Below the pieces are notes generated by a model that did no database searches, was not told the origin of the DNA, and saw only the letters and a program-made list of their open reading frames with translations. Below, in pieces: positions 1-57,732 of a stretch of 57,732 nt of DNA. The position numbers and the translations under genes are program-made. Source of the stretch: Rhodopseudomonas sp. BR0M22 (GTDB lineage: Bacteria > Pseudomonadota > Alphaproteobacteria > Rhizobiales > Xanthobacteraceae); the NCBI RefSeq assembly GCF_010907035.1, contig NZ_QUMK01000032.1, positions 1 to 57,732 of the forward strand, read 5' to 3'. Every line of letters starts with the position of its first letter. Position 1 is the stretch's first letter.

Positions 1-31
1 GTCGGCAGCGTCAGATGTGTATAAGGGACAG
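1..31. other. Residual Nextera/Tn5 sequencing adapter (artefact)
   Basis: These bases match the 3' 31 bases of the Illumina Nextera read-1 adapter, which ends in the Tn5 mosaic end, with one mismatch at position 26 (G for A). Genomic sequence starts after about base 31. It should be trimmed. It marks a contig end and is not a biological transposon end. Confidence 0.95.
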
Positions 32-74
32 GGTCGGTGGTGGGGGGCCGCGGGCACTGAACTTGTGGCAAGTG

Positions 75-113
75 CCCTCACCCCAGCCCTCTCCCGCAAG
101 CTGGAGAGGGAGA
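75..113. repeat. Fragment of CCTCACCCC-type intergenic palindrome
   Basis: The stretch reads CCCTCACCCC-AGCCCTCTCCC, a short loop, then GGAGAGGGAG. It is one arm of the same repeat family that is present in full at 14451-14590, and it lies downstream of the stop codon of the first gene. Confidence 0.6.
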
Positions 114-175
114 AGAGGCACTGTGCCGGCAACCCAGCGATGCGATCGAGCCCTACTCTCGCTTGCTCCATCCGA

Positions 176-1381
176 TCAACTCTCCGCTTCCGGCAACCTG
201 ACGGCCCCACACTCCGCCAGCGCCGCAACCTCGTCCTCGCCATAGCCCGCCTCGCGCAGCACCTCGGCGCCGTGTTCGCCGAGCCGCGGCGCGAAGCGCT
301 GGCGTTCGGCCTTGGTGTCCGACCAGGTCGCCGACACCTTCATGTCGCGGATCGCACCTTCGCTGGGATGCTCGACCACGGGGAAGAAATCCGTCGCGAC
401 CAGATGCGGGTCGTGCAGGATGCTTTCGAGGTCGTGCATCCGCATCGCCGGTACGTCGGCGGCGTCGAGCAGCGTCACCCACTCCTCCGTGGTCCTGGTC
501 AGGAAGATCCGTGCCAGCTCGGCATAGACGACGTCGATGTTCACCGCGCGCCGGGCGAAGCTGGTGTAGCGGTCGTCAGCCAAGAGATCGTCGCGGCCGA
601 CCGCGGTGAGAAAGCTGATCCACTGCTTGTCGTTGTAGACCATCGCGCAGATGTAGCCGTCGGCAGTCTGATACGGCCGGCGGTCCGGCGACAGATGCCG
701 TGCGTAGCCGCCGCGATCGAGCGGCGGCTCATAGGTGAGGCCGCCCATGTGATCGCCCATCACGAAGCTCGCCATGGTTTCGAACATCGGGATGTCGAGC
801 CGCTGGCCTTGGCCGGTGCGATCCCGGTGCACCAGCGAGGCGCAGATCGCGCCGACCGCGGTGAGCCCGACGATGCGGTCGACCAGCGCGTTCGGCACGT
901 AGCGCGGCGTCCCGTCACCGACCCGCGCATTCAGCGCCGGCAGCGCGGTGGCCCCCTGGATCAGATCGTCATAGGCCGGCTTGGCCGCATACGGCCCGTC
1001 CTGGCCGAAGCCGAATACGCCGGCATAGATCAGCCGCGGATTGAGCGGCGCGACATCGTCATAGCCGAGCCGCAGCCGCGCCATCGCCTGCGGGCGAACG
1101 TTATAAACCAGCACGTCGGCGCGCGCGATCAGCCGCAGCGCGGCGGCGCGGCCGGCGTCGTGCTTGAGGTCGAGGCAGATGCTGCGCTTGTTGCGGTTGG
1201 CGTTGAGAAACACCGGCCCCATGCCGGGATGTCGCGCCGGGCCGATCTGCCGCGTGACGTCACCGTCGGGGGATTCGATCTTGATGACGTCGGCGCCGTA
1301 ATCGCCGAGCATCTGGGTGGCGTAAGGCCCCATCAGCACCGACGTCATGTCGACGATTGTCGTACCCGCCAGTGGTCCCAT
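176..1381 (-). CDS. CaiB/BaiF family CoA-transferase
   Basis: A 401-residue class III (CaiB/BaiF) CoA-transferase, which moves CoA between acyl groups as a cytosolic dimer. Family features are the N-terminal LAGTTIVDMTSVLMGPYATQ segment, the GADVIKIE strand with the next residues placed as in formyl/carnitine CoA-transferases, and the NRNKRSICLDLK and GFGQDGPYA blocks. Length is normal for the family (about 390-410). The ATG at 1381 was chosen because the protein homology begins there; the reading frame is open up to 1600 but that part is not family-like. It is divergent from the MaoC-like gene and close to an acyl-CoA ligase and thiolase, which suggests organic-acid or acyl-CoA catabolism. 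The substrate cannot be read from sequence. A paralogue of the same family lies at 38260-39453. Confidence 0.9.
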   Translation of the reverse strand: MGPLAGTTIVDMTSVLMGPYATQMLGDYGADVIKIESPDGDVTRQIGPARHPGMGPVFLNANRNKRSICLDLKHDAGRAAALRLIARADVLVYNVRPQAMARLRLGYDDVAPLNPRLIYAGVFGFGQDGPYAAKPAYDDLIQGATALPALNARVGDGTPRYVPNALVDRIVGLTAVGAICASLVHRDRTGQGQRLDIPMFETMASFVMGDHMGGLTYEPPLDRGGYARHLSPDRRPYQTADGYICAMVYNDKQWISFLTAVGRDDLLADDRYTSFARRAVNIDVVYAELARIFLTRTTEEWVTLLDAADVPAMRMHDLESILHDPHLVATDFFPVVEHPSEGAIRDMKVSATWSDTKAERQRFAPRLGEHGAEVLREAGYGEDEVAALAECGAVRLPEAES

Positions 1382-1585
1382 CGCGGCGCTTCTCTTCCAG
1401 CTCGCGGCGCTCTGATCGGCACCGTCACGGCGATGTAACGGGACCGGCTCGCCGAGATCAAGCCGCCGCCCGGCATGGCGCCATGCGGGGCAAACTCCGC
1501 GGTGCGGAAGGTTTTGACGGCCCTCATTGACCGACAGGCGGGCCAGCCGTTGACTTCGCGCACTTTGGGGCGGAGACGAGCGGCA

Positions 1586-2464
1586 ATGACCACCCATCAT
1601 GAGACCTACACCGCGCCGCCGTTCGGCCCGGCGCTGATGTTGAACGCCTTCGCGCCATCGCGCGGCTGGAATCCGAAAGACGGCTTCCCGGATTTCAGCT
1701 TCATCTGGCGCGGCTATCAGATCAGTCCTGCTGCGCTGGCGACCTTACAGCGCGCTGCGGGCGACGATGCGGCGACCGCAGACCGCCTGTTGCTGCTGGC
1801 GCCGCATGTCACCGGTTTCCGGCTGACGATGGCGCTGCTGATGTGTCGGGACTGGCCGCTGCCGATCTGGCGAGCGCTGCAGCTCCGCAACCGGCTGATC
1901 CGCAGCGGCGATATCAAGCTCGACGATGCGTCCGACCTGATCGTGCGGGCGATAGGCTGGCGGGTGCACGACAAGGGCATCGAGCTCGACGTCCTGGCGC
2001 AACTGATGCAGGGCGAGGATTGCCCGTGGCAGAGCATCACCACGTTCTACTATCGCGGCCGCTTCGACGGGCCGGCGAGCCACGGCGCCGATGATGGCGC
2101 GCCGATGGTCTCGCCCCCGATCGATCCGTCGCTGCCGCCACTGACGCAATGGACCGTGGATGGCGGCGAGCGGCTACGCTGGGCCGCGCTAACCGGCGAC
2201 TACAATCCGCTGCACCTCGTCGATATCTACGCCCGCGCCACCGGCTTTGCCGCCGCCTCTGCCCACCCGCAGCGCATCGCGGCGCAATGCCTCGGGCACC
2301 TCGCGCCGTCGCAGCCGCCGCGCCAGCTCGATCTATGGCTGAAAGGCCCGGTGTATTTCGGCCGCGCCGCATCGCTGCGCGAGGCCTCGAACGGTGACGG
2401 CACCACCTTCGGGTTCTGGATCGACGGTGACGATCGTCCGGCAATGGTGGGGGTGATGCGCTAG
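1586..2464 (+). CDS. MaoC-like hot-dog protein (probable acyl-CoA dehydratase/thioesterase relative)
   Basis: A 292-residue protein. The C-terminal part contains ALTGDYNPLHLVDIYARATGF near residues 195-215, the MaoC-type hydratase pattern (GD-x-NP-x-H followed by a conserved Ala/Gly turn), and a later strand LWLKGPVYFGR typical of hot-dog folds. The N-terminal half may be a second, degenerate hot-dog repeat, as in double-hot-dog hydratases. The start at 1586 has a GGAGACGAG ribosome site 5-13 bases upstream; the longer frame from 1475 has none. It is divergent from the CoA-transferase, and its likely role is hydration or dehydration of an acyl-CoA. The substrate is unknown. Confidence 0.75.
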   Translation: MTTHHETYTAPPFGPALMLNAFAPSRGWNPKDGFPDFSFIWRGYQISPAALATLQRAAGDDAATADRLLLLAPHVTGFRLTMALLMCRDWPLPIWRALQLRNRLIRSGDIKLDDASDLIVRAIGWRVHDKGIELDVLAQLMQGEDCPWQSITTFYYRGRFDGPASHGADDGAPMVSPPIDPSLPPLTQWTVDGGERLRWAALTGDYNPLHLVDIYARATGFAAASAHPQRIAAQCLGHLAPSQPPRQLDLWLKGPVYFGRAASLREASNGDGTTFGFWIDGDDRPAMVGVMR

Positions 2465-2568
2465 GCGGCGACCGCATCGTTGATGTCGCACCACCCCGGT
2501 GGCTCGCGATGACGGCGGAGGGTTGCCTCCAGCATCTTGCGACCTTGGCATTCTCGGACCTATCAGTT

Positions 2569-2659
2569 CGTCATGCCCGGCCTTGTGCCGGGCATCCACG
2601 CCTTTGAATTCGCGATGGCCCGAAGGCGTGGATGGCCGGGACGAGCCCGGCCATGACGA
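2569..2659. repeat. Intergenic palindromic repeat, TCATGCCCGG family
   Basis: Long imperfect inverted repeat: CGTCATGCCCGGC...GCCGGGCATCCACGCC facing GGCGTGGATGGCCGG...CCGGCCATGACG. It sits between the convergent MaoC-like and acyl-CoA ligase genes. A relative lies at 13618-13694. Such an element could form a long stem-loop and help end transcription from both sides. Confidence 0.75.
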
Positions 2660-2681
2660 GGAATCAGAAGTTGTTGCCGAA

Positions 2682-4208
2682 TTACTTCACGATCTTCCGC
2701 AGTTCCGTCTTCAGCACCTTGCCGTAATTATTCTTCGGCAGCGCGTCGAGATAGACGTAACGCTTGGGGCGCTTGAAGCGGGCGATGGTGGCGAGGCAGT
2801 GGGCATCGAGCGTGGCGTCGTCAGCCGCGGCGCCATCGGTAAGCACAACGCAGGCGACGACATTCTCACCCCATTCCGGATCGGCGACGCCGATCGCCGA
2901 CACTTCGCGGACAGCCGGATGCGTCAGCAGCGCTTCCTCGACCTCGCGCGGATAGATGTTGGTGCCGCCGGAGATGATGACGTCCTTGGAGCGGTCCGAC
3001 AGCGTCAGGAAGCCGTCGTCGTCCAGGCGCCCGACATCGCCGGTGCGCAGCCAGCCGTCCTTCAGCGCCTCGGCATTGGCCTGCGGATTGTTCCAATAGC
3101 CGAGCATCACGGTTGAACCCTTGACCTCGATCTCGCCGGTCTCGCCCGGCGGCAGCACTTCTCCGTTCGCACCGGTGATCCGCACCGACACCACGCTCTG
3201 CGCGGTGCCGACCGAGGCGAGCCGCTGCAGATAGCGCGGATGATCGACGTCGGCGTGCAGCGCGCGCTTCAGCGAGGTGATCGTCATCGGCGATTCACCC
3301 TGGCCGTAGATCTGCACGAAACGCTGGCCCATCACGCTCAGCGCCTCACGAATGTCGGCGAGATACATCGGGCCGCCGCCATAGACGATGGTGCGCAGCC
3401 CCTCTCCGGCTTCGCCGCGACGCTTGGTGGCCTCGACCAGCCGCTTGATCATGGTCGGCGCCGCAAACATCGCGACGTTGCCGAGCTGCTTGCCGAGGCT
3501 GAGCACCTCGTCCGGATCGAACCCGCCGGACTCCGGCACGACATGCCGGGCGCCGAACCGAACATGGATCATGTTGTAGAGCCCGGCGCCGTGCGAGATC
3601 GGCGCCGCATACAGCGCCGCATCCTCCGGCGTCACCGCATCGACATCGGCCAGATAGCTCAGCGACATCGCTACGAGATTGCCGTGGCTAAGCATCACGC
3701 CCTTGGGGCGGCCGGTGGTACCGGAGGTGTAGAACAGCCAGGCGAGATCGTCGTCGTCGCGTGCGACCGGCGCCTTGCTACCCGCGCCACTACGCGCGCG
3801 ATCGAAGCCGTCGCTGTCGATCGCCAGCACCGCCAAGCCGGGCGGCAGATCGCATGAGGCTTCGTTGAAGGTGTCAGCGGTGTCGTCGCAGATCAGCGCG
3901 AGCCTGGCCTCCGCATTGCTGCAGATCCAGGCGACCTCCTTGCCGTGCAGCTTGGCGTTGATCGGGATCGCGACCGCGCCAGCCCACCAGATGCCGTACA
4001 GCGCTTCGAGATAGCGCGTGCAATTATGCGCGAACAAAGCAACGCGGTCGCCGGGCGCGATGCCGTAATCGCGCGCCAGCGCCGCGCCAAACGATGCCGC
4101 CCGCGACGCGAACGTCGCGTAGTCGGCATCGACCGTGGTACCCGTCAGCAGCGCCGGAGCGCCCGGCCGCAGCCGGGCACTCGCAGCAAGCCATTCCGCC
4201 AGATTCAT
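2682..4208 (-). CDS. AMP-forming acyl-CoA synthetase (fatty-acid/aromatic-acid CoA ligase family)
   Basis: A 508-residue ANL-superfamily ligase that activates a carboxylic acid through an acyl-adenylate and then transfers it to CoA. The P-loop-like A3 motif is LFYTSGTTGRPKGVMLSHGN near residue 155. The hinge motif is LRTGDVGRLDDDGFLTLSDR near 395. The C-terminal catalytic lysine region is PKNNYGKVLKTELR. Length is typical (500-550). The start is ATG at 4208 after a G-rich leader. It follows the thiolase by 21 bases and is very probably co-transcribed with it. Together they could activate and thiolytically cleave a medium/long-chain or phenyl-alkanoic acid. The exact substrate cannot be assigned. 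Confidence 0.92.
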   Translation of the reverse strand: MNLAEWLAASARLRPGAPALLTGTTVDADYATFASRAASFGAALARDYGIAPGDRVALFAHNCTRYLEALYGIWWAGAVAIPINAKLHGKEVAWICSNAEARLALICDDTADTFNEASCDLPPGLAVLAIDSDGFDRARSGAGSKAPVARDDDDLAWLFYTSGTTGRPKGVMLSHGNLVAMSLSYLADVDAVTPEDAALYAAPISHGAGLYNMIHVRFGARHVVPESGGFDPDEVLSLGKQLGNVAMFAAPTMIKRLVEATKRRGEAGEGLRTIVYGGGPMYLADIREALSVMGQRFVQIYGQGESPMTITSLKRALHADVDHPRYLQRLASVGTAQSVVSVRITGANGEVLPPGETGEIEVKGSTVMLGYWNNPQANAEALKDGWLRTGDVGRLDDDGFLTLSDRSKDVIISGGTNIYPREVEEALLTHPAVREVSAIGVADPEWGENVVACVVLTDGAAADDATLDAHCLATIARFKRPKRYVYLDALPKNNYGKVLKTELRKIVK

Positions 4209-4229
4209 CCCCCGCCCCCCGGCTGTCGG

Positions 4230-5399
4230 TTACTTGGCCGGTTCGAGCACCGACACGTAGTTGGCGACCGCCGCGCCGCCCATGTTGAAGATGCCGGCGA
4301 GCTTGGCGTCCTTGATCTGCATGCCTTCCGGCGCCTGGCCAAGCAGCTGCATCGCGCTCAGCACGTGCATCGACACGCCGGTGGCGCCGATCGGATGACC
4401 CTTGGCCTTGAGACCGCCGGACGGATTGATCGGCAGCTTGCCGTCCTTCTGGGTCCAGCCTTCCTTGATCGCACGGGCGCCCTGCCCCTTCGGCGTCAGG
4501 CCCATCGCTTCGTATTCGATCAGCTCGGCGATGGTGAAGCAATCGTGGGTCTCGACGAACGACAGATCGTTCAGCGTGACGCCCGCCTGCTCCAGCGCGC
4601 GCTGCCAGGCCACGGTGCAGCCTTCGAACTGCAGAATGTCGCGCTTCGACATCGGCAGGAAGTCCTGGGCATGGGCGCGGGCGCGGATGTTGACCGCCTT
4701 GCCCATCGCCTTGGCGTTCTCGGCAGACGTCAGCACCAGCGCTGCGGCCCCGTCGGACACCAGCGAGCAATCGGTGCGCTTCAGGGGACCTGCGACGAAC
4801 GGATTCTTTTCGCCTTCGGCGCGGCAGAACTCGAAGCCGAAATCCTTGCGCATCTGCGCATGGGGATTGGCGACGCCGTTGTGGTGGTTCTTGGCGGCGA
4901 TCATCGCCAGCGCGTCGGACTGGTCGCCGTATTTCTGGAAGTACTTCTGGGCGATGATGCCGAACACACCGGCAAACCCGGCCGGGGTGTCGCCGTCTTC
5001 CGGCAAGTACGACGCGCGCAGCAGGTTCTTGCCGATCTCCGGCCCCGGCGTCCGCGTCATCTGCTCGACGCCGACCACCAGCACCACCTTGGCCTGCCCG
5101 GACTCGATGGCACGGACGCCCTGATGCACCGCGGCCGAGCCGGTCGCGCAGGCGTTCTCCACCCGGGTCGCCGGCTTGAAGCGCAGCGCCGGATCGGCCT
5201 GCAGCACCAGAGCGGCAGTGAAGTCCTGCGGCGAGAAGCCGGCATTGAAATGCCCGAGCACGATCTCGTCGACGTCGCCCGGCGCAATCCCGGCGTCTGC
5301 GATCGCCTCAGTGGCGACGCGGACGATCATGCTTTCCACGGTTTCGGCGTCGAACTTGCCAAACGGCATATGGGCCCATCCAACGATGCTGGCAGTCAT
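4230..5399 (-). CDS. Thiolase family acetyl-CoA acetyltransferase (SCP2-type)
   Basis: A 389-residue thiolase. The nucleophile cysteine lies in RVENACATGSAAVHQG near residue 88, and the C-terminal catalytic motifs are NPSGGLKAKGHPIGATG (His) and FNMGGAAVANYVSVLE at the end. The last cysteine of classical thiolases (CxG) is replaced by NMGG, as in SCP2-like thiolases. The chosen ATG at 5399 has an excellent GAGGAGAAA ribosome site. The longer frame from 5471 runs through the promoter. It is the first gene of a two-gene operon with the acyl-CoA ligase downstream and probably catalyses the thiolytic step of beta-oxidation-like chain shortening. Confidence 0.92.
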   Translation of the reverse strand: MTASIVGWAHMPFGKFDAETVESMIVRVATEAIADAGIAPGDVDEIVLGHFNAGFSPQDFTAALVLQADPALRFKPATRVENACATGSAAVHQGVRAIESGQAKVVLVVGVEQMTRTPGPEIGKNLLRASYLPEDGDTPAGFAGVFGIIAQKYFQKYGDQSDALAMIAAKNHHNGVANPHAQMRKDFGFEFCRAEGEKNPFVAGPLKRTDCSLVSDGAAALVLTSAENAKAMGKAVNIRARAHAQDFLPMSKRDILQFEGCTVAWQRALEQAGVTLNDLSFVETHDCFTIAELIEYEAMGLTPKGQGARAIKEGWTQKDGKLPINPSGGLKAKGHPIGATGVSMHVLSAMQLLGQAPEGMQIKDAKLAGIFNMGGAAVANYVSVLEPAK

Positions 5400-5442
5400 G
5401 GCGTTTTCTCCTCGAAGGTCGATGAAACTCGAACCTGGATTT

Positions 5443-5472
5443 ATTATAGGATGACCATCAGATAAAGACATC
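5443..5472 (-). promoter_or_regulatory. Probable promoter of the thiolase-ligase operon
   Basis: On the minus strand there is a perfect TATAAT (5448 down to 5443), about 44 bases before the thiolase start codon. The -35 position, 17 bases further up, is weak (ATGTCT), which suggests help from an activator. This AT-rich patch stands out from its surroundings. Confidence 0.5.
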
Positions 5473-5530
5473 CCCGCTCACGGAATGGTGGCCGGGCGTG
5501 GCACGAAGGGCGGCCGCCGGCCCATCCGCG

Positions 5531-5644
5531 TCATTGCGAGCGCAGCGAAGCAATCCAGAGACCGTGCACGGAGCTGGATCGCTTCTCGCGGCGCCTGTGC
5601 CTGGACGGCGCCAAGCCCCGATCCGGCTGCTCCTCGCAATGACG
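5531..5644. repeat. Intergenic palindromic repeat, TCATTGCGAGCG family
   Basis: It begins TCATTGCGAGCGCAGCGAAGCAATCCAG and ends CCTCGCAATGACG, with a diverged middle. The same family is at 6884-6962, and a fragment is at 16537-16562. It lies between the DenD-type gene's stop codon and the thiolase promoter. Confidence 0.75.
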
Positions 5645-5660
5645 GTGCGGGGCAAGGCGA

Positions 5661-6647
5661 TTACTTCACAAACTTGCCGCCCAATTCATCCTCGATATGG
5701 ATGCGGATGATGTCGTCGAAGGTCTTTTCGGCGGTGGTGAAGCCGAGCTTCAGAGCACGGTCGGTGGAGAAATTGCGCGGCCAGCCGGCGACGATGCCGA
5801 TGATGGTCGGATCGGGCTCGCGCTTGATCCTTTCCACCACGGCCTTGCCGCCAACACGTTCCAATGCGGCGATCTGCTCGCCGACCGTGGCGGGCAGCCC
5901 CGGCATCGACAGGCTGCGGCGAGGCCCCATCGCGGCGGTGTCCATGGTAGCGGCGTGGATCAGGAAGCCGACCGCCGAGCGCGGCGAGGCGTGCCAGTGC
6001 ATCACCTCGTCCGACACCGGCAGCACCGCCTCCTCGCCATTCAGCGGCTCGCGGATGATATTGGAGAAGAAGCCGGACGCGGCCTTGTTCGGCTTGCCGG
6101 GGCGGACGCAGATCGTTGGCAGGCGGATGCCGACGCCGTCGAAGAAGCCCTTGCGGGTGTAGTCGGCGATCAGAAGTTCGCAGATCGCCTTCTGGGTGCC
6201 GTAGCTGGTCAGCGGCGCCGACAGGAATTCGTCGCCGATCTTATCCGGGAACGGCGCGCCGAACACCGCGATCGACGAGGTGAACACCAGCCGCGGATGA
6301 TAGTCGTCGCCCTCGGCGCGGATCGCATCGATCAGATGCTTGGTGCCGTCGAGATTGATCCGGTAGCCCTTGTCAAAATCCGCCTCGGCTTCGCCCGAGA
6401 CGATGGCCGCCAGATGGAAGATCACCTCCGGCCGATGCGCCACCAGTGCCGCCGCCTGACCCGGTTCGGCGAGGTCGCTGGTCACCACCTGGATCGCGAT
6501 CGAGGCATGCGGCGGCCGCACCGGCGCCACCACGTCCTGCAGCGTCATCCGGGTGATCTCGCGGCTGCCGAGCCGCCCGTCCGCCAGCAGCCGGTCGGTG
6601 AGCTTGCGCCCGACCATGCCGGCGGCGCCGAGTATCAGAATGTGCAA
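5661..6647 (-). CDS. denD: NAD-dependent epimerase/dehydratase family protein, DenD-like (D-erythronate dehydrogenase type)
   Basis: A 328-residue extended SDR. The Rossmann motif ILGAAGMVGRKL is at the very N-terminus. Ser/Tyr/Lys active-site elements are LVFTSSIAVFG and SYGTQKAICELL (YxxxK). The sequence pattern (FHLAAIVSGEAEADFDKGYRIN, RPGKPNKAASGF) is that of D-erythronate dehydrogenase DenD, which oxidises D-erythronate to 2-oxo-tetronate. I chose a TTG start at 6647 because AGAGGGGA lies 6 bases upstream. The in-frame ATG at 6671 lies inside the neighbouring palindromic repeat and has no ribosome site. It is downstream of a carbohydrate ABC importer, consistent with sugar-acid catabolism. 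The exact substrate is inferred. Confidence 0.82.
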   Translation of the reverse strand: MHILILGAAGMVGRKLTDRLLADGRLGSREITRMTLQDVVAPVRPPHASIAIQVVTSDLAEPGQAAALVAHRPEVIFHLAAIVSGEAEADFDKGYRINLDGTKHLIDAIRAEGDDYHPRLVFTSSIAVFGAPFPDKIGDEFLSAPLTSYGTQKAICELLIADYTRKGFFDGVGIRLPTICVRPGKPNKAASGFFSNIIREPLNGEEAVLPVSDEVMHWHASPRSAVGFLIHAATMDTAAMGPRRSLSMPGLPATVGEQIAALERVGGKAVVERIKREPDPTIIGIVAGWPRNFSTDRALKLGFTTAEKTFDDIIRIHIEDELGGKFVK

Positions 6648-6667
6648 GGAACGTCCCCTCTCAATTG

Positions 6668-6760
6668 TCATTCCGGGACGCGCCGCAGGCGCGGACCCGG
6701 AATCTCGGTACCCGCTGCAGATTCCGGGTTCGCGAGCTCCGCTCGCGCCCCGGAATGACG
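6668..6760. repeat. Intergenic palindromic repeat, TCATTCCGGG family
   Basis: It starts TCATTCCGGGACGCGCC and ends GCGCCCCGGAATGAC, with the internal mirrored CCCGGAATC...GATTCCGGG. The same family is at 8894-8991 and as the outer unit at 15415-15670. It abuts the DenD gene start. Confidence 0.8.
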
Positions 6761-6802
6761 GCCCTGATGATGAATCTTAGAGTCCATGAGGCGAGTGTGG
6801 CC

Positions 6803-6845
6803 CATCCTTCGAGACGCGCGCAAGAGCGCGCTCCTCAGGATGAGG
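6803..6845. repeat. Short inverted repeat, CATCCTTCGAGACGCGCGC family
   Basis: CATCCTTCGAGACGCGCGC and GCGCGCTCCTCAGGATGAGG form a near-perfect hairpin with a 4-base loop. It is distinct in sequence from the two repeats on either side, so three unrelated palindromes sit in tandem between the DenD-type gene and the ABC permease. Confidence 0.7.
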
Positions 6846-6883
6846 TCGATCGGGCGGGAATGCCTCAGCGATCTCCGCACTTC

Positions 6884-6962
6884 GTCATTGCGAGGAGCGA
6901 CGCGACGAAGCAATCCAGTTCAGTGCACTGAGCTGGATTGCTTCGCTGCGCTCGCAATGACG
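6884..6962. repeat. Intergenic palindromic repeat, TCATTGCGAG family
   Basis: TCATTGCGAGGAGCG...GAAGCAATCCAG is mirrored by CTGGATTGCTTC...CGCAATGACG. A complete member lies here, just downstream of the ABC permease stop codon, with relatives at 5531-5644 and 16537-16562. Confidence 0.8.
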
Positions 6963-6970
6963 GAGCAGAA

Positions 6971-7897
6971 TCATTCCTTGACCGCCCCGGTCATCGCCGA
7001 CACGTAATGCTCGACGAAGAACGCGTACAGGATGACGAGCGGCAGCGAGCCGACCAGGGCGCCGGCCATCAGCGAGCCCCATTTGTAGATGTCGCCGTCG
7101 ACGAACTCGTTGACGATCGCCACCGGCACGGTCTTGTTCGGCGTCGACTGCAGGAACGTGAGCGCGTAGATGAATTCGTTCCAGCACAGCGTGAAGCAGA
7201 AGATGAAGGCCGAGATCAGCCCCGGCACCGCCAGCGGAATGATGATCTTGATCAGGATCTGCCAGCGCGAGGCGCCGTCGATCAGCGCGCACTCCTCGAG
7301 CTCGAACGGAATGGTCTTGAAATAGCCCATCAGCAGCCAGGTCGAGAACGGGATCAGCAGCGTCGGATACACCAGGATCAGCGACAGCGGCGAGTCGAAC
7401 AGGCCGTAAGCCTGGATCACCGAGGCCAGCGGAATGAACAGGATCGACGGCGGCACCAGATACGCCAGGAAGATCGCGCCGCCGACCGTGTCGGCACCGC
7501 GGAAGCGCAGCCGCACGATCGCGTAGGCGGCGAGCACGCTGGCGGCGATCGACAGCACGGTGGAAGCTGCCGCGACATACATCGTGTTCCACAGCCAGCG
7601 CGGATATTGGGTTTCGAACAACAGCTTCTGGATGTGCTTGAGCGTCGGATGCACCACCCAGAACGGGTTGTAGGTCTCCATGTCGATCAGCTGCTCGTCG
7701 GGTTTGATCGCCGTTAGCCCCATCCAGTAGAACGGGAACAGCAAAACGACGAGGATCACGAACAGCGGCAGATACAGCGTCACCAGCCGGCGCGGCAGCG
7801 ACTCCAGATAGCTCATGCCCTCGCTGTCGTCGTTCTGTGCGACGGTGGCGGCGGCCTTGACGGCGAGCCGGGGATCGGAGGCGGTGGTCTCAGTCAT
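6971..7897 (-). CDS. Carbohydrate ABC transporter permease (MalG type)
   Basis: A 308-residue inner-membrane permease of a CUT1 sugar importer. A first membrane segment near residues 38-60 (LVTLYLPLFVILVVLLFPF) is followed by a periplasmic loop and five further segments. The EAA cytoplasmic loop that docks the ATPase reads EECALIDGASRWQILIKIIIPLAVPG near residue 190. Its start overlaps the end of the partner permease by 8 bases, so the two are translationally coupled. It is the last gene of the importer operon (ATPase, binding protein, permease 1, permease 2). Confidence 0.93.
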   Translation of the reverse strand: MTETTASDPRLAVKAAATVAQNDDSEGMSYLESLPRRLVTLYLPLFVILVVLLFPFYWMGLTAIKPDEQLIDMETYNPFWVVHPTLKHIQKLLFETQYPRWLWNTMYVAAASTVLSIAASVLAAYAIVRLRFRGADTVGGAIFLAYLVPPSILFIPLASVIQAYGLFDSPLSLILVYPTLLIPFSTWLLMGYFKTIPFELEECALIDGASRWQILIKIIIPLAVPGLISAFIFCFTLCWNEFIYALTFLQSTPNKTVPVAIVNEFVDGDIYKWGSLMAGALVGSLPLVILYAFFVEHYVSAMTGAVKE

Positions 7898-8837
7898 TGT
7901 CGGTCCCCTGCTGCCATTTGCGCCGCTGCATGCCGAACCACGAGATCGCGATCGCCGCGAGCAGGAACGGGATCATCGCGGTGGCGATCGCCGCGCCCTC
8001 CCCGAGCCGGCCCGACAGGATGCCGCGTTGATAGCTCAGCGTCGCCATCAGATGCGTGGCATTGACCGGCCCGCCGCGGGTCAGCGCCCAGATCAGTTGG
8101 AAGTCGGTGAAGGTGAACAGCACCGAGAACGTCATCACCACCGCGATGATCGGCGTCAGCAGCGGATAGGTGATGTAGCGGAAGCGCTGCCATGCAGTGG
8201 CACCGTCCAGCGTCGCGGCCTCGTACAGCGACGGCGACACCGTCTGCAGCCCGGCCAGCAGCGTGATCGCCACGAACGGCACGCCGCGCCAGATATTGGC
8301 GAAGATCACCGACGCGCGCGCCCAATTAGAATCGCCGAGAAAGTTGATGTTCTGGTCGATCACCCCGAGCTTGATCAGCGACCACGAGATGATCGAGAAC
8401 TGCGAGTCGTAGATCCACCAGAACGCGATCGCCGACAGCACCGTCGGCACGATGAACGGCACCAGCACCGCGGCGCGGATGATCGCCTTGAACGGCATGT
8501 GCCGGTTGAGCAGCAGCGCCAGATAGAGGCCGACGGCGAATTTGATCGCGCTGGCGACCACCGTGTACAGAATGGTGTTGAACACCGACAGCCAGAAGAT
8601 GCTGTCGTCCCACAGCCATTCGTAATTCTCGATCCCGATGAACACCCCGTCGCGCCCGATCCGCGCGTCGGTGAAGCTCATCCACACCCCGAGAAACAGC
8701 GGATAGGCCAGGAACAGGATCAGGAACGCCGCCGCCGGCAGCATGAACCACAGCGCGATGAAATTGCGGCTGGTGCGCAGGCGTTGCCAGGCGGTGGGGC
8801 CGGAGTGAACCTGCTCGCGCATCTGAAGTGTGGTCAT
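7890..8837 (-). CDS. Carbohydrate ABC transporter permease (MalF/UgpA type)
   Basis: A 315-residue permease, the MalF-like partner. Membrane segments include FIALWFMLPAAAFLILFLAY near residues 27-47 and FNTILYTVVASAIKFAVGLYL. The EAA loop is YEAATLDGATAWQRFRYITYPLL near residue 208. It forms the heterodimeric channel with the overlapping MalG-type gene. It is preceded by a palindromic repeat (8894-8991) that separates it from the binding-protein gene, a position where many importers lower downstream expression relative to the binding protein. Confidence 0.93.
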   Translation of the reverse strand: MTTLQMREQVHSGPTAWQRLRTSRNFIALWFMLPAAAFLILFLAYPLFLGVWMSFTDARIGRDGVFIGIENYEWLWDDSIFWLSVFNTILYTVVASAIKFAVGLYLALLLNRHMPFKAIIRAAVLVPFIVPTVLSAIAFWWIYDSQFSIISWSLIKLGVIDQNINFLGDSNWARASVIFANIWRGVPFVAITLLAGLQTVSPSLYEAATLDGATAWQRFRYITYPLLTPIIAVVMTFSVLFTFTDFQLIWALTRGGPVNATHLMATLSYQRGILSGRLGEGAAIATAMIPFLLAAIAISWFGMQRRKWQQGTDND

Positions 8838-8893
8838 GCTAACTCCGTCCGGCCGCCTGCGGGCCGAGTGAAGGTCTCACTCCCCTCACGTTC

Positions 8894-8991
8894 GTCATTC
8901 CGGGGCGCGCGATGCGCGAGCCCGGAATCCATAACCACCGCCGAGAGTATGGATTCCGGGTTCGCGCCAAGTGGCGCGCCCCGGAATGACA
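8894..8991. repeat. Intergenic palindromic repeat, TCATTCCGGG family
   Basis: GTCATTCCGGGGCGCGC...CCCGGAATCCAT is mirrored by ATGGATTCCGGG...GCGCGCCCCGGAATGAC. It lies between the binding-protein stop and the first permease start inside the importer operon. A stable stem here could protect upstream mRNA and reduce permease expression (inference). Confidence 0.82.
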
Positions 8992-9067
8992 AACGTGAGG
9001 TTCCCATTGGTGGCGCCTTTGTCGGCTGAGAAGGGTCGGCGCATGTCACCAACCCTTCTCTTCCCTG

Positions 9068-10393
9068 TTACGCCCTGAAGATCCGCTTTGCGGCGCGTTC
9101 GGCGCTGCTCATGGCGGTCTTCACGTCTTCGCGGCCGGTGCAGTAGTTGGCGAACATATCGACGACGACGAAGTCGGCGATCGCCGCGGCGGCGTTCTCG
9201 CCCATCTGGGCGTCGCCGGCCGGTGTCGAGGCGGTGCGGGCGACGTCGCGATACGGCGTGTTCTTCGGGTCCGCGGTCCACATCGGGTTCTTCTCGTAGT
9301 CGAGCAGGAACGGCGACAGATAGCCCTGCGCCGCCTCGACCCACGGGTTGAACTGCTCCGGCTCCATCATGAAGGCGGTGAACGCCTTGCAGGTCTGCGG
9401 GAACTTGGTGAAGTTGTAGATCAGGATCGGGAAGCCGAGATGCAGCTCGCGGGTCTTGCCGTTGAGGCCGGCGGGCAGATGCGCGTGGTTGATGTCCGCC
9501 GCCATCTCCTTGTTGTCTTTCTTCGCGGTGACGTAAATCGAGATGCCGTTGGTGGTGAGATAGAGCTGCCCAGCAAGAAACGCCTTGTTGTTGGAGGCAT
9601 CGTTCCACGACGCGGTGCCGGGGATGAAGTTGTCGTACAGCCCCTTGACGTATCCGAGCGCCTTGGCGGTCTCGGGCGAATTGACGACGACCTTGCTGTC
9701 CTTGTCGATCAGCGCGCCACCATGCGCCCACAGCGCCCAGTGCAGCCAGCCATTGGCGTCGCCCGACGCGTGGCCGAGCGCCATGCCGGCCGGCGTGCCG
9801 TTCTTGTTCATGCCCTTCACCAGATCGGAGAAGCCGGCGAGATCCTTCGGAAACTCCTTGTGGCCGGCCTTCTCGGCCGCGCTGATCCGGTAGTTGACAA
9901 GGCCACCGGTGGCCGCCACCGGGATGCCGATCCACTTGCCGTTATACATGCCGTAGGCCTTGCCGGAGTCGCTCCAGCCGCCGCATTTCTTGCCGAGATA
10001 ATCGGCGACGTCGGACACGTCGGTGCATTTGTTCGGGAACAGGAACGGCAGCGAGTACAGGCCCCACACCATGTCGAGCCCCTGCCCGGTGTTGGCGGCG
10101 ACCGACGCCTTGGGCTGGATGTCGTCGTAGGATTCGTTGGAGACGTTGATGGTGACGTTGTTGGCCTTCTGGAACGCGTCGACGATCTTCATGAAGGCCA
10201 CGTCTTCGGCTTCGACGAACCGCTTCCAGCGCAGGAGATTGATCTTGGCACCGGGCTCCGGCTTCCACGGCGAGGCCTCGGCCCAGGCCTTGGCGTAGCC
10301 GAGCAATTGGTCGGCGGACATCGTCGCTGCCGTGGCCAACGTGATCGCGCCACCCTTCAACAACGTGCGGCGATCGAGGGTAAAGTCCGTCAT
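9068..10393 (-). CDS. Extracellular sugar-binding protein of ABC importer (family 1), Tat-exported
   Basis: A 441-residue periplasmic solute-binding protein. The N-terminus carries a twin-arginine signal, LDRRTLLKGGAITLATAAT, so the protein is predicted to be folded before Tat export. The mature part follows the type 1 pattern (INLLRWKRFVEAEDVAFMKIVDAFQKANNVTINV, WGLYSLPFLFPNK, AAEKAG). Length is normal (about 420-450). It sits between the ATPase and the permeases of the same importer. The ligand is unknown; the neighbouring sugar-acid enzymes suggest a monosaccharide, polyol or aldonate. Confidence 0.9.
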   Translation of the reverse strand: MTDFTLDRRTLLKGGAITLATAATMSADQLLGYAKAWAEASPWKPEPGAKINLLRWKRFVEAEDVAFMKIVDAFQKANNVTINVSNESYDDIQPKASVAANTGQGLDMVWGLYSLPFLFPNKCTDVSDVADYLGKKCGGWSDSGKAYGMYNGKWIGIPVAATGGLVNYRISAAEKAGHKEFPKDLAGFSDLVKGMNKNGTPAGMALGHASGDANGWLHWALWAHGGALIDKDSKVVVNSPETAKALGYVKGLYDNFIPGTASWNDASNNKAFLAGQLYLTTNGISIYVTAKKDNKEMAADINHAHLPAGLNGKTRELHLGFPILIYNFTKFPQTCKAFTAFMMEPEQFNPWVEAAQGYLSPFLLDYEKNPMWTADPKNTPYRDVARTASTPAGDAQMGENAAAAIADFVVVDMFANYCTGREDVKTAMSSAERAAKRIFRA

Positions 10394-10425
10394 CTGTCGT
10401 TCACTCCCTATGTTCCGCTTTGTGC

Positions 10426-10447
10426 ATTGGTTCGTTGATCGACCAAT
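10426..10447. promoter_or_regulatory. Inverted repeat in the ATPase-binding protein gap (possible operator or processing site)
   Basis: ATTGGT and ACCAAT, with 10 bases between them, lie in the 76-base gap upstream of the binding-protein gene. Symmetry and position fit an operator for an internal promoter of the binding-protein gene. No regulator gene is adjacent. Confidence 0.3.
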
Positions 10448-10469
10448 TCTTGTATTTGTCTGTGACGCT

Positions 10470-11534
<1,065 letters not shown>

Positions 11535-11770
11535 CCAGCACCTCCCGATGTCCCGCCGTTTCATGCGGTCGTTGCCGCCGGCGTGAGACTTATGTTGACG
11601 CAACTCATAGCAGAATATTTCGCCGCTGTCGCGCTCGCAAATTAGTCCGGCGTGATCACACTACGCCGATTGCGTAGCGCGGTGCGACATGCCAGCATGC
11701 ACGCCGTTCCATGCTCAGCAAAGGCGCTCAAAACATCCGCTGCAAGGATGTGTGCGGTGCGGGAGACACG

Positions 11771-13579
11771 ATGACGAAGCACGATGCCGGCGCCCCCCGG
11801 CGCAAACTCCGGTCCAGCGAATGGTTCAACGATCCGCATAATCCGGGAATGACCGCGCTCTATCTGGAGCGCTACTTGAACTACGGACTGACCCGCGCGG
11901 AACTGCAGTCCGGCAAGCCGATCATCGGCATCGCCCAGACCGGCAACGACCTGTCGCCGTGCAACCGGCATCATCTCGATCTGGCGCATCGGGTGCGCGA
12001 AGGCATCCGGGCGGCCGGCGGCATCGCGATGGAATTCCCGGTGCATCCGATCCAGGAGACCGGCAAGCGGCCGACCGCGGCGCTCGATCGCAATCTCGCG
12101 TATCTCGGTCTGGTCGAAGTGCTGTTCGGCTATCCGCTCGACGGCGTGGTGCTGACCACCGGCTGCGACAAGACGACGCCGGCCTGCCTGATGGCGGCGG
12201 CGACCGTGAACATTCCGGCGATCGTGCTGTCGGGCGGACCGATGCTCAACGGCTGGCACAATGGCGAGCGCACCGGCTCCGGCACGGTGGTGTGGAAGTC
12301 GCGCGAGCGGCTCGCCGCCGGCGAGATCGACTACGAACAGTTCATGGAGATCGTGGCCTCCTCGGCGCCGTCGGTTGGGCACTGCAACACCATGGGCACC
12401 GCCTCGACCATGAACTCGCTGGCCGAAGCGCTCGGCATGTCGCTGCCCGGCTGCGCCGCGATCCCGGCGCCATATCGCGAGCGCGGCCAGATCGCCTACG
12501 AGACCGGCGTGCGCGCGGTCGAGATGGTGTGGGAGGATCTGAAGCCGTCCGACATCCTGACGCGCAAGGCGTTCGAGAACGCCATCGTGGTCAATTCGGC
12601 GATCGGCGGCTCGACCAATGCGCCGATCCATCTCAATGCGCTGGCGCGCCATGTCGGCGTCGAGCTGTCGATCGACGATTGGCAGAGCGTCGGCCACAGC
12701 ATCCCGCTGCTGGTCAATCTGCAGCCGGCGGGGTTCTACCTCGGCGAAGAGTATCACCGCGCCGGCGGCGTGCCGGCGGTCGTCCGCGAATTGATGAAGC
12801 ACGGCAAGATCCACCAGGACGCCGTCACCGCGAACGGCAGGACCATGGGCGAGAATTGCGCCGCCGCCGCCCTGCCGGACGGCGACGTGATCCGCTCCTA
12901 CGACAAGCCGCTGGTCGCCGACGCAGGATTCCTGGTGCTGCGCGGCAATCTGTTCGATTCCGCGATCATGAAGACCAGCGTGATCAGCAAGGAATTCCGC
13001 GACCGCTACCTGTCGAACCCGAAGGACCCGAACGCGTTCGAGGGCCGCGCCATCGTGTTCGAGGGACCGGAGGATTATCACCACCGCATCGAGGATCCGG
13101 CGCTCGATATCGACGAGCACTGCATCCTGTTCGTGCGCGGCACCGGGCCGATCGGCTATCCGGGCGGCGCCGAGGTGGTCAACATGCAGCCACCGGCGGC
13201 GCTGATCAAACGCGGCATCCATTCGCTGCCGTGCATCGGCGACGGCCGCCAGTCCGGCACCTCGGGCTCACCGTCGATCCTCAACGCCACGCCGGAAGCC
13301 GCCGCCAACGGCGGGCTGGCGCTGCTGAAAACCGGCGACCGAGTCCGCATCGACCTCAACAAGGGCAGCGCCGACATCCTGATTTCGGACGAGGAGCTGA
13401 AGCAGCGCCGCGCCGACCTGATGGCTCACGGCGGCTTCGCCTATCCGAAACACCAGACGCCGTGGCAGGAGCTGTATCGCTCGACAGTCGGCCAGCACGC
13501 CACCGGCGCCTGCATGGAGTTCGCCACCCGCTACCAGAACATCGCCGGCGCCGTCGGCGTGGCGCGGCATAATCATTGA
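11771..13579 (+). CDS. IlvD/Edd family dehydratase, sugar-acid type (L-arabonate/D-xylonate dehydratase-like)
   Basis: A 602-residue Fe-S dehydratase of the IlvD/Edd family. Cluster cysteines are visible in SPCNRHH (near residue 65), [11 protein letters not shown] (near 135) and [14 protein letters not shown] (near 205). The C-terminal swivelling domain contains [17 protein letters not shown] and [21 protein letters not shown]. These variants are those of aldonate dehydratases, which turn an aldonate into the 2-keto-3-deoxy acid, rather than dihydroxyacid dehydratase. Start at 11771 with GGGAGA upstream. Two dehydrogenases follow, matching a non-phosphorylative pentose/sugar-acid pathway. The true substrate (L-arabonate, D-xylonate or L-fuconate) cannot be separated by sequence alone. 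Confidence 0.88.
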
Positions 13580-13617
13580 TAGGGCGGCTTGGGCACGGCA
13601 CCTGCCCCATTACGATC

Positions 13618-13694
13618 GTCATGCGCGGGCTTGACCCGCGCATCCATCATCACACGAAGAACGATGGGTGGCCGGGTCAAGCCCGGCCATGACG
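13618..13694. repeat. Intergenic palindromic repeat, TCATG-CGGG family
   Basis: CGTCATGCGCGGGCTTGACCCGCGCATCCAT is mirrored by ATGGGTGGCCGGGTCAAGCCCGGCCATGACG. It is related to 2569-2659 and separates the dehydratase from the first SDR gene, 20 bases ahead of that start codon. Confidence 0.78.
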
Positions 13695-13712
13695 TCGTCG
13701 GGAGGAAACAGC

Positions 13713-14447
13713 ATGACCGACCGCCTGAAAGGCAAGCGTGCGTTCGTCACCGCGGCGGCGGCGGGGATCGGGCGGGCGTCGGCGATTGCGTTTGCGCGCG
13801 AGGGCGCCGAGGTGTTCGCGACCGATATCGACGACGCCGGGCTCGCCTCGCTCGCCGAGCACGGCATTGCGCGGACCGCGAAGCTCGACGTCCGCGACAC
13901 CGCCGCGGTCGAAGCGATCGCCCGAGAGGCCGGCACGGTCGACATCCTGCTCAACGCCGCCGGCTTCGTGCATCACGGCACGGTGCTCGACTGTTCGGAT
14001 ACGGATTGGGACTTCTCGTTCGACCTCAACGTCAAGTCGATGCACCGCACCATCCGCGCCTTCCTCCCTGCGATGCTGGAAGCGGGCCGCGGCTCGATCG
14101 TCAACATCTCGTCGGCCGCCGGCGTGTTCAAGGCGGCACCGAACCGCTACGTCTACGGCGCCACCAAGGCGGCCGTCGCAGCGCTGACCCGTGCGGTCGC
14201 GGTGGATTTCATCACCCGCGGTATTCGCTGTAATGCGATCTGCCCGGGCACGATCGAAACGCCGTCGATGCTCGGCCGCGCCGCCGCGCTCGGGCCGCAG
14301 GGCCGCGAGATGTTCGTGTCGCGCCAACCGATGGGCCGTCTCGGCAACTCTGAAGAGATCGCCGCGCTGGCGGTTTACCTCGCCAGCGACGAGAGCGCCT
14401 TCACCACCGGCGTCGCCCACATCATCGACGGCGGTTGGACGTTGTAA
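13713..14447 (+). CDS. SDR family NAD(P)-dependent oxidoreductase
   Basis: A 244-residue classical short-chain dehydrogenase. The coenzyme-binding glycine motif is TAAAAGIGRASA near residue 12 (AAAAGIG instead of GxxxGxG, as in DHRS6-like enzymes). The active site is NISSAAG (Ser) and YVYGATKAA (YxxxK). An acidic residue after beta-2 (TDIDD) points to NAD. It resembles 3-hydroxybutyrate dehydrogenase type 2 and 2-keto-3-deoxy-L-fuconate dehydrogenases; the second fits the upstream sugar-acid dehydratase. GGGAGGAAACAGC precedes the ATG. Probably co-transcribed with the dehydratase. Confidence 0.87.
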   Translation: MTDRLKGKRAFVTAAAAGIGRASAIAFAREGAEVFATDIDDAGLASLAEHGIARTAKLDVRDTAAVEAIAREAGTVDILLNAAGFVHHGTVLDCSDTDWDFSFDLNVKSMHRTIRAFLPAMLEAGRGSIVNISSAAGVFKAAPNRYVYGATKAAVAALTRAVAVDFITRGIRCNAICPGTIETPSMLGRAAALGPQGREMFVSRQPMGRLGNSEEIAALAVYLASDESAFTTGVAHIIDGGWTL

Positions 14448-14450
14448 CTA

Positions 14451-14590
14451 ACCTCTCCCCGCAAGAGCGGGGAGAGGTCGGCGCGTAGCGCCGGGTGAGG
14501 GGCAAGGCACTGCATCGCAACGATCGCCGCCTGCGCAGGACCGCAGAGGCCCCTCACCCCAACCCTCTCCCCGCAACAGCGGGGCGAGGG
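14451..14590. repeat. Long intergenic palindrome, CCTCTCCCC family
   Basis: CCTCTCCCCGCAAGAGCGGGGAGAGG is itself a hairpin. GGTGAGGGGC and GCCCCTCACCCCAACCCTCTCCCC then pair across the whole 140-base unit. It lies between the two SDR genes. A fragment of the same family is at 75-113. Confidence 0.8.
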
Positions 14591-14643
14591 AGCGCGCTTC
14601 CGGCGCGGCGATGCCGCAACAGCTCATAACGGGGGGAGCAGCC

Positions 14644-15393
14644 ATGAACACCATCGACCTCAACCATCGCTGTGCCGTGGTCACCGGCGGGGCGCAGGGG
14701 ATCGGGCGGGCGATCGCGGAGCGGTTCGTTGCATCGGGGGCCAAGGTGGCGCTGTGGGACCACGACCTCGCACTCGCCGAGCGTACCGCCAAGGAAATCG
14801 GCGACGATGTGACGATCGCCGTTGCGGTCGATGTCACCGATCCGGCTGCGGTCGATCGCGCCCGCGACGCAACGCTCGCCGCGTTCGGCAAGATCGACAT
14901 CCTGGTCAACAATGCCGGGATCGCCGGGGTCAACAAGACGGTATGGAACACCGACTACGCCGAGTGGCGGCGGGTGTTGAAGCTGAACCTCGACGGCCCC
15001 TTTCTGTGCTGCAGATCGGTGGTGCCATCGATGATCGCACACAAATACGGCCGCATCGTCAACATCGCCTCGATCGCCGGCAAGGAAGGCAACCCGAACG
15101 CCGCGCACTACTCGGCCTCGAAGGCCGGCGTGATCGCGCTGACCAAATCGCTCGGCAAGGAGCTGGCGTCCTACGACATCGCCGTCAACGCGGTGACGCC
15201 GGCCGCGGCGCGCACCGCGATCTTCGACCAGATGACCCAGCAGCATATCGACTTCATGCTGTCGAAAATCCCGAAGGGCCGCTTCGTGCTGGTCGAAGAA
15301 GTCGCCGCCCTGGTGGCGTGGCTGGCGTCGCAAGACTGCGTGTTCTCGACCGGCGCGGTGTTCGACATCTCCGGCGGACGCGCGACGTATTAA
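14644..15393 (+). CDS. SDR family oxidoreductase (sugar dehydrogenase-like)
   Basis: A 249-residue classical SDR. The motifs are TGGAQGIGRAIAERF (coenzyme binding), LVNNAGIAG, VNIASIAGKEG (Ser) and YSASKAGVIALTKSL (Tyr and Lys). The C-terminal GGRATY end is typical of FabG-like and sugar 1-dehydrogenases. GGGGGGAGCAGCC precedes the start at 14644. With the dehydratase upstream and the ABC importer divergent, it could be the first oxidation step (aldose to lactone) or a late keto-acid oxidation. Which one is inference only. Confidence 0.87.
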   Translation: MNTIDLNHRCAVVTGGAQGIGRAIAERFVASGAKVALWDHDLALAERTAKEIGDDVTIAVAVDVTDPAAVDRARDATLAAFGKIDILVNNAGIAGVNKTVWNTDYAEWRRVLKLNLDGPFLCCRSVVPSMIAHKYGRIVNIASIAGKEGNPNAAHYSASKAGVIALTKSLGKELASYDIAVNAVTPAAARTAIFDQMTQQHIDFMLSKIPKGRFVLVEEVAALVAWLASQDCVFSTGAVFDISGGRATY

Positions 15394-15414
15394 ACTACGC
15401 ACTTACCCCACAAC

Positions 15415-15670
15415 GTCATTCCGGGGCGCGCGCAGCGCGAACCCGGAATCCCGAGATGTTCTGCGTGCCGCGAGAGGCCTTGCTTTGTGCGTGCACGAGT
15501 CTCCCCATGTCATCCCCGCGCAGGCGGGGATCCAGTATCCCAGGGCGTCGATGATAACGACAAAGGCTCTACAATACTGGTTCGCCCGCATGGGCGGGCA
15601 ATGACGGTCGTTGGTCATTGCCTGCATCAGATTCCGGGTTCGCGAGCTTTCGCTCGCGCCCCGGAATGAC
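15415..15670. repeat. Composite intergenic repeat: one palindrome family inserted within another
   Basis: The outer unit is the TCATTCCGGGGCGCGC...GCGCCCCGGAATGAC family. The inner unit (15509-15606) is a different palindrome, GTCATCCCCGCGCAGGCGGGGATCC...CGCCCGCATGGGCGGGCAATGAC. The two arms of the outer unit are split by the inner one. It fills the gap between the convergent SDR and tonB genes. Confidence 0.75.
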
Positions 15671-15690
15671 AACGCTGGGACTGTGGTGGG

Positions 15691-16485
15691 CTACCCCTTC
15701 CCCTTGGTCCGGAAGATCACCGGCAGGCTGAAGGTCAGGCCTTCGTCGGCAACCAGCGGCGGGGGTGCCGGGACGGGGTCGGAGCGCTTGATCATATCGA
15801 GCGCGGCCTGATCGAATGCGGCGTCGCCGGAGCCTTCGACGATCTTCATCGACAGCACATGCCCGAGCCGGTCGAGTTCGAAGCCGACTACGATCCGCAC
15901 GTTCTTCTGCGCGGCATCCTTCGGGTAGCGCTTGTGCTTATCGAGATACGCCACCAGCTCCTTCTGCCAGGTGGCGCGGATGCGCGCGGCGGCCTTGCCG
16001 ACGCCCTGCGCCGGCGCGACCGAGCGTGGACCTTCCTTGGCGGACTCGTTGCTCGGCATCGCGGTGGCTTCAGCGGCGACCGACTCGGTCGAGGCCTGCT
16101 GCTGCTGCTGCGCCTTTTCCTTCTGCTCCTCGTCGACCTTCTTCGGCGTCTCGGTGGTGACGACGCGGTCCGGCTCCTCGGTCTCCTGCGGCGTGTCCTT
16201 GGGCAGGTCGGAGTCCTTGACCTCGGCCTTCTGCTCGTTGAGCGCCGGCGACGCCATCGAGGCCTCGGTGTCCGGGCCCGGCGGCAGATCGGAGGCTTCG
16301 ATCTTCGGCGACATCATCTCGACGCCGACCTCGATCGCCGGCGCGCCGAGCGCGTCGTCGTCGGCATCTTCCGGCATGCTGACCAGCGCCAGCGCGGCGC
16401 CGCCGACGTGCAACGCCACGGCGCCGACGGCGGCCATCAGCCACAGCCGGTACGAACCATTGCGATCGAAATAACTGTCGGACAT
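15691..16485 (-). CDS. tonB: Energy transducer TonB
   Basis: A 264-residue TonB. A single N-terminal membrane anchor (LWLMAAVGAVALHVGGAALAL, residues 14-34) is followed by a long acidic/Pro/Gln-rich periplasmic spacer containing a run of five glutamines. The C-terminal TonB domain starts near residue 170 (TWQKELVAYLDKHKRYPKDA) and ends DPVPAPPPL...FSLPVIF. It transmits the proton-motive force from ExbBD to the outer-membrane receptor encoded at 18767-21151. It is the last gene of the iron-uptake cluster, 130 bases after exbD. Confidence 0.93.
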   Translation of the reverse strand: MSDSYFDRNGSYRLWLMAAVGAVALHVGGAALALVSMPEDADDDALGAPAIEVGVEMMSPKIEASDLPPGPDTEASMASPALNEQKAEVKDSDLPKDTPQETEEPDRVVTTETPKKVDEEQKEKAQQQQQASTESVAAEATAMPSNESAKEGPRSVAPAQGVGKAAARIRATWQKELVAYLDKHKRYPKDAAQKNVRIVVGFELDRLGHVLSMKIVEGSGDAAFDQAALDMIKRSDPVPAPPPLVADEGLTFSLPVIFRTKGKG

Positions 16486-16536
16486 CTCGTCAATATCTTA
16501 TCGGAACCAGATCTGATCGGTACCGGGCTTCCCGGT

Positions 16537-16562
16537 CGTCACGAGCGAAGCGAAGCAATCCT
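16537..16562. repeat. Fragment of the GCGAAGCAATCC intergenic repeat
   Basis: CGTCACGAGCGAAGCGAAGCAATCC is the left arm of the family at 5531 and 6884. The mirrored arm is missing. It lies in the exbD-tonB gap. Confidence 0.5.
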
Positions 16563-16615
16563 GCCGCGCCACGCCAGACATGTGGAGTCGTCCCGGCCGC
16601 TCGCAGCGCCGGCGT

Positions 16616-17065
16616 TCAATTGCCGTCCGGTTTCGCGCCCGGCACCGCTTCCAGCGCCACCAGCTTGATCTTGGCGTAGCCACCTGACCGCAACATCTCG
16701 AGCACCTCCATCAGCTCACCGTAAGGCACCGCACGATCGGCGCGCAGGAAGATGAAGCGGTCCTTGGTCATGTCCGGCATCGAGTCCAGCGTCTTGACCA
16801 GATCGACGCGCTTGACCTGGTTCTCGCCGATCGCGACCGCAAGGTCGGATTTGATGCTGACATAGGTCGGCTTGTCCGGCCGCTTCTGCGGCGTGGCGCT
16901 CGAGGTCGGCAGGCTGACCGGAAGGTCGACCGTCGACAGCGGTGCCGCCACCATGAAGATGATCAGCAGCACCAGCATCACGTCGATGAACGGCGTGACG
17001 TTGATCTCGTGGGTCTCGTCGAAATCGTCGTCGAGATCGTCGGAATTGCCGAGCGAAACAGCCAT
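16616..17065 (-). CDS. exbD: Biopolymer transport protein ExbD
   Basis: A 149-residue ExbD. A cytoplasmic acidic N-terminus (DDLDDDFDETHEINVTPF) leads into one membrane segment, FIDVMLVLLIIFMVAAPLS, that carries the proton-carrying aspartate. The periplasmic domain holds FLRADRAVPYGELMEVLEMLR. It starts 3 bases after exbB ends, so the two are coupled. It works with ExbB as the proton channel that drives TonB. Confidence 0.95.
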   Translation of the reverse strand: MAVSLGNSDDLDDDFDETHEINVTPFIDVMLVLLIIFMVAAPLSTVDLPVSLPTSSATPQKRPDKPTYVSIKSDLAVAIGENQVKRVDLVKTLDSMPDMTKDRFIFLRADRAVPYGELMEVLEMLRSGGYAKIKLVALEAVPGAKPDGN

Positions 17066-17068
17066 CGC

Positions 17069-18055
17069 TCACTCCGCCGCGCGGGCGCGATGCGCGCTGC
17101 CGTGGCTGCGATCGAGATCGCGCGACAGCAGCCGGCCGGCAGCCCCGGAGGCGCGGGCGACCAGTTCGAGATAGACTTTGATCTCGCGCGAGAAGTGATT
17201 GTAGATGATCACCGCCGGGATCGCGGCGACCAGACCGATCGCAGTGGCGAGCAGCGCTTCGGCGATACCGGGCGCGACCACCGCGAGGTTGGTGGTCTGC
17301 GACTTCGAAATGCCGATGAAGCTGTTCATGATGCCCCACACCGTGCCGAACAGGCCGATGAACGGTGCAGTGGCGCCGATGGTGGCGAGAAAGCCCATGC
17401 CGCGGCGCATGTGACGGCCTTCGGCGCGCACATACTCGCTGAAAGACGACGCCGCACGCTCCTTGATGCCTTCGTCGCTCGACAGTCCCGCCGACAGCTT
17501 CGCTTCGTGCAGAGCAGCACCCAGCAGCATCGACAGCACGCTGTGCTTGTCGCCCAGCACCATCTGAGCCTCGGCCAGCGAGCGCGACTCTGCGATCTGC
17601 TTGAGCGAGCGGCGCAGCCGGAAGCGGGTGCGGCCGAGCTCGATCTTCTTGGCGATGAAGATCGTCCAGGTGATCACCGACGAGACCGCCAGACCGATCA
17701 TGACGATTTTGACGATGATGTCCGCGTTGAGGAACATCGTCCACGGCGACAGTTCCGACAGGCCGGGCGCCACGCTGCCGGACGCGTGTCCCGCTTCGGA
17801 CAACGCCTGCGTCGCCACCGGTGCGGGCGAAGCAGCGGCAGGCGCAGCGGTCACCGCCGGCGCCTCCATCGGAGCGGGTGCGGGTGCCGTGGCCGCAGGC
17901 GTCGGCTGCGACGGTGCGACCGTGCCCGGCGACGGTGCGGTGGCGCTCGGCGTCGCCGCGGCGGGCGCCTGCTGCGCCAGCAAGGGGGTCGGCGGCGCCA
18001 GCAGCGCCAATGCGATTACGGCAACGCCGATCGATCGGAAGTTCAACATCGTCAT
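17069..18055 (-). CDS. exbB: TonB-system proton channel protein ExbB
   Basis: A 328-residue MotA/TolQ/ExbB family protein. A signal peptide ([18 protein letters not shown]) is followed by about 70 residues of Ala/Pro-rich periplasmic extension, an arrangement known for some alphaproteobacterial and pseudomonad ExbB. Three membrane segments follow ([67 protein letters not shown]). Its ATG overlaps the stop of the upstream hydroxylase gene by 4 bases (ATGA), showing operon coupling. Confidence 0.94.
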
Positions 18056-18741
18056 ACTTCGGCCCAGTAGCGGATGAGGTTGTGATAAATACCGGTCAAT
18101 TTGACCGTTTCAGGGTCATCGCGTCCCAGCCGCTCGACCAATGCCTGAATGGCGGTGTCGAGATCGTAGACCATGCTGCGCGCCTGCGCGTCACGTATCA
18201 TGCTCTGCAGCCAGAAGAAAGACGCCACCCGTGCACCGCGCGTGACCGGAGTCACCATGTGCAGGCTGGTGGACGGGTACAAGACGGCATCGCCCGCGGA
18301 CAGTTTGACTTCGTGCGAGCCGTAAGTGTCTTCGATCACCAGTTCGCCGCCATCGTATTCGTCAGGCTCGGCCAGAAACAAAGTGATCGACAGATCGGTG
18401 CGAATGCGCAGCCCGGTGAGATGATCGCCGCGCACCGCGTTGTCGACATGAATGCCGAAGTGATGTCCGCTGGCGGCCGCATAGCGGTTGAACAGCGGCG
18501 GGAAGATCTGCAGCGGCACCGCTGCCGCTACGAATTTCGGGTTTGCGGTCAGTGCCGATACGATCCTGCGCCCGAGCGCACGCGCCAGTTCGCTGTCGGG
18601 CGGCAGTTGCTCGTTGCGCTTGACCATCGCCGACTGCGCGCCGGCGGTGGAGCGGCCGTCTTCCCACTCGGCTGCGTCCATCAGGCGGCGGAATTCCGCC
18701 ACCTCGGACTTCGGCAGAACCTCGGGTATGCAGACCAACAT
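18052..18741 (-). CDS. piuC: PKHD-type Fe(II)/2-oxoglutarate hydroxylase, PiuC-like
   Basis: A 229-residue protein of the PiuC/YbiX family, complete at normal length (about 225-230). The Fe(II)-binding facial triad is visible as [10 protein letters not shown] (HxD) and SLHMVTPV (distal His), with the 2-oxoglutarate-binding arginine after it in [11 protein letters not shown]. Such genes sit beside TonB-dependent siderophore receptors in many proteobacteria and are iron regulated. Here the gene lies 25 bases after the receptor and overlaps exbB. The molecular substrate of PiuC proteins is not established. Confidence 0.9.
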
Positions 18742-18766
18742 GGCCGCTCCAATTCCCGCGACGCGC

Positions 18767-21151
18767 TTACAGCGCGCCGCGTAGCGTCAGCCAGACCGAC
18801 CGGCCCGGCGCAATGAACACGAACGGCGAGTTCGAACGATAGAACGCGTCGTAATAGGTGGTGTTGAAGATGTTGTTGACCGACAACTTGGCGGTCATGT
18901 GTTTGTCGACTTTGAATTCGACAAAACTGTCGAACCGCCAGTGCTCCGGCAGCACGTTGCCGTTGATCGCCGCGAAGGTGCCGCCGTAGATCTTGGAAGC
19001 GTACACCGCCTGCCCGCCGACCTCCCAATGGTCGTCGAACTGGTACTTGGTCAGCAGGTTGAACGACTGATGCGCGATGTTGGCGAGCTGCGCGCCGACC
19101 GAATTCGGATCGATCGACTGCAGCACCTTGCTTTCCATCAGCACCAGACCGCCGAACACGCTCCAGCGATCGGTGATCTTGCCGGCCGCTTCGAGATCGA
19201 TACCGCGGACGCGATAGACGCCGGTCGACAGGATGTTGCTGCCGACGGTCTCGCGGGCGTTCGACTTCTGAGTTTCGAACAGCGACGCGGTCAGCAGCAG
19301 CCGGCGGTTGAACAGCTCCCATTTGGTGCCGACTTCCGCCGCCTTGTTCATCTCCGGCGGCAGCGCCTGGAAGGTGGTGTTGTTGACGACCAGGCCGCCA
19401 TAAGCGGTGCCCGAGGCATCGAGCTCGGCGCCGACCGGGTTGGTCGAGGTCGCATAGGCGGCGTACAGGCTGGCATAAGGCAGCGGCTTCACCACCGCGC
19501 CGAGATTGTAGTTCCACATCCCCGACTGCACGCCGGTCGAGGTCGTCGCGGTGTGCCCGGTGATGTTGTAGTCGTCGTAACGCACGCCGCCATTGAGGAT
19601 GACGACGTCGTTCCAGTTGGCAGTCTCGATGACGTAGGTCGATTTGGTATCGACGTTGATGAACGTCGGATTGTTGGCGCGCTGCGGCTGGGTCGCGAAG
19701 TCCAGCGTATTCGGCGGGTTGAGCAGCGGCACAATCACGCGACCGCCGGTCTGGAAACCGGCGAGCTCCGAGGTGAGGCCCGCGTAGGTGTCGCGCATCA
19801 CGCTTTCGCGCGAGATTTCCGCGCCGCCGACCATGGTGTGCTTCACCCCGCCGACGTCGAACTTGTAGGTCAGGTCGGTCTGGTTGGCGAGCACGTCGGT
19901 GGTCTGATAGCGGCTCTGCGACGCGAGCGAGACCGTGGTGGCGGTCGGGTTGCTCGGCAGCGTGCCGATGTAGTCGAGCACCGAATGCGCGGCGCGCGAG
20001 CGGTTGGTCAGGGTCAGATCCGGCGTGATCGCGAATTCGCCGGTGACCGTGCCGAAATCCTGCTTGGCCTTCTGGAAGTCGCGATTGACGAAGCCGTAAT
20101 AGGTCTCGCGCGGCACGTTGACGTCGGTCGAGGGCCGGCGCAGCGCGGTGTTGTACGGCACGCCGAAATCCGGCAGCCCGTCGAGATCGGTGTGGACGTA
20201 GTTCGCCGTGATCTTGATGGCGTCGGTCGGCGTCCACTTCACCGCGGCGAGCGTGCCCCAGCGATCGTCGGTGACGAAGTTGCGGCCTGCGACCTTGGCG
20301 TCCTGGTACAAGCCGTCGACCCGCACCGCCAACGTCGGGCTCAGCACCTGGTTGACGTCGACGGTGACGCGCTTGGTGGCGTCGGAGCCGAAGGTGGTTT
20401 CGGCCTTGGTGAAATTGCCTTCGGTGGTCGCCTGCTTGGTGACGATGTTGATGGCACCGCCGGCGGTGCCGCGGCCCGCCATGGTCGAGGCGGGACCGCG
20501 CAGGATCTCGACCTGCTCGGTGAAGAAGTTCTCGCGGATCGAGATCGCCGGATCGCGGATGCCGTCGATGAACACGTCGTTGCGGGCATCGAAGCCACGG
20601 ATGAAGAAGCGGTCGCCGAAGGCGTTACCGCCCTCCCCGGTGCCGAGGGTAACGCCGGCGGTGGAGCGCGCCACTTCGCGAAGCGAGGTGGCATTCTTGT
20701 CCTCAAGCAGCTCTTTCGTCAGCACCGTCACGGTACGCGGTGTATTGAGCAGCGGCTCGGTGAACTTCGTGCCCGACAACCGGTCCACCTTGTAGGGCGC
20801 AGCGGCATCTGCGTAGGGGTTACGATCCGCCGACAGCGAACCGGCATTGGGAAACGGCACCGGCTGCACCTGGGTCGGCTGCGTGCGGCGCGCCGCCCGG
20901 CGCAGCGCGGTGCGGGCACGGACCTGATCAGGCGTTGCGCGCGCCGCCGCCGGCTTCGGCCGTGCCACCGGGGCATCGACGGTCACGGCCGGCAGGCTCG
21001 ACTGCTGCGCTTCGGCGCCGCCGATCGACGCCACGGCGATCATCCCGGCGACGGCCGAAACCTTGCGGCCGTATGCGCCATCATGCTCCTGACCACTCCC
21101 GCGCATCGCTGCTTCAATACGCAGCGACCGCGGCGCCTTCGCCCCGTTCAT
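18767..21151 (-). CDS. TonB-dependent siderophore receptor (catecholate/Fiu-like)
   Basis: A 794-residue outer-membrane receptor. A signal-like segment ([19 protein letters not shown]) ends near residue 48, after an unusually long charged n-region. A TonB-box-like stretch [10 protein letters not shown] follows. The plug domain runs from about 105 to 225 ([70 protein letters not shown]), then the 22-strand barrel. The last strand ends WLTLRGAL, lacking the usual C-terminal aromatic residue. The ATG at 21151 was preferred over a TTG at 21166. The neighbouring PiuC-like, ExbBD and TonB genes make it a self-contained uptake unit for a ferric siderophore. The ligand is unknown. Confidence 0.92.
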
Positions 21152-21265
21152 GTTGACCCGCCCCAAGGTATGCTGTTGCTAATTACAAGCAGTTGTTGAG
21201 AGCTATCGGCCGCGGGGTACAGGGTCAACGCACGTCGAATTACCCCGCGCTGGAATCGTTCAAGA

Positions 21266-21280
21266 TAATAACCATTCTAA
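21266..21280. promoter_or_regulatory. Possible iron-control element (Irr/ICE-like) upstream of the receptor
   Basis: On the minus strand the sequence reads TTAGAA-TGG-TTATTA. This compares with the rhizobial Irr iron-control element TTAGAA-nnn-TTCTAA: one half is perfect, the other matches 4 of 6. It lies about 115 bases before the receptor start in an AT-rich patch. Its position fits iron regulation, but a single imperfect match is weak evidence. Confidence 0.35.
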
Positions 21281-21419
21281 GATTCATTCCGAACATAGAC
21301 CGACTGCAGCCGCACAACCCTTCAGCGCAGCGCTCGTCAACCGGGCAAATGATCAGTCACTCGGCAATCTGAAACGCTTCTAAACTGCAGCAGAGCAGGA
21401 CCGCCTCGAACTCTCCCGC

Positions 21420-21665
21420 TCACGCCTCGTCGTGGCTCGGCGGCTTCATCAGCGAGAACATCTCGTCGACGGTCTGTTGCGCGGCGAGTCGGACGCGCTC
21501 GGTGTCGAGCATCCCGTCGATGCGAATGCCGCGGACCACGGCGCGGATCTCGTCGCGAAACTCGCTGAGAAACTGCAACGGATCGCGCTGCTCGTTGGCG
21601 ACGCGCGCGATCAGCCCGGTGATCAAAATCTGGCAGGCGATCATCCGGCCGTTGAGCTCTTCCAT
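21420..21665 (-). CDS. Small hypothetical protein
   Basis: An 81-residue soluble protein, not recognised. It begins MEELNGRMIACQILITGLIA and is predicted to be mostly helical, with an acidic/basic mix and no membrane segment strong enough to call. The start at 21665 is supported by AGGAGGG eight bases upstream. The frame stays open to 21794 but lacks another ribosome site. It stands alone between the iron-uptake receptor (upstream region) and the divergent RND efflux operon. No function is proposed. Confidence 0.6.
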   Translation of the reverse strand: MEELNGRMIACQILITGLIARVANEQRDPLQFLSEFRDEIRAVVRGIRIDGMLDTERVRLAAQQTVDEMFSLMKPPSHDEA

Positions 21666-21981
21666 GCTGCCCTCCTGCACGGCAGTCCACCACACCGCCG
21701 TTCCGAGCGCGGTGATATGGCCGAGCAGGCTGCGACTGACAATTGGAACCATTCTATTCCGCTCGCCCCGACTGCGAGCCTGCGTCTCCCCCATCCGCGA
21801 TCGGCTGCCATGCGCAGCCCACTGGCGCGGCGCCGGGCCGCGTCGCCAAATCCATGAAAGTTTAGCAATGTCATGCGGTTTGTAGTGTGTTGGCGGCGTT
21901 TGCCGGTATAGTTGCCGTCAATCAGAAATCACTGCCGCGCAGGCTGAACCGGTCCTCCGAGGCCGGATCTCCGGCGGCCGA
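21666..21981. other. Gene-free stretch between the small protein and the RND operon
   Basis: About 316 bases with divergent promoter duties. A TATAGT hexamer near 21905, AT-rich relative to its surroundings, is a possible -10 for the efflux operon. I see no regulator gene, RNA gene or clear operator. Open frames here overlap on both strands and look non-coding. Confidence 0.4.
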
Positions 21982-23220
21982 ATGATCGGATCGGGCATGA
22001 GCAAAGCCGGCGCCTCTCGCAAGGCTGTCGTCGTTGGTTGCCTGCTGCTTGCAGCGGGGGCATCGTATTGGGGCTGGCAGCGCGTCTCCGGCGCGGGTCA
22101 CCCCGCCGCGCAGCAATCGACATCGCAAGCACAGTCAGGTGGGCCTTCCGCAAAAGCGGCAACCGTCGGTCGCGGTGCTCCGGTTCCCGTCACGGTAGCA
22201 ACGGCGGAGAAGGCGGACTTCCCGGTGTATCTCAGCGGGCTCGGCACCGTGCAGGGCTTCAATACCGTGGTGGTGCGCAGCCGGGTCGACGGACAGATCG
22301 ACCAGATCGTCTTCAAGGAAGGACAGATCGTCCAGGCCGGCGATCTGCTGGCGCAGATCGATCCGCGGCCGTTCCAGGCGGCGCTCGACCAAGCCAAGGC
22401 CAAGAAGGCCCAGGACGAAGCCAATCTGGCCAACGCGCAATTGGACCTCAGCCGCTCGGTCCGGCTCGGCGAATTCGCCACCAAGCAACAGACCGACACC
22501 CAGCGCTCGACCGTGCAGCAGCTCACCGCGCAGATCCAGGCCGACGAAGCGGCGATCGCCAACGCCCAGACCCAGCTCGATTACGCCACGATCAAGGCAC
22601 CGATCTCCGGCGTCACCGGCCTGCGCCAGGTCGACAAGGGCAACATCGTCAACGCTTCGAGCCAGACCGGCATCGTCACCATCGCGCAGATCGAGCCGAT
22701 CGCTGTGATCTTTACCGCGCCGGAAGAGCGCGTGTTCGACATCAACCGCGCCCTCGCCGCACGCCCGCTCCAGGTGATCGCGCTCTCCACCGACGGCAAG
22801 ACCACCTTCGCCGAGGACGGCACGCTGGCGGTGGTCAACAATCAGGTCGACAGCAACAGCGGTACGGTGCGGCTAAAGGCGGTGTTCGCCAACAAGAACC
22901 ACGCGCTGTGGCCCGGCCTGTCGGTGCAGACCCGGCTGCTGGTGAAGACGCTGAAGGACGTCGTGGTGGTTCCGAACGATGCTGTCCAGCACGGCACCGC
23001 CGGGCTGTATGCTTACGCGGTCGACGCCGACAACAAGGCCGAGCTGCGCAAGCTGGTGGTGGGCCCCGCCAACGACAAGAACACCGTGATCGAGCGCGGC
23101 CTCGACCCCGGCGACCGGGTGGTGGTCGGCGGCCAGTATAAGGTCAAGCCGGGCTCGCTGCTGGCATTCAAGGTCGCCGACAACGAGCCGGCCCCATCCG
23201 CCGCGCCAGCCGGGAAATAG
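21982..23220 (+). CDS. RND efflux periplasmic adaptor subunit (MdtA-like)
   Basis: A 412-residue membrane-fusion protein. An N-terminal membrane anchor/signal (KAVVVGCLLLAAGASYWGW) is followed by the lipoyl half-motifs VVRSRVDGQIDQIVFKEGQ and KAPISGVTGL, an alpha-hairpin coiled coil between them (about residues 135-195), and the beta-barrel and membrane-proximal domains (WPGLSVQTRLLV, VPNDAVQ). A second ATG at 21997 is an equally possible start. It is followed after 2 bases by the RND pump gene. It joins the pump to an outer-membrane channel; no channel gene is adjacent. Confidence 0.92.
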   Translation: MIGSGMSKAGASRKAVVVGCLLLAAGASYWGWQRVSGAGHPAAQQSTSQAQSGGPSAKAATVGRGAPVPVTVATAEKADFPVYLSGLGTVQGFNTVVVRSRVDGQIDQIVFKEGQIVQAGDLLAQIDPRPFQAALDQAKAKKAQDEANLANAQLDLSRSVRLGEFATKQQTDTQRSTVQQLTAQIQADEAAIANAQTQLDYATIKAPISGVTGLRQVDKGNIVNASSQTGIVTIAQIEPIAVIFTAPEERVFDINRALAARPLQVIALSTDGKTTFAEDGTLAVVNNQVDSNSGTVRLKAVFANKNHALWPGLSVQTRLLVKTLKDVVVVPNDAVQHGTAGLYAYAVDADNKAELRKLVVGPANDKNTVIERGLDPGDRVVVGGQYKVKPGSLLAFKVADNEPAPSAAPAGK

Positions 23221-23222
23221 CC

Positions 23223-26200
23223 ATGGATCGGAGCATTTCGGCGCCGTTCATCCGCTACCCGATCGCGACCTCGCTATTGATGGCGGGGATCCTGTTCCTC
23301 GGCCTGATCGCCTACCCGGCCCTGCCGGTGGCGCCGCTGCCGCAGGTCGACTTTCCGACCATCCAGATTTCCGCCAGCCTGCCCGGCGCCAGTCCGGAGA
23401 CGATGGCCTCCTCGGTGGCGACCCCGTTGGAGCGCCAGCTCGCGCAGATCCCCGGCGTGTCGCAGATGACATCGACGAGTTCGCTGGGTTCGACCGCGGT
23501 CACCATTCAGTTCGATCTCAACCGCAACATCGATGCTGCCGCCAACGACGTCCAGGCGGCGATCAACGCCGCCGGCGGCCAGCTGCCGAAGAACCTGCCG
23601 AGCCCGCCGACCTATCGCAAGGTCAACCCTGCCGACGCGCCGATCCTGATCCTTTCGGCGACTTCCGACACCCTGCCGCTGACCACCGTCAGCGACAACG
23701 CCGACGCCAAGATCGCCCAGCAGATCAGCCAGATCACCGGCGTCGCGCAGGTGTTCATCGGCGGCCAGCAAAAGCCGGCGATCCGGATCCAGGTCGATCC
23801 GGCCAAGCTGATGACCAAAGGCCTGTCGCTCGAGGACGTGCGAGCCCAGATCGCGATCACCACCGTCGACAGCCCGAAGGGCACGCTCGACACCCCGAAC
23901 CGCAGCTACACGATCTACGCCAACGACCAGCTCACCGAGTCCAAGGACTGGAACGACGTCATCCTCGCCTATCGCAACGGCGGCCCGCTGCGCATTCGCG
24001 ACGTCGGCCACGCCGTGACCGGCCCGGAGGACGCCAAGACCGCGGCCTGGGCCAACGGCAAGCGCGGCGTGTTCCTGGTGGTGTTCAAGCAGCCCGGCGC
24101 CAACGTCATCGACACCGTCGATCACATCAAGGCGGAGCTGCCGCGGCTGGTCGCCGGCATTCCGCCGGCCATCAAGGTCGAGGTGATCAGCGACCGGACC
24201 ACCACCATCCGAGCCGCGGTCGAGGACGTGCAGTTCACCCTGCTGCTGACCATCGCGCTGGTGGTGATGGTGATCTTCCTGTTCCTGCGCAACTTCTGGG
24301 CGACCATCATCCCCAGCGTCACGGTGCCGCTGGCGCTGCTCGGCGCCTGCGCGCTGATGTGGGCCGCCGGTTACACGCTCGACAACCTGTCGCTGATGGC
24401 ACTGACGATTTCGGTCGGCTTCGTGGTCGACGACGCTATCGTGATGCTGGAGAACATCGCCCGCCACATCGAAGAGGGCGAGAAGCCGTTCACCGCGGCG
24501 CTGAAGGGTGCCCGCGAAATCGGCTTCACCATCGTGTCGATCTCGATCTCGCTGGTCGCGGTGCTGATCCCGCTATTGTTCATGGGCGGCATCATCGGCC
24601 GGCTGTTCCGCGAATTCGCCGTGACGCTGGCGATGACCATCGCGGTGTCGATGCTGGTGTCGCTGACGCTGACGCCGATGATGGCGTCGCGCTTCATGCG
24701 GCCGGCCACCGAGGTGCGCCACGGCCGGATCTATCAGTGGATCGAAGGCGCCTTCGAGTCGATGCTACGCGCCTACGAGCGCGGCCTCGATCTGGTGCTG
24801 CGCTGGCGTTTCACCACACTGATGGTGTTCTTCGCCACGGTGGGACTGTCGGTGTACCTGTTCGTCGCCATCCCCAAGGGCTTCTTCCCGCAGCAGGATG
24901 TCGGCATGATCACCGCGGCATCCGAGGCCGCGCAGGACATCTCGTTCGCCGGGATGAAGCAACGCCAGGAACAACTCGGCGAGATCGTTTTGGCCGATCC
25001 TGACGTCGACAGCGTCGCGATGTTCATCGGAGGCAGCGGCAGCGCGCTCAACACCGGGCGGATGTACATTACGCTGAAGCCGCGCGACGAGCGCGCCGCC
25101 AGCGCGCAGGAGATCATCGCGCGGCTGCGGCCGAAGCTGGAGAAGGTCGAGGGTGCCCGGCTGTTCATGCAGGCCGCGCAGGACGTGCGGCTCGGCGGCC
25201 GGCCGACCCGCACCCAGTTCGAATACACCCTGCAGGACGCCAATCTCGCCGAGCTCAACGAGTGGGCGCCGAAGGTGCTGGCCAAGATGCAGAGCCTGCC
25301 GCAGCTCCGCGACGTCGCAACCGACCAGCAGACCGATGGCACCACGCTGACCCTGACGATCGACCGCGACACCGCCTCGCGATTCGGCATCAAGCCGCAA
25401 CTGATCGACGACACGCTGTACGACGCGTTCGGCCAGCGCCAGGTGACGCAGTACTTCACCCAGGTGAACACCTACCGGATCATCCTGGAGGTGTTGCCTG
25501 AGCTGCAGGGCCGGCTCGACACGCTGAACCAGATCTACGTCAAGTCTCCGACCACCGGCGATCAGGTGCCGCTGTCGACCTTTGCGAAGTGGACCACGGT
25601 GCCGGTGCGGCCGCTGTCGATCAGCCACCAGGGCCAGTTCCCCGCCACCACGATCAGCTTCAACCTGGCGCAAGGCGTCGCACTCGGCCAGGCGACCGAA
25701 GCAGTGCAGGCCGCGATGGCAGAGATGGGCGCGCCGCCGACGTTGAGCGGCAGCTTCCAGGGCACCGCGCAGGCATTCCAGCAGTCGCTGTCGACGGTGC
25801 CGCTGTTGATCGTCGCAGCACTGGTGGTGGTCTATCTGATCCTCGGCATCCTGTACGAGAGCTACATCCACCCGCTGACGATTCTGTCGACGCTGCCGTC
25901 GGCCGGCGTCGGCGCGCTGGCGATGCTGATGCTGTTCGGCTTCGACTTCAGCCTGATCGCGCTGATCGGCATCATCCTCTTGATCGGCATCGTCAAGAAG
26001 AACGGCATCATGATGGTCGACTTCGCCATCACCGCCGAGCGCGACGAGCACCTCGATCCCGAGCAGGCGATCCGCAAGGCGGCGCTGCTCCGCTTCCGCC
26101 CGATCATGATGACCACGATGGCGGCGATGCTCGGCGGCGTGCCGTTGATGCTCGGCACCGGTACCGGCTCGGAAATCCGCCAGCCGCTCGGCTACGCCAT

Positions 26201-26357
26201 GGTCGGCGGCCTTTTGGTCAGCCAGGCACTGACGCTGTTCACCACCCCGGTGGTGTACCTGTATCTCGACCGCCTCTCCAACGCCCTCACCAATTGGGGC
26301 CGCACCCACATCCCGGTCGACGAGAACGAGGGCGAGGTCAAGCAGGCGGCGGAGTGA
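23223..26357 (+). CDS. RND multidrug efflux permease (MdtB/MuxB-like)
   Basis: A 1044-residue HAE1-type RND pump with the full twelve-helix, two-porter-loop arrangement. The N-terminus is SISAPFIRYPIATSLLMAGI. The proton-relay pair of aspartates lies in VGFVVDDAIVMLENIARH near residues 402-405. The signature GFFPQQDVG comes after helix 7, and GIVKKNGIMMVDFAI is present in the second half. In MdtB/MdtC systems two different pumps work together; only one is present here, so a homotrimer is likely. It exports amphipathic compounds using the proton gradient. It is co-transcribed with the adaptor upstream. Confidence 0.94.
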   Translation: MDRSISAPFIRYPIATSLLMAGILFLGLIAYPALPVAPLPQVDFPTIQISASLPGASPETMASSVATPLERQLAQIPGVSQMTSTSSLGSTAVTIQFDLNRNIDAAANDVQAAINAAGGQLPKNLPSPPTYRKVNPADAPILILSATSDTLPLTTVSDNADAKIAQQISQITGVAQVFIGGQQKPAIRIQVDPAKLMTKGLSLEDVRAQIAITTVDSPKGTLDTPNRSYTIYANDQLTESKDWNDVILAYRNGGPLRIRDVGHAVTGPEDAKTAAWANGKRGVFLVVFKQPGANVIDTVDHIKAELPRLVAGIPPAIKVEVISDRTTTIRAAVEDVQFTLLLTIALVVMVIFLFLRNFWATIIPSVTVPLALLGACALMWAAGYTLDNLSLMALTISVGFVVDDAIVMLENIARHIEEGEKPFTAALKGAREIGFTIVSISISLVAVLIPLLFMGGIIGRLFREFAVTLAMTIAVSMLVSLTLTPMMASRFMRPATEVRHGRIYQWIEGAFESMLRAYERGLDLVLRWRFTTLMVFFATVGLSVYLFVAIPKGFFPQQDVGMITAASEAAQDISFAGMKQRQEQLGEIVLADPDVDSVAMFIGGSGSALNTGRMYITLKPRDERAASAQEIIARLRPKLEKVEGARLFMQAAQDVRLGGRPTRTQFEYTLQDANLAELNEWAPKVLAKMQSLPQLRDVATDQQTDGTTLTLTIDRDTASRFGIKPQLIDDTLYDAFGQRQVTQYFTQVNTYRIILEVLPELQGRLDTLNQIYVKSPTTGDQVPLSTFAKWTTVPVRPLSISHQGQFPATTISFNLAQGVALGQATEAVQAAMAEMGAPPTLSGSFQGTAQAFQQSLSTVPLLIVAALVVVYLILGILYESYIHPLTILSTLPSAGVGALAMLMLFGFDFSLIALIGIILLIGIVKKNGIMMVDFAITAERDEHLDPEQAIRKAALLRFRPIMMTTMAAMLGGVPLMLGTGTGSEIRQPLGYAMVGGLLVSQALTLFTTPVVYLYLDRLSNALTNWGRTHIPVDENEGEVKQAAE

Positions 26358-26399
26358 GGCGAGCGCGGTGAGCGGGTCGGGTTGTCGCGCGAGCGCGCT

Positions 26400-26804
26400 T
26401 TATCGCGGATTTTCCAGAAACGGATTTTCGACGCGCAACGTGCCGAAGCTGCGGCCGTGCTGCAAATCCTCGCTGTACAGCACCTCGCAGCCGGCCTCCT
26501 GCGCGGCAGCGACGATCAGCGCGTCGTAGAACGACACCCGGTGATCACGTGCAAGGACAACGGCTGCGGCATGCGTGGTAAGAGTGATCGGAAGCACGTC
26601 ATCGAGCGCGGCGTGAAACTGCTCGAGCGCGACTTCGATCTGCGGCCAGTCGTGCCCCAACTTTCGGCGCGCTACGTGGACGAATTCATTGAGCACCTGA
26701 ACGCTGGCAACTCCACCGCTGCTCAGGCAAGCAGCAGCCGTTTGCTGACGCGGGTCCGAGGTCGTGATATAGACGAGAATGTTCGTGTCGAAGAACGCCT
26801 TCAC
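26400..26804 (-). CDS. vapC: PIN-domain toxin (VapC family)
   Basis: A 134-residue PIN-domain ribonuclease. The acidic metal-binding residues are visible as FFDTNILVY (Asp near residue 6), VLNEFVHVARRKL (Glu near 40), SFYDALIVAAAQEAGC (Asp near 95) and YSEDLQHGR (Asp near 113). Length is normal. Its start overlaps the end of the antitoxin gene by 4 bases (ATGA). In this family the toxin cuts tRNA or rRNA when free of antitoxin. Confidence 0.92.
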   Translation of the reverse strand: MKAFFDTNILVYITTSDPRQQTAAACLSSGGVASVQVLNEFVHVARRKLGHDWPQIEVALEQFHAALDDVLPITLTTHAAAVVLARDHRVSFYDALIVAAAQEAGCEVLYSEDLQHGRSFGTLRVENPFLENPR

Positions 26805-27055
26805 TGATCATTCGCCTCGTCGCGATACCGCTCGTTCGCCTCGTCGCGATCGAACTTGTAGTCAGCAGGAAGGGTCCATCGCAGCTGGGAAAGGCGCTCC
26901 ACCGCCGCCCTGCGCCGGTCTTCCTTCTCAACCACCAGCGTTCGTTCGACGATGTCGACGACGTTCAACTCGTCGCCCTCTTTCAGGTCGAGCTTGTCGA
27001 CCAACGCCTTGGGCAGCCTGACCGCGAGACTGTTGCCCCATTTCGAAACCAGCAT
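26801..27055 (-). CDS. vapB: AbrB/MazE-type antitoxin (VapB family)
   Basis: An 84-residue antitoxin. The N-terminal swapped-hairpin AbrB domain reads MLVSKWGNSLAVRLPKALVD...LKEGDEL. The C-terminal toxin-binding tail contains an internal repeat, RDEANERYRDEAND, encoded by a near-duplicated GCCTCGTCGCGAT tract. The start at 27055 has GGAGGG as ribosome site; the ATG at 27067 is less well placed. It is expected to bind the palindrome at 27082-27103 and repress its own operon. Confidence 0.9.
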   Translation of the reverse strand: MLVSKWGNSLAVRLPKALVDKLDLKEGDELNVVDIVERTLVVEKEDRRRAAVERLSQLRWTLPADYKFDRDEANERYRDEANDQ

Positions 27056-27081
27056 CGCACCCTCCATGCCCCGGCAAGAAT

Positions 27082-27103
27082 GTATATCATAGGCAGGATA
27101 TAC
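27082..27103. promoter_or_regulatory. Palindromic operator of vapBC
   Basis: GTATATC and GATATAC form a perfect 7-base inverted repeat with an 8-base spacer, 27 bases before the vapB start. On the minus strand, TATGAT inside it resembles a -10 hexamer. The site suits binding by an AbrB-type antitoxin dimer that blocks the promoter. Confidence 0.65.
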
Positions 27104-27334
27104 GTCGTTTCAACCGCAGCGAGCGCGTGCTCACCGACCCGCCCTGTCGGCTGCCTCAGTCTCCACTCCAATCTCCCATCTGTCGCAAGCAACCCTCTTG
27201 CGGGCCGGGGCCGACGCAGCTAGAAGACCCGCACACCCGAGGCGCGTCGCGAGCCACTCCCGCCGCGCCCGGCACCGTGTCGAGTGTGCCCCGTGCATCA
27301 CTCCTAAATGCCTGATCCGTCAGCGCATTCTCGG

Positions 27335-27408
27335 TGGGGAATGGTGTAATGGTAGCACAACAGACTCTGACTCTGTTTGTCTTGGTTCGAATCCAGGTTC
27401 CCCAGCCA
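27335..27408 (+). tRNA. tRNA-Gln (anticodon CUG), CCA encoded
   Basis: A full cloverleaf can be drawn. The acceptor stem is TGGGGAA with TTCCCCA. The anticodon arm is ACAGA-CTCTGAC-TCTGT, giving anticodon CTG. The T-arm is CTTGG-TTCGAAT-CCAGG. Discriminator G and CCA follow. Its 3' end is the integration site of the 10-kb element downstream; the gene stays intact because the element carries the 18-base 3' end. Confidence 0.95.
27391..27408. other. Left attachment site (attL core)
   Basis: Eighteen bases, ATCCAGGTTCCCCAGCCA, at the 3' end of tRNA-Gln, repeated exactly at 37390-37407. Strand exchange is expected within this block. Confidence 0.9.
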
Positions 27409-27454
27409 GCATCCTACTAAGCCCATTTTGGCAACAATGTAAGGGGCTTAGCAA

Positions 27455-27757
27455 ATGTCACGAACTCCCAACCCACCTAGGCGAACCACCTCGGTCGCTC
27501 CAGAGACCAAGAAGCAGCTTGCAGCCCTCGCGACGCTGCTAGGTCTGATGCAGACCGCTTCGAAGCTCAGCGCCGAATTGGATGCGCTGGCGGATCAGGT
27601 CGGGGGCTCCCTTGAGCAGATTGCCGAAACAGCTGGTGTGCCATTCTTCGAGGTGCACCAAGCCTACGCCGGCCTTCCCCAAGCGCGCCGGAAGCCGAGA
27701 GCGGCTGTGAAAGCTCCGGGCGCTCCGAAGGCCCCCAGGGCCCGAAGAAAGGCATAG
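27455..27757 (+). CDS. Small basic DNA-binding-like protein at the left end of the element
   Basis: A 100-residue protein, not recognised as a named family. Residues 50-74 (GSLEQIAETAGVPFFEVHQAYAG) have the spacing of a helix-turn-helix. The last 25 residues are Ala/Pro/Arg/Lys-rich, like histone H1 tails. It starts 47 bases after attL with AAGGGGC upstream, and its 5' codons overlap the left pair of putative integrase arm boxes. By position and character it could be an excisionase/directionality factor or an element repressor; both are guesses. An intrinsic terminator follows at 27786. Confidence 0.65.
   Translation: MSRTPNPPRRTTSVAPETKKQLAALATLLGLMQTASKLSAELDALADQVGGSLEQIAETAGVPFFEVHQAYAGLPQARRKPRAAVKAPGAPKAPRARRKA
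27469..27494. promoter_or_regulatory. Left pair of 13-bp repeats (putative integrase arm sites)
   Basis: Two tandem boxes, CAACCCACCTAGG and CGAACCACCTCGG, are spaced 13 bases apart, 61 bases inside attL. The same arrangement occurs at 37302-37327, 62 bases inside attR. Paired direct repeats flanking a core are the usual layout for arm-type sites of tyrosine integrases. Confidence 0.6.
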
Positions 27758-27785
27758 AGCCGCCCCAAAGCGGTCACGGACCACT

Positions 27786-27820
27786 AGGGCCTCGTGGGCT
27801 TTCCACGGGGCCTTTTCTTT
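27786..27820 (+). terminator. Intrinsic terminator after the small basic protein gene
   Basis: GGGCCTCGTGG and CCACGGGGCC (one G-U pair) form a stem around GCTTT, followed by TTTTCTTT. It is 29 bases after the stop codon. Confidence 0.75.
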
Positions 27821-27957
27821 GGCGCGCCGAGCTTCGACCAGTGTAACGCAATAAACACACCTGGAACGAGGTGCCGCGCGGAGTTCGGTTTGAGAAAACA
27901 ACCGATCGGCACCTATAAAGGGCAGTCCGACCGGTCGAAGTCTTTAGGTGGCGCCTC

Positions 27958-29925
27958 TTAGGCCGCTTGATGCTTCACGAGGTAGCTCTTTGCCCCTCTG
28001 CCGCGCCCCTCGGTCTGGTAGGTCACGCCAAGCTCGGCTAGGCGGCCCGCAAGTCCGCTATCAGGGCAATTCAGGTCCTCTCTGATCTTCTTAAGGGCAC
28101 CGGGGATGCCGATGTCACCGAGTACCTTTCGCAAGGACCAAGTCCCAGGGCCGCACATCTCCATGTGCAGAGCCAACGCTTCAGCGTTGGAGCCTTTACG
28201 CGGCCTCCGCACCTTCGGTCCATCCATCTGGAAATCCCAATCAGCGACCTTCAGGTCTGGAAGGTCGGCTTGGATGTTCTTCAGCACCTCATCGCCATCT
28301 ATGTCCTTCGGGAGGACAATGAACACGTCTGCCGGCGGGCAGTTGCCGTGCTCATCGGTGACGCGGCGGAGCCGAATGCGGCCGATTGCCTGGATGATCG
28401 AGACTGAAAGTTGGCGCTGCCTCATGGCGCGATGGACGTTGCGGTGTGCCTTCCATTTAGGGTCGGCAAGCCACTCGTCACCCTTGAAGCCCTGGAAGGC
28501 GAAGAACGTGTTGGTGGACCACACTTGATCCCGGTACGGCATACCAAAGATCACGGCTGTATCGCAGTTCTGCCATTCGTTGCTTCCGTCCACTGCCCCC
28601 CAATGCCCAACTGAGAAGGGGCCAGGTTGAGCGGCGGCCTTCTTCGGCAAGAAGATTGCAGCGGGCGCACGGTTACCCTTGTGAAGACAGAGGAACACTG
28701 AGCGATCAGGGCCTAACCTCTGCTCCAGGTCCGCAAGCAAACGCGGAAAGCGCTTGCCGAAGTTGGCAATCATCGAACGCTTGCCCAGGCCGGGCGCCCT
28801 CGCCACGTGCAGGGTCACGTTGCGGTAGCTTCGGACCCGGCTAGGTGTCTGAATGCGTTGTGCACGGCGTTCAAACAGATCCCACAGAAGATCAGAACGG
28901 GCGGTAGCATCAAGCACCACCGGTCCAGGAGCATCTAAGGGCACAGCCAAAGCGGCAGAGTGAAGCGCGTGCTCTCCTCCCGTCTTGGCGTAGTAGGCCC
29001 ATTGGTCGTACAGGGCTTGGGAGCCGTCCAAGGTCTTTTCGACGCATTGTCGAATACGCTTGCGCGCGTCGCCGTCTTCAGCTTTGGCACCAAGGCGATC
29101 AAACTCCACTTGTCGGAGAGCAAGTTTCAGAGGGCCAAAATCAACCAGGGGCACGTCACCTTGATTGATGGCCTCTGCCCATAGGCCACGGGAGAACCCG
29201 TCCTCTGCACTGGCGTGCTGAGAATGATTGTCCAAGTTCATCTTCAGCACGTGTAAGGCCCACTGCTCTGTGGGGAACTCTCGCTCCATCTCAGGGGTGA
29301 TGTACCTCAGCACTTCAGCCAGATCACATGATGTAACCTTGGAGCTAGTCACGACGTTCGCCAGTGCTTCATCAACAATGGTCAGAAGGCGCTCCCCTCC
29401 TGTCCAGTTCATGAAGCTGTCCCACCGGCTACCACGGGCAGACGATGCGTTGAGGTACGCTTGGTGCGGAATGACGATGGTGTCGTGAGAGAACAACACG
29501 CCCGGCAACTTCGGGTCGGACGAATGGTGCGCTATGGCGACGGCACCGCCAGCATAGCTATTGATGGCCTTGGCGATCTTCTCAGCATCTTCAATGAGCC
29601 GAGTGACGATAACGGAGCCCACAGGGCTTTGAAGCCCCTTAGAGGCTCTATTGCGCTGTGCCTGCATCGCGGCAAAAACACAGGCACCAGTCGTCTTGCC
29701 TGAGCCTGTTGCCGGCTGGAGAATGCGCCAAGGCGCTTGAACACCATTCACAGCATCATCAATGGCACTGTTGAATGTCTCTGCCATGATGGTCCAAAGC
29801 TGCTCTAGCGGTTGAGATGAGCAAAGGCCGTAGTCGGCAGTCCAGAGTTCCTTCATCCGCGCGGTGAACTCTTGCGGTGGCACGAGGGCATAGCCGTGCT
29901 CGTGCAGACCGATAGTGGTTTGCAT
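27958..29925 (-). CDS. SF2-type helicase/ATPase of the element
   Basis: A 655-residue protein with superfamily 2 motifs: Walker A PATGSGKTTG near residues 71-80, motif II LLTIVDEALAN near 181-190, and motif VI SIIQAIGRIRLRRV in the C-terminal third. The middle contains an aromatic-rich insert. It resembles DEAD/DEAH-like helicases of phages and integrative elements and may unwind DNA at the element's origin. The ATG at 29925 has AAGG upstream. The frame is open to a TTG at 30063 without a ribosome site, so 46 extra residues are possible. The C-terminal 70 residues look like a separate winged-helix-like domain. Its exact role (replication or defence) is not known. Confidence 0.72.
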   Translation of the reverse strand: MQTTIGLHEHGYALVPPQEFTARMKELWTADYGLCSSQPLEQLWTIMAETFNSAIDDAVNGVQAPWRILQPATGSGKTTGACVFAAMQAQRNRASKGLQSPVGSVIVTRLIEDAEKIAKAINSYAGGAVAIAHHSSDPKLPGVLFSHDTIVIPHQAYLNASSARGSRWDSFMNWTGGERLLTIVDEALANVVTSSKVTSCDLAEVLRYITPEMEREFPTEQWALHVLKMNLDNHSQHASAEDGFSRGLWAEAINQGDVPLVDFGPLKLALRQVEFDRLGAKAEDGDARKRIRQCVEKTLDGSQALYDQWAYYAKTGGEHALHSAALAVPLDAPGPVVLDATARSDLLWDLFERRAQRIQTPSRVRSYRNVTLHVARAPGLGKRSMIANFGKRFPRLLADLEQRLGPDRSVFLCLHKGNRAPAAIFLPKKAAAQPGPFSVGHWGAVDGSNEWQNCDTAVIFGMPYRDQVWSTNTFFAFQGFKGDEWLADPKWKAHRNVHRAMRQRQLSVSIIQAIGRIRLRRVTDEHGNCPPADVFIVLPKDIDGDEVLKNIQADLPDLKVADWDFQMDGPKVRRPRKGSNAEALALHMEMCGPGTWSLRKVLGDIGIPGALKKIREDLNCPDSGLAGRLAELGVTYQTEGRGRGAKSYLVKHQAA

Positions 29926-30383
29926 TAAGAAACCTTGTCTTTGTTCGTAGAGATGCCGCAATCGGTCCAAGCCGCCCTGAGGGCAGCGATCACGGCAAAG
30001 GAAAGCACCCTTTAAGTCCCCTAAAGAATACTTAGGAGGTTTTCGGGGTGCATTAATGGTCAAAGCGTAGGAGGCATGAAGCCGCCCGAATGCTCCTGAG
30101 GAGCCCTGCCGGCGTTCTAGGCTGCACCAAAGCCACCACCAACATTTGTTTTGATGACGGTTGGTGCCGCCGGAAGGGCTCTTGGGCCCTCCCGTCTGAT
30201 GCGTGCCTCTGAGGGCGTCAGGAGTTCCAGGAGGCGCGCGGCCCCCCCACGGGGCAAAGAGAGCGCAAGACCGCTTACGCTCCCCTGAGCCCTCCCAGCG
30301 CCTTCTAGGACTCGTCTAGTCAACTAGGCATCTTCAGCGTGTGCTGGTTATAAAACGCTTCACTGCTGTAGGCCGGCAGGTGC
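29926..30383. other. Gap between helicase and tail-collar genes
   Basis: The left part may code for an N-terminal extension of the helicase (to 30063). The rest holds two TTCTAGG-containing tracts (near 30114 and 30303), a GGCCCCCCCACGGGGC run near 30240 and no convincing gene on either strand. It must carry the helicase promoter and the end of the tail-collar transcript. Confidence 0.4.
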
Positions 30384-31262
30384 TTAGGTTTTGATACAGG
30401 TCAGTACGGTCATGGTCTCTGGGCGCGTCTCATTGCCGCCTGAGGCGAGAATTGAGATGTTGTGCGTGTGGAGACCTGCACCGTCCGTGTTCCCATCCAC
30501 GAGATGTTCGTGATTGATGTCCGCCAAGCCTGTGTCTGGCACACTTACGGGATAGTCTCCGGCATTTCCGAAGGACAGGTAGGCGTCGCCCCACGAGGAG
30601 GCCGCCGACTGTAGCCTGCCGCTGGTGTGCTTGTGCGGGTTGCTACGGTTCATACCCTGCGACCAGATAGACAGGTGATGGGTATGCCCGCCCTGAGCGT
30701 CTGCGGTGGCTCCGTGTGTGTGAGAGCCAAACTGGCTTCCTTGCATATTACCAACATCGCCGGCCGGGGAGCCTGAGCCGCCCCGGTGTCGTCGATAGCG
30801 GTTCTGGCCCCCAGGAAGACAGAATTGGTCCCCTGAGCCTCCCCAGGTGTAGCCAATGGCGGCGAATAGGTCCGGATAGACAGACTTGCTGAGCGTCGTG
30901 CCGTCGCACGGAAGCCAACCCTCCGGGGCGACGGACATCGCGAAATCCATGATGGCTCCGGCGGGGAGCACCCCACCCGTCAGACGGCCTGCAATGCCGA
31001 TCTTGCCCGTAGAGGCCCGATAGAACCCCAGCGTGCCTTCAGAGGTGAAGCTGAAGGCCGGGAGACTTGAGGAACCGTCACCAGACAAATAGCCCGTTCC
31101 CGCTTCCAGGCCCCTGGTGAGGGCTCCAGACGCGCGAGGGAAGGTGTTCTTGAGTGTGAGCTTGATGCCTCGGATATGGTCGTCACCGTTGGCCAGACTG
31201 TCGTTAACGTCCGGGCTGGTGACCACGAGGCTGTCAAGGTAGCTGAAGGTTTCTAAAGCCAA
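30384..31262 (-). CDS. Phage tail-collar/tail-fibre protein
   Basis: A 292-residue protein. The N-terminus (FSYLDSLVVTSPDVNDSLANGDDHIRGIK) matches the short attachment domain common in podovirus-type tail fibres. A tail-collar domain follows: GAIMDFAMSVAPEGWLPCDG near residue 100, then DLFAAIGYTWGGSGDQFCLP. The C-terminal half has several HTH/HTHG histidine patterns (SHTHGATADAQGGHTHHLS, HEHLVDG, LHTHNIS) that bind metal in trimeric fibres. The usual DLRGRF after the collar is altered to GGQNRYRRHRGG. The start is a TTG at 31262 with AAGAGAA upstream; the conserved domain begins at once, so no ATG downstream fits. It is the only virion-type gene in the element. Confidence 0.85.
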   Translation of the reverse strand: MALETFSYLDSLVVTSPDVNDSLANGDDHIRGIKLTLKNTFPRASGALTRGLEAGTGYLSGDGSSSLPAFSFTSEGTLGFYRASTGKIGIAGRLTGGVLPAGAIMDFAMSVAPEGWLPCDGTTLSKSVYPDLFAAIGYTWGGSGDQFCLPGGQNRYRRHRGGSGSPAGDVGNMQGSQFGSHTHGATADAQGGHTHHLSIWSQGMNRSNPHKHTSGRLQSAASSWGDAYLSFGNAGDYPVSVPDTGLADINHEHLVDGNTDGAGLHTHNISILASGGNETRPETMTVLTCIKT

Positions 31263-31284
31263 GAAATTCTCTTTGAGATTGTTT

Positions 31285-31395
31285 GCGAAGTCTTCGCGAT
31301 GGTTGAAGCAGCATCCAGGCCGCTTCCTCGTCTATGAGGTGATCTCCGAATAGAGGGCTGAAGATGCTAACGGACAGCCTGCTAGACAGTCCTGG
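31285..31395. repeat. Control-module repeat A upstream of the tail-collar gene
   Basis: Block 1 (31285-31330) is nearly identical to 33742-33788 and contains a hairpin, GAAGCAGC and GCCGCTTC (31305-31326). Block 2 (31356-31395) matches 31892-31931 at 31 of 40 positions. It lies 22 bases before the tail-collar start. Confidence 0.65.
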
Positions 31396-31410
31396 TGCTA
31401 TTAGCAGTGA

Positions 31411-31749
31411 TCATGCGGCCTTTCGGGACGTGGTGTTAGTGCTGGTGTTGTGGGTGATGGTCGGCCAATTGGCGTCGATCGGAGGAGCCTTGGGCATCCG
31501 CTGGTAGCTGGTGCCTTCAGCGGGAACGTGAAGGCGCTCTGACGCCACTCGGATGGCTCGTAAGTACGCGGCCTCATCAGGCTCCGCGCGCCCCTGAAGG
31601 CTCCGGAAGCCCTTAGCAAGCTCGGTGATGGCGGCTGCGCCCCATCCGTTGCCGATGGCACGGCCAAGGGTGACACGCTCCGGGAAGCTCCCGCAGATGG
31701 AGCGCAGATAGCGATACTCGGCACGAAGGCCGGGATGATGAATGGTCAT
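31411..31749 (-). CDS. Hypothetical protein of the element
   Basis: A 112-residue protein, not recognised. It starts MTIHHPGLRAEYRYLRSICG and contains a helical centre (AIGNGWGAAAITELAKGFRSLQGRAEPDEAAYLRAIRVASERL), then a polar Thr/Asn-rich tail. Arg/Tyr richness and the absence of membrane segments suggest a small nucleic-acid- or protein-binding factor. The ATG at 31749 has no strong ribosome site. It lies upstream of the tail-collar gene on the same strand, and both are preceded by related repeat modules, so they may be co-regulated. Confidence 0.55.
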   Translation of the reverse strand: MTIHHPGLRAEYRYLRSICGSFPERVTLGRAIGNGWGAAAITELAKGFRSLQGRAEPDEAAYLRAIRVASERLHVPAEGTSYQRMPKAPPIDANWPTITHNTSTNTTSRKAA

Positions 31750-32092
31750 TGGCTGGTTGTTGCTGGTGTATTGGCTACGGGCGCGCCTAGGCGCTAGGGC
31801 CTCTGAAGGCGCGAAAGGTCTCGTGCTGGAAGCGCACACTGGACGGCCGAGAGCCGCTTCTCTGTAAAGGGGGACGAGTATTCGGCTAGGCGGCTGAAGA
31901 TGCTGGCGAACGGCCTGCTTGAGCGGTCTGGAGGGCCGCGGGAGTCTTGCGCTCCGGACGGTCTGCTGGAGGGCACCAAGGCCGCTTCGGCAAAGGTGGT
32001 CTCTTATTCGGGTAACTCTATAGAAATCCCTGGCGAATATTGGCCTTTGTTCAATTTCGTTATATACAAGAAAAAGCAGCTTAGAGAGCGCA
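31750..32092. repeat. Gene-free control region with repeat module B and a second half-copy
   Basis: 31851-31885 (GCCGCTTC...AAAGGGGG...TATTCGG) and 31977-32011 (GCCGCTTC...AAAGGTGG...TATTCGG) are diverged copies of the same block found at 31285 and 33742. 31892-31931 is block 2. On the plus strand, TATATA near 32061 with TTGGCC about 15 bases before it could serve the zinc-ribbon gene. No gene is supported within this stretch. Confidence 0.55.
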
Positions 32093-32686
32093 GTGACCGA
32101 GGAAGACTGCAGAGCAGCGCTTGAGCGCATCAGGTGGCCGGAAGGTCCTGTCTGTCCCGAATGCGGGGCCACTGGCTCCACCATCGTCAGGGCTTTCAGG
32201 GGCGAGGCACACCGGCCGGGCCTCTACCTTTGCGCCAGCTGTCGTACCCAGTTCACGGTGACAGTGGGCACACCGCTGAAGGGCTCAAAGCTCCCTCTCG
32301 CGGCATGGATCAAAGCTGCGCATCTCCTAAATGCCCATAAGCCGGTCACGGTTCGTGAAGTGCAGATGGCGCTTGGCGTCACCTATAAGACCGCGTGGCA
32401 GATGGTGCGGAAGCTCCTAGAGGGCATGGAAGGCTACCGAGGCCGCCTGAGCCTCCCTGGCAAGGATGGACCTTCGGTGCCACCGTCTCGGCGCACGTTG
32501 CAAAGGGGTTGCCGGAGAACCGGAACAGCCGAGCGGCTTGGTCACGCAAGCAACAACGCATCCGCAAAGGAACTTACGTGGCACCAGCAGAACCGGCCTG
32601 CAACGGTGCGCTATCGGCCATCCTGCGCCCTTCGGCCACTCAAGCGCATACAGCGCGAACAGAGCGCTTCCTTCGGTGGATCATGA
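32093..32686 (+). CDS. IS1595-type zinc-ribbon protein (transposase N-terminus, probably frameshifted)
   Basis: Residues 1-115 match the N-terminal part of IS1595/ISXO2 transposases: CRAALERIRWPEGPVCPECG (first CxxC), LYLCASCRTQFTVTVGTPLKGSKLPLAAWI (second CxxC), then a helix-turn-helix-like VTVREVQMALGVTYKTAWQMVRKL. After that the Asp-Asp-Asn/His catalytic domain is absent. The rest of this frame has shadow-like Arg/Ser composition. The +1-related frame ending at 32706 (FGATVSAHVAKGLPENRN...) looks more natural, so a frameshift near 32450 is likely. The start is GTG. Function is either remnant or a DNA-binding regulator. No inverted repeats of an insertion sequence were found around it. Confidence 0.5.
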   Translation: MTEEDCRAALERIRWPEGPVCPECGATGSTIVRAFRGEAHRPGLYLCASCRTQFTVTVGTPLKGSKLPLAAWIKAAHLLNAHKPVTVREVQMALGVTYKTAWQMVRKLLEGMEGYRGRLSLPGKDGPSVPPSRRTLQRGCRRTGTAERLGHASNNASAKELTWHQQNRPATVRYRPSCALRPLKRIQREQSASFGGS

Positions 32687-32732
32687 ACGATGGTGGCGCC
32701 AATTGAGCAAGACCCGCCCGCCCATTCCGATT

Positions 32733-33251
32733 ATGTCCGAGGATCAGGAACGCTTCATGGCTTTCGAGGGACTCGTGCAATGGACCGCAGCAACGGTTGA
32801 GCAAGGCGAGCGGATTGCAAGAGCAACCCGAGCGATGCATGCCGCCTTTAACCTCGAAGATACATCACAGCGTTTGCGACTATGTGCAGCGCAGCTTCGG
32901 ACCGAGCACCACTACTTTGCGATCTGCGCGAACAAAGTGCTGGAGCACCGCAGTTGGCTCGAACAATTGAACATATGTGGTGACTTGGACCTATCTGAGT
33001 TCGATGCATTCCCGGTGCGCGATGTCCGCGACCTTCGAAACATGAGAGAGCACGTTGCGGACTACTTTAAGGGGCGTGGGAGAGATGCGGAGCGCTGGAG
33101 GATAGACACGCCGGAATTCAGCGCAGACGCAAGCTCATGCGCCGGCACAGTCATCGGTGGCAGACTCGACTGGAGCGCGTTTGCCCGTGCAGCCGAGAGG
33201 GTGCTCCCGTCGTTACTTAGATGCGCCGTCAGAGTTCATAAAATCCCATAG
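32733..33251 (+). CDS. Hypothetical helical protein
   Basis: A 172-residue soluble protein, not recognised by name. It begins MSEDQERFMAFEGLVQWTAA and is helix-rich, with RLRLCAAQLRTEHHYFAICANKVLEHR in the middle and VRDVRDLRNMREHVADYFKGRG near residue 105. The last block, arginines followed by H and a Y/F pattern (RNMREH), is reminiscent of HEPN-type R-x4-H motifs, but the overall fold cannot be confirmed. The start ATG is weakly supported. It lies 47 bases after the zinc-ribbon frame and just upstream of the GGGACCC repeat array. Confidence 0.6.
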   Translation: MSEDQERFMAFEGLVQWTAATVEQGERIARATRAMHAAFNLEDTSQRLRLCAAQLRTEHHYFAICANKVLEHRSWLEQLNICGDLDLSEFDAFPVRDVRDLRNMREHVADYFKGRGRDAERWRIDTPEFSADASSCAGTVIGGRLDWSAFARAAERVLPSLLRCAVRVHKIP

Positions 33252-33252
33252 C

Positions 33253-33489
33253 AGGGACCCGCCGCCGATCGCCAATTGGCAGAGGGACCCTTTGAGCATC
33301 TGCGCGCCCCGGAGGGACCCGTCGTCAGATTTTTCCAGCCCGGAGGGACCCAATTCGCCGGGAGCCCGGACCGAGGGACCCATAGGCTTTCACGCACCGA
33401 TTTCGTCTAACAACAACGGCGGGTTTAAGCCCGGTTTTTGAAATCCATTTTGGGGGAGTTTCGCCAAATCCAGAGGCGCGGAGGGACCC
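33253..33489. repeat. Iteron-like array: six GGGACCC boxes, five with 30-31 bp spacing
   Basis: AGGGACCC ends at 33260, 33290, 33320, 33351, 33381 and again at 33489. From the second box on it is preceded by G. Spacing is 30, 30, 31, 30 and 108 bases. The core GGGACCC is an odd-length near-palindrome suited to a dimeric protein. The DNA between boxes is not repeated. The region is non-coding and lies in the centre of the element. Best guess: origin iterons or an operator array. Confidence 0.75.
33418..33440 (+). terminator. Possible intrinsic terminator within the repeat region
   Basis: GCGGGTTTAAGCCCGGTTTTT gives a short CGGG/CCCG-type stem followed by five T. It lies about 170 bases after the 172-residue gene. 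The stem is short. Confidence 0.4.
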
Positions 33490-33610
33490 TATGGCCGTTG
33501 CAATCCGCCGTCCGGAGAAGGCAGGCAGGACACCTAGGCTCTCACCCGCCAGCGCAGAAGCTCGGTGACTGATCATCCCCGATTGGAAATCGGTCGATCG
33601 CTTCCAGACA

Positions 33611-33721
33611 TTAGCCGAACCAGACAGCAGCACCGAGAGCGGCGAGGCTTCCGAGGCATAGCGCCCGGTCCTGGACCAAAGCGGACACGATGAGAGCTAC
33701 GGCGACGATTGGAACGAGCAT
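33611..33721 (-). CDS. Tiny two-helix membrane protein (candidate)
   Basis: A 36-residue open frame beginning MLVPIVAVALIVSALVQDR and ending LAALGAAVWFG. It has two hydrophobic stretches separated by a short polar turn (QDRALC), as in very small holin-like or toxin-like peptides. GAGAA lies 8-12 bases before the ATG. It directly follows repeat C (33742-33788), just as the tail-collar gene follows repeat A, which supports expression. It is too short for certainty and could be chance. Confidence 0.35.
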   Translation of the reverse strand: MLVPIVAVALIVSALVQDRALCLGSLAALGAAVWFG

Positions 33722-33741
33722 GTGCGTTCTCGCAGTGTGGG

Positions 33742-33788
33742 GCGAAGTTTTCGCGATGGTTCTGAAGCAGCATCTAGGCCGCTTCCCT
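33742..33788. repeat. Control-module repeat C
   Basis: GCGAAGTTTTCGCGATGGTTCTGAAGC... nearly duplicates 31285-31330, including the GAAGCAGC...GCCGCTTC hairpin (33764-33785). It lies 20 bases upstream of the 36-residue membrane protein frame. Confidence 0.65.
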
Positions 33789-33823
33789 GTGTAGGTGGCC
33801 CCGCTTTCGCGTAACCCTATGAT

Positions 33824-34528
33824 CTAAGCGGCTTTAGGGAGCCTTTTCAGCATCCGCTGCACCGCTGTCGGGTGCCACTGACCACCACGCGGGGCATCAA
33901 TGCCCTGCCGGTTGAGTTCGTCGGTGATGGCGCGGACGGTCGAGATGCCTGAGCGGCGGAAGTCCTCAATGATGCCGTTGAGGTCAGTCGCGCGCTGTTG
34001 AGCCTTCTGTTTGATCCGTGCCACCGCCTCGGCATTGCCTGTCTGCTTGCCTCGGAGGGCTCGTGCGCCGTTGGGGTTGCCTAGCTTCGTGCCCCGCGCC
34101 TTAGCGGCTGCAAGGGCCTTTTTGGTTCTCTCGCCGATCAGGCCCGCTTCTAGCTCAGCCACAGCGGCCATCTGAGTAAGCAGGAACTTTCCCATTGGGC
34201 CGGGAGGGACGCTGGGTAGATCGCAGAAGACAAGGTCAACGTCGCTCGCCACTAGTGAGCGCAGAAGGTCCACGTTTCTGGTGAGGCGATCGAGCTTGGC
34301 GAAGACCAGCTTGGCGCCAATAGCCTTGGCGTGCGAGAGCGCGGCGGCGAGCTTGGGTCGATCCGACTTCCGGCCGCTCTCGGTCTCGACGTACTCGGCC
34401 ACCAGCGTCCACCGACCGCCGTTGAGGTAGCTGGAAACGGCCTCGCGCTGCGCTTCGATCCCAAGGCCGCTTCGCCCCTGTTTGTCCGTCGAAACGCGCA
34501 AATAGGACACGAACTTCCCTGAGGCCAT
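33824..34528 (-). CDS. Serine recombinase (resolvase/invertase family)
   Basis: A 234-residue serine recombinase. The catalytic domain starts FVSYLRVSTDKQGRSGLG with the nucleophile Ser near residue 13. Conserved arginines are in FAKLDRLTRNVDLLRSL (near 78-85). The long E-helix follows, then a Recombinase-type DNA-binding tail with a helix-turn-helix (STVRAITDELNRQGIDAPRGGQWHPTAVQRML). Length is normal for the small resolvase class. The start at 34528 is supported by MASGKFVSYLRVST; the frame to 34549 adds 7 residues. It may resolve dimers or invert DNA. No inverted crossover pair was found nearby. It is the second recombinase of the element. Confidence 0.9.
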   Translation of the reverse strand: MASGKFVSYLRVSTDKQGRSGLGIEAQREAVSSYLNGGRWTLVAEYVETESGRKSDRPKLAAALSHAKAIGAKLVFAKLDRLTRNVDLLRSLVASDVDLVFCDLPSVPPGPMGKFLLTQMAAVAELEAGLIGERTKKALAAAKARGTKLGNPNGARALRGKQTGNAEAVARIKQKAQQRATDLNGIIEDFRRSGISTVRAITDELNRQGIDAPRGGQWHPTAVQRMLKRLPKAA

Positions 34529-34683
34529 GAACCAAATTCCTTGCACCACAAATCGAACTAACGGACGTTACTTCATTTTGTGTACAGTCGCAAGCAGGTT
34601 GATGTCCGAAAGGGGGTGCACGCGCACGCTCTCTGTGAGAGGAGCGAGGCCGTTAAGTGGTCAATCGGACAAGGCGGTCACCG

Positions 34684-35379
34684 ATGCAGTTTCTCAAAGC
34701 CTTCATGGGCACATTTGCAGGCAAGTTTTTTGGCGGCATTGCTGTTGCCGCATTGGCGTTAATTGGCTTCGGCCCGGAATACTGGAGCGCGCGCCTCCTT
34801 AAACTGGCATCTGATCCTCTCGGCATCAGTTTGATCGCGGCGCGCGCAATATTCCTTTGCGCCGCTTTGGCTCTTGTCGCGTTTCTCACATGGCCGGCGA
34901 TCAAGCGGAGGATTTGGCGAGCCCCTGCATGCTACGTCGAGAAGATAGGTCTCATTGCAGGGATTGATCGCTCCACGACCACGCCCGTGCGATTGATCGC
35001 CAAGGCGAAGACGAGCACCAAAAGACTAAAAATTGCAGTCGAATATAGCTCATTTGGACGAGCGGTAAACTGGGCGGGCTGGCACCTTCCTCGTCAAGTC
35101 CTTCTTCAAACGGTTGATGACGTAATGGCAGGCCAAGATATTCGAGTAGTCGTGGTGACGTGCGATGCAGCGGCAACTGAAGTTTGGTGGGGCGGCCCCA
35201 ACGACCGTGAGGGAAATTGGGTTCAAAAATCAAAGAAGCATCGAGCGAGGATCAAGTTTGTAGGTGACGACGGAGACGTGCAGTACTATGCCTTCGGCCT
35301 CTTAAGGACTTCCCTGGACGAGCCCCCATTCATAGTGGAAGTGATTACAGAGGCCGACCTCTCGTTCGGAGAACAATGA
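34684..35379 (+). CDS. Hypothetical membrane protein of the element
   Basis: A 231-residue protein, not recognised. Two N-terminal membrane segments (GKFFGGIAVAALALIGFG near residues 13-30 and AARAIFLCAALALVAFLTW near 51-69) anchor a mixed alpha/beta cytoplasmic domain of about 155 residues (IRVVVVTCDAAATEVWWGG, RARIKFVGDDGDVQYYAFG). The ATG at 34684 has AAGGCGG upstream; the GTG at 34657 adds nine residues. It is divergent from the recombinase. A two-helix anchor plus soluble sensor or effector is a layout seen in accessory and defence proteins, but no catalytic motif is visible. Confidence 0.65.
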   Translation: MQFLKAFMGTFAGKFFGGIAVAALALIGFGPEYWSARLLKLASDPLGISLIAARAIFLCAALALVAFLTWPAIKRRIWRAPACYVEKIGLIAGIDRSTTTPVRLIAKAKTSTKRLKIAVEYSSFGRAVNWAGWHLPRQVLLQTVDDVMAGQDIRVVVVTCDAAATEVWWGGPNDREGNWVQKSKKHRARIKFVGDDGDVQYYAFGLLRTSLDEPPFIVEVITEADLSFGEQ

Positions 35380-35392
35380 GTTTTAGCGTCCC

Positions 35393-35417
35393 ACTTCTGC
35401 ATTCCATCTGCAGAAGT
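35393..35417. other. Perfect 9-bp hairpin between two element genes
   Basis: ACTTCTGCA - TTCCATC - TGCAGAAGT: a perfect 9-base stem with a 7-base loop, 14 bases after a stop codon. No T-tract follows, so it is a weak terminator candidate. It could be an operator or an mRNA-processing hairpin. Confidence 0.55.
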
Positions 35418-35489
35418 AATCATTAGGCGAAGGGCGGCTGCTGTGCGAAGCTGGGGGCATTGCATTGATGCGGTTGCAGCCATCCAAAA

Positions 35490-36014
35490 ATGACCGACAA
35501 GAACATCAAATATGTCCCCTTCGCCACCGAGATCATGAGCGCGCGCAGGCCGCATTTGTCTGAGCCGGAGACCGAGGGCGAATACGCGGACGGCAGATAC
35601 AAAACCGAAGCGACCGCCACCGAGGGCTACGCTCAGCGCTTTATGGAGCAAATCCAAAAAATCTCCGTCTCTTACTTCGGTGACAAGAAGGCCGTGCATC
35701 TACCTTGGAAGAACACCAAGGAAGGCGACATCGCGTTCATATTCAGGAGCCCGAAGAAGAAGCCAGAGCTATTGGACAGCAAAGGCGTCCCACTCTCCAA
35801 AAGCGTGATCATCCGGGAAGGATGCTTGGTCCGTATCGCTGGTGTTATTGCTGGATGGGAAAAAGGGGCTATGAGCGGCGTCAGCCTCTGGTTGGATGCC
35901 GTTCGCGTGATCAGGCTGGTTGAGGGCTTCGATGCCTCAAAGCTGTTCGGCCCACCTGATGAAGGCTTTGATGTTTCAATAGCCTACCGATTTTATGGAG
36001 CGCATCACTTCTGA
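35490..36014 (+). CDS. Phage single-strand DNA-binding-like protein (DUF2815/gp2.5-like)
   Basis: A 174-residue protein. It has the profile of small phage OB-fold DNA-binding proteins: RRPHLSEPETEGEYADGRYKTEATAT near the N-terminus, a basic loop (FRSPKKKPELLDSKG), and the block IREGCLVRIAGVIAGWEKGAMSGVSLWLDAVRVIRLVEG near residues 105-145. That block parallels the GCYVRAS...GLNNIQKVRDGE region of DUF2815 proteins. The start codon has a poor ribosome site. Its last 13 codons overlap the integrase gene on the other strand (tail to tail). It would coat single-stranded DNA during element replication, together with the helicase. Confidence 0.6.
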   Translation: MTDKNIKYVPFATEIMSARRPHLSEPETEGEYADGRYKTEATATEGYAQRFMEQIQKISVSYFGDKKAVHLPWKNTKEGDIAFIFRSPKKKPELLDSKGVPLSKSVIIREGCLVRIAGVIAGWEKGAMSGVSLWLDAVRVIRLVEGFDASKLFGPPDEGFDVSIAYRFYGAHHF

Positions 36015-37301
36015 GCCGTAGTCCAGCTTCTCGATCGCCTTCCGCAGATTGACACGGTCACCCTTAGAATAGTGGCCGTAGGTCATGCTTTGGCGCCGAT
36101 GCCCAACGAGGAGCTTCACGGTGCTTTCAGGCACCTCAAGACCCTCCATGCACGTGATGAAGGTGTTGCGGAGCGCGTGAAAGTCCTCTTTGTCTCCTGT
36201 GACGCCAACCTGCTCCCTGAAGCGTCCGTATGCCTTGCTGACGTACCAAGATCGTTTGCCATCCGGTCCACCAGCAACCAGCCCCTTGAACAGGTATTCG
36301 TCAGCGTCCTTGAGACGACGCTCGACAATCTCGACCGCCAGCAGGTGCACCGGTATTTCTCGCTTGGCCGCGCGCGTCTTCCCTGAGGTAATGACCATCC
36401 AATAGCCATCCTCCCGCTTGGCGACGTCCAAACTTTTCAAGGCACACAACTCGTCAAGTCTCGCGCCATGAAGCAACGCCAGCCGTAGCAAGTCGCTCAG
36501 CAACTGAGCATACTTGGGGGTGCTATAGGTGGCCCCCAGGAGCTTCAGGAGCCTTTCGTTGGCTAACCCACGCCTCTCTGCCGGAGCGGCCTTCTTTCCC
36601 AACTGCTGACCCCGCCACGGGTTCGCTGGAGCAATGCCCCGTCCTGCCAACCACTGCCATAGGGTTGAGAGAGACGAAACGTGTCGCCGCACCGTAGCGC
36701 GTGCCAAACCCGAGCCATTGAGGATGTCGGAAACGTAAGCTCCTGCCCTTTTCCGTGTGACATCTTCGACAGACACGCCCTGACCAGCCCAATCAATGAA
36801 GCGCCTTATTGTGCTCTCGTGCTGGGCCTTGGTTTGGCCTGCATGCTCCACCTCCCCTAGCCAGATCGGGTATTGGTCACTGAGCAGAGTGGCTTCGCCC
36901 GTAGCGGCCTTGTAGAAGCGCTCAGCAGCCTCTTGCCCGCTCTCATTCAAGATTTCCTTGGCGCGCGCCCTCAGCCGGTCCAATTCTTCTTCGTGGTCGC
37001 TCCACTCCCGGCCCTCCTCGTCCTCGTGCCACGTCCGGTCATGGCTCTCTAGGATTTGTCGGAACTCCGCTGCCTCCCTGGCGCGGGAAGCATCGGCTTC
37101 ACTACCGGCTTTCTCCAGATGGGCGATCTGACGATGAAACTGGTCAACGAAGAAGTGCTTCCGCCGGTTTGCTTCGGCCAAGCTGTCCGTACCTAGCGAC
37201 TTCTTGAAGCGCTTCCGTCCAGCCTTGGCCTGGAGGCGCTTGGGGACCTCCACCACTACCGAATAGGTGTTGTATTGCTTGATGAGGTACTTTTGGTCCA
37301 T
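35976..37301 (-). CDS. int: Tyrosine integrase of the element
   Basis: A 441-residue phage-type integrase. An N-terminal arm-binding-like region and coiled coil (to about 130) are followed by a SAM-like core-binding domain (LSDQYPIWLGEV...AYVSDIL) and the catalytic domain with LLHGARLDELCAL (Arg), FHALRNTFITC (HxxR), VGHRRQSMTYGHYSKG (His/Arg and nucleophile Tyr). The start at 37301 has AGGTGGG upstream, and that ribosome site lies in the right pair of 13-bp boxes, so binding there could also control int expression. It lies 88 bases from attR, the usual position. It should catalyse integration into tRNA-Gln. Confidence 0.93.
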   Translation of the reverse strand: MDQKYLIKQYNTYSVVVEVPKRLQAKAGRKRFKKSLGTDSLAEANRRKHFFVDQFHRQIAHLEKAGSEADASRAREAAEFRQILESHDRTWHEDEEGREWSDHEEELDRLRARAKEILNESGQEAAERFYKAATGEATLLSDQYPIWLGEVEHAGQTKAQHESTIRRFIDWAGQGVSVEDVTRKRAGAYVSDILNGSGLARATVRRHVSSLSTLWQWLAGRGIAPANPWRGQQLGKKAAPAERRGLANERLLKLLGATYSTPKYAQLLSDLLRLALLHGARLDELCALKSLDVAKREDGYWMVITSGKTRAAKREIPVHLLAVEIVERRLKDADEYLFKGLVAGGPDGKRSWYVSKAYGRFREQVGVTGDKEDFHALRNTFITCMEGLEVPESTVKLLVGHRRQSMTYGHYSKGDRVNLRKAIEKLDYGSEVMRSIKSVGY

Positions 37302-37327
37302 CAACCCACCTAGGTTAACCACCTAGA
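37302..37327. promoter_or_regulatory. Right pair of 13-bp repeats (putative integrase arm sites)
   Basis: CAACCCACCTAGG and TTAACCACCTAGA are spaced 13 bases, in the same orientation as the left pair. They cover the integrase leader and ribosome site. Confidence 0.6.
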
Positions 37328-37389
37328 CTTACAGGTCGAAACGATGATAAACAAGCTGCTATTGGGCTTCCGTCGCTTGTTGGATTGGT

Positions 37390-37407
37390 ATCCAGGTTCC
37401 CCAGCCA
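37390..37407. other. Right attachment site (attR core)
   Basis: An exact 18-base copy of the tRNA-Gln 3' end (27391-27408). No tRNA 5' half precedes it, so it is the displaced copy that marks the right boundary. Confidence 0.9.
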
Positions 37408-37506
37408 AATCCGACCTTAGCCGATTGAGAATCCAACGTTTCGACGTATCGTTCACCAGTCGCTGACAAGCCGCGCCGCGCAGAAGCACCAGCCGGGTGA
37501 GCGTTG

Positions 37507-37920
37507 ATGACCGACATCAAACCCGACGTCTCGCTGCTGAAGCGTGCCCTCGCTCGCCTGATCGAGGGACTGGCACGTTATCAGGCGGACATCTCCGATA
37601 CTCAAATTCGCGACGGCTTGGTGCAGCGCTTCGCGTTCACCTATGAGATCGCGCACAAGATGCTGAAGCGCTACCTGGAATTCGCTGCGCCGAACCCGGC
37701 GCTGATCGACGGCATGAGCTTTCAGGATCTGATCCGTACCGCGAGTGAACAGGGTCTATTGCTCGGCGAATGGGCCGACTGGCGCGGCTTCCGCGAAATG
37801 CGCAGCAAGACCAGCCACACCTACAACGAGGACGTGGCGCTGGAAGTGGTCGGCGGCATCCCGCGCTTCATCGAGGAAGCCCGCGTACTTTACGACCGTC
37901 TCGCCGAGCGGCTGTCATGA
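37507..37920 (+). CDS. hepT: HepT-family HEPN toxin (HI0074-like)
   Basis: A 137-residue all-helical HEPN protein of the nucleotidyltransferase-substrate-binding (HI0074) type. The ribonuclease motif RX4HXY is intact: R99-SKTS-H104-T-Y106 in the segment REMRSKTSHTYNED. The N-terminal helices (LLKRALARLIEGLARYQ, RFAFTYEIAHKMLKRYLE) are typical. It overlaps the MntA gene by 4 bases. In characterised HepT/MntA pairs, MntA adenylylates the tyrosine of this motif to silence the toxin. It starts 99 bases beyond attR, so it belongs to the chromosome rather than to the element. Confidence 0.9.
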   Translation: MTDIKPDVSLLKRALARLIEGLARYQADISDTQIRDGLVQRFAFTYEIAHKMLKRYLEFAAPNPALIDGMSFQDLIRTASEQGLLLGEWADWRGFREMRSKTSHTYNEDVALEVVGGIPRFIEEARVLYDRLAERLS

Positions 37921-38249
37921 CGGCGCCCCTGCCGAAGCTGGATTTGCGCCCCGAGCACTGGGCGATGGTTCGCGATATCCTGGCGACGCAGATCCCGGAC
38001 CGGGAAGTTCTCGCCTTCGGCTCGCGCGCTCGGGGACAGGCGAAGCGGTATTCGGATCTCGATCTCGCCGTGCTCGGAGATGATCCGCTCGGCCTCCACA
38101 AGGTGGCCGAACTGAAGGAAGCGTTCGAGGAGTCGGACCTTCCATTCAAGGTCGACGTCGTCGAGTGGGCGCAGACCGATACGCGGTTTCGCGACGTGAT
38201 CCGGCGCGATGCGGTGCGGGTGCAGAACGGCTGTGCGGCCACTCCCTGA
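37917..38249 (+). CDS. mntA: MntA-family minimal nucleotidyltransferase antitoxin
   Basis: A 110-residue nucleotidyltransferase. The active-site motif GSX10DXD is intact: G35-S36, then ten residues, D47-L-D49 (AFGSRARGQAKRYSDLDLAVLG). The third acidic residue is probably in FKVDVVEW near position 78. The ATGA overlap with hepT shows translational coupling. Known partners use ATP to add AMP groups to the HepT tyrosine. Confidence 0.9.
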   Translation: MTAPLPKLDLRPEHWAMVRDILATQIPDREVLAFGSRARGQAKRYSDLDLAVLGDDPLGLHKVAELKEAFEESDLPFKVDVVEWAQTDTRFRDVIRRDAVRVQNGCAATP

Positions 38250-38259
38250 GCTGCGCTCC

Positions 38260-39453
38260 TCACCCCTCCCCCACCGCCTTCGCCTGGACCAGCGCGTCGA
38301 TCTCGTCGGCGCGGTAGCCGGCCTCCAGCAGCACCTCGCGGGAATGTTCGCCGAGACGCGGAGATGGGCGGTGCAGGTTGGGCGGGGCTTCGGAGAAGCG
38401 CGTCGCCGGGCGGGCCTGGCGGAGCTTGCCTTCGCTGGGATGATCGATCGCGGCGAACAGGCCTACGGCTTTGAGGTGCTCCTGCTCGCCGATCTCGCTG
38501 ATCTTGGCAAATGCCGTGTGCGGCACGTCGAGGCGCAGCAGCAATTCCTCCCACTCGGCGGTGGTGCGGGCCGGCGCGATCTCGGCCATCGCCGCATAGA
38601 TCCGGTCGATGTTCTCCGCCCGCGCCACCGGATCGCGCACTTGCAGCTCGTCGATCAGTTCGGAGCGGCCGACCGCCTCGAAGAACGCGCACCAGTTGTC
38701 GCCGGAATACGGCAGCATCGTCATCCAGCCGTCCTTGGTGCGCACCGGCTTGCGCTCCTTCATCCGCTTGTAGCCGGACGGGCCGATCGGCGGATCGAAC
38801 GCGTAGCCGCCGAGCATCTCGATGCTGTTGAAGCCGGCGATGGTCTCCAGCATCGGCACCTCGACGAGCTGGCCCTTGCCGGTGCGCTCGCGGCTGAACA
38901 GCGCCGCCGACACCGCGCCGGCGAGCGCTTGGCCGCAGATCTTGTCGCCGACCAGGCTCGGCACGAATTGCGGCTCGTCGTCCGAGCCGATCGATGAGGC
39001 AAGACCCGAAGCCGCCTGGATGATCTCGTCGAATGCCGGCCGCGCCGCCCACGGCCCGTCCTGGCCGAAGCCGGTCGCCGCCGCATAGATCAGCCGCGGG
39101 TTCAGCGCCGCGCAGGCGTCATGGCCGAAACCGAGTCGCGCCATCGCGGCGGGGCGGACGTTGGTGAGCAGCACGTCGGCGGTCGGGATGAGCCGCTGCA
39201 GCACCGCCTTGCCGTCGGGATGCTTCAGGTCCAGCGCGAGGCTGCGCTTGTTGCGGTTCACCGCCATGAACTGGCCGCTCATGCCGCGGTTCCGGAACAG
39301 TCCGGTGTAGCGCCACATGTCGCCGTCGAGGGTTTCGATCTTGATGACGTCGCCGCCCCAGTCGCCAAGGATCTGCGCCGCATAGGGGCCGAACAGCACG
39401 CTGGTGAGGTCGAGAATGCGGATGCCGGCGAGCGGCCCGGTCGGTGCGGTCAT
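38260..39453 (-). CDS. CaiB/BaiF family CoA-transferase (second copy)
   Basis: A 397-residue class III CoA-transferase, paralogous to 176-1381. Shared blocks are LAGIRILDLTSVLFGPYAAQ, NRNKRSLALDLKHPDG, LTNVRPAAMARLGFG, GFGQDGPWAARPAFDEIIQ and the C-terminal PRLGEHSREVLLEAGY. The start at 39453 is chosen by homology. It is followed by nothing on its strand, and lies 107 bases after the LivK-type binding protein gene, so the two may be one unit for uptake and CoA activation of an organic acid. Confidence 0.9.
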   Translation of the reverse strand: MTAPTGPLAGIRILDLTSVLFGPYAAQILGDWGGDVIKIETLDGDMWRYTGLFRNRGMSGQFMAVNRNKRSLALDLKHPDGKAVLQRLIPTADVLLTNVRPAAMARLGFGHDACAALNPRLIYAAATGFGQDGPWAARPAFDEIIQAASGLASSIGSDDEPQFVPSLVGDKICGQALAGAVSAALFSRERTGKGQLVEVPMLETIAGFNSIEMLGGYAFDPPIGPSGYKRMKERKPVRTKDGWMTMLPYSGDNWCAFFEAVGRSELIDELQVRDPVARAENIDRIYAAMAEIAPARTTAEWEELLLRLDVPHTAFAKISEIGEQEHLKAVGLFAAIDHPSEGKLRQARPATRFSEAPPNLHRPSPRLGEHSREVLLEAGYRADEIDALVQAKAVGEG

Positions 39454-39559
39454 GGACTCAACGATGTGGTTGAAGGGAAAAACTCGACGTCGACAGCGCG
39501 ACGCCATTCAGCAGGAGGGGAGCGGCAAGCGCACTCTCCCATCCTGTCGCGCCGGGCGA

Positions 39560-40771
39560 CTACTCGCTCAGCACGTCGCCGAACAGCTCCCACGAGGTGC
39601 CGTTGAAGCGCGCCATCTGCAACTGCCGGATCGGCGTGCGCTGGTCGGGGGACATCTGCAGCTTGATGCCGGGCAGCAGCATCGGCATCTCGACGCCATT
39701 CAGCGACTCGATCTGCTTCATCAGATTGGCCCGGGTGAGATCGTCGCCGGCGCGACGCAGCACCAATTCCATGATCTGCGTCATGTTGTAGCCGTAGACA
39801 TTGAAGATGTCGGCCGGATCGGCGCCCGCATTGTAGGTCTTCATCCAGGCGCGCCATTGCTGAACGCCGGGATCGTTGGCCCAGCGCGGATCGCCCGGAT
39901 CCTTGACGTAGGCGCCGGTGACGATGCCGACCGCATTCTCGAGCCCTGCGGGCTTCAACACGGAGCCGACCGAGTTCGACACCGCCGGCAGGATGATCTG
40001 CGGCTTCCAGCCGAGTTCGGCGGCCTTCTTGATCACCTGCGCGGCGAATTTCGGCGTGCATTCGTTGAACAGCACATCGGCGCCGGCGGCCTTGAACTTG
40101 ACGATCTGGGAGTCGACGGTCGGGTCGGTGGTTTCATACACCGCCTCGGACACGATCTGGTTCACATGCTCGCCGAGCCCTTCCTTGAAGCCGGCGAGAT
40201 AATCGCGGCCCGCTTCTTCGGCCGGCGTGATCACCGCAATCTTGGCGTTGGGCTTATTCGCGAGAATCCACTTCGCGTAGATCCGCCCCTCGGTCTTGTA
40301 AGTCGGCTGCGAGCCTGTGCTCCACGGGAAGTGCTTGGCGTCGTTCCAGCGCGTGGCGCCGCTGAACGGCAGCAGCTGCGGGACCTTCTTGATGTTGAGA
40401 TACTTCTGCACCGCGATGTTCGGCCCGGTGCCCAGGATCGAGAACATCGCCAGCACCTCGTCGCTTTCGACCAGCCGGCGGACCTGCTCCACCGTCTTTG
40501 ACGGCGAGTAGGCATCGTCGAGGCTCAGGAGCTCCACCTTGCGGCCGTTGATGCCGCCCTTGTCGTTCAGCATCTTGAAGTAAGCGGCTTCCGCCCGCCC
40601 GATCGTCGAATAAGCCGACGCCGGTCCCGAATACGGCATGGTCTGGCCGAGCTTGATCAGGCTGTCGCTGGCGCCGGGGTCATAATTGCCGCCGGCGTGC
40701 GCTGCGCTGGCACTGAGCGCTGCGACGAGCGCGACAGCGGCGACGACCTGAGTGTGCCGAGAAAAATGCAT
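39560..40771 (-). CDS. Branched-chain amino acid-type ABC substrate-binding protein (LivK family)
   Basis: A 403-residue periplasmic binding protein. The signal peptide is VVAAVALVAALSASAAHA with cleavage near residue 25. The type 1 fold pattern is visible: IKLGQTMPYSGPASAYSTIGRAEAAYFKMLNDKGGINGRKVELLSLDDAYSPSKT. GGAGGAAG precedes the ATG at 40771. No permeases or ATPases are adjacent, so it is an orphan binding protein. In this bacterial group such orphans often bind aromatic acids rather than amino acids (inference), in line with the neighbouring CoA-transferase. Confidence 0.9.
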   Translation of the reverse strand: MHFSRHTQVVAAVALVAALSASAAHAGGNYDPGASDSLIKLGQTMPYSGPASAYSTIGRAEAAYFKMLNDKGGINGRKVELLSLDDAYSPSKTVEQVRRLVESDEVLAMFSILGTGPNIAVQKYLNIKKVPQLLPFSGATRWNDAKHFPWSTGSQPTYKTEGRIYAKWILANKPNAKIAVITPAEEAGRDYLAGFKEGLGEHVNQIVSEAVYETTDPTVDSQIVKFKAAGADVLFNECTPKFAAQVIKKAAELGWKPQIILPAVSNSVGSVLKPAGLENAVGIVTGAYVKDPGDPRWANDPGVQQWRAWMKTYNAGADPADIFNVYGYNMTQIMELVLRRAGDDLTRANLMKQIESLNGVEMPMLLPGIKLQMSPDQRTPIRQLQMARFNGTSWELFGDVLSE

Positions 40772-41006
40772 GCGGGGTCTTCCTCCATGGTCCGGCCGCA
40801 TCGTCGTGTCGCGATGCTGTCCCGGTCTTCGCTCCCTCACGGCCTGTGCGACCGCGTTTGCGCTGCTTGTCGAATGCGCTTGTTATCGGAGAGCGTCTCG
40901 GCTCACCGGTTGGCGGAGACCATACATCCTTCGCCAGCACGGAGGCGTGCGATCCCGGACGCATCTGCATGCGAATTTCGCAGGCTCGGAAAGCGTGCAA
41001 GCCCCG

Positions 41007-41621
41007 TCAGGCTGCGCGCACTCGCACGAACACGTCGTAGCGCACGGTCTTGCCGACGATCTGATGCGACGGCTTGCGCGGAGCCGGCGGCGCAGCGGCG
41101 CGCAGCGGCCATTTCAGCACGACGCGGCCGCAGTCCGCGGACAGCGCCGCCGCCAGCAACTCGCCGACGTCCGGATCGGCGCCGACGAGGTCGCGCAGCA
41201 GCCGCATCTCCTGCTTGACGAGCGCGGTCTTGGTCCGTGGCGGATGCATCGGGTCGATGGTGACGACGTCGGCTCGCATCGTCGGCAACAGCGCGCGGGC
41301 ATCGCCATGCAGCAACGTCATGCGGCCGACGATGGCGGCGAGTTCCGCGCTCTCGGCGCGCGCCGCCGCGAACGCGTCTTCGAGAAGCGCGTGCACGTCC
41401 GGCACGCGCTCGATCAGCGTCACCGTTGCGCCCATCGAGGCGAGCAGGAAAGCATCGCGGCCGAGGCCGGCGGTGGCGTCGATCACATGCAGCGGGCGCG
41501 CCGGCGAGACGCCGGTGGCCTTGAGCAGCGCGTGGCTGCGGCCGGCCTGGGAGCGAAACCGATAGCCGACCGCGCCGCCGACGAAGTCGACGGCAGGCGC
41601 GGTCCGGGCCTGATCGGCCAT
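41007..41621 (-). CDS. rsmJ: 16S rRNA (guanine-N2)-methyltransferase RsmJ-like
   Basis: A 204-residue class I SAM methyltransferase. SAM-binding motif I is VIDATAGLGRDAFLLASMGATV near residue 47. The catalytic-loop motif is DPMHPPRTKTALVKQEMRLLRDLV near residue 123, in which the family's usual DPMFP is DPMHP. In E. coli RsmJ methylates G1516 of 16S rRNA. Slightly short against E. coli (about 250) because the N-terminal extension is missing. It follows the Do-type protease gene by 6 bases. Confidence 0.88.
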   Translation of the reverse strand: MADQARTAPAVDFVGGAVGYRFRSQAGRSHALLKATGVSPARPLHVIDATAGLGRDAFLLASMGATVTLIERVPDVHALLEDAFAAARAESAELAAIVGRMTLLHGDARALLPTMRADVVTIDPMHPPRTKTALVKQEMRLLRDLVGADPDVGELLAAALSADCGRVVLKWPLRAAAPPAPRKPSHQIVGKTVRYDVFVRVRAA

Positions 41622-41627
41622 CGCGCC

Positions 41628-43130
41628 CTATTGCAGGCTGAGCGCGACGAAGCGCAGCTCGCCGGAGCCGTTGGCGACCAGCAGCAGCACGGACTTCTTG
41701 CCGTCCTTCTTGAGCTGGTCGACCCGCTTCTTGATATCGGCGGCGTTGCCGACCGATTCCTGCGCCACCTCGACGATGACGTCGCCGGCCGACAGCCGCT
41801 TCTCGGCGGCATCCGAGCCGTCGTCGACGCCGGTCACCAGCACGCCCTTGACGCTGTCCTTGATCTTGTAGCGGCCGCGCAGATCCTTCGACAGTGCGGC
41901 GAGATCGAGGCCGAGGACCTTCTGAGTCACCAGCTTCTCCGCCTCGGGCTGCGACTTCGCAGACGCCGGCTGCGGCTTGGCATCGTCGGCGAGCCGGCCG
42001 AGCGTGACCTGCTTGGTCTCCTCCTTGCCCTTGCGGATCACCACGACGTCGACGGTCTTGCCGACCGCGGTATCGGCAACCATCCGCGACAGGTCCTTCG
42101 GCTCCTTGATATCCTTGCCGTCGAACTTGATCACGACATCGCCGGGCTCGATGCCGGCCGGCTTGGCCGGGCCCTTGTCGTCGACGCCGGCGACCAGCGC
42201 ACCGCGCGCCGGCTTGATGTTGAGGCTGTCGGCGATCTCGTCGGTGACCTGCTGGATGCGGACGCCGAGCCAGCCGCGGCGCAGCTCGCCGAACTGCCGG
42301 AGCTGATCGACCACCGGCACCACGGTCTTGGACGGCACCGCGAAGCCGATACCGATCGAGCCGCCCGACGGCGAGATGATCAGGGTGTTGACGCCGACGA
42401 CTTCGCCGGCGAGGTTGAACAGCGGCCCACCGGAATTGCCGCGATTGATCGCGGCGTCGGTCTGGATGTAGCTGTCATAGGGGCCGGAGTTGATGTCGCG
42501 GTTGCGCGCCGAGACGATGCCGGCGGTCACGGTGCCGCCGAGCGAGAACGGGTTGCCGATCGCGATCACCCATTCGCCCAGCCGCAGCTTGTCGCTGTCG
42601 CCGAACTTCACCGCGGTCAGCGTCTTGCCCGCCGGCGGCTTGAACTTCAGCACCGCGAGGTCGGTCTTCTTGTCGACGCCGACCAGCTCCGCCTTGATCT
42701 TGGTGCCGTCGTTGAGGATCACGTTGATCTCGTCGGAATCGGCGATGACGTGATTGTTGGTCACGACCACGCCGGCCGGATCGATGATGAAACCGGAGCC
42801 GAGCGAATTGGTCTTGCGCGGGCCGCCGCCCTTCTCGCCGCGCCGGTTCTTGAAGAAGTCCTCGAAGAACTCCTCGAACGGCGAGCCCGGCGGCAGCTGA
42901 GGCATCGCGCCCTTGCTCTCGCCCGAGCCCTTGGCCTCGACGGTCTGGGTGGTCGAGATGTTGACTACTGCATCGATCACCTTCTCGGCGACGTCGGCGA
43001 TCCCTTCTGGACCGCGAGCGGATGCGGGCGCGGGGCTGGCGAGCACGGCGACGCCGAGGCACAGCGCGGCGAGCAGCGGCCTGATCCGCAAGGGCCTGAT
43101 CCGGGAACTATGGGCGATCGCAACGGGCAT
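41628..43130 (-). CDS. Do-type periplasmic serine protease (DegP/DegQ family)
   Basis: A 500-residue HtrA protease/chaperone. A signal peptide (PLLAALCLGVAVLASPAPASA) is followed by the trypsin-like domain with the triad His in VVTNNHVIAD, Asp in KKTDLAVLKF, Ser in NRGNSGGPLFNLAG, then two PDZ domains (about residues 265-360 with RRGWLGVRIQQVT, and 395-490). It is a full-length DegP-like enzyme for misfolded periplasmic proteins. The ATG at 43130 has GGAGATG upstream; an ATG 15 codons earlier is possible. The next gene, rsmJ, starts 6 bases after its stop. Confidence 0.93.
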   Translation of the reverse strand: MPVAIAHSSRIRPLRIRPLLAALCLGVAVLASPAPASARGPEGIADVAEKVIDAVVNISTTQTVEAKGSGESKGAMPQLPPGSPFEEFFEDFFKNRRGEKGGGPRKTNSLGSGFIIDPAGVVVTNNHVIADSDEINVILNDGTKIKAELVGVDKKTDLAVLKFKPPAGKTLTAVKFGDSDKLRLGEWVIAIGNPFSLGGTVTAGIVSARNRDINSGPYDSYIQTDAAINRGNSGGPLFNLAGEVVGVNTLIISPSGGSIGIGFAVPSKTVVPVVDQLRQFGELRRGWLGVRIQQVTDEIADSLNIKPARGALVAGVDDKGPAKPAGIEPGDVVIKFDGKDIKEPKDLSRMVADTAVGKTVDVVVIRKGKEETKQVTLGRLADDAKPQPASAKSQPEAEKLVTQKVLGLDLAALSKDLRGRYKIKDSVKGVLVTGVDDGSDAAEKRLSAGDVIVEVAQESVGNAADIKKRVDQLKKDGKKSVLLLVANGSGELRFVALSLQ

Positions 43131-43344
43131 GGTCGAATCATCTCCTGGCGTGCGCAAAGGACGGCGCAGTCGCATGAACACTGCGTCCGATCCTGGAACC
43201 GGCGCAAGCATCGGTGGTGAGCGAAGCTACCCTATCCGCCGCACTGATTGCGGCGAAAACCGGCTCGGAGCCCGATGTCGTGGTTGAAAACGTCGTGACA
43301 GCACTCCGGCACCGTCACCGGCGCAGCAATGCCCAGCGCGCGAG

Positions 43345-43545
43345 CTAGTGCCGGACCAGCCAGATCAGCAGCAACCCGGCGACCGCAGAGCCGATACCGA
43401 CCGCACGCAGCACGTTGTCCGGAGTTTCGAGCGCACTCTTCATCGCCCGCCGCATCCAGTTCGGACTGGCCGCGAAGATCAAACCTTCCAGAACGAACAA
43501 TAATCCGACGCCGATGAGGAGGTCGGCGAACGCGAAAGACCTCAT
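43345..43545 (-). CDS. DUF2065 family small membrane protein
   Basis: A 66-residue protein of the DUF2065 (YjeT) family with two membrane helices, FADLLIGVGLLFVLEGLIF and LRAVGIGSAVAGLLLIWLV, joined by a loop SPNWMRRAMKSALETPD. GGGAGGATT precedes the ATG. In many proteobacteria this gene follows hflK-hflC, as it does here. Function unknown. Confidence 0.88.
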   Translation of the reverse strand: MRSFAFADLLIGVGLLFVLEGLIFAASPNWMRRAMKSALETPDNVLRAVGIGSAVAGLLLIWLVRH

Positions 43546-43735
43546 GCGACAGAATCCTCCCGGCCGGCGCGCGGCCCCCTGTTGTCTCAGCGCAGCTCCG
43601 CGCGCGCCGCTGTTGATCGGCCTGTTCTAGAGCAATTCCGCGTCCGATTGAAATCCAACCGCGGCTCTACAGGGTTGTTTTGTCGCGCCTTCTCATCGGA
43701 GCCTTAATCGGCCATCGCGCACAAAAGGAAAGGCC

Positions 43736-43769
43736 AAAAGCAAAACGGGCCGCTGGTGGGCGGCCCGTT
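43736..43769 (-). terminator. Strong intrinsic terminator after hflC
   Basis: On the minus strand, AACGGGCCGC - CCACCA - GCGGCCCGTT forms a perfect 10-base GC-rich stem, followed by TTGCTTTTGG. It lies 20 bases after the hflC stop and ends the thyA-folA-hflKC transcript. Confidence 0.88.
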
Positions 43770-43788
43770 GCAGTGTCGTGGTTTCGCT

Positions 43789-44724
43789 TTAGCGCGGTGC
43801 GGCAGGAGCCGCAGGAGCTGCAGCCGCGGCCGGCGCGGCGCCATTCCCTGCCGAGCGCCCGTCCGGGCTGCCGAAGAAGCGGAAGAAGTCCGAGTCCGGC
43901 CGCAGCAGGAAGCGGGTGTCGTTGCTCTTCAGCGACTGCTCGTAGGCGGTCATCGACCGGTAGAACGCGAAGAACTCGGGGTCCTTCGAGTACGCCGTCG
44001 CGAACAGCCGGTTGCGCTCGGCGTCGCCGGAACCGCGGATCTGCTCGGCCTCGGAATTGGCCTCGGCGATGATCACGGTAGCTTCGCGGTCGGCCTTGGA
44101 GCGGATCTCCTGCGCCTTCTGGCCACCCTGCGCGCGGAACTCGGCGGCTTCGCGCTGACGCTCGGTCTGCATCCGCTGATACACCGCCTGGCTGTTCTGG
44201 TCAGGCAGGTCGGCGCGGCGGATCCGAACGTCCACCACCGAGATGCCGTAGCCCTCGGCCTCCTTGTCGAGCTGGGTGCGGATCCGCGCCATCAAGCCTT
44301 CGCGCTCGTCGCGCACCACCTGGATGAACGTGACCTCGCCGAGCACACGCCGCAGCGACGCGTTGAGCAGCGTGGTGAGCTGAACGTTCGCGGCCGGGAT
44401 CGAGCCAACGCTCTGATAGAAGCGCAGCGCGTTCTTGATCCGGTAGCGCGCGAACGCGTCCACCACCAGCCGCTTCTGATCGGCGGCGATGACTTCCTGC
44501 GACGGATTCTCGAGGTCGAGAATCCGCTTGTCGATGCTGATCACCGTATCGATGAACGGCGCCTTGAAATGCAGACCCGGCTCGGTGACGACCCGCACCG
44601 GTTCGCCGAGGCGGACCAGCAGCACCTGCTCGGTCTGGCTGACGGTGAACAGCGACGACCAGCCGACGATCACCGCGACCAGCGCCACGATCAGCGCGAC
44701 GACTCCTGCGACTCCGGCCTTCAT
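43789..44724 (-). CDS. hflC: FtsH protease modulator HflC
   Basis: A 311-residue SPFH/Band 7 protein. An N-terminal membrane anchor (VVALIVALVAVIVGW) is followed by the Band 7 domain (QTEQVLLVRLGEPVRVVTEPGLHFKAPFIDTV) and a long coiled coil (QRMQTERQREAAEFRAQGGQKAQEIRSKADREA). The C-terminus is Ala/Pro-rich. It forms the HflKC cage around FtsH in the inner membrane, facing the periplasm, and restrains its proteolysis. It starts within the last codons of hflK (4-base overlap). Confidence 0.95.
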   Translation of the reverse strand: MKAGVAGVVALIVALVAVIVGWSSLFTVSQTEQVLLVRLGEPVRVVTEPGLHFKAPFIDTVISIDKRILDLENPSQEVIAADQKRLVVDAFARYRIKNALRFYQSVGSIPAANVQLTTLLNASLRRVLGEVTFIQVVRDEREGLMARIRTQLDKEAEGYGISVVDVRIRRADLPDQNSQAVYQRMQTERQREAAEFRAQGGQKAQEIRSKADREATVIIAEANSEAEQIRGSGDAERNRLFATAYSKDPEFFAFYRSMTAYEQSLKSNDTRFLLRPDSDFFRFFGSPDGRSAGNGAAPAAAAAPAAPAAPR

Positions 44725-45878
44725 CGGTTGCCTCCGCCCATTTGCTGCTGGGTCTGCGGTGCAGCACCCGTCGGCGCCGCACGCTTCTTGGACAGCTCGT
44801 TCAGCGGCAGATACGGCACGATGCCCTGCCCGTTACCAGCGCCGGGGTCGTAGACCAGCTTGTCGGCGGAGCCGAGCACGCGTTCCATGGTTTCGAGATA
44901 GATACGCTCACGAGTCACCGCCGGCGCCTTCTTGTATTCCTCGTACACATCGAGGAAACGCGCGCTCTGGCCCTTGGCTTCGGCGACCGCCTGCCCCTTG
45001 TAGCCTTCGGCGTTCTGGATGATCTGCGCGGCGCGGCCCTTGGCATCGGGGATGACGCGGTTGGCATAGGTCTGCGCTTCGTTCTGCATCCGCTCGAGGT
45101 CGGCGCGTGCGGCCTGCACATCGCGGAAAGCGTCGATCACCTGCTGCGGCGGATCGACCTTCTGCATCTGCACCTGCTGCACCAGGACGCCGGCGCCGTA
45201 GCTGTCGAGCGTCTTCTGCATCAGTTCCTGCACGGCGTTCTCGATCGTGGTGCGGGCACCGGTGAGGATCGGCTGAATGTCGGAGCGACCGATCACTTCG
45301 CGCATCGCGCTTTCGGCCACCGCCTTCACGGTGCCCTGCGGGTTCTGGATGTTGAACAAGTAATTACCGACGCCGTCCGGCTTGATCCGCCACAGCACGG
45401 TGAAGTCGACGTCGACGATGTTCTCGTCGCCGGTCAGCATCAGGCTTTCTTCGGGCACATCGTGCATGGTCGCGCCGCGGCGCGCCGGATCGTTCATCAG
45501 CGTCATGCCGATGCTGATCGTGTTGACGCGCAGCGCCTTCGGCAGCAGCACAGTCTCGATCGGATACGGCAGGTGATAGTTCAGGCCGGGCTGGACGGTA
45601 CGAACGTGTTTACCGAACCGCAGCACAACGCCGAGTTCTTCCGACTGCACCCGGAAGAAGCCCGACAGGCCCCAGATCGCCAGCGCGCCGAGCACCACGA
45701 CGATGATGCCGAGCCCACTGAAATGACCGCCGGGAAGGATCTGCTGGAGCCGGTCCTGGCCACGGCGCAGCAAATCTTCCAGATCAGGCGGCCGCGGCCC
45801 CGACGATTGTGGCCCCGTTCCCCACGGACCCTTGGGGCCAGAACCCCACGGGCCTCCGCCTTGATTCTTCCACGGCAT
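44721..45878 (-). CDS. hflK: FtsH protease modulator HflK
   Basis: A 385-residue HflK. A Gly/Pro-rich cytoplasmic N-terminus (PWKNQGGGPWGSGPKGPWG) leads to one membrane helix (LGIIVVVLGALAIWGLSGF, about residues 57-75). The Band 7 domain (QSEELGVVLRFGKHVRTVQPGLNYHLPYPIE) and coiled coil (AARADLERMQNEAQTYANRVIPDA) follow, and the Gln-rich tail ends QTQQQMGGGNR. Partner of HflC. 116 bases after folA, same strand. Confidence 0.95.
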   Translation of the reverse strand: MPWKNQGGGPWGSGPKGPWGTGPQSSGPRPPDLEDLLRRGQDRLQQILPGGHFSGLGIIVVVLGALAIWGLSGFFRVQSEELGVVLRFGKHVRTVQPGLNYHLPYPIETVLLPKALRVNTISIGMTLMNDPARRGATMHDVPEESLMLTGDENIVDVDFTVLWRIKPDGVGNYLFNIQNPQGTVKAVAESAMREVIGRSDIQPILTGARTTIENAVQELMQKTLDSYGAGVLVQQVQMQKVDPPQQVIDAFRDVQAARADLERMQNEAQTYANRVIPDAKGRAAQIIQNAEGYKGQAVAEAKGQSARFLDVYEEYKKAPAVTRERIYLETMERVLGSADKLVYDPGAGNGQGIVPYLPLNELSKKRAAPTGAAPQTQQQMGGGNR

Positions 45879-45994
45879 TCAAACATCTCCTTCGCGGCCG
45901 AACGGCCGCAGTCTGCCCGGCTTTATAGGGGACGGTCCCCTTGGGCACAACGCGCGTCGTTCCGCGTTGCGAGCTAAGCCTTGACGAAGGTTTG

Positions 45995-46549
45995 TCAATT
46001 GCCAACGGGGCCGCGCCCGGCTTCCGTCGCGGCACAGCGTCGATAGGTCACATAGGAGAAATCGGAGCTGTCCTGCGGCCCCGCGACGCGGCGCTCGCGC
46101 GCAACTTCCTGCCACAACTCCGGGTCGATCGCCGGAAAGTAGGTATCACCCTCGGGCCGGGCGTGCACTTCGGTCAGTTCGAGCCGCGCGGCGCGCGGCA
46201 GCCAGTGGGCGAAGATGTCGGCGCCGCCAATCACCGCAATTTCGGTGGCAAAACGCCGCAGCGCATCACCCCGCGCGACCTGTTCAGCAGCCTCGAACGA
46301 GGGCGCGACGACGACGCCGGCCGCGGCAAAAGCCGTATCGCGCGTGACCACGACGTTGGTCCGGCCCGGCAGCGGCCGGCCAATCGACTGATAGGTCTTG
46401 CGGCCCATGATCACCGGCTTGTTGAGCGTGAGCTGCTTGAACCGCTGCAGGTCGGACTTGAGCCTCCACGGCATCGCGTTGCCCTGCCCGATCACGCCGT
46501 TATCGGCGACGGCGACGACCAGAACGAGAGAGAGGTCGAACGACGCCAT
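45995..46549 (-). CDS. folA: Dihydrofolate reductase
   Basis: A 184-residue DHFR. Conserved features are the N-terminal LVLVVAVADNGVIGQGNAMPWRLKSDL (active-site acid Asp in the LKSDL helix), VIMGRKTYQSIGRPLPGRTNVVVTRD (NADPH binding), and AVIGGADIFAHWLP. It reduces dihydrofolate made by thymidylate synthase, whose gene starts the same operon. Its ATG shares one base with the stop of the upstream 128-residue gene (TGATG), a tight coupling. Confidence 0.95.
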   Translation of the reverse strand: MASFDLSLVLVVAVADNGVIGQGNAMPWRLKSDLQRFKQLTLNKPVIMGRKTYQSIGRPLPGRTNVVVTRDTAFAAAGVVVAPSFEAAEQVARGDALRRFATEIAVIGGADIFAHWLPRAARLELTEVHARPEGDTYFPAIDPELWQEVARERRVAGPQDSSDFSYVTYRRCAATEAGRGPVGN

Positions 46550-46935
46550 CAGGCCGCGAGCCGATAGATAAGAGCATCGTCGATCAGGACGCCGTTGATC
46601 ATGTTACGACTGAATCGAACCGTCGAAGCCCCATCGACACGCACGACGCTACCCATCGCAGCCAAGACCCTGTCCTTGGGCGGGACGAGTTTGATACGAG
46701 CCAAGTCGATGCGGCTCCGCAGATCTCCGGCCGCATCCATCGCGCCAGCGACCTCGCGCAGCGCACCGAGCAAATCCCTCTCGGCTTTAGGAGTCCTGAT
46801 CAGCAGCCGCCATTCGCCAGCATCAGCATAGTAGACCCACGCCGCCCCGGTCACAGGGAATGAAGCCGCGTCCAAGATCTTCAGCAGCTCCCGCCCCATT
46901 TCGATATCGGCTTCTACCAGTACTGCACCAGCCAT
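46549..46935 (-). CDS. Hypothetical protein, partner of the HEPN gene
   Basis: A 128-residue protein, not recognised. It starts AGAVLVEADIEMGRELLKILDAA and alternates helix and strand (AAWVYYADAGEWRLLIRTPKAERD). The end contains VVRVDGASTVRFSRNMINGVLIDDALIYRL. No nucleotidyltransferase GS...DxD motif is visible, so it is not an MntA. It overlaps the HEPN gene upstream by 22 bases and folA downstream by one base, so all three are translationally linked. The close pairing with a HEPN protein suggests a two-component unit such as toxin and antitoxin, but nothing in the sequence proves it. Confidence 0.75.
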   Translation of the reverse strand: MAGAVLVEADIEMGRELLKILDAASFPVTGAAWVYYADAGEWRLLIRTPKAERDLLGALREVAGAMDAAGDLRSRIDLARIKLVPPKDRVLAAMGSVVRVDGASTVRFSRNMINGVLIDDALIYRLAA

Positions 46936-47333
46936 CGAAAAACCCCGTGGTCTGCGCTCTCGATCGCATCCTGCATCGCCGTCGCGGTGACAGCGTCAAT
47001 CATATCATACCGAGATTCCACCGACCACTCGGAAACGATCGACCATCGACTATCGAATTCGGGGTCGAGCCGACGTCGCCTAAGCGGCTCGGTCAGTCCC
47101 GCAAGTCCGACCAGCCTGGCGTAGTTGTGATCGAGAAACCCCTTCAAAACGCTCGTATCGGGCACTGTTTCGGCGACGATTTGCCGAGCGATGCAAGCCT
47201 TCAGTGCCAACTCGATACCATAGCCGTAGAGATAGTACGCGTTTGAGAAGCGGCGATTCTGGAATAGCAGTCGAGCATCATCGATCTTGGCTGTCGCCGC
47301 ATTCTGAAGCGATGTCCGCGACAAGAATGCCAT
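46914..47333 (-). CDS. HEPN-domain-like protein
   Basis: A 139-residue helical protein. RRFSNAYYLYGYGIELALKACIARQ (residues 27-51) is the classical first helix pair of HEPN domains, followed by DHNYARLVGLAGL and a WSVESRY helix near residue 103. The canonical catalytic R-x4-6-H of ribonuclease HEPN proteins is not clear, so it may be inactive or of a variant type. It starts 3 bases after the thyA stop and overlaps its partner gene. HEPN proteins act in toxin-antitoxin, anti-phage and RNA-processing systems. The location inside a folate/thymidylate operon is odd. Confidence 0.72.
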   Translation of the reverse strand: MAFLSRTSLQNAATAKIDDARLLFQNRRFSNAYYLYGYGIELALKACIARQIVAETVPDTSVLKGFLDHNYARLVGLAGLTEPLRRRRLDPEFDSRWSIVSEWSVESRYDMIDAVTATAMQDAIESADHGVFRWLVQYW

Positions 47334-47336
47334 CGC

Positions 47337-48131
47337 TCACACCGCCACCTCGGCCTTGATGTGCGGGTGCGGGTCGTAGCCTTGCAGGGTGAAGTCTTCG
47401 TAGCGGAAACCGAAGATGTCGGTCACCTTTGGATTGATCGACATCGCCGGCAGCGACCGCGGTGCGCGGGTCAGTTGCAGCCGCGCTTGCTCCAGATGAT
47501 TGGAATACAGATGCGCGTCGCCGAGCGTGTGGACGAAGTCGCCGGGCCGCAGCCCGGTAACCTGGGCGACCATCATCGTCAGCAGCGCGTAGGACGCGAT
47601 GTTGAACGGCACGCCGAGAAACACGTCCGCCGAACGCTGATAGAGCTGACAGGACAGCTTGCCGTTGGCGACATAGAACTGAAACAGGCAGTGGCACGGC
47701 GGCAGCGCCATCTTCTCGACGTCGGCCGGATTCCACGCCGTGACCATCAGCCGCCGCGAGTCCGGATTACGTTTGATCATGTCGACCACAGCCGCGATCT
47801 GATCGATCGAGCCGCCGTCGGCGGTCGGCCATGAGCGCCACTGCGCGCCGTAGACTGGACCGAGATCGCCGTTCTCGTCCGCCCACTCGTCCCAGATCGT
47901 GACGCCGTGGTCGTGCAGGTATTTGATGTTGGTGTCGCCCTTCAGGAACCACAGCAGTTCGTGGACGATCGCCTTCAGCGGCAGCCGCTTGGTGGTCAGC
48001 ATCGGAAAGCCGGCGGCCAGATCGAACCGCATCTGATGCCCGAACACCGACAGGGTCCCGGTTCCGGTGCGGTCTCGCTTCTCCGCCCCATCGCTCAAAA
48101 TGCGTTCGAGCAAGTCGTGGTACTGGATCAT
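47337..48131 (-). CDS. thyA: Thymidylate synthase
   Basis: A 264-residue ThyA, exactly the E. coli length. The catalytic Cys is in [14 protein letters not shown]. Other signatures are [18 protein letters not shown] near the N-terminus, [10 protein letters not shown], the [20 protein letters not shown] block and the C-terminal [11 protein letters not shown]. The ATG at 48131 is set by homology; the frame is open to 48329 only by chance. It makes dTMP and dihydrofolate. First gene of the operon with the HEPN pair, folA and hflKC. Confidence 0.96.
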
Positions 48132-48303
48132 GGCGAGGTGGCTCGGCAATGCAGCGCCGGCGCGGCCATCGGTCGGCAGCGCGGGAGGCTTCGGGAAGAG
48201 TCCGGACGGCTGCGAAAATGACCTGTGCCGGCGGCGGCGGCAAGGCCGCAGCGCAGCCGATCCACACAAGGCTGCTGCGATGCGGTCGAATGGCCGGCCG
48301 CTG

Positions 48304-49311
48304 CTAGGGAACCGAACCTCGCGCGACATCGTCCCAGCGGGCGATTTCGTTGTGGACGAGCCGGGCCAGCCCCGCCGGCAAGCGCTGGTCGGCCCGCGGA
48401 ATGATGCCGCCGAGGTCGGTGAGCCGAAGGCGCAGATCGGATTGATCGAGCGCCTGCGACACGGCGGCGTTCAATTTGGCGACGATCGGCTCGGGCGTGC
48501 CGCGCGGCGCAAACAGCCCGGTCCAGGCCGCGACCCTAAACCGCGGCAGCCCGGCTTCGATCGCGGTCGGCACCTGCGGCACAGCCGGATCGCGCTCGGA
48601 CGAAGCGATCACATACGCCTTGATCGTGCCCTGACGCAGCGCCGGCACGGCGTTGACGATCTGGTCGCACATGTAATCGACCTGCCCTTCGACCAGCGCC
48701 TGCAAGGCCGGCCCGGTGCCGTTGAACGGCACCGCGGTCGGATCGACGCCCAACAGGCGGTCCAGCAACAGGCACGACGCATAGGACACCGACCCGAACC
48801 CGGCATGAGCGACGTTGATATTGTCGGTGTGCGCCTTCACGAACGCCTCGAACTCGGTCATGTCCTTGGGCGGGAAGTCCTTGCGGGCAAGCAGCAGCAC
48901 CGGCATCTCGGTGAGCAGTGCGACCGGCTCGAAATCCTTGTCCGGCCGGTAGCCAAGCTTGGGATACAGCGCAGCGGCCGAGCCGTGGGTGCCCATGTGT
49001 CCGACGATCAAGGTGTGGCCATCGGGTGTCGCGTGTGCCACGCGTGTCGCCGCCAGCGTTCCGCCGGCGCCGAGCACGTTTTCGACTTCGATCGGCTGAC
49101 CAAGCGTCTTGGCCATCTCCCCGGCGATCAGCCTGGCGACCGTATCGGTCGGCCCACCTCTGGCGAACGGCACCACAACGGTCACGGTTCGCACCGGAAA
49201 GTCGATTTGGTCGAGGCGATCCTGGTCTGCCGCCCAGGCAGACGTCGACCACAGCAACGCAACGGCAATCGCGACGCCTCTCGCTGCGATCAGGCCGCCC
49301 AACAACTTCAT
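48304..49311 (-). CDS. tctC: Tripartite tricarboxylate transporter substrate-binding protein (TctC/Bug family)
   Basis: A 335-residue periplasmic binding protein. A signal peptide ([14 protein letters not shown], cleavage near 28) is followed by the family pattern [63 protein letters not shown] and [23 protein letters not shown] match the ligand-loop regions. It lies downstream of the TctA and TctB genes (order B-A-C). Such systems import citrate-like acids, terephthalate or other carboxylates; ligand unknown. Confidence 0.92.
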
Positions 49312-49412
49312 CGTGCGTCTCCGCCGGAACGTTGTGGTGATAGCGAATTACTCGCGATCAGATCAACCGGCGAAAACAGCGTTACGGCGATGCCAGAATG
49401 CGGCGCGTCTGG

Positions 49413-50927
49413 TCAGCCCTCGGATTCGACGAAGACCTCGTCCCGCTTTCTCCGCAGCATCGGCAATACCGCCAGAATCAACAGCCCGACCGCAACCGCG
49501 AGCAGCGCAGCGGACAGCGGCCGGGTCAGAAACACCATGGCGTCGCCGCGGGCGATCAGCAGCGCACGGCGCAGATTGTCCTCCATCAGCGGGCCCAGCA
49601 CCATGCCGAGCAGAAGCGGCGCCGGCTCGAATGCATGCTTGACCAGCCAATAGCCGATCAGCCCGAAGGCGCCGGCCAAGACGACGTCGACCGGAGCGTT
49701 GTTCACCGAATAGATCCCGATGCAGCAGAAGATCACGATCGCCGGAAACATCAGCCGGTACGGAACACGCAATAACCGCACCCAAACGCCGACCAAAGGC
49801 AGGTTGATCACCAGCAGCATCAGGTTGCCGATCCACATCGAGGCGATCATGCCCCACACCAGCTCCGGCTGGTTCTTCATCACCTGCGGTCCAGGCACGA
49901 TGTTGTGGATGGTCATCGCACCGACCATCAGTGCCATCACGGCGTTCGGTGGAATGCCGAGCGTCAACAGCGGGATGAACGAGGTCTGGGCGGCGGCATT
50001 GTTGGCGCTCTCCGGCGCGGCGACGCCCTCGATCGCGCCGCGGCCGAACCGCTTCGGATCGCGCGCGATTTTCTTCTCCAGCGTGTAGGCCGCGAACGAT
50101 GCGATCACCGCGCCGCCGCCCGGCAGGATGCCGAGGATCGATCCCAGCACCGTACCCCGCGCGATCGCGGGGGCGGCGTCGCTGAGGTCTTTCCGGGTAG
50201 GCATCAGACCGGTGATCTTCTGCTGCACCAGTTCGCGATCGGCCGACGCGCCGAAATCGAGGTTCCGGATGATCTCGGCAAAGCCGAACACCCCCATCGC
50301 CACCGTGGCGAAGCCGAGCCCGTCAGCCAATTCCGGCAGATCGAAGGTCATCCGCGCGGCGCCGGTCTCGATGTCGGAGCCGACGGTCGACAGCAACAAT
50401 CCGAGCACGATCATCGCCAGCGCCTTCAGCACCGAGCCGCGGGCCAGCACCACCGCGAACACCAGGCCGAGGACCATCAGCGAGAAGTACTCGGCCGGGC
50501 CGAACGCCAACGCGACGCTGGTCAGCGGCTGACCGACCAGCGCGATCAGCACGGTGGCGAAGCAGCCGGCGGCGAACGAGCCGATCGCGGCGATCGCCAG
50601 CGCCGGACCGGCGCGGCCCTGCTTGGCCATCTGAAAGCCGTCGAGTGTCGTCACAACGGAGGTCGCCTCGCCCGGAATATTGACCAGGATCGACGTGGTC
50701 GAGCCGCCGTACTGAGCGCCGTAATAAATGCCGGCGAGCATGATCAACGCGCCGACCGGCGGCAGGCCGAAAGTAATCGGCAGCAGCATCGCCACGGTGG
50801 CGATAGTGCCGATGCCCGGCAGCACGCCGATCAGGGTGCCGACCAGCGCGCCGATCAAGCACAGCAGCAGATTGGTCGGCGAGGCGGCGACCTGAAAGCC
50901 GAGGGCGAGATTGGAAAACAGATCCAT
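49413..50927 (-). CDS. tctA: Tripartite tricarboxylate transporter large permease TctA
   Basis: A 504-residue, about twelve-helix TctA permease. Signatures: GTLIGVLPGIGTIATVAMLLPITF near residue 30, YYGAQYGGSTTSILVNIPGEATSVVTTLDG near 68, the matching second-half motif GILPGGGAVIASFAAYTLEK near 264 and PESANNAAAQTSFIPLLTLGIPPNAVMALMVGA near 308. It forms the main channel with TctB and is driven by an ion gradient. It starts 10 bases after tctB. Confidence 0.94.
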   Translation of the reverse strand: MDLFSNLALGFQVAASPTNLLLCLIGALVGTLIGVLPGIGTIATVAMLLPITFGLPPVGALIMLAGIYYGAQYGGSTTSILVNIPGEATSVVTTLDGFQMAKQGRAGPALAIAAIGSFAAGCFATVLIALVGQPLTSVALAFGPAEYFSLMVLGLVFAVVLARGSVLKALAMIVLGLLLSTVGSDIETGAARMTFDLPELADGLGFATVAMGVFGFAEIIRNLDFGASADRELVQQKITGLMPTRKDLSDAAPAIARGTVLGSILGILPGGGAVIASFAAYTLEKKIARDPKRFGRGAIEGVAAPESANNAAAQTSFIPLLTLGIPPNAVMALMVGAMTIHNIVPGPQVMKNQPELVWGMIASMWIGNLMLLVINLPLVGVWVRLLRVPYRLMFPAIVIFCCIGIYSVNNAPVDVVLAGAFGLIGYWLVKHAFEPAPLLLGMVLGPLMEDNLRRALLIARGDAMVFLTRPLSAALLAVAVGLLILAVLPMLRRKRDEVFVESEG

Positions 50928-50937
50928 CGTCGCGGCC

Positions 50938-51438
50938 TCACTGCGTCAGGGCCACGGGCCACAGCGCAAACGGCAGTGCCAGCCCGTAGACGAACAACCC
51001 GCAGCAGGCGGCGGTGAGCACGATGCCGACCAGGACGGTCTCGCCCCAGCGCGTTTCCGGCGTGCCGAGCGCCGCGATCAGGAAACTGGAGAATGCTGCG
51101 ATCACCAGCCCGAGCGGCCGGATCGTCACCGCAAATGATAGAATCGCGAGGCCGACAAACAACGGTCCACGCCAGTGGAATTTCGCCAGACGCTCCCCCT
51201 CCGCGAAGACCCCGCCGGCGGCGATCACAGCCCCCAATCCAAGCAGCAGCACCGCGAGCAACCGCGGCACCGTCCCCGGCCCGAACCGAAAACCGTGCAT
51301 GCCGCCGAGATCGCTGGCAGCCCATAGCGCGAAGGCGGCGACCGCCATCAAGGCCAGCCCGCCGACAAAATCCTGCGGCCCGCGAATCCAGTTCGGAAAC
51401 ACGGATCGCTCCCGCACGCCGCTCGGCGCCTCGTCCAT
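50938..51438 (-). CDS. tctB: Tripartite tricarboxylate transporter small permease TctB
   Basis: A 166-residue four-helix TctB. Hydrophobic segments are VGGLALMAVAAFALWAA, VPRLLAVLLLGLGAVIAAGG, FVGLAILSFAVTIRPLGLVIA and VLVGIVLTAACCGLFVYGL. The FRFGPGTVPRLL motif after helix 1 is family-typical. The start at 51438 fits the family length; the frame is open to 51549. First gene of the tctB-tctA-tctC unit. Confidence 0.88.
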   Translation of the reverse strand: MDEAPSGVRERSVFPNWIRGPQDFVGGLALMAVAAFALWAASDLGGMHGFRFGPGTVPRLLAVLLLGLGAVIAAGGVFAEGERLAKFHWRGPLFVGLAILSFAVTIRPLGLVIAAFSSFLIAALGTPETRWGETVLVGIVLTAACCGLFVYGLALPFALWPVALTQ

Positions 51439-51511
51439 CGGTCGTCTCCCCAGCCCTGCGCACCGCCCGGCCCGGGAGCGGCATCTTCTGTGTTTGGCCG
51501 ATCGGCCGGGT

Positions 51512-52042
51512 TCAAACAATGCCGGCGAATCCCAGCACACCGCCGGCAAGCAGCAGCCAGAGTGGATTGATCCCGGTTACGGCTGCCAGCACCGCGACGA
51601 TCGCCGTCAATGTCAGCGATGCGGCGGAGCGGTCCGAGGCCAGAGCCAGGATCAGACCGCTCGCCGCCATCAGGCCGATCGAGAGCGGCACCAGCGCCGC
51701 CTGGATGATCCCCGGCCAGCGAGACGTCGTCGCGCGGCCAAGCACCCGGCTGACCAGATAGGCCAGCGTCGCGCTCGGCCCGCACATCCCGAGCGTCGCC
51801 ACCAGCGCTCCGGCAAGCCCGGCCGCCTGATAGCCGATCAGCGCGACGATCATCACGTTCGGGCCAGGCGAGAGCTGGGCAATTGCGAAGGCGTCGGCGA
51901 ATTGCTGCTCGGTCAGCCAGTGATTGAGCGTGACGGCGACACGGTGGATTTCCGGCAGCGCCGCGTTGGCGCCGCCGATCGCGAACAGCGACATCGTGCT
52001 GAAGGTCACGGCGAGACCGCCGAGCGACGGCGCCCCGGTCAT
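51512..52042 (-). CDS. chrA: Chromate transporter, C-terminal-half subunit (ChrA type)
   Basis: A 176-residue half-size CHR-family transporter. GGLAVTFSTMSLFAIGGANAALPEIHR is the CHR opening, and AIAQLSPGPNVMIVALIGYQAAGLAGA the conserved PGPNxxI motif. Five hydrophobic segments follow. Its start overlaps the upstream half-gene by 4 bases (ATGA), as expected for a two-subunit chromate pump. Whether it exports chromate or another anion is not tested. Confidence 0.9.
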   Translation of the reverse strand: MTGAPSLGGLAVTFSTMSLFAIGGANAALPEIHRVAVTLNHWLTEQQFADAFAIAQLSPGPNVMIVALIGYQAAGLAGALVATLGMCGPSATLAYLVSRVLGRATTSRWPGIIQAALVPLSIGLMAASGLILALASDRSAASLTLTAIVAVLAAVTGINPLWLLLAGGVLGFAGIV

Positions 52043-52635
52043 GCGGTGCGCCTCCGCAGCAGATAAGTGGCGCCGATGCTGCACGGCACTGCCACCGCCA
52101 GCACCCACGGCATCGGCAGCCGCAGCACGCCGACGGCGACGAACACGGCCACAAGCAGCCCGATCGCGACCGGATCGCGCTTACGCAGCAGCGGCAGCAG
52201 CATCTTGAACGCGACCGAGAACAACAGCCCGATCGCCGCGTAGGACACCCCGGCGAGGATACGCCGCAACGCCTCGATCTCGCCGTAATGGGCGTAAAGC
52301 ACCGCCAACAGCGTCACGATCAGCAGCGGCGGGCCGACCAGCCCGGCAAACGCCGCGATCGCCCCGGGGATGCCGCGGAACCGCGCGCCGAACACCACCG
52401 ACAGATTGACGATGTTCGGCCCCGGCAAGAAATGGCAGAGCGCGAAGGTTTCGTTGAACTCCTCCGCCGTCATCCAGCGGTGCTGCTCGACGATCGCCCG
52501 CCGCGCCCACACCAGCACGCCGCCGAATCCGGCCAGCGACATCTTGGCGAAGGCGACGAACAGCTCGCTGAGGCCGGGCGCCGGAGCGATCGGGGCGTCT
52601 GCGGGATCGCGATCGGAAGCGTCGATGAGGGCCAT
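52039..52635 (-). CDS. chrA: Chromate transporter, N-terminal-half subunit (ChrA type)
   Basis: A 198-residue half-size CHR protein. ELFVAFAKMSLAGFGGVLVWARRAIVEQHRWMTAEEFNETFALCHFLPGPNIVNLSVVFG carries the family FGG and PGPN motifs. Helices then run to the Arg-rich end. With the overlapping downstream half it makes the equivalent of one full-length ChrA. It is preceded by the ssrA gene on the other strand, in divergent orientation. Confidence 0.9.
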   Translation of the reverse strand: MALIDASDRDPADAPIAPAPGLSELFVAFAKMSLAGFGGVLVWARRAIVEQHRWMTAEEFNETFALCHFLPGPNIVNLSVVFGARFRGIPGAIAAFAGLVGPPLLIVTLLAVLYAHYGEIEALRRILAGVSYAAIGLLFSVAFKMLLPLLRKRDPVAIGLLVAVFVAVGVLRLPMPWVLAVAVPCSIGATYLLRRRTA

Positions 52636-52803
52636 TCGGTAGCTTTAGACCGCCGCACCGGACGCAACCACCGGCTTTTCCGCCGTCCCCCTGTTCGCGT
52701 ACCGCCAAGCTGCCCGGACCTGATCCAAGTCCACGGACAGATCGCCCGCGCCCGCCCACAAGTGCTTGGCAGGGAGGCCCTTTCGCCGGCAAGGATTGCA
52801 CCC

Positions 52804-52809
52804 TATATT
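52804..52809 (+). promoter_or_regulatory. Likely -10 element of ssrA
   Basis: TATATT in GC-rich DNA, a few bases ahead of the first conserved tmRNA segment. The -35 region 16-17 bases upstream is poor (TTTCGC/TTCGCC). Confidence 0.4.
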
Positions 52810-52810
52810 G

Positions 52811-53141
52811 GGGGCGTCGGGGCAACCCGACTATGGAAATAAATGGCCGTCGTAATAAACCATTCGGACCCGGGGGCGGTACCCGGCGCCTCCACCAAAG
52901 CCCGTCATCCTTCTTTCGGACGGCGAGCTTCGGCGGGGGCGAAATAGGATCGACGAGGGCGTAAAGGGCTTGCTTTTTCCCGGTATTGTTCCGCCGTTAT
53001 CGGGCTACTGCAATAGTTGCCAACGACAACTATGCTCCGGTTGCTCAGGCTGCGTAAGGCAGTTTGAAAGACCACTTTAAAGCCCTAACGGGTTAAGCTC
53101 CGTTAGGCGGGGTTCGGAGGCACCTGGCAACAGAAGCCTCC
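52811..53141 (+). ncRNA. ssrA: tmRNA, two-piece circularly permuted (alphaproteobacterial ssrA)
   Basis: The acceptor piece comes first. It has a T-arm CCGGG-GGCGGTA-CCCGG (52870-52886), then CGCCTCC, A and CCA ending at 52897. A 37-base intervening segment is followed by the coding piece, which begins GGGGGCGAAATAGGATCGAC at 52935. The 5' GGGGGCG pairs with CGCCTCC, one G-U pair included. The tag frame runs from 53019 (resume codon GCC) to TAA at 53055-53057 and encodes ANDNYAPVAQAA. Two further hairpins (CCTAACGG/CCGTTAGG; GGAGGC/GCCTCC) close the 3' side. It rescues stalled ribosomes and marks proteins for ClpXP. The exact 5' end is estimated. Confidence 0.95.
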
Positions 53142-53373
53142 ACTCATCCTCATCACGTCTTGGTCGTTCAGAGTCTTGCTTGCCGAAGGCTGGCTTGCTG
53201 CCCGTTTCGCAGTGCATCGCCGCACAATTCAGCCGCGATTGATGCTGACCGTGGACACCGGCCGGGGTAGCATGATGTTTCGGCACGAGTCGGGCCCTCC
53301 CGATTGCCGAACCAGCCTCAGGGCAGCAGCCTTCGGGTTTCCGAGCGACGCGACGACCACACGGAACGACCAT

Positions 53374-53907
53374 ATGGCCACCGACCACATTCGATACGAC
53401 GTGCTGGCCCGCGACGCCTTGCGGGGCGTGCTGCGGCACGTCCTCACCGACGTCGCGCAGCACGGCCTGCCCGGAGAGCATCACTTCTTCATCACCTTCC
53501 AGTCCAAGGCCGACGGCGTGAAGCTGTCCCCGCGGCTGCTGGCGCAATACCCCGAAGAAATGACCGTGGTGCTGCAGCATCAGTTCTGGGACCTCGTGGT
53601 CACCGAGGACCGTTTCGAGGTCGGGCTGTCGTTCGGCGGCATCCCGGAGCGTCTGGTGGTGCCGTTCGCCGCGATCAAGAGCTTCTTCGATCCGTCGGTG
53701 AAGTTTGGGCTGCAGTTCGAAGCGGCCGATGAGGCCGAGGACACCGACGAGTCCGAGAACGCCGGCGAAGTTGCGACCGCAGCTCCAGCACCCGTGTCGC
53801 TGCCGCCTTCTGCGGCCGCGACCGACGACCCGCCATCCGACGACGAGCCGCCCCGCTCTGGCGAAGGCGCCGAGGTGGTGCGGCTCGACCGCTTTCGCAA
53901 GAAGTAA
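53374..53907 (+). CDS. sspB: SspB-family ClpXP adaptor protein
   Basis: A 177-residue alphaproteobacterial SspB. The substrate-binding domain covers about residues 1-115: YDVLARDALRGVLRHVLTDVAQHGLPGEHHFFITFQ, then LSPRLLAQYPEEMTVVLQHQFWDLVV and IPERLVVPFAAIKSFFDPSVKFGLQF. After a long acidic/Pro/Ala linker the C-terminal tail ends VVRLDRFRKK, the ClpX-binding module. It captures ssrA-tagged proteins and hands them to ClpXP. The ATG at 53374 begins the conserved part; the frame is open from 53176 by chance. Its neighbour upstream, ssrA, encodes the very tag it recognises. Confidence 0.93.
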   Translation: MATDHIRYDVLARDALRGVLRHVLTDVAQHGLPGEHHFFITFQSKADGVKLSPRLLAQYPEEMTVVLQHQFWDLVVTEDRFEVGLSFGGIPERLVVPFAAIKSFFDPSVKFGLQFEAADEAEDTDESENAGEVATAAPAPVSLPPSAAATDDPPSDDEPPRSGEGAEVVRLDRFRKK

Positions 53908-53919
53908 CGGCTCCGCCGA

Positions 53920-53974
53920 TCATCCGGTCATTTGCACGCTGGGTCGCTCCGGCGTGCGTAGCGTTGCCGGATGA
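53920..53974. other. Large nested stem-loop between sspB and fumC
   Basis: The outer arms TCATCCGG and CCGGATGA enclose inner arms GCACGC and GCGTGC with a 12-base loop. It starts 13 bases after the sspB stop. No T-tract follows, so a factor-independent terminator is not evident. An mRNA 3'-end protection role is possible. Confidence 0.5.
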
Positions 53975-54016
53975 CGCCGCCCACACCTTCGATCCCCAGC
54001 CTTCAGGACGACGATC

Positions 54017-55444
54017 ATGGCCCGCACGCCCAGCTCTCCCCGCCCCGCGCGATCCGCCGCAACCCGGAGCGAGACCGATAGCTTCGGCCCGATCGATGTC
54101 GCCGCTGACCGCTATTGGGGCGCGCAGACCGAACGTTCGCGGCAGAATTTCCGGATCGGCACCGAGCGGATGCCGATCGGCATCATCCGGGCGCTGGCGA
54201 TCGTCAAGCTGGCCGCGGCGGAAACCAACAAAGAGCTCGGCCTGCTGGACAGCCGCCGTGCCGGCGCCATCGTTCGCGCAGCGCGCGAAGTGATCGACGG
54301 CAGCCACGACGATCACTTCCCGCTGGTGGTGTGGCAGACCGGCTCCGGCACCCAGACCAACATGAACCTCAACGAGGTGATCGCCAATCGCGCCAATGAA
54401 CTGCTCGGCGGCGAGCGCGGTTCGAAGAAACCGGTGCATCCCAACGATCACGTCAACATGAGCCAGTCGTCGAACGACTCGTTCCCGACCGCGATGCACA
54501 TCGCCGCTGCGCAGGCGATCACTTCGGACCTGATCCCGGCGCTGACGCTGCTGCACGACGCGCTGCGCAAGAAGGAAAAGGCGTTCGCCAAGATCGTCAA
54601 GATCGGCCGCACCCATACCCAGGATGCGACCCCGCTGACGCTCGGCCAGGAATTCTCCGGCTACGCGGCGCAGCTTGCCAGCAGCATCGCGCGGATCAAG
54701 GCGGTGCTGAAGGAGCTGTATCCGCTGGCGCAAGGCGGCACCGCGGTGGGCACCGGGCTGAACACCCATCCGAAATTCGCCAAGGCGTTCGCCAAGCGCG
54801 CCGCCGCGCTCACCAAGCTGCCGTTCGTGACCGCGCCGAACAAGTTCGAAGCCCTCGCTGGCAACGACGCCTACGTGTTCGTGCACGGCGCGCTCAATGC
54901 CGCGGCCACCGCGCTGTTCAAGATCGCCAACGACATCCGCCTGCTTGGCTCCGGCCCGCGCTCCGGCCTCGGCGAACTGATCCTGCCGGAGAACGAGCCC
55001 GGCTCGTCGATCATGCCCGGCAAGGTCAACCCGACCCAGTGCGAAGCGATGACCATGGTGTGCTGCCAGGTGTTCGGCAATCAGACCACGCTGACGGTCG
55101 CCGGCAGCCAGGGGCACTTCGAACTCAACGTCTACAAGCCGGTGATGGCGCAGGCGATGCTGCAGTCGATCGGGCTGCTGGCGGATGCGGCGCGCTCGTT
55201 CACCACCAACTGCGTCGACGGCATCCGTGCCGACGAACAGCGTATCGGCGAACTAATGCAGCGGTCGCTGATGCTGGTCACGGCACTGGCGCCAACCATC
55301 GGCTACGACAACGCCGCCAAAATCGCCAAGGCGGCTCACCAACGTGGTACGACCTTGAAGGAGGAAGCGGTGCGCTCCGGACTGATCAGCGCGGTCGATT
55401 TTGACCGCCTGGTGCGCCCGGACAAAATGACGCATCCGAGCTGA
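54017..55444 (+). CDS. fumC: Class II fumarate hydratase
   Basis: A 475-residue fumarase C. The signature [20 protein letters not shown] lies near residue 330. Other active-site blocks are [40 protein letters not shown] and [20 protein letters not shown]. The N-terminal 15 residues ([14 protein letters not shown]) are an extra basic stretch beyond E. coli FumC. It converts fumarate and malate in the TCA cycle and needs no iron-sulphur cluster. Confidence 0.96.
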
Positions 55445-55488
55445 CCGCGCAGAACTTTCTCACAGTTCCAAAAAAGCCATTTCGGAAA

Positions 55489-55502
55489 TTGATGTAAATC
55501 AT
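55489..55502. promoter_or_regulatory. FixK/FNR-type box
   Basis: TTGAT-GTAA-ATCAT differs from the consensus TTGAT-nnnn-ATCAA only in the last base. It lies 45 bases after fumC and 209 bases before the DUF4169 gene, in a 266-base gene-free gap that otherwise shows nothing. It suggests oxygen-responsive control of the downstream pair or of an unseen small RNA. Confidence 0.5.
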
Positions 55503-55710
55503 ATCCCTTGCTCGCGCAGATTGGTCAACTTGCATCTGCGGTGTTGCGGTTCGACAGTCTTATTTCGGTTTACGGAATAAATGTCGGTCTGCATCCAGGC
55601 AGTGATATGGTTTTGTTCTTGATGGTGATCGAGCCTCTAATGGCTTCGTGCATTCGTGCCCGCCTGTCAGGCGACGCCCGTTGCCGATTTAATCGATAAT
55701 GGGTGACGTC

Positions 55711-55899
55711 ATGGCCGACGTGGTCAATTTGAAACGCTTCAAGAAGCGAGTCGAGCGGGAAGCAGCCGCGAAACTCGCAGACGCCAATCGCGCACGTTTT
55801 GGCAGAACCAAATCGCAGCGTGAGCTCGACCAAAATCACGCTAGCCGCGCCAATCAACTGCTCGATCAACACAAAATCGGTGGCGAGGACGCGTCATGA
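55711..55899 (+). CDS. DUF4169 family small protein
   Basis: A 62-residue, highly charged helical protein: VVNLKRFKKRVEREAAAKLADANRARFGRTKSQ is the DUF4169 pattern. The FGRTK block is typical. The ATG at 55711 has GGGTGACG just upstream; an in-frame ATG at 55699 is possible. It overlaps the ribbon-helix-helix gene by 4 bases. Function unknown. Confidence 0.85.
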   Translation: MADVVNLKRFKKRVEREAAAKLADANRARFGRTKSQRELDQNHASRANQLLDQHKIGGEDAS

Positions 55900-56174
55900 A
55901 ATCGCCGGTAGTGAAACGGTCGATCGTGGTCGCGGGCCACAAGACCAGTGTCAGCCTCGAAGAAGCCTTCTGGAACGGCATGAAAGAGATCTCCGGCGTG
56001 CGGGACATGACATTGTCCGAGCTCGTCGGAGAGATCGACAGCAATCGTCAACAGGGCAACCTGTCTTCGGCGATCCGGCTGTTCGTGCTCGACTACTTCC
56101 GCAGCCGCGCTTTGCAGGCGCAGCAGCAGGCAGTGGCTGATACCAAGACCGAAAGCTCACTGACGGCGCACTGA
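55896..56174 (+). CDS. Ribbon-helix-helix domain protein
   Basis: A 92-residue protein of the RHH_4 type. The strand KRSIVVAGHKTSVSLEEAFWNGMKEIS is followed by helix MTLSELVGEIDSNRQQGNLSSAIRLFVLDYFR. This fold binds DNA as a dimer in arc/MetJ-like repressors, but RHH_4 members have no known targets. ATGA overlap with the DUF4169 gene shows a conserved pair. Confidence 0.85.
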   Translation: MKSPVVKRSIVVAGHKTSVSLEEAFWNGMKEISGVRDMTLSELVGEIDSNRQQGNLSSAIRLFVLDYFRSRALQAQQQAVADTKTESSLTAH

Positions 56175-56194
56175 TCGTCAGATCGGTGCGCTGT

Positions 56195-57732
56195 TCAGTC
56201 GGTCGCCCTCCCATTCGAGGGCGACAATGCCAAAGGCGGACGTGTCCGTGATGGACGCGTGTCTCCTGGGGCGGGTTTGATCTCCAACGGCGGTGGCAGT
56301 GGCGCGAGCTTTTCGCGCGACGTCGAAGGCAGAACGGTCGATGCTTGCGGCTGAGGCGGCGTTTTTGGCTGAGGCGACATCTTCGGCTGAGACGATCTAT
56401 TCGGCTCAAGCGACGGAGGTCGTTGCGGCTGAGCGCGTTGCTTCTGTGCGGCGCGGCGCGGATCGGCGTCCGGCAATGGCGGTGTCACCGGCAGTGCGGG
56501 GCTGATCGCGGGGCCCTGCCCGGCGACCGGAGCGACTGCCGACGGTGTAGCCTTGGGCACTGTTTTGGGCGCTGTTTCGGGCGCCATTTTCGGCGTGGCC
56601 TCGGGATGACTGGCCGGCGTGCGGGCTGCCGCAGGCGGTGCCGAGCCCGGAGGAACTGGTGTGGCCGGCGGCGGCAGGCTCGAGGTTTGCGCTGGGGGCC
56701 CGCTGTCTTTGGTCGGCGACGGAGCCGCGCTGGGCGAGTCGGTCGCGGCCGGCGGCTTGCCGCCCTGCTCCAGCATCTGCAGCTTGCGGGTCTCGCGGTC
56801 GATTCGGCGGATCGACAGCCAGGACGACAGCCCCGACAGCTCGCGGCTCCACTCCATGCGATCGGGCGGCCCGGCTGCGAATATCCGAATCTCCGGCGGC
56901 AGCTCCTGCGCCGGCTCGGTCGGCGTCAGCATGACGCGCAGGTCGGCCTGGCCGGCGGCGATGTCGTAACCGCCCGAGATCAACGCACGAGCGTCCTTGG
57001 CCTGCAACGTCGTCGGCGACAGCTTCAGGCGGCCGTCACTGACGCTGATCGGAAACTGTGCCGTCTCGACCTTGAGCGGCGCCGCCATCAGTGCCGGCTC
57101 GACCAGCTTGGCGAGATGATCGGCGTCGATCGGCCGACCTTGATCGGCGGCGCGGAGCGCCACCGCGAAGGCCCCCGGATCGAGCCCGGAAATCGCAGCC
57201 TGCGACAGCGTCACCGTGCCGCCGCCCGACAGCGCGCCGGCGAGCGCCGAGGCGCTGCGGCCGCTGCTCGCCAGCGTGCCTTGCAGCGACAGCCTCCCCG
57301 GCGGCATGGCGAGCGCGCCGTAGCGGAGCGTCGCGGCATCGGCATCCTTGACGCTGAGCTGGGCGTCGAGGGCGACGCCGGCATCGGTCGGCTTGGCGGT
57401 CAGCATGGCTTTGATCTCGCCGCCGCCGAGCTTGCCGTTGCCGTCGAGCGTCAGCGATCGTCCGTCGCTACGCACCACGCCGCGCAGCGGCTGCAGCTCG
57501 CTGCCGCCCGGCAGCTCGGCCCGCACCGCCTGAAATGCGATCTTGCCACGCCAGCCACGCAGCCAGCCCTGCCCGAGCGGATCATCGGCCGGACGTTCGG
57601 CCGCCCCGAGCGCGAGTTGCAATGCCGGTCCCAGCGGCAGCGTATCGAGCCCCGCCTCGCCGTCGAGTTCGGCGGTTTTGCCGCGCGTCAGCTTCAGCCG
57701 GCCGCGCCGCCGCCAGCCCGCAATGCCGGCGT
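56195..57732 (-). CDS. AsmA family protein, C-terminal part (cut by window edge)
   Basis: The reading frame is open to the end of the window, so the gene start is outside. The visible 512 codons contain the AsmA C-terminal region: beta-rich repeats (LDGNGKLGGGEIKAMLTAKP, LSLQGTLASSGRSASALAGALSGGGTVTLSQAAISGLD, SDGRLKLSPTTLQAKDARALISGGYDIAAGQADLRVMLTP). After about residue 300 of the visible part comes a long low-complexity Pro/Ala/Lys/Gln tail (repeats of PETAPKT, PQPKTPPQPQ). AsmA-type proteins span from inner to outer membrane and help move phospholipids. The tail is longer than in E. coli AsmA. Convergent with the ribbon-helix-helix gene, 20 bases apart. Confidence 0.85.
   Translation of the reverse strand, partial: AGIAGWRRRGRLKLTRGKTAELDGEAGLDTLPLGPALQLALGAAERPADDPLGQGWLRGWRGKIAFQAVRAELPGGSELQPLRGVVRSDGRSLTLDGNGKLGGGEIKAMLTAKPTDAGVALDAQLSVKDADAATLRYGALAMPPGRLSLQGTLASSGRSASALAGALSGGGTVTLSQAAISGLDPGAFAVALRAADQGRPIDADHLAKLVEPALMAAPLKVETAQFPISVSDGRLKLSPTTLQAKDARALISGGYDIAAGQADLRVMLTPTEPAQELPPEIRIFAAGPPDRMEWSRELSGLSSWLSIRRIDRETRKLQMLEQGGKPPAATDSPSAAPSPTKDSGPPAQTSSLPPPATPVPPGSAPPAAARTPASHPEATPKMAPETAPKTVPKATPSAVAPVAGQGPAISPALPVTPPLPDADPRRAAQKQRAQPQRPPSLEPNRSSQPKMSPQPKTPPQPQASTVLPSTSREKLAPLPPPLEIKPAPGDTRPSRTRPPLALSPSNGRATD

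What the first reader, a model, noticed from the sequence alone, without database searches (positions are those of the whole stretch)
27391..37407. Compact tRNA-Gln element with replication, recombination and one tail gene but no capsid genes
It is exactly bounded by 18-bp repeats and carries an integrase, an SF2 helicase, an SSB-like protein, a second (serine) recombinase and a phage tail-collar protein. Head, portal and terminase genes are missing. This fits a phage satellite. A satellite that brings its own receptor-contacting tail tip could re-aim the helper phage particle to other hosts. That idea is speculative but testable.
Basis: partly seen in the sequence, partly recalled or inferred. 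Interest (0 to 1): 0.75.

Follow-up and report, generated by a model that had tools for sequence, protein, structure and literature searches.

The report
Phage satellite carrying helper tail-fibre gene
A 10-kb mobile element in a Rhodopseudomonas chromosome looks like a parasite of a virus of bacteria, and it carries its own version of that virus's host-recognition tail protein, which might let it influence which cells the borrowed virus particle enters.

Summary
Observation confirmed. A 10.0-kb element lies between exact 18-bp repeats in tRNA-Gln; three same-genus genomes hold the empty site. It belongs to a family: 32 loci share its DinG/XPD-like helicase, many with a serine resolvase and integrase; 12 of 17 checked are bounded by tRNA-end repeats (6-18 kb, five tRNA genes).

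Decisive is the likely helper: a phage group (IMG/VR contigs up to 46 kb; one Bradyrhizobium prophage) that shares with these elements a ~125-bp intergenic DNA site (20 of 32 loci; 43 of 84 phage sources, 17 strongly, always 22-433 nt upstream of the collar gene) and a few genes: tail-collar fibre (10 of 32), SSB (6), a 796-aa virion-module protein (3), a transglycosylase (1). Large terminase, portal, capsid, scaffold, polymerases, primase: 0 of 32. Satellite and phage fibres interleave in a tree, keep the N-terminus, vary C-terminally and are intact, so a decayed prophage is unlikely.

'Phage satellite' is well supported; re-aiming helper particles is plausible but untested. Satellite SSBs lack the phage SSBs' acidic tail, hinting at interference with helper replication. 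The site's function (packaging, origin, promoter, recombination) is open.

The parts
27335..27408 (+). tRNA-Gln(CTG); its last 18 bp are the left att repeat
   Evidence: ARAGORN; exact repeat
27391..27408 (+). left 18-bp att repeat
   Evidence: empty site in relatives
27455..27757 (+). conserved small ORF (100 aa) next to the att site
   Evidence: matched in 9 of 32 loci, own included; no Pfam/PHROG match
27958..29925 (-). DinG/XPD-like SF2 helicase (655 aa; a 701-aa reading starts at 30063), core gene
   Evidence: alignment of 14, model and Foldseek, 18 of 391 family genomes
30384..31262 (-). tail-collar fibre protein (292 aa), helper-type virion gene
   Evidence: PF07484 3.5e-17; 56% over its full length to phage L052; N-terminus matched in 132 phage records
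31284..31327 (-). copy of a phage sequence that lies just upstream of the collar gene in phage L052
   Evidence: 46-column blastn alignment, 91% to L052 6800-6845
31411..31752 (-). conserved small ORF of unknown function (about 112 aa)
   Evidence: cluster C6, six elements
32093..32686 (+). IS1595-type transposase N-terminal fragment
   Evidence: PF12760 zinc ribbon 5.8e-13
32733..33251 (+). cargo ORF, 172 aa, unknown; 60% identical relative in G374
33254..33489 (-). six GGGWCCC repeats, five of them spaced 30-31 bp
   Evidence: 0 of 2000 simulated sequences had 3 or more in 130 bp
33373..33497 (-). cis site shared with the helper-type phages
   Evidence: model R1 (this copy is one of its 17 training rows), 71.3 bits; only match reported in the own genome; alignment A4
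33742..33798 (-). second copy of the L052 sequence 6788-6844
   Evidence: 57 nt, 91%, 5e-15
33824..34528 (-). serine recombinase (resolvase/invertase type, 234 aa), core gene
   Evidence: PF00239 3.2e-30; 84-93% identical in five other tRNA-Gln/Ser elements
34684..35379 (+). cargo ORF (231 aa), membrane protein by eye; no relative among the compared elements
   Evidence: no Pfam/PHROG match
35490..36014 (+). Gp2.5-like ssDNA-binding protein without the acidic C-terminal tail (174 aa)
   Evidence: phrog_112 5e-14; 66% over residues 1-163 to the SSB of the L052 record; tail comparison
35976..37301 (-). tyrosine integrase (441 aa)
   Evidence: PF00589 1.2e-12, phrog_1 2e-36
37390..37407 (+). right 18-bp att repeat

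Best explanation
The element is an integrative phage satellite whose helpers are phages of the L052/L054 type, probably temperate podoviruses. Shown by sequence: integration into the end of tRNA-Gln with an intact empty site in relatives; a recurring core (integrase, DinG-like helicase, serine recombinase); a DNA site shared with the phages; a phage-type tail fibre and SSB; no head, portal or large-terminase gene. Inferred: on helper infection or induction the integrase excises the circle; the helicase, the SSB and the shared site serve its replication and/or its loading into helper heads; the satellite's fibre, which keeps the N-terminal part common to such fibres, is built into helper particles and sets or widens the receptors of the particles that carry the satellite. 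The tail-less SSB may in addition hold back helper replication. The shared site is most likely a packaging or replication start (about 0.45), less likely a late promoter region (0.25) or a site of the resident serine recombinase (0.2).
For: Bounded relatives: 12 of 17 loci scanned have 17-20 bp tRNA-end repeats, 6.2-18.4 kb apart, at tRNA-Gln, -Ser, -Glu, -His and -Arg. Shared cis site: 17-row alignment (5 phage, 12 satellite) with invariant blocks; model R1 finds it at E 0.001 or better in 20 of 32 loci, 8 of them not used to build the model, at one place reported in the own genome (150 of 1283 first-look candidates were scored), and in 43 of 84 phage sources, 17 below 1e-4 of which 5 were training rows; all 43 lie 22-433 nt upstream of the collar match, and a full prophage has it too. 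Helper-type genes in 32 loci: collar 10, SSB 6, 796-aa protein 3, transglycosylase 1; large terminase, portal, MCP, scaffold, DNA polymerase, RNA polymerase, primase 0. Control: 248 phage ORFs gave no match in the chromosomal flanks of the 12 bounded elements. Repeated exchange: at least 5 label changes forced by well-supported branches in the collar tree. dN/dS 0.16-0.29 for collar and SSB, dS near saturation. Defence-type cargo, as in known satellites: SIR2-HerA, NACHT, ABC-3C, AlbA_2 domains.
Against: No excision, induction, packaging or transfer has been seen; everything is comparative. No large terminase of this kind lies in any of 14 satellite genomes searched, so the helper is not resident there, and its hosts are unknown beyond one Bradyrhizobium prophage. 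22 of 32 loci lack the collar and 12 of 32 lack the site at E 0.001; several of these are distant or cut by contig ends. In the collar tree the satellite label is more clustered than in shuffles (6 changes against a mean of 9.3), so part of the collars descend within the satellites. The 26 weaker phage site matches (E 0.004-0.19) rest on their position, and many of those records are near-copies. The function of the site is not settled: no RNA fold, and two to four direct copies in some elements fit promoters or recombination sites as well as packaging.
Confidence: 0.82

Rival explanations
1. Decayed prophage: the element is what is left of a larger phage, and collar, SSB and site are leftovers.
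For: The phage-like parts come from one phage group; in a phage the site and the collar are neighbours; an IS fragment lies inside; some relatives are damaged (G391 has lost most of its integrase; G337 and G389 helicases carry stops).
Against: Helicase, resolvase and the small ORFs were not found in 80 helper-type loci; the same core recurs in bounded elements at five tRNA genes with different phage genes in each; the ten collars are intact, interleaved with phage collars and look selected; the site persists in elements without a collar.
Confidence: 0.06
2. A phage-defence or genomic island that moves by its integrase alone and has picked up phage genes by chance recombination.
For: Defence-type cargo in several relatives; no helper in the same genomes.
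Against: The kept phage parts are not random: the same site, the same collar slot and the same SSB slot beside the integrase recur; 0 of 32 carry the large phage genes tested.
Confidence: 0.1
3. The phage-like fibre and SSB are weapons rather than parts: the fibre spoils helper particles and the tail-less SSB poisons helper replication, so the element is mainly an anti-phage island. This can also be true beside the main reading.
For: All six satellite SSBs lack the acidic tail that the phage SSBs have.
Against: Does not by itself explain the shared site or the swapped fibre C-termini.
Confidence: 0.15

Closest known systems
P4-like satellites (PMC8628076, passages seen)
   Same: integrated satellites without morphogenesis genes; a hotspot of defence genes includes the cos site, and here too cargo varies beside the site shared with the phages
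   Different: P4 hallmark genes (alpha primase, psu, sid, delta, AlpA) have no match in the window element; a virion gene of the helper is carried instead
PICI / SaPI and capsid-forming PICI (mostly recalled; cf-PICI summarised in passages of PMC10690885)
   Same: integrase plus replication and packaging parasitism; two relatives here carry a protein encoded in the phages directly upstream of the large terminase, the usual place of a small terminase
   Different: no AlpA-type regulator or primase matched; cf-PICIs carry head genes and borrow tails, whereas this family carries a tail gene and would borrow heads
PICMI of Vibrionaceae (PMC10803314, passages seen)
   Same: small satellite with few genes and no capsid-remodelling gene
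   Different: defined by integrase, AlpA and primase next to fis; no AlpA or primase match here and the site is tRNA-Gln
MiniFlayer, Streptomyces satellite (PMC10690885, passages seen)
   Same: a satellite with its own tail-fibre gene
   Different: has its own capsid and packaging genes and no lysogeny module, and its fibre binds the helper's neck
Charybdis elements (PMC12324425, abstract and passages seen)
   Same: tail- or protrusion-like genes on an element without head hallmark genes, for which capsid piracy was discussed
   Different: about 4.6-kb marine elements of archaea without a known helper or helper-derived genes
PaP3-like podovirus tail fibres (podovirus label recalled)
   Same: the first 42-49 residues of the collar protein are 51-60% identical in most of the 30 listed rows, all starting at residue 1
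   Different: the helper group itself is distant from named phages: capsid protein at most 41%, large terminase at most 34% identical in the listed rows

Membership tests
phage satellite (general) | discrete integrated mobile element with its own integrase and att sites | tested here: met
phage satellite (general) | lacks genes for complete particles | tested here: met
   0 of 32 loci with large terminase, portal, MCP or scaffold of the helper group; no such Pfam/PHROG match in the window element
phage satellite (general) | sequence or genes shared with a specific helper | tested here: met
   cis site and a few genes
phage satellite (general) | induced, packaged and transferred by the helper | not testable with these tools
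   needs culture work
P4-like | alpha primase, psu/sid, delta, AlpA | tested here: not met
   no Pfam or PHROG match to such families at E 0.1 in the ten window proteins scanned
PICI | AlpA/Stl-type regulator and primase-type replication protein | tested here: not met
PICI | own small terminase or capsid-redirecting gene | tested here: inconclusive
   none recognised in the window; a candidate by position only in G361 and G389; weak model and no convincing fold match
capsid-forming PICI | own capsid, portal, terminase | tested here: not met
PICMI | integrase, AlpA, primase at fis | tested here: not met
PLE | V. cholerae element of phage ICP1 with its own gene set | not tested
   not compared gene by gene
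defective prophage | core genes also found in intact phages of the same type | tested here: not met
   helicase: no match in 50,697 phage records or, with the profile, in 12 helper-type records; helicase, resolvase and window-type integrase: no match in 80 IMG/VR loci. The phages have other, distant tyrosine integrases

The most novel reading that the evidence does not exclude
The shared ~125-bp site, which in the phages lies directly upstream of the tail-fibre gene and in the satellites lies beside the serine recombinase (up to four direct copies separating cargo blocks), is an exchange point: satellites capture and trade tail-fibre, other virion and cargo genes with their helpers there, so that the satellite family is a mobile reservoir of receptor-binding genes for a whole phage group and pseudotypes the particles it rides in.
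Probability: 0.25. Interest if true: 0.92.

Novelty: new variant of a known kind. Interest (0 to 1): 0.8.

Why it matters
Known satellites, as far as I saw or recall, mostly steal or reshape heads and rely on the helper's tail, so their host range follows the helper's. A satellite family that repeatedly carries a helper-type receptor-binding fibre would separate the two and give a natural test of whether a parasite of phages can steer transduction. The family spans Rhodopseudomonas, Bradyrhizobium, Tardiphaga and, more distantly, Mesorhizobium and Aquamicrobium; my few literature searches naming Bradyrhizobium or Rhizobiales turned up no satellite family there. It comes with a defined phage group, a defined DNA site and a defined SSB difference to test.

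Tried and rejected
Tried without result: the helicase in phage records, in IMG/VR by single-sequence patterns and in GTDB genomes by single-sequence patterns (the alignment worked); profile search of solved structures with the helicase; the 796-aa protein in phage records and in 16 genus genomes; an RNA structure for the shared site (none). The small-terminase idea stays a positional guess: no Pfam match, model pLDDT 71, Foldseek in BFVD gave mainly uncharacterised phage proteins and one packaging small subunit at E 0.39.

Considered and rejected: DNA inversion of the tail gene by the serine recombinase (the phage-type repeats around the cargo are direct); simple decay of a prophage (see rivals). 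I first took the helper phages for virulent because no close portal was found in 296 family genomes (11 weak matches, at most 38% identity); two searches showed integrases and a prophage, so that was wrong. On a second look two of my own points changed: one of the two portal queries was probably a tail protein, so portal and capsid protein of the L054 record were searched again, with no match in the 32 loci; and two short phage matches in L179 that looked like remnants lie in one open frame of 600 codons in the same slot, so they are not evidence of decay (L179 is not counted among the three 796-type carriers).

Rows dropped: of 27 named loci, 11 duplicated genomes already held and L182 was a short fragment, leaving 15 added to 17; weak helicase hits (G055, G377, G406) were not counted. 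Unbounded loci were counted within 6 kb left and 16 kb right of the helicase, and some are cut by contig ends, so absences there are soft. Scans of cargo by PHROG, Pfam and PADLOC covered chosen larger genes (20, 20 and 10 proteins), not all 168 element ORFs.
Full report
What is there. The window is contig C85 of a 5.29-Mb assembly in 159 contigs. Its genus includes Rhodopseudomonas pseudopalustris DSM 123: the G006 contig of 616,328 bases is the named record L156. The element 27391-37407 is bounded by an exact 18-bp repeat, the left copy being the 3' end of tRNA-Gln(CTG); only these two exact copies exist in the assembly. In three same-genus genomes the left and right flanks are contiguous across one copy. 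GC is 58.7% inside against 65.4% in the rest of the window.

Genes. From left to right: a small conserved ORF, a helicase, a tail-collar protein, a small conserved ORF, an IS1595 fragment, a 172-aa ORF, a serine recombinase, a 231-aa ORF, an SSB and a tyrosine integrase. The helicase matches no Pfam or PHROG family; its AlphaFold model from 14 relatives (pLDDT 78) is closest to DinG and XPD, with modest TM-scores of about 0.4-0.5.

A family of elements. The helicase occurs in 18 of 391 family genomes searched, own included, some matches being weak, and in 27 named GTDB loci (Rhodopseudomonas, Bradyrhizobium, Tardiphaga, Mesorhizobium, Aquamicrobium, Lutimaribacter and some MAGs whose labels I would not trust). 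After removing duplicates I compared 32 loci. Of 17 scanned for it, 12 are bounded by 17-20 bp repeats at the end of tRNA-Gln, -Ser(GGA), -Glu(CTC), -His or -Arg(ACG), 6.2 to 18.4 kb apart. The smallest (G391) has lost most of its integrase. Five other tRNA-Gln and tRNA-Ser elements share a resolvase 84-93% identical to the window's, against 46-64% for the helicase and 54-75% for the integrase. Cargo differs between elements and includes defence-type genes: a SIR2-HerA pair with strong PADLOC matches in G141, NACHT in G201, ABC-3C in G361, AlbA_2 in G374.

The likely helper. One, IMGVR_UViG_649633091_000002 (L052, L132, L133; 43.5 kb), encodes a portal, major head protein, scaffold, large terminase, RNA polymerase, DNA polymerase, primase-helicase, exonuclease and a tyrosine integrase; another, L054, also has an integrase and a single-subunit RNA polymerase. 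A Bradyrhizobium genome (G373) carries a related prophage: an integrase-like gene beside tRNA-Cys, large terminase 71% identical to that of L054, portal, head and scaffold genes, and the shared site. None of 12 such phage records matched the helicase profile. Named phages are distant: capsid protein at most 41%, terminase at most 34% in the listed rows. That they are podoviruses is inferred from the fibre and head-gene relatives; morphology is unknown.

Which helper genes the elements carry. Of 32 loci, 10 carry the collar, 6 the SSB, 3 the 796-aa protein (one of them, L158, matching over its first 569 residues within an open frame of 714 codons), 1 a transglycosylase-like protein and 2 a protein that in the phages is encoded directly upstream of the large terminase; 0 carry the large terminase, portal, MCP, scaffold, DNA polymerase, RNA polymerase or primase. 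Twelve of 32 carry at least one of collar, 796-aa protein or transglycosylase. A small early phage gene (about 128 aa) also recurs at about 30-35% identity in G125, G083, G383, L165 and L179, and single matches to other phage genes occur in L167 and L171. As a control, 248 ORFs from 14 phage loci matched nothing in the chromosomal flanks of the 12 bounded elements.

The collar. The window collar is 56% identical over its full length to that of L052, and the DNA match runs on 36 bp upstream of its start, so it was probably taken with its phage 5' region. Its N-terminus matches tail proteins in 132 phage records; all 30 listed rows start at residue 1, most covering 42-49 residues at 51-60% identity. 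Among the ten satellite collars, residues 1-46 average 56% identity and residues 151-292 only 25%. The collar tree of 53 sequences interleaves satellites and phages, with at least five label changes forced by well-supported branches; for example G125 pairs with phage L054, and G000 and G006 group with phage L052. The label is still more clustered than in shuffles (6 changes against 9.3), so some collars descend within satellites, and a few long phage branches are unsure. dN/dS between the window and G006 is about 0.22, and 0.16-0.29 over the collar and SSB pairs tried, with dS close to saturation. This is what a functional, exchanged fibre would look like, not a leftover.

The shared DNA site. 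Blastn of the elements against the phages gave intergenic matches as well as genes. Alignment of 5 phage and 12 satellite copies shows an invariant GGGTCC, about 45 nt of loose sequence, then TTCAA...TAAA and, mostly, a run of GYYGYYGYY. No RNA structure is predicted. A sequence-only model (R1) finds 28 places in 45 satellite sources, covering 20 of the 32 loci at E 0.001 or better, 8 of them not in the model (L176 is marginal; no match in the 12 extension loci L040-L051). In whole genomes it reports one place in the window's genome, 33373-33497, with 150 of 1283 first-look candidates scored. In 84 phage sources (80 loci and 4 further pieces of two of the records) it finds 43 places with E up to 1, 17 of them below 1e-4; all 43 lie 22-433 nt upstream of the collar match, though many of these records are near-copies of one another. 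In L052 and L054 this is the region between leftward genes and the rightward structural genes. In the satellites all 18 copies I placed are intergenic by my gene calls; in 12 of 13 elements one copy lies one or two genes' distance or less from the resolvase, and G383 has four copies separating cargo blocks. In the window it is accompanied by GGGWCCC repeats, five at 30-31 bp spacing; such repeats also cluster upstream of the collar in phages L054, L053 and L060. In some phages and elements two of these repeats can pair as a hairpin followed by T residues (sequences), so a terminator is also possible there.

The SSB. Satellite SSBs are about 58-76% identical to the SSB of the L052 record. All six satellite SSBs end soon after the conserved core, whereas the seven phage SSBs found, six with a stop codon inside the contig, continue into an acidic tail, the six ending in F or L (six of the seven are only distant relatives). 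The window's SSB happens to end in F as well, but without the acidic stretch. From recalled work on T7 gp2.5, that tail carries contacts to the phage polymerase and helicase; a tail-less copy could act as an inhibitor of helper replication or as a satellite-only annealing protein. This is a lead, not a result.

Reading. Comparative evidence supports an integrative phage satellite with a definable helper group (0.82). That its fibre enters helper particles and affects receptor choice is the best reading of the fibre's pattern, not a demonstrated step. What the shared site does is open: packaging or replication start first, then late promoter, then recombination site.

Literature. Nine searches of the held PMC library (one search listed 15 of 34 papers) showed me no title or abstract describing a satellite that carries a helper-type tail fibre together with a helper DNA site, nor a satellite family in Rhodopseudomonas or Bradyrhizobium; subscription papers and most preprints are not in that library, so this is weak evidence of novelty. 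Papers seen: passages of PMC10803314, PMC10690885, PMC8628076 and PMC11389934; abstract, outline and passages of PMC12324425; the rest as listings only.

Noticed in passing
window 37507-38249: Directly right of the right att repeat lies a pair of small genes that look by eye like a HEPN/MNT toxin-antitoxin pair; G010 and G003 have this stretch (91% identical) after an empty tRNA-Gln, so it is not part of the element.
   Followed up: partly
window 26400-27067: Two small reverse-strand genes left of the tRNA look by eye like a PIN-domain toxin and its AbrB-type antitoxin.
   Followed up: no
flanks of the 12 bounded elements and of the G361 locus: GGGWCCC occurs only 4 times in all these chromosomal flanks against 40 times inside the elements; possibly avoidance of a restriction or methylation site. 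No expectation was computed for the flanks.
   Followed up: no
G363 contigs C79, C32, C6, C56; G389 contigs C102, C42, C99; G141 C66: Model R1 reports further, mostly weaker site copies in these genomes, two of them (G363 C79 and C32) on the same contigs as other resolvase-type genes; they may mark more distant satellites.
   Followed up: no
window 52802-53148: A tmRNA gene with tag ANDNYAPVAQAA.
   Followed up: no
L027 3482-4357 and cluster C29: ATP-dependent DNA ligase-type genes recur as cargo in three elements (G141, G265, G383; clusters, identity).
   Followed up: no
L037 8248-8970: A PAPS-reductase-like gene sits near the collar in the Tardiphaga element.
   Followed up: no
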